Of a stretch of 31,939 bases of DNA, positions 1 to 31,939 are shown one piece after another; position 1 is the first letter of the stretch; each line of letters begins with the position of its first letter. Both the position numbers and the translations under genes were made by a program. The notes under the pieces are model-generated. The model saw nothing but the letters and a program-made list of their open reading frames with translations. It did not search any database and had not been told where the DNA came from. The DNA is from a virus. Location of the stretch: positions 1-31,939 of the IMG/VR virus record IMGVR_UViG_3300042874_000121. One strand, given 5' to 3'.

Positions 1-137
1 AATGCTATTAATTGACTATATGCTTGGCAGATCTCACAATCCCCTGTCATGTTGCAAGAATGGGCTGACATTATGGCATAGGCACAATCAAGGCACACCC
101 TCCCATGACTCGCCATTTTGTGCAATTCATGTCGCAT
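1..137 (-). CDS. Cys-rich small protein, partial (runs off left edge)
   Basis: This reading frame opens at an ATG whose first base is 137 and stays open to the window edge, giving about 45 residues with no stop. It shows a C-x2-C pair (CLDC), then a single Cys and a second C-x2-C pair (CEIC), an arrangement typical of a zinc knuckle. It follows the 163-357 gene in the same operon. The possible ribosome site (GAGAG just upstream) is weak. A competing short frame with a better ribosome site overlaps it (71-163). The rest of the gene lies outside, so function cannot be assigned. Confidence 0.45.
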   Translation of the reverse strand, partial: MRHELHKMASHGRVCLDCAYAIMSAHSCNMTGDCEICQAYSQLIA

Positions 138-163
138 ATTACTCTCGGATTATTGCAATACAT
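71..163 (-). CDS. Possible 30-residue Cys-containing peptide
   Basis: The start ATG overlaps the stop of the upstream gene as TAATG and has a strong purine run (AAAGGGGGG) just before it, so translational coupling is plausible. The product would be only 30 residues with four cysteines, and it overlaps the longer Cys-rich frame at 1-137 in another phase. Only one of the two may be real. The start context favours this one; length and regular C-x2-C spacing favour the other. Confidence 0.3.
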   Translation of the reverse strand: MYCNNPRVICDMNCTKWRVMGGCALIVPMP

Positions 164-357
164 TAATCCCCCCTTTCTATTACAGTTGGAATAATTGATT
201 CTACGCTTGGTTGATTCCCTTCTCCTATATAAAGCTCTATCTCTTTCAACCGTGCTTTGACATATCCAAAATTGATATTATGTCCGCTTGCGTAGTTTTT
301 TAATTCGTGAGCTATGGCATTTTTAGCACAAATAGCGTTGAAATGTTTGTCTGTCAT
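163..357 (-). CDS. Hypothetical small phage protein (64 aa)
   Basis: A 64-residue mostly helical, soluble-looking protein with two Cys/Lys/Asn-rich N-terminal turns and an amphipathic middle (around residues 33-46). Its ATG overlaps the TGA stop of the upstream HTH gene as ATGA, and AAGG lies 9 nt before it, so the start is well supported. It belongs to the leftward miniprotein operon. I do not recognise the family, and nothing in it points to catalysis or membrane insertion. Confidence 0.7.
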   Translation of the reverse strand: MTDKHFNAICAKNAIAHELKNYASGHNINFGYVKARLKEIELYIGEGNQPSVESIIPTVIERGD

Positions 358-662
358 TTGATTTTACCTTCTTTTAATAATTTTTTCTTGTATTCTCGGT
401 GTTTTCTCATGTACAGTTTATGCTTGTCCTTGTCATAATACTTTGAGCTGTCATGAAGTTCGACAACTCTTTTTGCTCTTTCTGGATATATGGCAAATTG
501 GATTGACCGCTTTGACACGTTCCAGAATACAGCCAATTGACGAATTGAAAAACCATCTACAAGATACATTCTTTTTATCTCTTTCTTGTCTTCTTGTGTT
601 AGCTTGACCCTCCTGTCTAGTAATTCGTTATTTATTGATATTTTGTCAATTTTTTGCGTCAT
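354..662 (-). CDS. Helix-turn-helix DNA-binding protein (phage regulator-like)
   Basis: The chosen start at 662 gives 102 residues and has GAGG upstream, immediately after the stop of the preceding gene. A longer frame to 704 exists but would overlap that gene by 46 nt. Residues about 21-57 read as a homeodomain/resolvase-like helix-turn-helix (LTQEDKKEIKRMYL, then FSIRQLAVFWNVSKRSI), the fold used by small transposase-type and phage regulatory proteins. It is followed by a very basic tail with a YYDKDKH...MRKHREYKK pattern that I have seen in other phage HTH proteins. It likely binds DNA and may regulate this operon or another phage promoter; the target is unknown. Confidence 0.75.
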   Translation of the reverse strand: MTQKIDKISINNELLDRRVKLTQEDKKEIKRMYLVDGFSIRQLAVFWNVSKRSIQFAIYPERAKRVVELHDSSKYYDKDKHKLYMRKHREYKKKLLKEGKIK

Positions 663-666
663 ATCT

Positions 667-912
667 CTAATCCTCGTATCTTGTGAATTCGCTGCATGTT
701 TCATTTGTGCAAAAGTGGTTATCTTCTACCGCTCCGCACAAATGACAATATGTCCTGTCTTCAATCTCACTTATCCAGGCATTGACTAAATCAATGTCGT
801 TTCCACCAATTATTTGATTGACTACGCAATTTATATCATGGCATTTAGCTTGTCTTTTCTCTTCCACTTCTCGCAGGATACGTTTCAAAGCTCCTAATGT
901 TGTTTTGTTCAT
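667..912 (-). CDS. Small zinc-knuckle protein
   Basis: An 81-residue protein with a helical N-terminal half and a C-terminal zinc-binding pattern: C56-x2-C59, C68, C73. Two more cysteines (C24, C29) precede it. The start ATG overlaps the stop of the upstream gene (ATGA at 909-912), showing translational coupling. The metal site is inferred from Cys spacing. Such knuckles in phage miniproteins can bind nucleic acid or host proteins; the partner is unknown. Confidence 0.65.
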   Translation of the reverse strand: MNKTTLGALKRILREVEEKRQAKCHDINCVVNQIIGGNDIDLVNAWISEIEDRTYCHLCGAVEDNHFCTNETCSEFTRYED

Positions 913-1076
913 TTTATTACCTCAGATATTGTTTCTATAGTTTCGTTTTTATAATCTAGTATTTCCTCGTTCGAGTATGTACCCATAAAAAATTTTTCTT
1001 TTGCGTCTTCAGCGGTTTCTGCCTCTACAGTGTACGCCGTAACACATTCACAATTTGTTATAATTTCAAATTTCAT
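909..1076 (-). CDS. Hypothetical acidic small protein (55 aa)
   Basis: I place the start at 1076 (MKFEIITN...), with GAGG 7 nt upstream and an ATGA overlap with the membrane miniprotein gene upstream. The frame can be read back to 1145, but that extension is out-of-phase reading of the miniprotein gene. The product is about 55 residues and acidic, with a beta-strand-like start (KFEIITN, VTAYTVEAE) followed by an EDAKEKF helix, a layout common in small phage proteins with an alpha/beta plait. Function is not recognised. Confidence 0.65.
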   Translation of the reverse strand: MKFEIITNCECVTAYTVEAETAEDAKEKFFMGTYSNEEILDYKNETIETISEVIK

Positions 1077-1171
1077 TTTGTTACCTCTATTATTAAGGTG
1101 GCAAGGACTGTAAATATAGCCATACAAGCCCCTATAAGCCACCATATTTGATTTTTATTTAATTCTGGCAT
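1073..1171 (-). CDS. Single-span membrane miniprotein (32 aa)
   Basis: A 32-residue frame starting MPELNKNQIWW, then one hydrophobic segment of about 20 residues (residues 10-29), ending IEVTK. GAGG lies 7 nt before the ATG, and the stop overlaps the next start as ATGA. These signs of translation make it credible despite its length. It would sit in the inner membrane with a short N-terminal cytoplasmic or periplasmic tail. It could be a host-membrane effector or superinfection-exclusion peptide; this is speculation. Confidence 0.6.
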   Translation of the reverse strand: MPELNKNQIWWLIGACMAIFTVLATLIIEVTK

Positions 1172-1214
1172 GTCTTATCCTCTAGTTTAATAATTCACCG
1201 TCATAAGTTATCAT

Positions 1215-1694
1215 TTAGAGCCTTTCAATGAGTTTAATGACAGCATTTCTTGCCATGTCATAGACTTCTCGAATTTCGGTATCCTGAGCTATAGATAACA
1301 AAGCAAAGCCGTCTTCTGGCTTAAATTCTATTATTGCATCTGTCAAATACCATACCCGATCAACGTCAGAGTGAAGCCATTTGGTCAGATCTGAAGTGTA
1401 AATATCAGCTTCGGTCTCAAACTCTATGTTCTCTATTGCTTCGATCATCTCCGCATCTGTCCCCATGTCTTCGCCCCAGTCAGCGTTGTCTGCTATGGCT
1501 TGGAACGCATAGGCGAACCACTTATAATGATAATCGTCAACTTTCATTTTAACTTCCCAACAGGCAGTTTTTAGTTGTTTATATTCTGGCAACTTTTCAT
1601 TGAATATGTATTTATTGGCTTCGTCGCCATTGTCGTATTTTTCCATGAATACAAAACCATTCTCTAAAATGTTTTTTAATTGATCTTTTTTCAC
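1215..1694 (-). CDS. Conserved-looking acidic phage protein (159 aa)
   Basis: The start is GTG at 1694, preceded by an AAAGAG purine tract. The 159-residue product is strongly acidic and helical, with a Trp/Tyr-rich middle (YHYKWFAYAF) and a C-terminal half that contains DLTKWLHSDVDRVWYLTDAI. That pattern resembles uncharacterised phage early proteins I remember in outline but cannot name. There is no signal peptide, membrane span or catalytic motif. It is the largest gene in this leftward operon. Confidence 0.7.
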   Translation of the reverse strand: MKKDQLKNILENGFVFMEKYDNGDEANKYIFNEKLPEYKQLKTACWEVKMKVDDYHYKWFAYAFQAIADNADWGEDMGTDAEMIEAIENIEFETEADIYTSDLTKWLHSDVDRVWYLTDAIIEFKPEDGFALLSIAQDTEIREVYDMARNAVIKLIERL

Positions 1695-1725
1695 TTTATC
1701 TCTTTTCTGCTATTTCTAGCGTTAT

Positions 1726-1887
1726 TTAATTATTCCCTTGTAATTTATTTAGAAGTTTTTTAAATCCGTCTACCAGGTAACCCACTTGATCACCGTCTAA
1801 TGGTTCGCCAATGACTCCTGCTATTTGAGTGCAGGCACTATTGGCTAATGTCCTAGCCAATGCGTCAAGCCTGTGGTCTTTTTCCAT
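1726..1887 (-). CDS. Hypothetical small protein (53 aa)
   Basis: A 53-residue frame (MEKDHRLDALARTLAN...KLLNKLQGNN) with AAGGAG 9 nt before its ATG. It looks soluble and helical, with one Cys. The gene sits tightly between its operon neighbours, 31 nt from the next one downstream. Family not recognised. Confidence 0.6.
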   Translation of the reverse strand: MEKDHRLDALARTLANSACTQIAGVIGEPLDGDQVGYLVDGFKKLLNKLQGNN

Positions 1888-1891
1888 GTCT

Positions 1892-2044
1892 TTATTCTCC
1901 TTTTATTTGTTCAATATTAAAATCTTTTATATCAAAGCCCCTTGATTTGATTCTCTTTTGTACTGCCTCAAGGTTTGGATATTCTACGATCTTGAATCCA
2001 AACTTTGATATGTCTTTATTCAAGTAATAAACTTTAAATTTCAT
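1892..2044 (-). CDS. Hypothetical basic small protein (50 aa)
   Basis: A 50-residue, lysine-rich frame beginning MKFKVYYLNKDISKFG and ending IEQIKGE, predicted to form a short alpha/beta fold. It stops 4 nt before the next gene starts. The ribosome site is weak (AGGA about 8 nt upstream). It overlaps nothing else and fits the operon's spacing, which is the main support. Confidence 0.55.
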   Translation of the reverse strand: MKFKVYYLNKDISKFGFKIVEYPNLEAVQKRIKSRGFDIKDFNIEQIKGE

Positions 2045-2048
2045 GTGT

Positions 2049-2168
2049 TTAGTCCTGTGCTAATGATAATAAGATGATAGTAGCGATAAATAAGACCAAT
2101 AATTGCCAATTGCCCTTAATCTCATGTTTTCGTGCTAGTTTTTCACTAAATGTTAATTTGCGAGCCAT
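2049..2168 (-). CDS. Single-span membrane miniprotein (39 aa)
   Basis: A 39-residue frame with a basic N-terminus (MARKLTFSEKLARKHEIKGNW) and one C-terminal hydrophobic helix (residues about 21-37), ending AQD. The charge pattern predicts a cytoplasmic N-terminus. It overlaps the upstream gene by 16 nt in another phase. It is the second membrane miniprotein in this operon; function unknown. Confidence 0.5.
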   Translation of the reverse strand: MARKLTFSEKLARKHEIKGNWQLLVLFIATIILLSLAQD

Positions 2169-2254
2169 TTTAATTTTATAAATCCTTGTTTAGTTAAATA
2201 TTGATAGAAACCAAATGTCATTGATTCATATTTTTTAGGATACAATTTTGGCAT
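2153..2254 (-). CDS. Hypothetical miniprotein (33 aa)
   Basis: A 33-residue basic, Tyr/Lys-rich frame (MPKLYPKKYESMTFGF...). An AGGT lies upstream of the ATG, and the 3' end overlaps the next gene. The evidence is limited to the start context and tight packing, so it may not be translated. Confidence 0.4.
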   Translation of the reverse strand: MPKLYPKKYESMTFGFYQYLTKQGFIKLKWLAN

Positions 2255-2281
2255 TAAATAATACCTAATTACCCATCTTAA

Positions 2282-2455
2282 TTATCGCTCAATATTGCAG
2301 TGGTTTTCATCGACGATGTTGTACCAATTTTCTTCATAATTTCCCTCTTTTTTATCGGCTTTTTCGTATTCAGCAATTTTCATCTCTCCTTCTTCGAAGG
2401 AGTTAACCTCCTCGATCAACATTCCTGTCTCTTTGTTGGCTGTGAACATTTTCAT
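2282..2455 (-). CDS. Hypothetical acidic protein, first gene of leftward operon (57 aa)
   Basis: A 57-residue, Glu/Lys-rich protein (MKMFTANKETGML..., ending NHCNIER) with a charged helix in the middle. A weak AAGAGA purine tract precedes the ATG. It is the first coding frame after the strong promoter at 2760-2788, separated from it by a leader of about 300 nt. Family not recognised. Confidence 0.55.
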   Translation of the reverse strand: MKMFTANKETGMLIEEVNSFEEGEMKIAEYEKADKKEGNYEENWYNIVDENHCNIER

Positions 2456-2759
2456 CTTGTCTCTTTCGTTTAATTACTAGCAATTGAGCTTGTCACAACT
2501 CAACGTGCCAACAATTAGCACCAACTACAAACGGGCTGTTTACCGTTGATTGAATTGACGGGAGCAAGTCGGGTTCAATCGTGACAATAACTATTTCAAG
2601 TTATCACTAATGTAGTTGAGTAAATTGTTAAAGTACTTTGATGACTTAGTTGTGATCGATCCTTAGTTCGCTTATAGCTAGTAAAGATTGATCTGATTGT
2701 ATACTGTTTAGCGAGATTGTTTTTAGATTGTTGCTCGCTTGTTTTATTAGTATGTATTC
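2456..2759 (-). other. Long 5' leader without a gene
   Basis: About 300 nt between the predicted transcription start (near 2753) and the first gene. It contains small inverted repeats: AACGG/CCGTT around an 8-nt loop (about 2530-2547), ATAACT/AGTTAT around a 6-nt loop (about 2587-2604), and a near-palindrome TTGAGCTTGTCACAACTCAA (about 2485-2504). No convincing gene was found. It may hold an operator or a structured leader. Confidence 0.4.
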
Positions 2760-2788
2760 ATTGTATCATACTGTAATATACTTGTCAA
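2760..2788 (-). promoter_or_regulatory. Near-consensus sigma70 promoter for leftward miniprotein operon
   Basis: Read on the minus strand: TTGACA (2788-2783), a 17-nt spacer, then TACAAT (2765-2760). The -35 is perfect and the -10 matches five of six bases at optimal spacing. Transcription should start near 2753 and run left. Confidence 0.8.
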
Positions 2789-2793
2789 TACCA

Positions 2794-2954
2794 TATAAGA
2801 TAATAATATATATTAATTACATAAATTAATAATAGATGATCAAGGGATTACTTGACAAGCCGTGACGGTAATTTTTACAAAGTAATAGATGGGGTTAGGG
2901 GCAAGTGTTAGATGGGAGCTTTATATCTCTATAAGATAATAATAAGATAATAAT
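2794..2954 (+). repeat. Iteron-like direct repeats (ATAAGATAATAAT)
   Basis: Copies at 2795-2807, 2931-2943 and 2942-2954. The first two share 15 identical bases, and the last two overlap by two bases. Low complexity weakens their weight, but exact 15-mers 136 bp apart are unlikely by drift alone. Confidence 0.5.
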
Positions 2955-3093
2955 TATATAATAACTAATAGATAATCCCTTAATAGCTTATTAATGTATA
3001 GTTATATAACAATCCATTAGCCCATTATTGGATTATATAATAGACAATTATATAACAATCTATCATCGAGCTAGCAATTCGATAATAAGACTA

Positions 3094-3110
3094 TCATCAT
3101 ATTATGATGA
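3094..3110. repeat. Perfect palindrome TCATCATA-T-TATGATGA
   Basis: Eight-base arms around a single central base, typical of a dimeric repressor operator. It lies about 200 bp upstream of the terminase promoter. Confidence 0.5.
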
Positions 3111-3302
3111 CAATCTAATAAAACCATCTATTATTAGCTAATTAATAACTTATTAATCCATTATTTTATAGATTGTCTGTTATATTCTAATTGACCATGC
3201 CCCCCTACCCGTAGCATTCAACAGACGGGGTTTGTATATGATGGGGAAGAGGCCTAGATATAGATTACTAGACAAGACCAATAAACAATCTCTTTATCCA
3301 CA

Positions 3303-3340
3303 AGCTGTTGATTGCTCAATAGCTACGATAATTGTATAAT
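3303..3340 (+). promoter_or_regulatory. Terminase-operon promoter with overlapping palindrome
   Basis: A perfect TATAAT (3335-3340) lies 17 nt after TTGCTC (3312-3317). A 9-bp inverted repeat, AGCTGTTGA/TCAATAGCT around a 4-nt loop (3303-3324, one G-T pair), covers the -35 box and could be an operator. Transcription would start near 3347, only about 3 nt before the terminase start codon. Confidence 0.6.
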
Positions 3341-3349
3341 ATAAGTATT

Positions 3350-3946
3350 ATGAAACTATCCACTAATTTAGTTAAGCCAGAAGATCAAGGTCCTAATCCA
3401 AGCATATGTGTTATATGTCTTTATGGCTTACAGAACCAAGTTTTAGAGTTAGAGAAGAATGGCCACACAAGAAAGAGAATCATAAGCCTATTAAAAGCCT
3501 ATATGACTAGGAAACATCCAGAATTAAAGGAAGCAGTTAAGTTATATGCCTCACACATCTCATTTCACAGAAGACAATGCTTAAGAGAAGAAAAACAAAA
3601 CATAGCCATAGTAAGGAAAGCCAGAAGGAATTTAAAGATGCAAAAGAAAACCATAGCACAAGTTAATGAGATGGTAATGGATCACATAGTTAAAGGCTTA
3701 AGTATTGCAGACGGCATAACACAAGAGCAAATAGACAGTATGGCAGTTAGAGACCGAATGGCTATTGCCAGTGAAGCTGCTAAGTTACTTCAAGGAGAAA
3801 AGAAAATAGTTTTAGAAGCACAAAGGAATGGCATGGAAAAGGCTAAGTTCTTAATGGAGACAGGCAAATTAGCTTCTGGCTCCATGCTAATAGACCATAA
3901 TGAACAAGAACCAGAGTTATTATTAGCTCCAGCTGAAGAGGATTAA
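3350..3946 (+). CDS. Putative terminase small subunit / DNA-packaging protein
   Basis: A 198-residue, basic, helical protein directly upstream of and overlapping terL (TAATG at 3944-3948), the usual place for a small terminase, which recognises the packaging site and hands DNA to the large subunit. It has a C20-x2-C23 pair and H69-x3-H73 followed by C77, which could form a zinc site. A long helical middle and an acidic C-terminus (PELLLAPAEED), typical of the segment that contacts TerL, complete it. I place the start at ATG 3350. A TTG at 3332 lies in frame but falls upstream of the expected RNA start. No Shine-Dalgarno precedes ATG 3350, which with the promoter position suggests a leaderless mRNA. 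The call rests on position and general features, not on a named family. Confidence 0.6.
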   Translation: MKLSTNLVKPEDQGPNPSICVICLYGLQNQVLELEKNGHTRKRIISLLKAYMTRKHPELKEAVKLYASHISFHRRQCLREEKQNIAIVRKARRNLKMQKKTIAQVNEMVMDHIVKGLSIADGITQEQIDSMAVRDRMAIASEAAKLLQGEKKIVLEAQRNGMEKAKFLMETGKLASGSMLIDHNEQEPELLLAPAEED

Positions 3947-5457
3947 TGGCCTATAATGAAGAAAGTTTAAAGAAATACAAAGAATACTGGGTTCCAAGAT
4001 GCCGAGATGACTTTGAGTTGTTTTGTGACAAACTTTTAGGCATTAAATTAAGAAAAGGCCAAAAAAGACTTGAGAAAGAGCGTCATGATTCAGAACTTGA
4101 AACAGGCAAGTGGAAGACTGTTTACATGATCCTTGCAGGTAACAGGTTTGGGAAGTCGGTTTATGAGGGCTGTAAGCACATCTGGAAGAATTATTACAAG
4201 CTAACCAACCCAGAAGTGCCTATTTCTCCTGAGATGTGGCCTCATTTTAAATACCAGACCTTTAATTTGGCGCCAGCCAGTGAATTAACTAAGATAATAC
4301 TTCAAACAATTTTAAAGATTTTAAGAAGTGAACTTACTTTAAAGAAACCAGACGGTACTTTTTGTTTAAATGAATGTAAAATACGTGATTTTATAGACAC
4401 ACCAGGACTAAATAACTACGACACTAACCACATACCAGATCAAGGACCATTTAGAGTCAGATTTAGCAATGATTCATTATTTAGAGCCTTTACTTTAGGA
4501 GCAACTCACGGTGACGGCGTTCAAGGTGTAGGGTTTATGTATGGAAGCTATGATGAGTTTGGCAGAAGCAAGAATCCAGACAAGGAAATTGATGACCTGT
4601 TACCACGTTTGTTCGATTACAAGGGCGAACTTGACATCATCACCACTCCAGACATCGAAAATGAACTCTCTTGCGCCTATATATTGGACAAAACAGACCT
4701 AACCAGGATGGGAGAGCTTGACTGGTTCTTATTTGAAGGTGACATCAGAGAAAATGAGGACACCGACGAGGCAGATTTGATTAAAAGAACTCAAGGTATG
4801 AGCGACGCAAAGAGAAATCAGATCCTTTCAGGTAAAATATCTATGTCTGGAGCCTGTTATTTTGAGGCTGCTAATGTTATTAAGATGTTTAACGGTACCG
4901 CTACTTATTCTATGTATGGAATACCTGGAAGATTCTATTCTATCGGTCTAGACACGGCTGGTGGAGGTAAAGACTACTGGGCAATCAATGTTTTAGATAT
5001 AACTGACCCAGATCACTGGCATAGAGTCTTTTATTACTACGACAAATTAAACCAGCCTGGATTTAACATCGGTTTTACTAAAACAATTTTAGACAGATTC
5101 TTCATGGCAGGGGCAGAAAATGTCTCTTTTACCATGGATAAGACCAATGAGGCTGGATCTATTTATTACAATGAGTTTGCAAACTACAATGTTAGGGGTT
5201 TTAGGTTCGGTATGGAGAAGGGGACAGGAAAGTCAACTAAGGCAGACCTACTAGATGTTGCAAGACGGGCTATAAACGAAAAAGACCTGATTAAGTGTAC
5301 GGATGACCGTATGCTTAGAAATCAGATCATTTCGTATAAAGGACCTATGGATGACAAGAAACAAACTACAGATGCCCTGATGAGCTTTGCTCTTGCCGTT
5401 TACTATCCTTATAAGCAGAGACTTGACGGATCGAATGAGATTTGCATAGACCTTTAA
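3946..5457 (+). CDS. terL: Terminase large subunit
   Basis: A 503-residue packaging motor and headful/cos nuclease. The ATPase part shows a Walker A of the GNRxGKS type (LAGNRFGKS, residues 63-71) and a Walker B ending in D203-E204 (FMYGSYDEF). Coupling motif candidate TTP lies at 233-235. The nuclease part shows the RNase-H-fold acidic residues: D336 in YSIGLDTAGGG, D398 in VSFTMDK and D476 in TTDALMSF. All key residues are present and the length is normal. The gene starts by overlapping the small-terminase stop. Its last 92 bp overlap the convergent gene at 5366-5686. Confidence 0.95.
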   Translation: MAYNEESLKKYKEYWVPRCRDDFELFCDKLLGIKLRKGQKRLEKERHDSELETGKWKTVYMILAGNRFGKSVYEGCKHIWKNYYKLTNPEVPISPEMWPHFKYQTFNLAPASELTKIILQTILKILRSELTLKKPDGTFCLNECKIRDFIDTPGLNNYDTNHIPDQGPFRVRFSNDSLFRAFTLGATHGDGVQGVGFMYGSYDEFGRSKNPDKEIDDLLPRLFDYKGELDIITTPDIENELSCAYILDKTDLTRMGELDWFLFEGDIRENEDTDEADLIKRTQGMSDAKRNQILSGKISMSGACYFEAANVIKMFNGTATYSMYGIPGRFYSIGLDTAGGGKDYWAINVLDITDPDHWHRVFYYYDKLNQPGFNIGFTKTILDRFFMAGAENVSFTMDKTNEAGSIYYNEFANYNVRGFRFGMEKGTGKSTKADLLDVARRAINEKDLIKCTDDRMLRNQIISYKGPMDDKKQTTDALMSFALAVYYPYKQRLDGSNEICIDL

Positions 5458-5686
5458 AGTTTTTAGCGTTTTTACTCATTTCTTTATCTAATATTGTTAC
5501 CACCACACCATCTTCAATTACAGCAGTGTGAGTTTCCTTTTTAATCTTATATGTCTTGTGAATTCTCATTGCTCTGGTGTATTCTTCTTCTGAGAGTATT
5601 TTACTTCTGACCTCATCCATATTTATGCCGTAGACCCTCTCAATAAATCTTACAACAGCATGGTCAGAAATAGGAACTGGATACAT
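5366..5686 (-). CDS. Conserved phage protein, ISDHAVVRFIERVYG family-type
   Basis: A 106-residue protein whose N-terminus (ISDHAVVRFIERVYG, then MDEVR) matches a short family I have met often beside phage packaging and early genes, without a known function. The C-terminal half is basic and polar, and its last third is encoded antisense to the end of terL; no earlier stop exists. The start at 5686 lies 5 nt after the stop of the upstream gene, with GAG just before. The His-Ala-x2-Arg-x2-Glu pattern is reminiscent of small toxin/nuclease-like folds, but that is only a resemblance. Confidence 0.7.
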   Translation of the reverse strand: MYPVPISDHAVVRFIERVYGINMDEVRSKILSEEEYTRAMRIHKTYKIKKETHTAVIEDGVVVTILDKEMSKNAKNFKGLCKSHSIRQVSAYKDSKRQEQSSSGHL

Positions 5687-5690
5687 TACA

Positions 5691-5912
5691 TTACTCTTTT
5701 GGAACTAAGACTGACGCCAAGCGAGTGATCTTGCTTTCAGGAAAATAAAGCACAGCTTCGTTTCCACCGTCTTCTTCGCACCTAAACACAACATCTTTTT
5801 CGTAATTTTCTAAAATTCTGTTAAAACTCTCCTCTTTGACATAAAAGTTCATGCCGTCTGAACATACTACAAACTTACGCACTTTTTCGATCTCTTTTGT
5901 TTTTTTTGCCAT
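5691..5912 (-). CDS. Hypothetical small protein (73 aa)
   Basis: A 73-residue protein with a basic N-terminus (MAKKTKEIEKVRKF) and alternating strands and one helix (NFYVKEESFNRILENYEK). GGAGG-type ribosome site (CGGAGGAAA) directly before the ATG, one of the best in this operon. It ends in the gap before the 5366-5686 gene. Family not recognised. Confidence 0.7.
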   Translation of the reverse strand: MAKKTKEIEKVRKFVVCSDGMNFYVKEESFNRILENYEKDVVFRCEEDGGNEAVLYFPESKITRLASVLVPKE

Positions 5913-5930
5913 TTTCCTCCGTTTATTTTA

Positions 5931-6101
5931 TTAACTTATTAATGTTTGATTTAAATTTCGTCTTGATGTTCTCTTTCCTGTGTGAAGTTCTTTTGTTAAA
6001 TCTTTGTAGCAACCTTTGCATACCGAATATCCCAAGTAGTCTATAGCTTTTGTGTTGATGTAACCTTCACCTATTATAATTTTACAGTTAGCGCACTTCA
6101 T
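5931..6101 (-). CDS. Zinc-ribbon miniprotein (56 aa)
   Basis: The start is ATG 6101, overlapping the upstream stop as ATGA; an in-frame ATG at 6125 would lie inside the upstream gene. C3-x2-C6 and C28-x2-C31 with 21 residues between give a clear four-Cys zinc ribbon, followed by a basic tail (HTGKRTSRRN). It probably binds nucleic acid or a host protein. Small zinc ribbons of this kind are common in phage early regions. Confidence 0.7.
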   Translation of the reverse strand: MKCANCKIIIGEGYINTKAIDYLGYSVCKGCYKDLTKELHTGKRTSRRNLNQTLIS

Positions 6102-6490
6102 TTTGTTAAAACTATTAACAAACATCTACCGTCTTCGGATCTAAACGGACTTCCAGTAGAATTTTTTAGCTGAAGTCTATTCTTGGCTATCTGATTTCTG
6201 AATGAATCTATAAACCTTCTAAAGTATGGGCAACCCATGTCATTAAGTAGCTCCGTAAGACTAACCCTAAAATCTAAAATGTCTTCGAGCCATGCTTTGC
6301 TGGTTATTTCAAATTGCCTTTTTGCTTGGAATAGTCTGTTTGCACTTTTTCTGCCATCTCTTATCTTTATTCCATAAATGGTGTGATTTATAAAATCAAC
6401 TATTTCGTATTCGGTCGGATCGAATTTTACATCTGGCCATACTTGAGACAGAAAATATATTTCTTCTTTTTGTTTTATTGATAGTTTCAT
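6098..6490 (-). CDS. Hypothetical phage protein (130 aa)
   Basis: A 130-residue basic protein with an aromatic N-terminal part (EEIYFLSQVWPDVKFDPTEYEIVDF) and a helical Arg/Phe-rich C-terminal half (YFRRFIDSFRNQIAKNRLQ). AGGT lies before the ATG, and the stop is coupled to the zinc-ribbon gene. I do not recognise the family. The charge and helices would fit a nucleic-acid-associated role, which is inference. Confidence 0.65.
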   Translation of the reverse strand: MKLSIKQKEEIYFLSQVWPDVKFDPTEYEIVDFINHTIYGIKIRDGRKSANRLFQAKRQFEITSKAWLEDILDFRVSLTELLNDMGCPYFRRFIDSFRNQIAKNRLQLKNSTGSPFRSEDGRCLLIVLTK

Positions 6491-6491
6491 T

Positions 6492-6620
6492 TTATAAGTT
6501 ACCTATTATCTTTGCTAACTCATCACACTTTAAACTTGTTTCTGATATACCTCTGTTGTCTGGGTGATATGTTGGGTCAAAGTTTACTTTTAATAATTCA
6601 GCTATTTGTTTTTCATCCAT
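6492..6620 (-). CDS. Hypothetical miniprotein (42 aa)
   Basis: A 42-residue frame (MDEKQIAELLKVNFDPTYHP...ELAKIIGNL) whose ATG overlaps the upstream stop as TAATG and is preceded by AAGGA. It ends 2 nt before the next gene. The start context and packing make it a likely gene. The repeated helix-proline-helix layout says little about function. Confidence 0.6.
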   Translation of the reverse strand: MDEKQIAELLKVNFDPTYHPDNRGISETSLKCDELAKIIGNL

Positions 6621-7009
6621 TATGATTCCTTGGAGGTTAGTTGTTTTATTTTTTCAACCAATTTTGATGTTGGTACAAACTCTATTCTTAATGGTGAACC
6701 TTTATCATCAGTAGTACCAAAAGCATCTTTGTTTTCTTCTACCCACTCCATTAGTTCAGTGAGTTGGGCTTGGTGATAAGTTGACAATCTTTTGCTTGCT
6801 TCGTGGAGAGTTTCTAGCCATTTGTTTTCTTTTTCTCTCTCAATGAGTTCAACGATTTTGTCTATTGCCTCGTCTCCGCTTTTAATCAGTTCCTCAGTCG
6901 GCATTATAATATCAACGCCTCGCTCTTTTCTTGACATAAATAAATATGAGTCATGGCCCTGTAATTGGTAAACTATTCCTTTTAATTGTTCTCTTATTGT
7001 CTTATTCAT
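6620..7009 (-). CDS. Hypothetical helical phage protein (129 aa)
   Basis: A 129-residue acidic, mostly helical protein with GAGGAT before its ATG. Residues about 40-95 read as a long charged helix or coiled coil (VELIEREKENKWLETLHEASKRL). It is the first protein gene after the structured region at 7034-7498, so the structured RNA may form its 5' leader. Family not recognised. Confidence 0.65.
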   Translation of the reverse strand: MNKTIREQLKGIVYQLQGHDSYLFMSRKERGVDIIMPTEELIKSGDEAIDKIVELIEREKENKWLETLHEASKRLSTYHQAQLTELMEWVEENKDAFGTTDDKGSPLRIEFVPTSKLVEKIKQLTSKES

Positions 7010-7033
7010 ATATCCTCTTTACTTACTTTTGTT

Positions 7034-7498
7034 GAACTACTAAGTGTTATTTAGTAGTTGGATTAACCTCTATACCTTGGAGGATTGTGCTTTCCACAGC
7101 ATGTAATACAATCTATTCTCCAAGGTATAATTGTTAATGCTTTGTGCTTCCTTTTATTATTCTATCCAGCAGGCCGAGCTTAGCAGTTTGGTCTGACGAC
7201 CACTCGTTGCCCCTTGTCTCCATGTGGCACCTGCTGGATACTCTGTTTACAAGTGAGTCCTCTTCGAGACTCCAAGCTGGCTTTAGCCAACACCTTGTTG
7301 TTTTACCTTGGCCGACAGAGACGGTATGGGAACCTGCCATACTGCTGTAGCGAGGGAGTAAATTGTTAATATTTTGTAGACCGAACCGTATCACTGTCTA
7401 CTTGGTGGCCCCGATCTCTAACCGCTCCTTACCGTGCCACTACAACACGGGGGCAAGCCACTTTCCTTAGTTTTAGCGTTGTTAAACGCCCGTATTGT
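7034..7498 (-). ncRNA. Candidate large structured non-coding RNA
   Basis: A protein-free gap of about 490 nt, clearly richer in G+C than its surroundings (32 of 60 bases at 7201-7260). Perfect or near-perfect helices: 7035-7043/7051-7059 (9 bp); 7071-7082/7118-7129 (12 bp) enclosing 7083-7088/7108-7113; 7163-7173/7230-7240 (11 bp) directly abutting 7241-7246/7315-7320 (6 bp); 7322-7329/7337-7344 (8 bp with one G-T); 7376-7381/7396-7401; GTGG-CCCC (7405-7412) with GGGG (7449-7452) and CCAC (7458-7461); 7476-7480/7485-7489; and 7442-7451/7489-7498. This reads as a multi-branched RNA fold. The strand is set to minus because all flanking genes run that way; wobble pairs give mixed evidence. Phage large RNAs such as ROOL and GOLLD are possible relatives, but I cannot match it to either. 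Confidence 0.6.
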
Positions 7499-7501
7499 TT
7501 G

Positions 7502-7654
7502 TTACTTTTCTAGTATGTATTGAACACCTTGGACAATAGACACAGCACTAATTATTTTGAATCCATCTTCAAGTCTATCTAATAACTTGACTACATTACC
7601 TTCCGCATCTTCGCTCGATAGGTCACCGCCTATTTGAAAAAATTCATATTTCAT
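7502..7654 (-). CDS. Hypothetical small protein (50 aa)
   Basis: A 50-residue frame (MKYEFFQIGGDLSSEDAEGN...) with AAGG 8 nt before the ATG. It reads like a short strand-helix-strand fold and ends right where the structured region begins. Its bottom line IVQGVQYILEK is amphipathic. Function unknown. Confidence 0.6.
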   Translation of the reverse strand: MKYEFFQIGGDLSSEDAEGNVVKLLDRLEDGFKIISAVSIVQGVQYILEK

Positions 7655-7677
7655 TGCTTACCTTCTTATTATAGGAG

Positions 7678-8082
7678 TTAAACTGTATGAGTGCCTTCAA
7701 CACCTCTATTTTCTCTGCCGATGGTTCTCTTTCTTAGCCACATCAGAGCTTCTTCAAGTTTGGTGATGGCACAAGCGTTCTCTCGGCATTTAAACTCTGA
7801 ATTTTGGAAAGCCTCAAGCCTTGAAACAACCATGCAAATTAAGTCTTCATTTTGAACTCCATTGACACCAGACTCTTTGATTGCACCAGATTGAAAGTTA
7901 ATCTCCGATAGTAAAACTTCGTCTAATCCGATAACTTGCCTACCATCATTGATAACCTTGCACACATGAAACTTAGTTGGCACTCCTCGATCATCTCTCT
8001 TTAGTGAAACATGGGTGTATTTCTCTGTTAGTAAATCATTTTCTAAACTCTCCCATGGTTGTTCATTGTTTACTTCGTTCAT
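7678..8082 (-). CDS. Probable Acb2/Tad1-hairpin family protein (cyclic-nucleotide sponge, anti-CBASS/Thoeris)
   Basis: A 134-residue protein. The segment GVNGVQNEDLICMVVSRLEAFQ (residues 72-93, split by a turn) followed by CRENACAITKLEEALMWL (99-116) forms a two-helix hairpin, ending with RTIGRENRGVEGTH. This combination of LEEAxMWL helix and RGVEGTH tail matches phage proteins that I associate with the Acb2/Tad1 hairpin domain. Acb2 and Tad1 bind and sequester cyclic oligonucleotides or gcADPR signals of bacterial CBASS and Thoeris defence. The N-terminal about 70 residues form an extra beta-rich part. It is encoded in the early-type leftward region, as expected for an anti-defence gene. The family call is from memory of motifs, and ligand binding is inference. 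Confidence 0.6.
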   Translation of the reverse strand: MNEVNNEQPWESLENDLLTEKYTHVSLKRDDRGVPTKFHVCKVINDGRQVIGLDEVLLSEINFQSGAIKESGVNGVQNEDLICMVVSRLEAFQNSEFKCRENACAITKLEEALMWLRKRTIGRENRGVEGTHTV

Positions 8083-8097
8083 TGTCTTATCTCCTCT

Positions 8098-8445
8098 TTA
8101 AATTACTTTTCTAAGTCTTTTGTACTTTTCTTCTGTCGAATGTCCATCCCAGCAATAAAAATAATCATAGTTAAGGTGGTCAAACATCGGTATATCGTGA
8201 TCGTGAATGTGCCAAGTCATCTGGTAATCGCATATTGGTGAATCTTTTAAGCCTGCAAATTCTTTATTTTTGTCTGCTGGTAAGTAAATTACTACTATTG
8301 TTCGCCAGTCTTTGTCCCATTCTTTATCGCTCTCTGGATGTTTAGCCAAGTGAGAAGGAAATATCTTTGAAAGTGCAGCAACTAATTGATTTCTTTCCCA
8401 ATATGCTTGGTTCTTTTCTTTTTCTAATTGCTCTGTGTCTTTCAT
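8098..8445 (-). CDS. Conserved phage protein with WHIHD...WDGHSTEEKY motif
   Basis: A 115-residue protein: a charged N-terminal helix (EKEKNQAYWERNQLVAALSKIFPSHLA), a strand (TIVVIYLPA), then TWHIHDHDIPMFDHL and a C-terminal WDGHSTEEKYKRL. The same order of motifs is widespread in tailed-phage accessory genes; as far as I know no function is established. The His/Asp-rich centre could bind metal. It lies directly upstream of the sponge-like gene with a 15-nt gap and likely shares its transcript. Confidence 0.75.
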   Translation of the reverse strand: MKDTEQLEKEKNQAYWERNQLVAALSKIFPSHLAKHPESDKEWDKDWRTIVVIYLPADKNKEFAGLKDSPICDYQMTWHIHDHDIPMFDHLNYDYFYCWDGHSTEEKYKRLRKVI

Positions 8446-8469
8446 GTTAGTTCTCTCTTTTTAGCTAAT

Positions 8470-8823
8470 GACCTGTGGAGGTAGGTCGTTTTTAATTAGT
8501 CTTTATATTGGTTGTATGGTTCTAATCCAGCATTATTGACGGGAAGTTCTTTGTAATATTCTGTTCCTGTTGCTTCTGCGTAGTTTTTAAAATTTCTTGA
8601 AATATCATCTCTGAAATAGTCGTGACCATAGAATGCGTCATTTACTAAATCTTTCGTTGCTTTTCTCTGTTGTGGGTCAGATATTGCAGAATCTATCACT
8701 GTCAGCACTCTGCCTAAAAAACTTTTCTTGCTCTCAGATACAATCTCATGTACCTTGTCGCTCAATAAACATAACTTTGCTTGTTTCATAACTTTTACCT
8801 TTCTTGACTTAACTCCACAGGTC
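8470..8823. repeat. 11-bp inverted repeat flanking gene 8496-8789
   Basis: GACCTGTGGAG at 8470-8480 and its exact reverse complement CTCCACAGGTC at 8813-8823 bracket a single gene. The left copy also forms a small hairpin with AGGTC at 8483-8487, followed by GTTTTT on the plus strand. This could mark a mobile cassette or base pairing between leader and trailer of the mRNA. Confidence 0.5.
8496..8789 (-). CDS. Hypothetical phage protein (97 aa)
   Basis: A 97-residue protein with a helical N-terminal two thirds (CLLSDKVHEIVSESKKSFLG, then QRKATKDLVNDAF) and a polar C-terminus rich in Asn and Tyr. AAAGG lies about 9 nt before the ATG. It is the first gene after the promoter at 8938-8966 and is bracketed by an 11-bp inverted repeat. 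Helical phage proteins of this length that follow a strong promoter are often host-takeover factors, but nothing here shows that. Confidence 0.65.
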   Translation of the reverse strand: MKQAKLCLLSDKVHEIVSESKKSFLGRVLTVIDSAISDPQQRKATKDLVNDAFYGHDYFRDDISRNFKNYAEATGTEYYKELPVNNAGLEPYNQYKD

Positions 8824-8937
8824 TTAACTAAACTTTTAATTGCTCAATTATTTCCATTAAATATTCTGTTTGTTTAACTAAAATCCCGCCTACGAGAAGG
8901 GGGGTTCGCAAACGGGATATAACCACTCTCTGTATAT
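8824..8937 (-). ncRNA. Leader with strong hairpin just after the start site (attenuator or small RNA)
   Basis: On the minus strand the predicted transcript begins near 8931. Within 13 nt it enters a hairpin, ATCCCG (8918-8913) paired with CGGGAT (8888-8883), with an extra CCT/AGG pairing inside, followed by TTTT. The layout is that of an early intrinsic terminator, so the promoter may yield a roughly 50-nt small RNA with read-through to the genes. The remaining leader down to 8824 has no gene. Confidence 0.45.
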
Positions 8938-8966
8938 ATTATATGCTTGGTAACTTGCTTTGTAAA
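8938..8966 (-). promoter_or_regulatory. Leftward promoter (TTTACA-N17-TATAAT)
   Basis: On the minus strand TTTACA (8966-8961), a 17-nt spacer and a perfect TATAAT (8943-8938). It should serve the genes from 8789 leftward, including the sponge-like gene. Confidence 0.75.
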
Positions 8967-8972
8967 TAATTT

Positions 8973-8981
8973 TTATCCACA
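8973..8981 (+). other. DnaA-box match (TTATCCACA)
   Basis: An exact 9-base match just upstream (on the minus strand) of the 8966 promoter -35 box. A single copy may be chance, but another perfect copy lies at 3294-3302 and a one-mismatch copy at 10353-10361, both in control regions. Confidence 0.35.
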
Positions 8982-8983
8982 GT

Positions 8984-9238
8984 TTAAAATGGGATATCGC
9001 TAAGCAATTTATCAGTATCAGCATCTCCTAGTGTTTCATTGTTGGGTTTAATTTCTGGTTTAACATATCTATTTTCTTCTGTTAGTAGAATATCAATGTC
9101 TGGTTGGTTTGGATTCTTCTTGTCTCTGTTAATAAAAGCTACTACTTTCTCAGCTTCTCCGTTAATAATAACTTCTCCAGAATAAAATACTCCATGACTT
9201 CCCATTTTAGTCCATAATGCTCCGATTTTTTTTCTCAT
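8984..9238 (-). CDS. Small protein with SSB-like C-terminal tip (possible ssDNA-binding protein)
   Basis: The start at 9238 has GGAG 6 nt upstream, and the longer in-frame ATG at 9250 overlaps the upstream gene. The 84-residue product opens MRKKIGALWTKMGSHGVFYS and continues with beta-strands (GEVIINGEAEKVVAFINRD), a small barrel-like pattern seen in short phage/plasmid proteins of the DUF736 type. It then has a Pro/Asn-rich linker and ends DTDKLLSDIPF. A C-terminal acidic stretch finishing DIPF is the signature by which bacterial SSB recruits repair and replication proteins. It may therefore be a compact single-strand binding protein or an SSB mimic; both are inference. Confidence 0.55.
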   Translation of the reverse strand: MRKKIGALWTKMGSHGVFYSGEVIINGEAEKVVAFINRDKKNPNQPDIDILLTEENRYVKPEIKPNNETLGDADTDKLLSDIPF

Positions 9239-9239
9239 T

Positions 9240-9470
9240 TCATTCTCCATAATTATATTTTTTGTATTCGCTTTCGTTAATAACCATAACGTCTATGGTA
9301 TTATTTAAGTTATCTGTTGATACTTCAAATTCTACACTTTTATTAAATTTTGTAACTTTCATGATGTCTTTTCCGTCTGGACACATATTTTTATCTGTGC
9401 AGAATTGGTAATTACTGCTAAATCCTTTAGACTTTGCGTCTTTTTCTGTTAAAAAACTATATTTTCTCAC
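9240..9470 (-). CDS. Hypothetical small protein (76 aa)
   Basis: The start is GTG at 9470, with the strong site GGAGG 6 nt upstream. The 76-residue product begins MRKYSFLTEKDAKSKGF and has two Cys (C24, C30) and a beta-rich C-terminal half (SVEFEVST, IDVMVINES). The stop overlaps the possible longer start of the SSB-tip gene, so the two are co-translated. Family not recognised. Confidence 0.65.
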   Translation of the reverse strand: MRKYSFLTEKDAKSKGFSSNYQFCTDKNMCPDGKDIMKVTKFNKSVEFEVSTDNLNNTIDVMVINESEYKKYNYGE

Positions 9471-9561
9471 TTAAACCTCCTTTAAACATTTTAAGAATTG
9501 GATTGCTTTCTTAACTTTATTTTTTTCTAAAGTAATCATATTGTTGCATTATTTAATAATT

Positions 9562-9590
9562 ATTAAACAATTATTTAGTTATTGTGTAAA
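9562..9590 (-). promoter_or_regulatory. Leftward promoter (TTTACA-N17-TTTAAT)
   Basis: On the minus strand TTTACA (9590-9585), a 17-nt spacer and TTTAAT (9567-9562, five of six). It lies between the HNH gene and the gene starting at 9470 and would drive that pair. The -35 hexamer and spacer equal those of the promoter at 8938-8966. Confidence 0.6.
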
Positions 9591-9626
9591 GAAACCTCCA
9601 TTCAAACGGATAGATCAAGCATAGAT

Positions 9627-9652
9627 CCCCCCTAGGTCCCCCCAAAAAAAAA
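9627..9652 (-). other. Double G6 tract followed by T9 next to HNH stop
   Basis: On the plus strand C6 (9627-9632), TAGGT, C6 (9638-9643) and A9 (9644-9652). On the HNH mRNA this reads T9 then two G6 runs separated by ACCTA. It could hold a two-strand G-quadruplex or be prone to slippage. Its role is unknown. Confidence 0.35.
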
Positions 9653-9952
9653 TTATAATTCAATAATTTTAAGGGTTATCAACCTATGACAGTTCGGGCA
9701 AAGAGATACTACATTTTCCCTAGTGTATCCTTGTTTTGGATTTATTCTGTGTCTGTCACATGGACCCATATCCCATCCGCATTTTGAACATTTATAGTTG
9801 TCTATCAACTGTTTACCAGTATAATAGGCGTCTCTTTTGCGGTGGTGTAACTCGCAGAATCTTCCGTATACTGTTTTGCCTTTGTAATAACCTTTGTTTC
9901 TACCAAATTTATTACATCCGCTAAACTCGCATTTCCTTCTTTGCTCTACCAT
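9653..9952 (-). CDS. HNH endonuclease (99 aa)
   Basis: A 99-residue HNH nuclease. An N-terminal zinc knuckle (C8, C13, C33, with H36-H37) precedes the catalytic HNH fold: C55-x2-C58, H68 (CDRHRI), N80 (ENVVSLC), C85-x2-C88 and H89. All core residues are present, so it should cut DNA. Stand-alone HNH enzymes in phages act as homing endonucleases or in DNA packaging; here it sits far from terL and directly follows a structured RNA region. GAGAAG precedes the ATG. Confidence 0.85.
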   Translation of the reverse strand: MVEQRRKCEFSGCNKFGRNKGYYKGKTVYGRFCELHHRKRDAYYTGKQLIDNYKCSKCGWDMGPCDRHRINPKQGYTRENVVSLCPNCHRLITLKIIEL

Positions 9953-9959
9953 TGCTTCT

Positions 9960-10305
9960 CTTTCGCTTTCGCTAACCTTACCGTTATTTCAGGCAGGATT
10001 ACCAGTTATCTGTAAGCACGTATTGGCTGGTTTTAAACTCTCATTCAACTCGGTGAGTCAAGATGAGTCCCGCTCTCTTATTTATACTCGTTTATGCTGG
10101 ATACCCAACGAGTTTCTATTGCTAGAAGTTGAATTAAGACTATCTGCAGATATGCCCTTTCGGGGAGACGTAGCCGTCGCTTTTTCAACTCTCTCTTAAC
10201 TCAACTTTCAACAATAGAACGAAAAAGCTCCTCACTGTGACACCAGCGGGAGCGCTTTCGAATATCTATATCCTCATATTCATTTAATATAATGGTGTCA
10301 CATTA
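9960..10305 (-). ncRNA. Candidate structured RNA upstream of the HNH gene
   Basis: A gene-free 350-nt stretch that on the minus strand starts just after a strong promoter. Helices: TGTGACACCA (10236-10245) with TGGTGTCACA (10293-10302); 10224-10231 with 10249-10258 (8 bp with a 2-nt bulge); AGTTGAA/TTCAACT (10127-10133, 10184-10190), enclosing the palindrome TATCTGCAGATA (10141-10152), a CCC-GAAA-GGG hairpin (minus strand, 10155-10164) and a GACG/CGTC hairpin (10167-10178); ACTCGTT/AACGAGT (10086-10092, 10107-10113); and ACCAG/CTGGT (10001-10005, 10027-10031). The GNRA-type GAAA tetraloop exists only on the minus strand, supporting transcription toward the HNH gene. No coding frame fits. Confidence 0.55.
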
Positions 10306-10313
10306 CAGTTATA

Positions 10314-10342
10314 ATTATCTACAAAACATAATCAGTTGTCAA
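10314..10342 (-). promoter_or_regulatory. Leftward promoter (TTGACA-N17-GATAAT)
   Basis: On the minus strand a perfect TTGACA (10342-10337), a 17-nt spacer and GATAAT (10319-10314). The transcript should start near 10307, at the first helix of the structured RNA, and then read the HNH gene. Confidence 0.75.
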
Positions 10343-10352
10343 ATACTTTATT

Positions 10353-10361
10353 TGTGGATAT
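10353..10361 (-). other. DnaA-box-like site (one mismatch)
   Basis: Minus strand ATATCCACA, differing from TTATCCACA at one position, lies in the divergent control region between the leftward RNA promoter and the portal gene. Confidence 0.25.
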
Positions 10362-10394
10362 CTATAAATATTGCAAGATGTAGACGATTATTGC

Positions 10395-10423
10395 TTTACT
10401 GGAATCACAAATATCTAAATAAT
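10395..10423 (+). promoter_or_regulatory. Portal-operon promoter (TTTACT-N17-AATAAT)
   Basis: TTTACT (10395-10400), a 17-nt spacer and AATAAT (10418-10423). Transcription would start near 10430, about 4 nt before ATG 10434, giving a nearly leaderless mRNA like that of the terminase operon. Confidence 0.5.
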
Positions 10424-10433
10424 GGACTTATCT

Positions 10434-12131
10434 ATGAGTATAATTGAAGAAACTAAAAAAGAGTCAATAAAGCTAGCCATTAATACTAAACTTTCGTTAT
10501 ATTCTCAAGAGAAGTTATCCAGAACTTATGCTTACGCTAAAAGAATAGATTTTTATTCTGGAGCAATTAAGCCAGTAATCTCCAACGGACATGAATTAAT
10601 CTCTTCAAGGATGTGTTCAACCATAGCTGATAAGATGTCAGCCTACGCTGGAACAAATTGTTTTGGAGTTTCAATTACTAGCAAAAATATCAATGATGAA
10701 TCTGAGAATACTCTGGCCCAAAGCGCTGAAGACACAATCAACGAGATCTTTGACGGATCAAATAAAGAAGAATGGTATTTAAATGCTAATGAGTGCGCTT
10801 CTAGATTGGGTGATGGCCCAGTTACTATGGAAGACAGAAACGGTGTGCCATATTTTGAAGCAGTAGAAAAACCTGAAAATATTACTTTTGGTTGGAAGAC
10901 AGATAACTACCATGAACTTGAATGGTGGTCATACGAATACGGCATCACTCCAGAAGCTGCTAAGGACAGATTTAAGACGACTTTATCAGTAAGTGGTGAT
11001 CTTGATCCATTAGAGCAGAATTTATCAAATGGTGTTAGTTTAAAGGGCTTGTTTGACCTAGCCGTTGACGTATTAACCCAAAGAAAAGACAACGCCCCTA
11101 AATTTGTTAAAGTAACACTTTTTAACACCTTTATCGACATTAGAGATGAAGCAGGCAATGTTATCATCCCAGCCGAGTCTTTGGTTGTTTTGGGCAATGG
11201 CATACCATTTGAAATCTATGATAAGAAAGCCAAGAAGCTCTATCACTTTAAGGGTAACTCTTTCCCAGGATTATCAACTGGTGTTTGCGACTTTGAAACA
11301 GTGGCTGCTTTAGTCGCAGACTTTGACAAAAATATCTCCCAACAGGCTGACGCAGTGGCGCAATCTGTAAATCACACATACGTTACAACCGACTCTAATA
11401 TTGAGAAGTTAAAACAAAGACTTAATCCTAACAAGACCCAGATCATCAAGAAGGCTGATCCTCAAACAACCTTTGAAGTGTTGAACAAAAGAGTCAACGC
11501 TTACGACGCAGAGCCACTTTCCAAAAATATTTTAAATATCATCAGAACCAACTCGGGCCTTCAGGAACTAGGCCAAGATCAAATAGGTTCAAACATCTCT
11601 GGCAAGGCATTATCCCAGGCCTATCAGGGCGTTTTGCACATTGTTAACAAGAAGAGAATCAGATGGACATCTCTTATCAAAGACATGGTCAAAGATGCTC
11701 TTTGGGTCTTTACTGACGGTAATGCTGAGATGAGAAAAGCCTACTTCGATTCAGAAGGAGCATTTAAGTTTAATGTCAATGTGACTTGGAATGATGTCAT
11801 GGAAAATGATAAAGCTACCAAGATCGCCAATATCCTAAACCTCAAGAACGCTAAAGTTATTTCTGGCTACACCGCTATGGGACAGGCTGATATTGCCGAT
11901 CCTACCATGGAGCAAAAGAGAATAGACCTTGAAACACAAAAAGAGTTAGAATTTCAACAACAGCTTCAGGGTGAATTAAATCAACCATCAACGCCAACTG
12001 GTCCTATTATGAACGAATCAATGAATCAGCCAGGAGAAGGTATTGCTTCAGGTCAAGGAAACGCAGGTTCAGCTCAAACTGCTGGTATGTCAGGACAAGG
12101 CGCAGCTAATCAAATGATTAATAATCAATAA
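10434..12131 (+). CDS. Portal protein
   Basis: A 565-residue protein (569 if translation begins at ATG 10422) heading the virion operon. The dodecameric portal is the DNA entry and exit channel of the head. Support: size, position just before scaffold and capsid genes, an N-terminal part with conserved-looking helices (RMCSTIADKMSAYAG), a long helical centre (ETVAALVADFDKNISQQADAVAQSVN, split here by its turn) and SGKALSQAYQGVLHIVNKKRI, typical of Gly-Ala-Leu portal cores. The last 60 residues are Gln/Gly/Asn-rich low complexity. I choose ATG 10434 because ATG 10422 lies inside the -10 box. No Shine-Dalgarno precedes either. Confidence 0.8.
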   Translation: MSIIEETKKESIKLAINTKLSLYSQEKLSRTYAYAKRIDFYSGAIKPVISNGHELISSRMCSTIADKMSAYAGTNCFGVSITSKNINDESENTLAQSAEDTINEIFDGSNKEEWYLNANECASRLGDGPVTMEDRNGVPYFEAVEKPENITFGWKTDNYHELEWWSYEYGITPEAAKDRFKTTLSVSGDLDPLEQNLSNGVSLKGLFDLAVDVLTQRKDNAPKFVKVTLFNTFIDIRDEAGNVIIPAESLVVLGNGIPFEIYDKKAKKLYHFKGNSFPGLSTGVCDFETVAALVADFDKNISQQADAVAQSVNHTYVTTDSNIEKLKQRLNPNKTQIIKKADPQTTFEVLNKRVNAYDAEPLSKNILNIIRTNSGLQELGQDQIGSNISGKALSQAYQGVLHIVNKKRIRWTSLIKDMVKDALWVFTDGNAEMRKAYFDSEGAFKFNVNVTWNDVMENDKATKIANILNLKNAKVISGYTAMGQADIADPTMEQKRIDLETQKELEFQQQLQGELNQPSTPTGPIMNESMNQPGEGIASGQGNAGSAQTAGMSGQGAANQMINNQ

Positions 12132-12139
12132 GGAAATAT

Positions 12140-14335
12140 ATGGCTTTAAGATCATCTGGAGTTTCTAAATCTAGTATCATATCAAAATTTAACTCGTCTA
12201 ATTCTAATGCTTTAGCGTACAAACAAGCTGCTGAAGATTATGCATACTCTAACGGCCAAATATTACCTGCCGACTATCTTGATATTTTAAACAAAAGAGC
12301 TAAGACTGCCGCTCGTGGCACAACTGCCAGCCTTGCTGTCAAAAAGAAGATAGATTCTGTGAAAAACGATGTTTCCATAGGAGCAATTGAAGACCAAATC
12401 AGACGTGGAGATAAAGACCCGATGGATATAATTCCTTTGCTTGATGAGAAAATTAGAAATGAAGGAATCCAGGAAGGGACACCAGCCTATAATGACATTT
12501 TGAACAAAGCCGTCCAGGCTAATGACGATTCTATTAAGAGAAGAATCTCTATGGCCAAAGACAAGTGGACACAAGACTCAGAGCGTGATCGAGGCATGGC
12601 AGACGAAACCTATTTATCCACCGTGCAGGAGCTAATTGGGGGAATCCAAAATAATTTTAGTAGATCCAGTCTTGTAAATGATCTGGGATCTTTTGTCCAA
12701 GATGCACAGAAAAGACAAGTTGATGACCAAATTGCTGCTATTAGAAGAAATTTCCGAGAGACTGGGGCTGACCAAACAGCCGCAGGTAAAAGGGCTTATG
12801 CTGAAACTCTTTATGGTTATTCACAGCAACTAAGAGAGGCTGGTCTTAATGAAAAAGCTGATCAGGTTTATGACCAATACCTAAGTGCTAACGAATCTTA
12901 TACCAACTCTCTTAAGGGAGAGGGTGGAAAATCTCTTAGAAGTGAGGTTTCTACTCTGACTAATGAGCTTCAATCTACGCCTCCACGCAATAAAGAAGAA
13001 TATAAAGAAAAATACGAACAACTTTTACAGGCCAAAAAGGAGCTGGCTCAGTATTACTACCGATCTGGTGATGATAGAGCTGATACAGTAGCAGATGATT
13101 TAATGGGCATGGGCTACAATCCAGATACTGACAAGTTCGATCCAGCAATTATAGACGAAAGAAGAAGAAACGGGGTTTCTGTTTCTGATAATGCGATAAG
13201 AAGAACCGCAGTTGAAAATATGTACACTGGTGAGGGCGGACAAGCACCAGAAAGAGGCATGACCGTTCCAGTTATGGAAGATGGGGTTCTTAAATTCAAA
13301 ACAATCACTGGTGCGCCACAGGTAGGAACAACACCAGACGGCCGAGACCTTTACGATGTTCAATTTGAGGGACTTCGTGTAACCGACAAAGACAAAAACA
13401 ACACAGAATTTGAAAGAGATGGTTACGTTCAGGACGAAGACGGAGTTTGGTATAAAATTATGAAAGAAACAAAACCAAACGGACAAAAGATTTTCTACAT
13501 CAACAATAAATATAGTGACAAAAAGACTGATAAGAATATTGGCTTTAGCGCAGACGGAACAGCTGCCCTTCTTCCAGAGCAACAGTTCGGAGCTAAAGAT
13601 GGCAAGGTATATTACCGAGAACAGGCTGAAAATGGTGGCTGGAACTTCAAAGAATATGACTCTACTACTGGTCTTCTAAATGATGTTGACTACAAGAAAG
13701 TAGATTCTGCCACTGGCATGGGTGTTACCAAAGTTTTAGAAGGAAGTCAAAACCCAGAAGATAACGCCATAATCACTAAAGCAATTCCAGGGTCATCTGG
13801 CGGCGGTGGCGGATGGGGTATGGAACCAGTCGAAAAGAAAAAACTAAACTCGTTGGTAGATGTAGCAAGGGTGGCAGAGAAAACACCAGAACAAATTGAA
13901 GCAGAGAAACTTCAAATACAGAAAGCTGAGGCACTTAAACCAGTAGTTGCTAAAGTAAATGAGCAAATATCACAAGCGCAGGTAAACCCAATGGCACAGG
14001 GAGCAGCACCAGCTCAAAAATCCGTAGCAACTGCTATCACTCCACAGAAAATAAATGCTACCCAAACAGGGATCTACAAAACAGCTGCTAACCCAGTTGC
14101 AGCCGCTTCAGTTGGAGGATTAAACCAGTTCGGAAACGCCAATGAAGTATCTTATGATGGAAACGTAATCAAAAGAAGGTCTGGAGACGGAGGCTGGAAC
14201 TTCTTTGTTAAGGATTTAAAGGGTCAGGAATTGGCCATAGATATAACCAAGGCCTCTCAGTATAGCAAAAAATCAGAGCAAGAACTTGCTTCTGGAAGCA
14301 ACAACCCATCTGACAAAACTAAATACGGTCTTTAA
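12140..14335 (+). CDS. Large virion-associated protein of unknown fold (731 aa)
   Basis: AAGGA lies just before the ATG, 8 nt after the portal stop. The product is hydrophilic and very long for this position. Residues 1-330 are charged helices with heptad-like stretches (likely coiled coil), 340-560 are beta-rich (VPVMEDGVLKFKTITG; DGVWYKIMKETKPNG; DGKVYYREQ; WNFKEYDSTTG), and there is a glycine-rich hinge around residue 554. The C-terminus is Ala/Gln-rich with a last beta module (GNVIKRRSGDGGWNFFV). No enzymatic motif is seen. With its neighbour it may form an internal head/ejection complex in which the two proteins are expelled into the cell; this is inference from size and position. Confidence 0.55.
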   Translation: MALRSSGVSKSSIISKFNSSNSNALAYKQAAEDYAYSNGQILPADYLDILNKRAKTAARGTTASLAVKKKIDSVKNDVSIGAIEDQIRRGDKDPMDIIPLLDEKIRNEGIQEGTPAYNDILNKAVQANDDSIKRRISMAKDKWTQDSERDRGMADETYLSTVQELIGGIQNNFSRSSLVNDLGSFVQDAQKRQVDDQIAAIRRNFRETGADQTAAGKRAYAETLYGYSQQLREAGLNEKADQVYDQYLSANESYTNSLKGEGGKSLRSEVSTLTNELQSTPPRNKEEYKEKYEQLLQAKKELAQYYYRSGDDRADTVADDLMGMGYNPDTDKFDPAIIDERRRNGVSVSDNAIRRTAVENMYTGEGGQAPERGMTVPVMEDGVLKFKTITGAPQVGTTPDGRDLYDVQFEGLRVTDKDKNNTEFERDGYVQDEDGVWYKIMKETKPNGQKIFYINNKYSDKKTDKNIGFSADGTAALLPEQQFGAKDGKVYYREQAENGGWNFKEYDSTTGLLNDVDYKKVDSATGMGVTKVLEGSQNPEDNAIITKAIPGSSGGGGGWGMEPVEKKKLNSLVDVARVAEKTPEQIEAEKLQIQKAEALKPVVAKVNEQISQAQVNPMAQGAAPAQKSVATAITPQKINATQTGIYKTAANPVAAASVGGLNQFGNANEVSYDGNVIKRRSGDGGWNFFVKDLKGQELAIDITKASQYSKKSEQELASGSNNPSDKTKYGL

Positions 14336-14343
14336 GGAGGAAA

Positions 14344-17300
14344 ATGGTAATAGTCGTCGCAGACCCAAGTAAACGGTCAGCTAACACCGTACGGTCTATG
14401 AGTTTTGGTGCTCCAAGCGCTGAGGCTGCCAAACCGTCTTTCCTGCAAAAAGCTGGAATGAAATCGCTAGACACCCTTGACTTTATAACAAGCAACCTAG
14501 GAAGACTTGGTTATGCTGGCGCAAGCATGGCAAAAGCAGCAACTGATAAAAAATCAGATTCTTTTGTTGATATTTTGAAAGCTGGTGGCAAGGGATTGGC
14601 GCTTAAGGAAAAGATCGGTTATGACGAGGTTCTTGGAAATATTGGAATGAAGGACAGCAAAACAAGAAAAGGGTTAGGGTTTGGTCTTGATATTTTACTA
14701 GATTTAACAACATATATAGGTGGAGTAGGTGCAGCTAGTAAAATTGCCAAAGCTGGTGGTACTGGAGCAAGACTGCTAACAAAAGCTGGAAACAAGGCCT
14801 TTGCCAAAACAACGGAGAGAATCGCGGCCAACATGATCTCAGACGCTGGGGCAAAACTAACCAAAGCTGAGGCGATGAACTTGGCTCGCAAGAGCGCTGA
14901 GAAGGTTATAAACCGAGCAATCGACACTTCTCCAGAATACGCCAAAAAGTATTTAGAAAAGGGCGGATTGAAATTTGGGAGAATAGAGGCTTTTGGTAAA
15001 ACCATATCCGAGGGAGTGTCTATTCCAGGAACAGCCAAATTCTACGATATTGTTGGAGAGGCAGGAAATACCCTTAAAAAGAAATACGGTGGCTTGATAG
15101 CAAGAGATAATAAGATAATTGGAGACCTCAATTTTGAAAGAGCACAACAGCGCTCAAGAGACTTGTTGCACAGTGACCACAACCGTTTTGAAGACATGAT
15201 TGTCAATAACCCAATCATGAAATTACCAAAAGACGCAATGCAAAAAGTCACAACGGCGATTGAAGATGGAACCTGGAGGTCGCTCAAGGGCGAAGAATAC
15301 GATGCAGCTCTAGGATGGAAGAAGTTGCAAAAGAACGTCATCACTTATTTGAGAGAGAGTGGTGTTCCAATCAAGGTAATAGATAATTACATCACCCACA
15401 TTTATAAAAATGCTGATATTGCAGATACCAAACTATCAAGAGCAAAAGATGGCGTTACTATCACAGACCAATTTACCAAACAAAGACAATACAGGACCCT
15501 AAAAGATGCTGTTGCCAATGATCTTGAACCAGAGTATGACCTTGTAAAACTCGCAGAAGCCAGAATATCATCAGCGGTCAGGGCTGCCAACAGAACTAAG
15601 TTTTTAAGAGAAGTAGGTAGAGATTTTGGCATCCCAGAAACAGTTTTGCAGCAAGTCGAAAAAGACCTACCTCTTAATGTTGATTTTAACAAAAAATTAT
15701 CAGCCAGAATGGCGAAGAATAAGGCCGAAATTGCGGCTCTAGAGTCGTCAAGGGCAGGGAAAACAGCTAAGGAGTTAGTTAAAATTGATAGCAGAATAGA
15801 AAAGCTTTCAACAAAGAAATTCAGGGAAGCAAAGAACATAACAAAAAATATAGTCAAAAAAATAGACAATCCAGAGTTAGATAATGCAACTGTTCCACTT
15901 CAAAGAGTCGATGTCAAAGAGCTTGAAGGCAAGATGGTACCAAAGCACTTTGTCGAATACATTAAAGAGATGGACGCCAAGGTATTTAATGACGAGAAAA
16001 TAAGCAAGGCCCTGCAAAACTACGACGCAGTTCAAAATTTCTATAAATCCCAACTAACAGTGATGCACTTTCCGTTTCATGTCAGAAATTACCTGTCAAA
16101 TATAATGCAAAACACTCTTGATATTGGTTTGATGCAGACGCTTAATCCCAAGATAAATTTTTGGTCTAATGATATTTTAATTGGAAGGAACCTAGATAGA
16201 ACAATTAAGGTCGGGGATTCAAAATATACTCTTAGAGAGATAAAAGAGATGGCTAACGACCTTGGAGTTATGGGCAGCCCTGGTTATTTCGATGTTCAAG
16301 GTAAGGCGAGCAAGATAAATGTTGGTCGCAGAGTCGGTAGCTACATCGAGAACGAAGCTAGGATAACAAGCTTTATTGCTAACATTGTTAGGAGCGGAGA
16401 CCCAGTAACAGCAGCAGAGAGGACAAAAAAATTTCTGTTCGATTACAATAACATTTCAAACTTCGAAAAATCTGTTGTTAAAAGATTTATACCTTTCTGG
16501 ACATGGCCTAGCAAAAACTTCGCCCTAATGGCTAGCCAGATTGTAACCAATCCAGGAAAAATAAATGCTTTTGGAAAGATATATTCTGGATCAAAGACTG
16601 GAACAGAGGGAGAGTGGCTCAAAAATCAGTTTACAGTCAACATCGGCGGAGATAAATACCTTTATGGATTTGGGGTTCCCCTTGAAAGTTTTGCTAAACA
16701 ACTAAACAATCCAATAAGAGAAACAGTACTAATGTTAAACCCAATCGCCAAGGGGCTTATAGAGTTTGGCTCTGGGACCGACACTTTTACTGGGAAAAAA
16801 CTTGAAGACATGGGGGAAAAAGGTACTGATATTCTCAGGATTATACCAGAAAGCATTAGAGAGAAATTTGGTATCTTCACTGTAACCAGAAAAGACAAAG
16901 ATGGGACAGAATATACCAAGGTGCGAGTACACCCATACATGGCTCATTTCTTAAGAAGTTTACCGACGTCTCGGTACTCCACTAATGTCGGTAAGATAGC
17001 CGATGAAAGGCAATCAGTGTTTGAGAAAAGCCTGGCCCTAACAACTGGAATGAATGTTGCCACCTATAGCCCTACCGATGTCTATTTAGAGCTTGAAAAA
17101 AAGTATAAAGAGGATGCCGCCAAGCCAATGATTTCAAAGGGATATATCAAAAAGAGCGAATATGGCACTTATTACCGAGACAAAAAAGTCTCAATGACAG
17201 ATGACGAGCTTAAAGCTGTTGCAGAAGTACTTAAAATTCTTAATACTAGCTATGTCAAAGATCAGGGAATATCTCAGGAGTCCAGAGAAACCAAACCGCT

Positions 17301-17373
17301 TCAAAAATCTCCATATTCTCGGTCTTCTAAATTAGAAGAGATGAAGAAATCTATCTACAAGAAAAAAATATAA
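14344..17373 (+). CDS. Very large internal virion/ejection-type protein (1009 aa)
   Basis: AAGGAGG precedes the ATG. The N-terminus is Ala/Gly-rich with amphipathic segments (residues about 110-160: LGFGLDILLDLTTYIGG, then AASKIAKAGGTGARLL), followed by a long helical charged centre. Two phage-typical anchor motifs occur near residues 575 and 715: MHFPFHVRNYLSNIMQ and RFIPFWTWPSKNFALMA. Proteins with such IPFxTWxxKN segments sit next to portals in diverse phages and are usually labelled minor structural protein. Hydrophobic/amphipathic helices would suit membrane passage during DNA ejection. It shows no protease or lysozyme motif. Confidence 0.6.
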   Translation: MVIVVADPSKRSANTVRSMSFGAPSAEAAKPSFLQKAGMKSLDTLDFITSNLGRLGYAGASMAKAATDKKSDSFVDILKAGGKGLALKEKIGYDEVLGNIGMKDSKTRKGLGFGLDILLDLTTYIGGVGAASKIAKAGGTGARLLTKAGNKAFAKTTERIAANMISDAGAKLTKAEAMNLARKSAEKVINRAIDTSPEYAKKYLEKGGLKFGRIEAFGKTISEGVSIPGTAKFYDIVGEAGNTLKKKYGGLIARDNKIIGDLNFERAQQRSRDLLHSDHNRFEDMIVNNPIMKLPKDAMQKVTTAIEDGTWRSLKGEEYDAALGWKKLQKNVITYLRESGVPIKVIDNYITHIYKNADIADTKLSRAKDGVTITDQFTKQRQYRTLKDAVANDLEPEYDLVKLAEARISSAVRAANRTKFLREVGRDFGIPETVLQQVEKDLPLNVDFNKKLSARMAKNKAEIAALESSRAGKTAKELVKIDSRIEKLSTKKFREAKNITKNIVKKIDNPELDNATVPLQRVDVKELEGKMVPKHFVEYIKEMDAKVFNDEKISKALQNYDAVQNFYKSQLTVMHFPFHVRNYLSNIMQNTLDIGLMQTLNPKINFWSNDILIGRNLDRTIKVGDSKYTLREIKEMANDLGVMGSPGYFDVQGKASKINVGRRVGSYIENEARITSFIANIVRSGDPVTAAERTKKFLFDYNNISNFEKSVVKRFIPFWTWPSKNFALMASQIVTNPGKINAFGKIYSGSKTGTEGEWLKNQFTVNIGGDKYLYGFGVPLESFAKQLNNPIRETVLMLNPIAKGLIEFGSGTDTFTGKKLEDMGEKGTDILRIIPESIREKFGIFTVTRKDKDGTEYTKVRVHPYMAHFLRSLPTSRYSTNVGKIADERQSVFEKSLALTTGMNVATYSPTDVYLELEKKYKEDAAKPMISKGYIKKSEYGTYYRDKKVSMTDDELKAVAEVLKILNTSYVKDQGISQESRETKPLQKSPYSRSSKLEEMKKSIYKKKI

Positions 17374-17398
17374 TTCTATTCCCAATTGCATACGATTT

Positions 17399-17436
17399 TT
17401 GTTCTAATATGTTTAGATACATATTTTAGTGTATCT
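17399..17436 (+). promoter_or_regulatory. Possible internal promoter and palindrome before scaffold
   Basis: TTGTTC (17399-17404), a 17-nt spacer and TATTTT (17422-17427) form a weak promoter. A 7-bp inverted repeat AGATACA/TGTATCT (17415-17421, 17430-17436) overlaps it. The 133-nt gap could allow separate control of scaffold and capsid. Confidence 0.35.
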
Positions 17437-17506
17437 CCGACACAATTTATCGGCAACTAATCCAATCGCTGATCCCTCCAGCGCAATAAAATGGGAAGGA
17501 GATAAA

Positions 17507-18136
17507 ATGCCAGAGGAAACAATCCCTCAAACTCAGACTCCAGCTGAGAACCAAAATGGAGAAGGTACAGTTGTGGCCCCAGAAACACAACAAGGTGGAC
17601 CGTCTGATGAATTTAAGATGAAGCGTCTCGAACAGGAAAGAAATGAGATAGCTGAGAAACTTCAACGCTTGGAAGCAAAAAGAAAAGCCCAAGAAGAAGC
17701 AAGCCTTACACCAGAAGAAAGGTTTACCAGCGAACAGGAAAGTTTTTACAGAGACAAAACCAGTGAGACAATCACAAAGGAATTGTCTAAGGAAATCGAG
17801 AAGTTGCCTAAACCGCTTCAAGATAGAATAAAAGCCGACCCGTTCAACACCGCTTGGCTTGACGAAAAGACTTTAGAATTTGAACTGTATGGCGTAAATG
17901 CCGAAGACCCAAAAGCTAAGTACGAAGCCGTTAAGAAAGCAGCTCTGAAATCAATCCCTGAATTTGTCGCGGGATTTGGCACAGAGGCAGCTCCAGCTGC
18001 AAAACAAGAGGAAAGTTTTGGCACTAACCCTCCAGTTTCACAAGGTAACGCCATGACAGGCGGTCGTGATTACGCTCAAATGTCAGACGATGAACTAAGG
18101 AAATTGAGTGCTGCCATGAAGGGTTCGATAATCTAA
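17507..18136 (+). CDS. Scaffolding protein
   Basis: A 209-residue acidic protein directly before the capsid gene. The first 35 residues are disordered (Pro/Gln/Glu/Thr). Residues about 36-70 form a strong coiled coil (FKMKRLEQERNEIAEKLQ...). The middle is helical, and the C-terminus is Gly/Pro-rich, ending in a short basic helix (MSDDELRKLSAAMKG) that suits capsid binding. This is the usual scaffold design: coiled-coil dimer plus C-terminal contact helix, removed before or during DNA packaging. The start at 17507 has AAGGAG nearby; reading upstream to 17429 would add 26 residues without a ribosome site. Confidence 0.8.
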   Translation: MPEETIPQTQTPAENQNGEGTVVAPETQQGGPSDEFKMKRLEQERNEIAEKLQRLEAKRKAQEEASLTPEERFTSEQESFYRDKTSETITKELSKEIEKLPKPLQDRIKADPFNTAWLDEKTLEFELYGVNAEDPKAKYEAVKKAALKSIPEFVAGFGTEAAPAAKQEESFGTNPPVSQGNAMTGGRDYAQMSDDELRKLSAAMKGSII

Positions 18137-18147
18137 TTAAAATTAAC

Positions 18148-18179
18148 GGAGGGGATGCTTTAAAAGCTCCCACTATCAA
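18148..18179 (+). promoter_or_regulatory. Capsid ribosome site bridged by a stem-loop
   Basis: The only Shine-Dalgarno (GGAG, 18148-18151) lies 28 nt from the capsid ATG, too far to work directly. Between them GGGA-t-GCTT (18152-18160) pairs with AAGC-TCCC (18164-18171), an 8-bp stem with one bulge. Folding leaves 8 nt (ACTATCAA) between stem and ATG, an ideal effective spacing. Confidence 0.6.
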
Positions 18180-19205
18180 ATGGCAGAAATGACCAGATCA
18201 ACAAACACCGTCGAAATCGACAGCGTTTTAGAGATCAGACAAATCCTAGCTATGGCTAGATCAAACTTCTTCTACACCCAATTCGGTCGAGAAGATGCGT
18301 TCCAAGAGAGACAGGGTAACACTATCAAATGGTATACTCGCTCAGGTTTAACAGCTCAAACAGCTGCTATCGCTGATGTCCCTGCTGCTAAGAAAAGCAC
18401 AATTTCACACACTGCTATCACAGCCAACTTGGCTATGTACGGCAATGACTCTACTTTGACAGAGGCACTTCAAGTAACTTCAGTTCTTGATCTTGCTGCT
18501 GGCATTAAAGAGGAAATGGCTTACAACGCTGGCGATTCTATCGATACTGTTGTAAGAGACACTTTACTTGCAGTTGGTTCAGGTATCACTCATTTGTTTG
18601 CAAACGGCAAAACTTCAGCTTCGATCACATCTGCTGATGTTGCAACTGTTTCTGACTTCCAAGACATCGCAACTGTAATGAAAAATGCTAAAGTCCCTAT
18701 GGTTAAACATCCAGGTTCAGGCCGAAATGTTTATGTAGCCATCATCACTCCAAAAGTTGAAAACGCCTTAATGAAAGACACAACCTTCAAGCAAATGTCT
18801 CAGTTTGGTAATCAGACAAAATACTGGCAAGGTGAAATCGGAACAATTCTTGACATTTGTTTCGTAGTTTCTACTAACGTTACAACTTACACTTTCAACT
18901 CCATCGCTTGTGAGAAATCACTTATCGTTGGCCGAGATGCTTACGGTGTAGCTGCAATGCCAAAAGGCACAGGTGGTTCTATCCCTACTCCTTCAGTCGG
19001 ATTTGCAGACAACCAGAACTGGACTCAGGACAAAGTTAACTCAATGTTCAGACTTGACATCACTCCACCTCTTGGTGGCCCAAGTGATCCTCATAAAGTA
19101 TTGACGACTGTTGCTTGGACTGCATACTTTGCACACAAGATCCTACAGCCTACTTTCATGAGAACATACGTTACATCATCTGTTCTTACTTCTAGCTTCT
19201 CTTAA
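18180..19205 (+). CDS. Major capsid protein, N4-gp56 family type
   Basis: A 341-residue HK97-fold capsid subunit. The N-terminal GNTIKWYTRSGLT and ITANLAMYGNDSTLTEAL, then a helix with DSIDTVVRDTLL, and later YVAIITPKVENALMKDTTF with YWQGEIGTILDICFVVSTN follow the motif order I know from the N4-gp56 major capsid family, which includes many short-tailed phages. The middle insertion is small, the length is normal, and no maturation-protease site is obvious. It follows scaffold by 43 nt, with the unusual hairpin-bridged ribosome site. Composition is less AT-rich and codons are more uniform than in neighbours, as expected for a highly expressed gene. Confidence 0.85.
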   Translation: MAEMTRSTNTVEIDSVLEIRQILAMARSNFFYTQFGREDAFQERQGNTIKWYTRSGLTAQTAAIADVPAAKKSTISHTAITANLAMYGNDSTLTEALQVTSVLDLAAGIKEEMAYNAGDSIDTVVRDTLLAVGSGITHLFANGKTSASITSADVATVSDFQDIATVMKNAKVPMVKHPGSGRNVYVAIITPKVENALMKDTTFKQMSQFGNQTKYWQGEIGTILDICFVVSTNVTTYTFNSIACEKSLIVGRDAYGVAAMPKGTGGSIPTPSVGFADNQNWTQDKVNSMFRLDITPPLGGPSDPHKVLTTVAWTAYFAHKILQPTFMRTYVTSSVLTSSFS

Positions 19206-19219
19206 GAGATATTAACGCC

Positions 19220-19254
19220 TAGATATGGAGGCTCCTAACGGGGCTTCCTATCTA
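19220..19254 (+). terminator. Strong hairpin after the capsid gene
   Basis: TAGATA and GGAGGCTCC (19220-19236) pair with GGGGCTTCC and TATCTA (19240-19254), about 15 bp with two G-U pairs and one bulge around a TAAC loop. There is no T-run afterwards, so it may attenuate transcription or protect the capsid mRNA 3' end rather than fully terminate. Confidence 0.6.
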
Positions 19255-19276
19255 AGTATTAAAACGGGAAATGCAG

Positions 19277-19918
19277 ATGAACGACGATAACCGCAAAACC
19301 GTAAGCGACAGGAACTTTTCAGTCAGCCTGTTGGAAAACCTCAAGACGTTTCTTGCGAGGTTATTTTCTGATTTAGTCAGAAACCTAAAAATCATTTCTT
19401 GGAATGTCCGAGTTGAAAACCAGATAGAGATTCCAAGAGAAATGACAATATCTAATCAAATAGACCCGAGGCCAGAATTGATGGCGGCGATTCAGGCCGT
19501 TAAAGAGATTCCAGAAATAGATCTCTCCCCAGTAGTAGCAGCCATCCAAGCGCTTGTAGAAAAGCCAGAATCAGAATACCCAGAGCAAGATGACTCAATG
19601 GTGGTTGAAGCTATAAAATGCGTGGAAACAGCCATACAGAGCCTACCATGTACCAAAGAAGTTGATATGTCTTCGGTAGAAGACAAGCTGAATAAACTTA
19701 TTGATATAATGACTCCCAAGCCGCTGCCAAAAATGGAAATGCCAAAAGCTGTGAAGATGCCAGTTTGGCTATCGGAAGAGTGTGTTTACAATAAAGACGA
19801 GGAACTAATTTCTGTTATCAACCACTACGACACGATGGATATTATCGAGGAAAAACAGGAAATACTGAAAGACGGACTCTGGAGGAAAATATGGACTCGG
19901 CGTGAGGTCAAAGTATGA
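19277..19918 (+). CDS. Hypothetical virion-region protein (213 aa)
   Basis: GGGA precedes the ATG at 19277 at a suitable distance; ATG 19271, two codons upstream and in frame, is an alternative. The protein begins with a basic amphipathic segment (SVSLLENLKTFLARLFSDLVRNLK, split here by charge), then has an acidic helical centre with repeats of the AIQAxxExPE type (MAAIQAVKEIPEIDLS, VVAAIQALVEKPES, VEAIKCVETAIQSL). That is three imperfect copies suggesting a coiled-coil stalk. The C-terminus is mixed beta. It may link capsid and fibre or be a head decoration; neither is proven. Confidence 0.5.
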   Translation: MNDDNRKTVSDRNFSVSLLENLKTFLARLFSDLVRNLKIISWNVRVENQIEIPREMTISNQIDPRPELMAAIQAVKEIPEIDLSPVVAAIQALVEKPESEYPEQDDSMVVEAIKCVETAIQSLPCTKEVDMSSVEDKLNKLIDIMTPKPLPKMEMPKAVKMPVWLSEECVYNKDEELISVINHYDTMDIIEEKQEILKDGLWRKIWTRREVKV

Positions 19919-22900
19919 GCAGCGTAGTCCAGCACGAACAAGAGCACGATAAATTGAATCTCGACAAAAGTATCGAGAAGAAAATTAAACGTGCCATAGA
20001 TAAAATCCCCAAACAACAGTCATTCGGAGGTGGAGGTGGAGTTGAGGAAGCTCCTACTGACGGTAAAACCTATGGCAGAAATAAGGGCAAGTGGACCGAG
20101 GTAACTGAAAGCACTGGCGGCGGTGCTGTCGATTCTGTCAATGGTGAAACTGGAGTAGTAGTTTTAGATGCTGCTGATGTTGGAGCGGAATCCGCTGGAG
20201 CTGTATCAACTCATGAAACTACTTACGACCACGATTTAATCGCTACCGCACTTCAAGAGGAAGCCGATCCCTTTTTGATGTCGCTTGGCGACGATATGCT
20301 GGACTTTTCTGGCATGGTTGACCCTGATAACTTAACTGTTTCATACGATAGTTCTACTCGAAAAATAACCGTAACTCACTCATCTGGCACAATTGAGTAC
20401 TATTTTCGTAATCAGAAAAAAACTCTATCTAGTCCTTGGGTTTCTTCTGCTCACGATGACACTAATGGTATGTGGTTTTTGTATAGTACCGACGGCACTA
20501 ATTTCGCTTGGTCAACTACTCCTTGGGTCTTTCATCACACAATGATTGCCTATGTTAATTATGGGGCAACTGATAAATGGGCGCAAAGAGAAAACCACGG
20601 CTTAATGCCTTGGCAAAATCATACCCAAGAACACGACCTCGATGGCACATACCGCAAATCAGGCGGAGGACTAACCGCTGGGACATACGCTCTGCAATCT
20701 GACGCAGATGCCGATATTACAATGGGGTTTGATGAAGCGCTAGTCAAAGATGAAGACCTATCAACCACTATCCCTGCCTGGACACAGGGAACATATACCA
20801 CTATTAGGCTCTCGGGCAGTGCCGTAGCCACTTTTGACACCACCGCCACACTTCCGTACCGAGTAACTGGAACATACCCAAATTACAACTCTGTAACTGG
20901 CGTAACTTGGGGTGAAACCGAAATGGCAAACGGTGACTATTTCAATGTCTATCAAATCCTCTTACCTGCTACCTCCGACACTGACTCTCAAAAATACCGA
21001 GTTTTACTTCTACAACCACAGGCTAAGTTTTCTACAAAAGCAGGAGCAGAAGCTGAGGATTTTCGTTCTCTTAATCTGGGAAATCTCACCAATTTGTCGC
21101 CTGAGTTCGTAGCCTATGTCCGCCTTACATTCCGTTTGAGTGCTTCCTATGTCTCAACTGGCAAAGCTCGTATCGAGTCAATTTCATACTTAACAGGTTC
21201 GAGACAGTCCCAGGTTGCGGTCAATGGATTTACTCCAACCGATCACTCATCTTTGACTGGTAGAAGCGAGCTTGACCAGCACCCTATTGGGGCTATCACT
21301 GACTTACAGACAAGTTTAGATGCCAAAGTCGCTAAAACTGGCGGCACAATGACTGGTAAACTGACCCTTGACTCTCCTCCGCTTTCGCAATCCGATGAAG
21401 TATTTACAGGTACAGGACTTGATGACTGTGATATTGCAGGTTCATACACTACTGTTGATGGTGAAGACGCTACTTTTGATGTTGAAATTGAAAGTGTACA
21501 AACTGGCACGGAACTTCTCGCAAATCCTGATTTTGAAACCACTCCTGCGACTGGCGGTGGCAGTACTGGTAACTATTCAACTACTGTTGCTCGCACAACC
21601 AATGTGGCAACTGTTGTTTTTGCTACACCTCATTTACTCGCAAATAACGATGTTGTGACTCTAACGGCTTTTACAGACACTACTTTCAACGGAACTAACA
21701 AAGTTGTAACCGTCGTCAACTCAACTACTATCACTTACGCTTCGACTGGTACTAATAAAGCCACGACTGCTGATACGACTGGTCGTTTGTCAACTGATGT
21801 CTTTTCGTCTTGGTCAGAAGTAAACGGAAATGGTCAAGTCTTTTTAGACACCTCAGCTCCGCAAACTGGTTCTAACTGCGTTGGGATAATTACTGGTGCT
21901 TCTTCTTCGTCTTCAATCTACCAACAACCGACAGTCGTACCTTACAGACAATACACCGCTACTTTTTATGCCAAAGGAGATGGAACTTACGCAGGTAGAT
22001 ATGAAATTTACGATGTTACTAATGCCGTTTCGATTACTGGTGTTATCACAACTGGCGTGACGGCTAATTCGTGGACGCAAGTCACTAAAACTGTGATCGC
22101 TCCAGCAGGTTGTGTTTCGATACGTTTAAGATTTTATTCTTCTGCTACAACTGGGGTAACAGTTTACTTTGATAACGCTACACTTCAACAAGACTCCGAC
22201 ACCTTTAAATGGCGTAAAAATGATGAGGACTACGCAATCCTACCAATCACAGGTGCTGCTCAAACTCTTAAAGAAGGAATTACCGCTACTTTCGGAGCAA
22301 CTACTGGTCATACCGTTGGGGATAAGTGGTCAATTTCAATAGACTTTTCAGATGCTCTCGAACTTCGAGGAGTTGATGACGCTACTTTGGCGACCTTAAA
22401 AGCAGATGGTTCTTTGATAACAGAAGGTATGATACGCAGAAAGTACTCTGAAACTGACATATATCCAAACGGAAATTCTGGGGCTTCAAAGACAATAGAT
22501 CTAAAAAATGGCGAGTATCAGTCAATAATTTTAACGGCTGCGACGGTCAACCTTTCATTTTTAATGACCGAAAAATACACCGAAACTCATTTACTTGTCT
22601 ACCAAGATGCTACTGGTGGGCGTATTTTAGATGCGTTTGTAAAATATTCAAATCAATTCTTATCGGCTTCCGATGTCGATACAACCAATAACTGTATTAC
22701 AGTTGACGCAGATATTCCAACTGGTGAAAGATGCCGCTTGTGGACTGGAACTGCTCCTACTGGGCTTGTAGTGGCAACCACGCCAAACGATGCTTCAACT
22801 TATTGGACTATCAGGTATTCTGCGACTCAGGTTCAATTTGCCGCCAGTCCAGCAAATGCAATGGCTGGAACTGCGATTGACCTTACAGCCGTTGGTTCAG

Positions 22901-23043
22901 GAAATCCATATTTCCATACCTTACATCTTTGCCAATCTGGTTTTTTCCAAGAAGTTAATTCTGTTCCAAATTCTATGACTGAATATATTATAATTTGCGA
23001 CGGTACAAAGTTAATGATTAAGGGCGGTGGGAGTTTCTACTAA
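19915..23043 (+). CDS. Large tail fibre/tail spike protein (1042 aa)
   Basis: The start overlaps the preceding stop as ATGA. Residues 1-40 form a charged helix followed by a glycine hinge, then EAPTDGKTYGRNKGKWTEV (45-63) and VNGETGVVVLDAADVGA (75-91), two short motifs that recur in phage fibre stems and mark adhesins. The rest is long Thr/Gly/Ser-rich beta structure, with a carbohydrate-binding-like segment near 650-760 (YRQYTATFYAKGDGTYAG...VYFDNATLQQ) and further beta domains. It likely forms a trimeric adhesin. The 3' end is coupled to the next gene as TAATG. The strand-rich composition differs from the helical proteins upstream. Confidence 0.8.
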   Translation: MSSVVQHEQEHDKLNLDKSIEKKIKRAIDKIPKQQSFGGGGGVEEAPTDGKTYGRNKGKWTEVTESTGGGAVDSVNGETGVVVLDAADVGAESAGAVSTHETTYDHDLIATALQEEADPFLMSLGDDMLDFSGMVDPDNLTVSYDSSTRKITVTHSSGTIEYYFRNQKKTLSSPWVSSAHDDTNGMWFLYSTDGTNFAWSTTPWVFHHTMIAYVNYGATDKWAQRENHGLMPWQNHTQEHDLDGTYRKSGGGLTAGTYALQSDADADITMGFDEALVKDEDLSTTIPAWTQGTYTTIRLSGSAVATFDTTATLPYRVTGTYPNYNSVTGVTWGETEMANGDYFNVYQILLPATSDTDSQKYRVLLLQPQAKFSTKAGAEAEDFRSLNLGNLTNLSPEFVAYVRLTFRLSASYVSTGKARIESISYLTGSRQSQVAVNGFTPTDHSSLTGRSELDQHPIGAITDLQTSLDAKVAKTGGTMTGKLTLDSPPLSQSDEVFTGTGLDDCDIAGSYTTVDGEDATFDVEIESVQTGTELLANPDFETTPATGGGSTGNYSTTVARTTNVATVVFATPHLLANNDVVTLTAFTDTTFNGTNKVVTVVNSTTITYASTGTNKATTADTTGRLSTDVFSSWSEVNGNGQVFLDTSAPQTGSNCVGIITGASSSSSIYQQPTVVPYRQYTATFYAKGDGTYAGRYEIYDVTNAVSITGVITTGVTANSWTQVTKTVIAPAGCVSIRLRFYSSATTGVTVYFDNATLQQDSDTFKWRKNDEDYAILPITGAAQTLKEGITATFGATTGHTVGDKWSISIDFSDALELRGVDDATLATLKADGSLITEGMIRRKYSETDIYPNGNSGASKTIDLKNGEYQSIILTAATVNLSFLMTEKYTETHLLVYQDATGGRILDAFVKYSNQFLSASDVDTTNNCITVDADIPTGERCRLWTGTAPTGLVVATTPNDASTYWTIRYSATQVQFAASPANAMAGTAIDLTAVGSGNPYFHTLHLCQSGFFQEVNSVPNSMTEYIIICDGTKLMIKGGGSFY

Positions 23044-24179
23044 TGGTCAAAGGAATTATAGGTGGTGGAACTAACGCATTGGCTTGGGCAAATAGGGATT
23101 ATCACCCCTACGGAGTTTCCAATTCTGGGCAAGCATCCCCTATGCCAATTCCTGGGCTGATAACTAGTGTTGATTTTACTGCTAACGCCGCCGCCGTTGC
23201 GACAAAAACGCCGTCAATGACTCTTTACTGTGCTCCTGCTGGTTCGTGGACATTTGTTGCTACCAATGTCACCTACACTTTCACAGATGCTTTTACTCCT
23301 GGTGCAACTGTCAATGTACCTTGTCATTTACCTTTTAATAAGGGTGATAAGTTTATTTGGAGAATGGTATCTGACACAGAAGCGGTCGCTGCCAATGTTG
23401 GTTGGTCAATCTACTACACAGCCGAAGCATTTATCCATTTGGGGTCGTCTGCTGCTGTTGTCGGACTTGGTACATTTTCTTTAGTCGGTCAAGCAACCAA
23501 TTATGGTCCGACTGACGGGCTTCAAGCAAAAAACATCTTCCCTTGCGATGGAGTGATAACAGACCTTGCGGTGGCGGTAGATGTAGCTTTAACGAGTATA
23601 AATTATAGATTTTTTGCTCCGACTGGCTCTCTGCAAGGCAGTAAAAACAGGTTAAAAGCAGGAGAATTACATACAAGTTTTAATAATATAATTATGGTGG
23701 TAGCAGAGGGTGATAAATACAATATGGTTACTACTGTTTCGCCTGGTGTCGAAAATCAAAAAGTATCGTGGGGGTTCTGCTGGCGACCCAAAATAGTAGG
23801 ACAAAACATCTTAACTGCTTCTCAATTCATCTCTACAGGACTGTCTGCTTCAAACTATGACTGTTATATGGGGCAAGTTGCTCTTGGCAATGATTATAGA
23901 GGAAGAGTGCCTATCAAAGAAGGACTTTTGCACACTTTATATGCTGAACTTAATTCACCTGCTGGAGCATTGTCTACGCACGGTTGGGACATTTCAAGTT
24001 CGCTAGGTGCGATAACAGTACAGTTTAGAGCAACCGCAGTATCAGGAAATAACAAGATAAATAGATATAAATGCGTAGCAGGTAACAAGGGAACTTTTAA
24101 CTTTGTAAAACTGGCAGTTGCCAACGCTCAAACAAGCCATCGTGAAGCAATAATACATCAAACAGAAGTCGCTAATTAA
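23043..24179 (+). CDS. Probable receptor-binding protein with three repeated beta domains (378 aa)
   Basis: The ATG overlaps the fibre stop (TAATG). Three stretches of about 100-110 residues share a layout: a GxITxL-type entry strand, an APxGS-type loop, and a GDKxxxxMV...VxWS strand pair (copies near residues 35-130, 160-250 and 285-370; the third is most diverged). Such tandem beta-sandwich modules at the end of a fibre gene cluster are common in receptor-binding proteins. No chaperone-like or cleavage motif is seen. It may attach to the preceding fibre. Confidence 0.6.
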   Translation: MVKGIIGGGTNALAWANRDYHPYGVSNSGQASPMPIPGLITSVDFTANAAAVATKTPSMTLYCAPAGSWTFVATNVTYTFTDAFTPGATVNVPCHLPFNKGDKFIWRMVSDTEAVAANVGWSIYYTAEAFIHLGSSAAVVGLGTFSLVGQATNYGPTDGLQAKNIFPCDGVITDLAVAVDVALTSINYRFFAPTGSLQGSKNRLKAGELHTSFNNIIMVVAEGDKYNMVTTVSPGVENQKVSWGFCWRPKIVGQNILTASQFISTGLSASNYDCYMGQVALGNDYRGRVPIKEGLLHTLYAELNSPAGALSTHGWDISSSLGAITVQFRATAVSGNNKINRYKCVAGNKGTFNFVKLAVANAQTSHREAIIHQTEVAN

Positions 24180-24187
24180 GGAGATAT

Positions 24188-24385
24188 ATGACAGAAGAAG
24201 AACAAACAATCGAAAAATTTTGGAAAGAAGCAGAGGGCGTTGTGTATTCCGATAAAATTTCTCAAGACGAAGATGGCGAGGAATACAACTACACCGCCAA
24301 ATGGGATATGGAGTGCTACCTAGACGATAGAACAATTCAATTTATCGAATCATTTATTAAAAAGAATTGTAAAGGGGCATTATGA
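24188..24385 (+). CDS. Hypothetical acidic small protein (65 aa)
   Basis: A strong AAGGAG site lies 6 nt before the ATG. The 65-residue product is very acidic (MTEEEQTIEKFWKEAEG...SQDEDGEEYNY) with an amphipathic C-terminal helix ending KKNCKGAL. Its stop overlaps the next start as ATGA. It may be a small tail-assembly or lysis-timing protein; nothing specific is visible. Confidence 0.65.
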   Translation: MTEEEQTIEKFWKEAEGVVYSDKISQDEDGEEYNYTAKWDMECYLDDRTIQFIESFIKKNCKGAL

Positions 24386-24702
24386 TTACAAAATCAAAAA
24401 CCTACAAGGGGTTTGAACTCCCCTACCACCGAGCAATAAAACTAGACGCAAATGTTCTTTGCGACCACACAATCGTGTCTTTGCAATCGTCTGCCACTGA
24501 CAGTTTTGAGAATCCTTGGGATATTTTCAAAGTAACTTTATCTGGCGTTGAGTGGACAAAAGAAACTGCCGAAGCAGAAATTGTAAAACCAAATACAACC
24601 ACAATCACCCCCTCGACTTTTAATGAAGAAACTGGCGAAACAATTTACGGAGAGCCAAAAGAAATTGAGCATAATCCGTGGAGTGGAGGTATCTGTGGCT
24701 AG
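24382..24702 (+). CDS. Hypothetical protein between fibre and lysis genes (106 aa)
   Basis: The start is coupled to the previous gene (ATGA). The N-terminal two thirds is beta-rich (GFELPYHRAIKLDANVL, then DIFKVTLSGVEWTKE) and the C-terminus is Pro/Thr/Glu-rich, ending NPWSGGICG. It overlaps the following gene by 8 nt. Family not recognised. By position it could be a fibre-associated or lysis-module protein. Confidence 0.6.
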   Translation: MITKSKTYKGFELPYHRAIKLDANVLCDHTIVSLQSSATDSFENPWDIFKVTLSGVEWTKETAEAEIVKPNTTTITPSTFNEETGETIYGEPKEIEHNPWSGGICG

Positions 24703-24991
24703 CGAAACACAAAAATTAAATACGGAAATAGAAGTCATGAAAAATGAAATCTTCAACATTAAAGACCAAAACTCGAAAGAACACAAAGAGATTAAAGATG
24801 GGCTTTTCTCTATTGGTAAAAAACTTGACGATAATCTTACTAGCTTGCACGAAAAAGTGAACTGCAAGGCTGATAATGCCAAAGTAGATAAAGTTGATAG
24901 CAGAATAAATAATCTTATCACATCATCATATTTTCAGGCAGTCACCATAATAGTAACTTTGTTTTTAGCACTTTTGGCACTTAAAAAGTAA
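24695..24991 (+). CDS. XhlA-like membrane protein (lysis accessory)
   Basis: I choose GTG 24695 with GGAGGT 4 nt upstream; an in-frame ATG at 24623 lacks a ribosome site and would lie deep in the previous gene. The 98-residue protein is a charged coiled coil (residues 6-72, with heptads such as LNTEIEVMKNEIFNIKDQ) ending in one membrane helix (78-97) and KK. This matches the architecture of hemolysin XhlA, a membrane partner that supports holin/endolysin lysis in Gram-positive systems. It stands directly before the endolysin gene, which fits. A spanin or other coiled-coil membrane protein is an alternative. Confidence 0.65.
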   Translation: MASETQKLNTEIEVMKNEIFNIKDQNSKEHKEIKDGLFSIGKKLDDNLTSLHEKVNCKADNAKVDKVDSRINNLITSSYFQAVTIIVTLFLALLALKK

Positions 24992-24999
24992 AGGACAAT

Positions 25000-25815
25000 A
25001 TGTTTCCACTTCTTAAAAAAGAAATAGGAGGTTATGGATTCAGAGCAAAAACAAGTTATAGCTCTGCTCATCTTGGGGTTGATTACCGCTGTAATAATGA
25101 TAATTTATTCGCTCCTTTCGATGGGTTTATCAAACGCATGGACGGAACTCAAGGCGGTATTACTCTTTGGTTTTATCCTCATGACACAAAGCCGTTCAAA
25201 GTAGCACGTTTGATGCACCTTTCAAAAGTAATAAAAACTGGCGAAGTCAAAGAGGGCGATTTAATTGCCATTACAGGCAACACTGGGTCACTAAGCACTG
25301 CACCTCATCTTCACTTAGATATTTCAAAAACAGATCAAGGTACATTTTGGGATAACATAAATAACTTCATCGACCCTGAGTCGATAGATTGGGACACAAT
25401 GATAGACAAAAAGTATTGGGAAAACAACCGCTATGTCAACAACGGAACTATTTATTTGCAATGTACGGCAGAGTTCTTCAATACATATATTGGAGACTAC
25501 AACGGTATTAAGCCAACTGATTTTGGCGTATCGGCGGCAGTAGCACCGCTTAATAAACAAATTACTGACCTGACCGAAAAACTAAAGGCTTGCAACTCTA
25601 AACCACCGATTGAGATTGTAAAAACTGTCGAGAAGATAGTGCCAGTTGAAGTTCCTGTCAATATCACGACAGACGAGGAAAAGGCCGAATTCATCAAAGA
25701 GTACGAAAAAAATCATCCGCCAGTAGTGATTGAAAAAATAATAACACAGGAAATAAAAGTTGGTCGATTTTTATCACTTCTTTGGGAAGCGATCAAAAAT
25801 ATCAAAGTAAAGTAG
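25000..25815 (+). CDS. M23-family peptidase endolysin
   Basis: A 271-residue lysin. The N-terminal domain (1-130) is a LytM/M23 zinc metallopeptidase that cuts peptidoglycan cross-bridges or stems: H24-x3-D28 (HLGVD), H73 (LMHLSK) and the H103-x-H105 motif (APHLHLD) supply the zinc and catalytic residues, and glycine-rich turns (GEVKEGDLIAITGNTGS) sit as expected. Residues 185-260 form a Glu/Lys/Val-rich coiled coil with proline, and the end (RFLSLLWEAIKNIKVK) is an amphipathic, basic helix that may contact membrane or cell wall. No signal peptide, so export depends on holin. Confidence 0.85.
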   Translation: MFPLLKKEIGGYGFRAKTSYSSAHLGVDYRCNNDNLFAPFDGFIKRMDGTQGGITLWFYPHDTKPFKVARLMHLSKVIKTGEVKEGDLIAITGNTGSLSTAPHLHLDISKTDQGTFWDNINNFIDPESIDWDTMIDKKYWENNRYVNNGTIYLQCTAEFFNTYIGDYNGIKPTDFGVSAAVAPLNKQITDLTEKLKACNSKPPIEIVKTVEKIVPVEVPVNITTDEEKAEFIKEYEKNHPPVVIEKIITQEIKVGRFLSLLWEAIKNIKVK

Positions 25816-25846
25816 TACCTAAAAAACTTGAGAAAGGGGAACTGAG

Positions 25847-26329
25847 ATGGCGTGGGGTGCGATACGCCAACAGGCGTGGAAACTGCAAGACGGTCTTTGT
25901 GCCGTCTGCTCGACTCCTGTAAGTGCCACTTCCAATGTGGTACACCACCGAATCAACCGCTGCCAATCTGGCAAAGAGACCATCGACAATGCCGAAGTGC
26001 GTCATGTCGCCTGTGAAAGAGCGATGCACCGAGACTATCCGTTTGGAAACTTCGAAGGAAACCTCAAAGGAGGAACTGATGTGGGTAAACGCTCTGTACG
26101 TCGTGGTCGTAATAGTCGCAGTGTGCGTGAACATTCCGCAGTTGTACAAGATTCATGTCTTGAAGCAGTCAAGCCAAGTGTCAGTCCCGACTTACGCAAT
26201 GTTGCTGTTCTGCAATGCGATGTGGCTCGTTCGTGCCATCTGGATCTTAGAGGATTGGCCACTCATCGCCTCGAACTCAGCGTCAATGCTGATAACAGTA
26301 TCCGTCTTACTGTCAATATGGCGGTATAG
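25847..26329 (+). CDS. HNH-type endonuclease, 3' half overlapping another gene
   Basis: AAAGGGG lies 10 nt before the ATG. Residues 1-65 form a compact HNH unit: C18-x2-C21, H33-H34, N48, C56 and H61 (DNAEVRHVACERAMH). Small stand-alone HNH proteins of this type are frequent in phage lysis/tail regions. After residue about 75 the frame continues 83 codons over the SemiSWEET-like gene in another phase. That tail is basic, repetitive-looking (KRSVRRGRNSRSVRE) and unlike a known domain, so the true C-terminus may be an open-frame accident. DNA here is clearly more G+C-rich than adjacent genes (34 of 60 at 25861-25920). Confidence 0.65.
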   Translation: MAWGAIRQQAWKLQDGLCAVCSTPVSATSNVVHHRINRCQSGKETIDNAEVRHVACERAMHRDYPFGNFEGNLKGGTDVGKRSVRRGRNSRSVREHSAVVQDSCLEAVKPSVSPDLRNVAVLQCDVARSCHLDLRGLATHRLELSVNADNSIRLTVNMAV

Positions 26330-26348
26330 ACAAAAAGACCCTCGGTAA
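26079..26348 (+). CDS. SemiSWEET/PQ-loop-type small transporter
   Basis: A near-ideal AAAGGAGG sits 5 nt before ATG 26079. The 89-residue product is the size of bacterial SemiSWEETs and has three membrane segments (about 4-22, 37-56, 60-81). The PQ motif is in place (N18-I-P20-Q21), followed by a KxxS-x2-VS turn (KQSSQVS), W49 in the second segment and N66 in the third, which in SemiSWEETs line the sugar path. SemiSWEETs dimerise and let sugars cross the membrane. As a phage gene it may alter host sugar flow or serve a membrane purpose at late times. The whole gene overlaps the HNH frame except its last 19 nt. Confidence 0.75.
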   Translation: MWVNALYVVVVIVAVCVNIPQLYKIHVLKQSSQVSVPTYAMLLFCNAMWLVRAIWILEDWPLIASNSASMLITVSVLLSIWRYRQKDPR

Positions 26349-26393
26349 CATCGAGGGCAAACACGGGGGCTGAGCCAACATCTCTCGCCCCCG
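26339..26393 (+). terminator. Two consecutive GC-rich hairpins after the transporter gene
   Basis: CCCTCG/CGAGGG (26339-26344, 26352-26357) and CGGGGGC/GCCCCCG (26364-26370, 26387-26393). The first covers the transporter stop codon. There is no long T-run, so termination would be partial or factor-assisted, separating the lysis/moron unit from the holin and tail genes. Confidence 0.5.
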
Positions 26394-26449
26394 ACCACCA
26401 AATATAAGTTACTTAATATATTTATAATTTACAAGCAAAAAGGATTTCT

Positions 26450-26653
26450 ATGATCATAGAAGACGCAAAAAAATGGTACGAAAGTGGAACGATCAGGTCG
26501 GCCCTAGTGGCAATCGCAATGGTCGTTGCTTTGATTTGGAATAAAAATATTAATGTTGAAGACATTTATAGTTTAATCGGGGCTGTTATAACCTTGGGCG
26601 CATCTGTTTATTCAATTATTTGCAGAATCAGAGCTACCAAATTCATCAAGTAG
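26450..26653 (+). CDS. Holin
   Basis: A 67-residue protein with the short phage-holin design: amphipathic start (IIEDAKKWYESGTIRSALVA), membrane segment one (about 16-31), a polar turn (NKNINVED), membrane segment two (about 39-58), and a basic tail (RIRATKFIK). The K-x2-Y/W-ES-TIRSALV opening resembles a widespread small-holin family. It would oligomerise in the inner membrane to release the M23 enzyme. AAGGA lies 7 nt before the ATG. It is separated from the endolysin by the HNH/transporter insertion. Confidence 0.75.
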   Translation: MIIEDAKKWYESGTIRSALVAIAMVVALIWNKNINVEDIYSLIGAVITLGASVYSIICRIRATKFIK

Positions 26654-26672
26654 CTAGACCCGTGTATACGAT

Positions 26673-26713
26673 TATTGGTACTCTGTGGCTAATAAATGAA
26701 CGGAGTACCAATG
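26673..26713 (+). promoter_or_regulatory. Hairpin sequestering ribosome site and start codon of the adaptor gene
   Basis: ATTGGTACTC (26674-26683) pairs perfectly with GAGTACCAAT (26703-26712), a 10-bp stem that hides most of the Shine-Dalgarno (GGAG 26702-26705) and the first bases of ATG 26711. The 19-nt loop contains an upstream in-frame ATG (26696). Translation of the tail genes should depend on melting this stem. Confidence 0.65.
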
Positions 26714-27316
26714 TCGGCGCAAAGTAAAGCACAGCTCATAACAAATATTAGAGAGATAGTTGGAGACGATAATTCTTCCAGCTATTTTCTGTCTGACGCA
26801 AGGTGGGGCAGGATCATTGACACCGCTGAAAGACGGTTGGGCAAATACATTAAGCTAGAAGATGAAGAACTTGTCTCTGGGACTGGAGCTACAAGCTACA
26901 CTATCCCTGTTGCGGCTCAAAGAGTTCACTGGACTAATATATTTGTCAGGAGTGGTGCCGATCAAACAACCGACATCGAGCTAAAAGGTTATAAAACAAA
27001 CGAGAATACCATATATTCAACATATCCCATAAATTCAGGAGAATCTTTGGTTTTTTGGATAAAAAGACCATTTATAGTCGGAACTGATGAGATTTCAGAA
27101 GATGCTTTAGAAATATTTTATAAGCTCTGCGAGATTGAATATTGCACTTATGCTATCGCTTCTCGCCAAGACTACGTTGCCTGGGCTTCTCTCAACCGAT
27201 CAGACGCTTCTATCAATCAGCTTATCCTTTCAAAGCAAGAGCTTAAACGTGATCTTATGGATTGGGTTCGGGAAATGGGAGAAGGAACTGATGTAAATGA
27301 CGCTGGAGGATACTAG
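26711..27316 (+). CDS. Head-tail adaptor (connector) protein
   Basis: A 201-residue protein starting at ATG 26711 (GGAG 5 nt upstream); ATG 26696 in the hairpin loop is in frame. The N-terminal helices (AQLITNIREIVGD, then RWGRIIDTAERRLGKY), a beta middle (SYTIPVAAQRVHWTNIFV) and the C-terminal helical part (EIFYKLCEIEYCTYAIASRQDYVAWASL) follow the gp6/phage-adaptor pattern of ring proteins that join portal and tail. It is last in the head-to-tail order and precedes the tail-tip genes. The stop is shared with the next start (TAGTG). It may instead be a tail-completion protein of the same fold. Confidence 0.65.
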   Translation: MSAQSKAQLITNIREIVGDDNSSSYFLSDARWGRIIDTAERRLGKYIKLEDEELVSGTGATSYTIPVAAQRVHWTNIFVRSGADQTTDIELKGYKTNENTIYSTYPINSGESLVFWIKRPFIVGTDEISEDALEIFYKLCEIEYCTYAIASRQDYVAWASLNRSDASINQLILSKQELKRDLMDWVREMGEGTDVNDAGGY

Positions 27317-28200
27317 TGTTATTAAATGATTTTACATACAATTCTATAACATTTGGAAAATTAGTCCGAACTTCAGGGTATCGGGCCGAGTTTGTTAATG
27401 GAAGTCAGGTTGGAATCAGGGACACAATAACTTCGATGCCAGGACAAGATGGAGTTGAAAGATACAGATCATTCTATCGAGACAGGCTAGTTGAGATAAG
27501 GGGATTTATTATAGGCTCAAGCGAGTCTAATTTATACACCTTAAAAAATACTCTTGAAGATGCCTTTGATATTCATAACCTAGAAGCGGAAGGAAACGAC
27601 GGTTTTCTGCCCCTAGAGTTTACTGAGACTGGACAAAATGCTGCTAGATACTATTTGAAACCGATTAGAAATACAATGAACATATCTGAAAAAAGAACAG
27701 GATTTTGTCTTGGATTTTCTGTTCTGTTAGAAGCCAGAGATCCTAACAAATATGAAACAAGTTCAAATGTATATACAATCACGCCAAATATTTCAGGGGG
27801 TTCGTCTGGATTCCCTGTCGGATTTCCAGTGGCCTTTGCAGGGACTAATCTAAGCGGCGACACAACGATAAATAACACTGGAGCAGCTGGGACGCTGCCT
27901 CAAAGAGTTAGTATCACTGGCCCTTGCTCAGCACCAAAGCTTGCTAATACTACAAATGGAACATACTTAGAGTTTACTGGAGACCTCACAATACTAACTG
28001 GAGAATCTTTAATAATAGATTTTGGAATAGGGACTTGCTACAAGGAAGAAACTAACGGCAATATGGTCAATGTTATCCAGTATTTAACGAGCTTATCAAC
28101 TTTCTGGTCTCTGGACAAAGGAGACAACAATATAACCCTGTCAGCAGCAACCATGTCTGAAGGGTGTACTGCCAATATTTTAATTAACTTTACTACTTAG
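27316..28200 (+). CDS. Distal tail (Dit-like) protein
   Basis: The start is GTG 27316, overlapping the previous stop, with GGAGGA 5 nt upstream. The 294-residue product begins MLLNDFTYNSITFGKLVRTSGYRAEFVNG... (the first line of this frame) and keeps the Sipho_tail/Dit order: a first beta domain with GIRDT and DRLVEIRGFI, then a helix (YTLKNTLEDAF), then a galectin-like second half (LPLEFTETGQNAARYYLKPIRNTM). Dit forms the hexameric hub under the tail, carrying receptor-binding proteins. Dit in a genome with an N4-gp56 capsid and no visible tape measure is unusual. Confidence 0.75.
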   Translation: MLLNDFTYNSITFGKLVRTSGYRAEFVNGSQVGIRDTITSMPGQDGVERYRSFYRDRLVEIRGFIIGSSESNLYTLKNTLEDAFDIHNLEAEGNDGFLPLEFTETGQNAARYYLKPIRNTMNISEKRTGFCLGFSVLLEARDPNKYETSSNVYTITPNISGGSSGFPVGFPVAFAGTNLSGDTTINNTGAAGTLPQRVSITGPCSAPKLANTTNGTYLEFTGDLTILTGESLIIDFGIGTCYKEETNGNMVNVIQYLTSLSTFWSLDKGDNNITLSAATMSEGCTANILINFTT

Positions 28201-28207
28201 GAGAATT

Positions 28208-29458
28208 ATGAGCATAACAGCAAGTGTATTAACAGCAGGAACCAATAACTATCAAACACCAGCTAAAGACGTTGGCAAAATAAATTATTGGATGTTCACT
28301 CCAGGTGTGCCATCAATAGGATCTATTGTAGACGCATCTCCAAACACTGGAGATTTTGCAGTTCAAGCACAGTCATCGCCAAACAAAACGGTCAAAATAA
28401 AATCTGGCAAGATGCTAATGAAAGCAACTCCTACTTCTGAGGCAGAAAGGATGCTTGGAGTTGAGCTTTCGGCTGACTACAACCTTACAATAGCCGACAA
28501 TGTGACTGGCTCTACCAAATACGACAAGATAGTATTGGTTTTGGATGCAGATGAAATACATAACCCACCGACTTCAGGCGACTTGACAGAGGTAGCTTGT
28601 TTAATTACTGAGCGTCACTCTACTGCTGGAGAGGCTTTGACTGCTACCAATGCTATTGAATTAGCCGAAGTTACTGTTGCGAATGGTTTTTCATCAATAG
28701 CTGATACTAACATCTCCGAGAAAAGAGTTTTTTCAATTCCCTTATCATCTTCGAGCCTTATTCCAGCAAATGAAACTTGGACCTATGCCTCGTGGGATGC
28801 TGCCACAAAAACAGGGACATTTACTGCTCCATCTGATATTAGAAACAAACTCAATGTCGGCATGAGAATTAGAATTACGCAATCTACTGGTGGCACAAAA
28901 TGGGGAATTATTACAAAAATGGGTAGTTCAACTGTTGTGACTGCATTTTTTGGGACTGACTATACTCTTAATAATGAAGCTATTACATCTCCATATTATT
29001 CAAGCGATAAATCTCCTCTTGGATTCCCAACAGACCCACTAAAGTGGACATTAACATTAAGTGATACTACTAACGCTTCTCAGGCTACCCCAGGTAACGG
29101 AACTGTATATAATCTCGGTAGCCTATCAATAACAATACCAATAGGAACATGGGATGTGTCATATAGGGCGTATGTATCTGCTAATATATCTACGCCTCCA
29201 GGCAATGCCTTTGTTTCTAGCGGTTTGTCTACAGCTAATAATTCGTTTTCTGACACAACCCTTAAAGAATCAACGTCAATAACAACAGCCCCAGACGATA
29301 TTTTAATCACTCATTCAGCTAGTAAAAAATTGACTCTTGCGGCAGCAACTCCATATTATCTTGTAGCGGTTAAAAATACATCTAATGCCTACGCTGATTT
29401 GTCGTTTAGGGGAGACTTACTTCCAACTCTAGTAACCGTAGAGAGCGCTTTATTATAA
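28208..29458 (+). CDS. Tail-tip/fibre-like protein (416 aa)
   Basis: AGGAG precedes ATG 28208. The first ~170 residues (QAQSSPNKTVKIKSGKMLM..., KYDKIVLVLDADE, and a NISEKRVF junction) match a head domain seen in many phage fibres: the protein binds the tail through it and the rest hangs outward. The remaining beta-rich part has two modules (about 185-265 and 270-416), the last starting with KWTLTLSDTTNASQ. It ends in TAATG overlap with the next gene. A receptor-binding or baseplate role is likely. Confidence 0.6.
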   Translation: MSITASVLTAGTNNYQTPAKDVGKINYWMFTPGVPSIGSIVDASPNTGDFAVQAQSSPNKTVKIKSGKMLMKATPTSEAERMLGVELSADYNLTIADNVTGSTKYDKIVLVLDADEIHNPPTSGDLTEVACLITERHSTAGEALTATNAIELAEVTVANGFSSIADTNISEKRVFSIPLSSSSLIPANETWTYASWDAATKTGTFTAPSDIRNKLNVGMRIRITQSTGGTKWGIITKMGSSTVVTAFFGTDYTLNNEAITSPYYSSDKSPLGFPTDPLKWTLTLSDTTNASQATPGNGTVYNLGSLSITIPIGTWDVSYRAYVSANISTPPGNAFVSSGLSTANNSFSDTTLKESTSITTAPDDILITHSASKKLTLAAATPYYLVAVKNTSNAYADLSFRGDLLPTLVTVESALL

Positions 29459-30606
29459 TGAGCCAGCCAAAGCACAATGTGTGGTTAACCAATAAAAGCT
29501 GGCAGAAGCTGGCCCTTCTCAGTTATCAAAATTTACAATATTCAAGAGTTATTAACGGCATCGGTCAGGCTTACTGGGAAATGCAGATACAAAATCCTGT
29601 GTTTACACAAGAGCTAGAAGACGGTTCATATTTTAATTTCATGGACAACTCGTATTATGTGATGATAGAGCGAAATGGTGCTATAGTTTTCAGGGGAGAG
29701 ATAGATGAAATGCCACCTGCCGACACTAAAGGAGGATCTAATGACGCTCTTGGAGCCATGGACAGAATTGCTTTTCGTGCTTCACATAAACTAGACCAAG
29801 CTCGTAATGTAGTTGTAACTCCTGACGCAGACTCCTCTTTTTACATACGCAGTTTTGATGATGTGTCCGTCGGTACAGCTGTGCAAACCCTTATGACGGA
29901 AGCTATTGGAAAAACAAACTCTCCCCTGTCTGATGTAACTATTGGGACAATAGAAAATCCCTACAACGAAGCTGGAGAAGAAATAAAAATAACCTTAGCA
30001 CAACAGTTCGAGGCCTACGATACTCTAACAGTGATAGACGCCTTAGCTTATGTGGCTAACGCTGACTACTGGCTAGACGAGGACAACAAATTCCATTTCG
30101 TTCGATATAAGGGGCAAAAACAACCAAATGTCATATTTAGACTACACTTTGGAGAAAGCGGAAATAATCTGGCTTCATTGAAAGTTAATATCAACAAAAG
30201 AGAAATGGCCAACAAGGTCATAGTGTATGGTGCTGGTACAGGAACTGAGGTTAAGTTCGGAGAGGCCGTTGATGCAACTCACCAAACTAAATATGGGCTA
30301 AAAGAAAAATTAGTTCCAAGAAGATTATTAGATACTGACGATGTAGTAGATGCGTACGCTAAGAGCAAGATAGACGAATTAACTTCTCCAGGAAACGTGG
30401 TGGTATTCACTCCAACTCAGAGCCATGAACCTCTTTTGGGCTTTTCTATTGGTGATATTATTACTGTTGATGTTAATTGGTTTATATATAAATTTATCAA
30501 AGAGTTTCGTGTTGAGGGAATCACTACCTATGTTAATCAAGAAAATTCAGAATTTTTTAGCTATAATTTAAGTATTCCTAAAAAGGTACGTACAACGCCA
30601 GCTTAA
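29458..30606 (+). CDS. Tail protein, ReqiPepy6 Gp37-like
   Basis: The ATG is coupled to the upstream stop. The 382-residue product has the order of the Gp37-like/Tal N-terminal hub: MEMQIQNP-like pairing strands (YWEMQIQNPVF), FRGEIDEMPPAD, FDDVSVGTAVQTLMTEA, YDTLTVIDALAYVANADYWLDEDNKFHFV and a C-terminal FSIGDIITVDVNWFIYKF strand set. This is the tail-tip hub that in long-tailed phages caps the tube and supports the peptidase or fibre parts. No peptidase domain is attached, so this version is hub only. Order after Dit is as expected. Confidence 0.7.
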   Translation: MSQPKHNVWLTNKSWQKLALLSYQNLQYSRVINGIGQAYWEMQIQNPVFTQELEDGSYFNFMDNSYYVMIERNGAIVFRGEIDEMPPADTKGGSNDALGAMDRIAFRASHKLDQARNVVVTPDADSSFYIRSFDDVSVGTAVQTLMTEAIGKTNSPLSDVTIGTIENPYNEAGEEIKITLAQQFEAYDTLTVIDALAYVANADYWLDEDNKFHFVRYKGQKQPNVIFRLHFGESGNNLASLKVNINKREMANKVIVYGAGTGTEVKFGEAVDATHQTKYGLKEKLVPRRLLDTDDVVDAYAKSKIDELTSPGNVVVFTPTQSHEPLLGFSIGDIITVDVNWFIYKFIKEFRVEGITTYVNQENSEFFSYNLSIPKKVRTTPA

Positions 30607-30615
30607 AGGAGATAA

Positions 30616-31287
30616 ATGGACGAAACAAATGTCACACAAAAAATAACCGAGCGAACCAGGCCGACTGACGGTATGGAGTTTCGTACTCAAACATTAGAAA
30701 AACATAACCAAATACGAAAAATATCTTCCCTGGACGGATTAACCTATTTCGATACTGAGACAGGAGAAATTTTTATGAAAGACGGTTCTATCACAATGGG
30801 TAATATAACTATTAAAGATGGCGCTATTGTGATGTCAGACGGCAGCAACAAACGAGTAGTTTTAGATGGCAATTCAATGAAGGTGTCTCAAGCTGGTTAC
30901 GACGCAGACACGACTACAGACGACAAACTCATTATGAGTTCTGATTTTAATATGTACAAAATAGTTAAAATAATGACTGGAACAATCACAACTGGAGGTG
31001 TGGGCGTTGAATATTCATCTACTGTTTCACACGATTTAGGTTATAAACCAATGGTGTTCGGTTCTGTCATAAGCTCAGAGGACAGCAAATTAAGACCTTT
31101 GCCAGCCGCTTTTTTTAATACTGATACATTCAGGGTAGTCGGTGCTTTTGCACAAATACAAGACGTGACTGACACTCAGGCAACAGTTAAATTAGAGATT
31201 TGCAGTTTCCTTGGTCTTTCTTCTTTCGGCGCCAACGGAAAAACACTAAACTACAAATTGTATTTTGTCAGAGAGACAGCTAATTAA
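30616..31287 (+). CDS. Terminal tail-tip/baseplate protein (223 aa)
   Basis: AAAGGAG lies 5 nt before the ATG. The N-terminal 45 residues are helical; residues 50-105 form repeated short strands (DGSITMGNITIKDGAIVMSDGSNKR..., split at its turns), a beta-helix-like stem common in fibres. The C-terminal part is a globular beta domain (GYKPMVFGSVISSEDS...). It is the last rightward gene; its stop overlaps the convergent dockerin-like gene by 4 nt. It probably caps or decorates the tail tip. Confidence 0.6.
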   Translation: MDETNVTQKITERTRPTDGMEFRTQTLEKHNQIRKISSLDGLTYFDTETGEIFMKDGSITMGNITIKDGAIVMSDGSNKRVVLDGNSMKVSQAGYDADTTTDDKLIMSSDFNMYKIVKIMTGTITTGGVGVEYSSTVSHDLGYKPMVFGSVISSEDSKLRPLPAAFFNTDTFRVVGAFAQIQDVTDTQATVKLEICSFLGLSSFGANGKTLNYKLYFVRETAN

Positions 31288-31445
31288 AACTTGAAATTTT
31301 GAGATATTTTCGATAAGTCTTTGATGTCAACACGACCATCTAAGTTAATATCACCCCTACCCATTTCTAAAATACACAGAAACAGGACTAAAATAACCAT
31401 AGAAACCATAACAACCACAGCTGTTTTACCTTTAAAAAACTTCAT
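31284..31445 (-). CDS. Membrane-anchored dockerin-like miniprotein (53 aa)
   Basis: GGGAG precedes ATG 31445. The 53-residue product has a basic N-terminus (MKFFKGK), one membrane segment (residues 8-26), a short MGRG link and then a single calcium loop D32-I-N34-L-D36-G-R-V-D40-I-K-D43 followed by LSKISQNF. That is the F-hand/EF-hand repeat of type I dockerins, which in cellulosomes bind cohesins; dockerins normally carry two repeats, here only one. The loop would face outside the cytoplasm. It ends by overlapping the last tail gene. Confidence 0.65.
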   Translation of the reverse strand: MKFFKGKTAVVVMVSMVILVLFLCILEMGRGDINLDGRVDIKDLSKISQNFKF

Positions 31446-31480
31446 AATGCTCCCAGTTTAATTTTTTTACTAAAAACGAT

Positions 31481-31630
31481 TCAGACTACGTTGCCCATTG
31501 TTTTCTTCACAGATTCTAGTATTCTGCTAATCTTTATACAATACTCTATACAATATCTAACTTCTTCTGTCAACTCTTCATTCTTTTGTTCTAGTTCTTC
31601 TATTTTTTCAATCAGGCTTTTATCTTCCAT
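31481..31630 (-). CDS. Coiled-coil miniprotein (49 aa)
   Basis: GAGGAG lies 7 nt before ATG 31630, and the start overlaps the glycosyltransferase stop by 11 nt. The 49-residue product is a charged heptad helix (EKIEELEQKNEELTEEV) followed by two Cys (YCIEYCIKI) and a Lys-rich tail. It could be a dimeric partner of its neighbours; function unknown. Confidence 0.55.
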   Translation of the reverse strand: MEDKSLIEKIEELEQKNEELTEEVRYCIEYCIKISRILESVKKTMGNVV

Positions 31631-31939
31631 TTAGTATCTCCTCGTATATTTCTAACCATTTACGCCACTCGGTGTTGAAATTATGGTAGTTTTTTATGTT
31701 ATTTACGGAAAGATCGACAATGTTTTGCCTTTCTTCCTCATTTTCTATTAAAAAAGAGATGTCGTCTATCCACTCTTGTTTAGAGTTAGCCATCATGCCA
31801 AGTTCTTCGTCTTTTCTTATAACCTCAGTAAAAGGACTAATCCCTTGATATACTCCAGCAATACCAGCCATTGAGTAATCAAAATATTTTAAATAGCTTT
31901 TTCCTTTGTCCTGTCTTTGGTTAGACAAAGTAGCAAGAC
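31620..31939 (-). CDS. Glycosyltransferase, C-terminal part (partial, cut by right edge)
   Basis: The frame is open to the window end, so the N-terminal domain is missing. The visible 106 residues show the nucleotide-sugar side of a GT-B enzyme: KGKSYLKYFDYSMAGIAGVY, then ISPFTEVIRKDEELGMMANSKQEWIDDISFLIE. This corresponds to the KS..KY.EY...G.P...S...P..E.I.d..nG.lv motif order of GT1/GT4 family proteins. Phage glycosyltransferases modify phage DNA or host surface polysaccharide; which applies here is unknown. It leads the leftward group that also holds the coiled-coil and dockerin miniproteins. Confidence 0.75.
   Translation of the reverse strand, partial: LATLSNQRQDKGKSYLKYFDYSMAGIAGVYQGISPFTEVIRKDEELGMMANSKQEWIDDISFLIENEEERQNIVDLSVNNIKNYHNFNTEWRKWLEIYEEILNGR

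Follow-up and report, generated by a model that had tools for sequence, protein, structure and literature searches.

A candidate structured RNA without detected relatives between two genes of a leftward phage operon

We report a 492-nt non-coding gap in a phage genome that is, on the folding models presented here, a plausible and credible candidate for an orphan structured RNA; a large ornate RNA was not supported. The gap (7010–7501) separates the minus-strand genes 7502–7654 and 6620–7009 of the window, by which we mean the whole stretch of DNA analyzed, a single viral record of IMG/VR, 31,939 bases long and classified as linear. That a functional, unclassified structured noncoding RNA is encoded on the minus strand over most of this gap we regard as an even call. 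We infer the strand, extent, processing, switching and function of the candidate. The features are compiled in Table 1.

Table 1. Positions of the candidate RNA, its modules and neighboring features in the window
Feature	Positions	Strand	Remarks
Intercistronic non-coding segment, candidate structured RNA	7010–7501	presumably minus (5′ end at the high coordinate)	no coding signal; fold z –4.84; no Rfam match
Hairpin P8: perfect 9-bp stem (7035–7043/7051–7059), 7-nt loop	7035–7059	minus	about 25 nt ahead of the start codon of 6620–7009
Module P7: long hairpin, 12 bp (7071–7082/7118–7129), 6 bp (7062–7067/7133–7138) and inner stem	7062–7138	minus	z –7.07 on minus, –5.64 on plus; inverted repeat I1
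Module P6: 11-bp helix (7163–7173/7230–7240) closing a branched loop	7163–7240	minus	z –4.58 on minus, –2.80 on plus
Helix P5: 6 bp (7241–7246/7315–7320), directly adjacent to P6	7241–7320	minus	pair probability 0.90
Repeat copy ACAAAGCATTAACAATT	7129–7145	minus	
Repeat copy ACAAAATATTAACAATT	7361–7377	minus	15/17 identical to the copy at 7129–7145
Second possible partner for the 5′ arm of P7 (7112–7126), 14/15 complementary	7526–7540	minus	in the 3′-terminal part of the upstream ORF; 1–2/400 shuffles
Upstream 50-aa ORF	7502–7654	minus	coding signal, codon score +0.19
Downstream 129-aa gene	6620–7009	minus	N-terminal part common to L130 and L131
Tad1-family anti-defence nucleotide sponge gene	7678–8082	minus	PDB 8kbb, E 9.8e-31; Pfam Acb2_Tad1_hairpin; leftward block

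Gene setting and coding potential

The gap is housed in a leftward gene block (approximately 5366–9952), which is flanked by the rightward, terminase-sized gene 3946–5457 and the portal gene 10422–12131. Judging from its position and a reading of its sequence, gene 3946–5457 probably encodes the terminase; its protein matched no PHROG or Pfam family and had no tblastn match among 50,697 phage records. The capsid protein found matches only at about 26% identity, and the phage itself is isolated. The conserved gene close to the candidate RNA is the Tad1-family gene, which is filed under phrog_2428 (function unknown) and has 34 IMG/VR relatives. A strong promoter-like site in leftward orientation was located upstream of the segment at 8966–8938; the gap itself showed no terminator and no clear promoter of its own. 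The downstream gene is preceded by AAGAGG ahead of its start. It contains a short domain around DIIMPTEEL that also occurs in small genes of the phages L130 (6001–6144) and L131 (622–711), which are otherwise unrelated to the window phage. Elsewhere in the window, a 53-aa ORF on the minus strand (31284–31445) showed, by eye, a hydrophobic stretch at the N terminus as well as a dockerin-like repeat, GDINLDGRVDIKDL; Pfam gave no match.

An earlier note, made from the letters of the window, had described a protein-free gap between two genes of the same operon and a sharp rise in G+C. Both observations were borne out. The two neighbors lie on the minus strand, and the codon-usage scores of the gap were below zero in all six frames (–0.02 to –0.26 per codon), compared with at least +0.03 for every annotated gene (median 0.16). 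Fragments of the frames yielded no meaningful Pfam or PHROG match, and the open frame 7134–7394, applied as a six-peptide probe to viral and genome collections, retrieved neither an RNA relative nor a protein remnant. We thus rejected a protein-coding gene in the gap, as no open frame carried a coding signal or homology. The G+C content reached 51.8% in the core (7160–7460) versus 39.1% in the contig, placing the core in the top 0.2% of 300-nt windows.

Folding of the gap

Folding energies were evaluated as z-scores against dinucleotide shuffles. For the whole gap, the fold energy was –150.4 kcal/mol on minus and –145.5 kcal/mol on plus, with z-scores of –4.84 and –3.89, respectively. For module P6 on the minus strand, 0 of 200 shuffles folded as well and the pair probability of the helix was 0.98; no second copy of the module was present elsewhere in the contig. 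Helix P5 could stack on P6, and the two adjacent helices that the earlier note had listed, of 11 and 6 bp, were found exactly as given. Positions 7241–7501, on the other hand, folded no better than shuffles (z –0.55 on minus, –0.07 on plus), and 120-nt windows gave the same picture, with the structure excess limited to the left part. The statistically structured part is 7062–7240 only, plus the 9-bp hairpin at 7035–7059.

This result divides the earlier description of nine helices in a highly base-paired region. Three perfect Watson-Crick helices of at least 9 bp (9, 12 and 11 bp) stand against 0.09 expected, whereas perfect helices of at least 6 bp were not significantly enriched (10 observed, 7.1 expected). 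Since the excess is confined to 7062–7138 and 7163–7240, and the count of the shorter helices is near chance, the list comprises three genuine helices alongside several that are unremarkable. Two of the listed helices were uncertain in the minus-strand ensemble, namely 7442–7451/7489–7498 (mean pair probability 0.18–0.35) and 7324–7329/7337–7342 (0.23–0.39).

To calibrate these values, the same statistic was computed for known RNAs. It amounted to –2.77 for E. coli RNase P and to –2.90, –2.41 and –1.30 for three T4 group I introns. A true ROOL RNA, that of Ligilactobacillus salivarius pMP118 (130 bits), gave a z-score of 0.02, and its antisense strand folded better than the sense strand. Folding energy thus neither excludes a large RNA here nor decides the strand, and the shuffle-like behavior of 7241–7501 is no disproof of structure there. 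The minus strand is weakly favored, because both neighbors run leftward, the promoter-like site points the same way and both solid modules fold better on minus. The strand had been left open earlier on the grounds that wobble pairs favor minus at 7442–7451/7489–7498 and plus at 7322–7329/7337–7344; both assignments were reproduced and the caution was justified, with the direction of the operon now leaning towards minus. A-rich unpaired positions were dropped as a proof of strand because the whole segment was not beyond shuffles in this respect.

Two further non-coding blocks of the contig were noted. Directly upstream of the HNH-like gene 9653–9952, the minus-strand block 9953–10421 folded with a z-score of –3.93, and its sub-block 9953–10260 with –4.13 versus –1.70 for the antisense. 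This block had no Rfam match and no blastn match in phages, showed no similarity to the gap, and could represent an RNA associated with the HNH gene. The other block, 2456–3331, comprises about 870 nt without genes between divergent gene blocks; it is AT-rich with many repeats (fold z –6.55) and resembles an origin or a control region.

A possible long-range alternative pairing

Not described in the earlier note is a second option for the 5′ arm of P7 (7112–7126): besides its complement in the hairpin, it can pair with 7526–7540 within the upstream ORF, and the two partners are mutually exclusive. Of 400 shuffles, 1–2 contained a pair comparable to 7112–7126/7526–7540; among real contig windows the count was 2 of 209, and one of these two is possibly this very place. 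When the long-range helix was forced, the energy was nearly equal to that of the free fold (–157.9 and –160.2 kcal/mol, respectively), and the forced fold gained further pairs on both sides and enclosed about 430 nt. Within the free ensemble, the helix had a probability of 0.01. One of the two partners would be hidden under a ribosome that completes the 50-aa ORF, which may suggest a coupling between translation of the ORF and the fold.

Two known arrangements resemble this architecture in part. RNase III processing stems sit between genes of T7-like early messages; like these, P7 is long and imperfectly paired and lies between genes that share a transcript, near the next start codon. Unlike in T7, the gap is several times longer and contains a second, branched module, and processing here is conjectural. 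In leader-peptide attenuators, the end of a short ORF competes with a hairpin, just as the end of the 50-aa ORF rivals the hairpin for one arm of P7. The segment differs from these in lacking a terminator hairpin followed by a T run and in the roughly 400 nt that lie between the alternative partners.

Known RNA families and homologues

When the 4227 families of Rfam 15 were searched, the whole window had no match above the gathering thresholds; relaxing the limit to E 10 brought up nothing but chance scores in the segment. The earlier note had been right to leave the class open. Its suggestion of a large phage RNA of the GOLLD or ROOL sort was supported by no test, as there was no Rfam match, no tRNA gene in the window and no homologue from which covariation could be read. 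RNA-only multimeric cages are a further mark of ROOL and GOLLD; for this segment such an assembly would be conjectural. The ROOL model (RF03087), which finds the pMP118 ROOL at 130 bits, did not match at its gathering threshold, nor with the limit raised to E 10. The GOLLD model (RF02032) had no match either, a less secure result because the control in Mycobacterium phage ET08 also gave nothing. OLE, HEARO, group I and group II introns, RNase P and the other Rfam classes did not match the segment; the group I model does detect the T4 introns. An archaeal RNase P at 7442–7498 was rejected (9.4 bits versus a cut-off of 84), as was a match to MIR390, which was merely a long hairpin.

Large structured RNAs of phages are few and their functions are unsolved (PMC12286853). 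ROOL and GOLLD are reported to lie often in tRNA islands (PMC12286853), a neighborhood that is absent here, the 31.9-kb window being free of tRNA and tmRNA genes. Like ROOL, the segment is phage-borne, non-coding, about 500 nt long and higher in G+C than its surroundings (the true ROOL has a G+C of 0.40 versus 0.30–0.34 in its flanks). It is unlike ROOL in having no model match or nearby tRNA genes, in lying inside a protein operon and in being only partly of solid structure. With GOLLD it shares the character of a large phage-borne noncoding RNA of unknown function (PMC12286853); it differs by the missing model match and tRNA island and by its length, which falls short of the often >800 nt of GOLLD.

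No RNA homologues of the segment were detected in IMG/VR, GTDB genomes, INPHARED or PLSDB, where records very near the window are possibly absent. With 11-base words, blastn found no RNA relative in INPHARED and only short chance pieces in PLSDB. Likewise, no RNA relative was retrieved with the terminase as bait in IMG/VR, GTDB genomes and INPHARED or with the capsid in IMG/VR. The 34 loci found with Tad1 had neighborhoods without the RNA and shared nothing else except one weak protein match (L033), and neither L130 nor L131, found with the downstream gene, contained it. Pattern scans for the duplicated 17-mer and two presumed single-stranded stretches produced no match with further similarity; the matches read in detail were coding DNA or AT-rich spacer. 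The spacer belongs to another phage (L062), in which the 19-base pattern ACAAARYATTAACAATTWW occurs twice (6601–6619 and 6783–6801), 182 bases apart, together with repeated GCATTTTTC boxes ahead of a primase-like gene.

Interpretation and alternatives

The reading as a structured RNA draws on several lines of evidence: the segment has no coding signal or protein match, its core is G+C-rich as in the true ROOL, and the whole segment (z –4.84 on minus) as well as the two modules (z –7.07 and –4.58) fold beyond shuffles. The three helices of at least 9 bp, the long-range complement, the leftward neighbors and the promoter-like site point in the same direction. Against a structured RNA over most of the gap speak the missing homologue, the shuffle-like region 7241–7501, the low probability of the long-range helix and the absence of an own terminator or promoter. 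A narrower explanation, which we consider possible though doubtful, is that only the left part acts, in cis on the polycistronic message. The stem 7062–7138 and one or two further hairpins before 6620–7009 would serve RNase processing or mRNA stability, much as the RNase III stems of T7 early messages do, and the rest would be spacer. All statistically supported structure indeed lies in 7035–7240 and adjoins the downstream gene. Such an element does not account for the roughly 260 nt of DNA at 7241–7501, which are G+C-rich and non-coding, and the energy test that would confine structure to the left part is underpowered for large RNAs.

The sharp shift in G+C would also fit higher-G+C DNA that was recently gained, or a degenerated gene; the structure would then be partly due to chance. 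The lack of relatives and partial repeats joining 7305–7322 with 7526–7543 agree with this origin, but no protein remnant was seen in any frame and two modules exceed shuffles by far; we hold a foreign or decayed insert to be unlikely. The repeats raise the question of a DNA element, with sites for protein binding or replication formed by repeats and inverted repeats. The 17-nt repeat ACAAARYATTAACAATT lies on the minus strand at 7361–7377 and 7129–7145. Its core, TTAACAATT, occurs at just three sites of the contig (2623–2631, 7129–7137 and 7361–7369), all on minus and all non-coding, and the copy at 2623 falls within the AT-rich block 2456–3331; TTAACAATT may be a binding site or promoter element common to the three. 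The longest exact word common to the segment and the rest of the contig, at 14 nt, is ordinary (reached in 14 of 100 shuffles), and the architecture, with internal loops in a 77-nt stem and 56 nt between 11-bp arms, resembles an RNA rather than an operator. A DNA element in place of an RNA thus appears very improbable.

If the segment does act as a structured RNA, it would be made within the leftward operon in the order 8445–8098, Tad1 (8082–7678), ORF (7654–7502), RNA, 7009–6620. Its 3′ part would contain two robust modules, the branched domain 7163–7240 closed by 11 bp and the long hairpin 7062–7138. The 5′ arm of the hairpin could alternatively bind 7526–7540 in the terminal part of the upstream ORF, giving one closed domain of about 430 nt. 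With a ribosome on 7526–7540, the local hairpin would form, probably as the place where the downstream message is processed or its stability controlled; with the ribosome off, the closed domain could form. That this amounts to a new class of large phage RNA (approximately 430–490 nt), with a closing helix reaching into the upstream ORF and translation switching between closed domain and local hairpin in a Tad1 operon, we deem quite unlikely.

Conclusions

At present, the segment is a single-sequence candidate whose chief use is as bait for homologue searches. If true, another large phage RNA, located between anti-defence and other leftward genes, would widen the small known set and might tie such RNAs to the control of phage operons.
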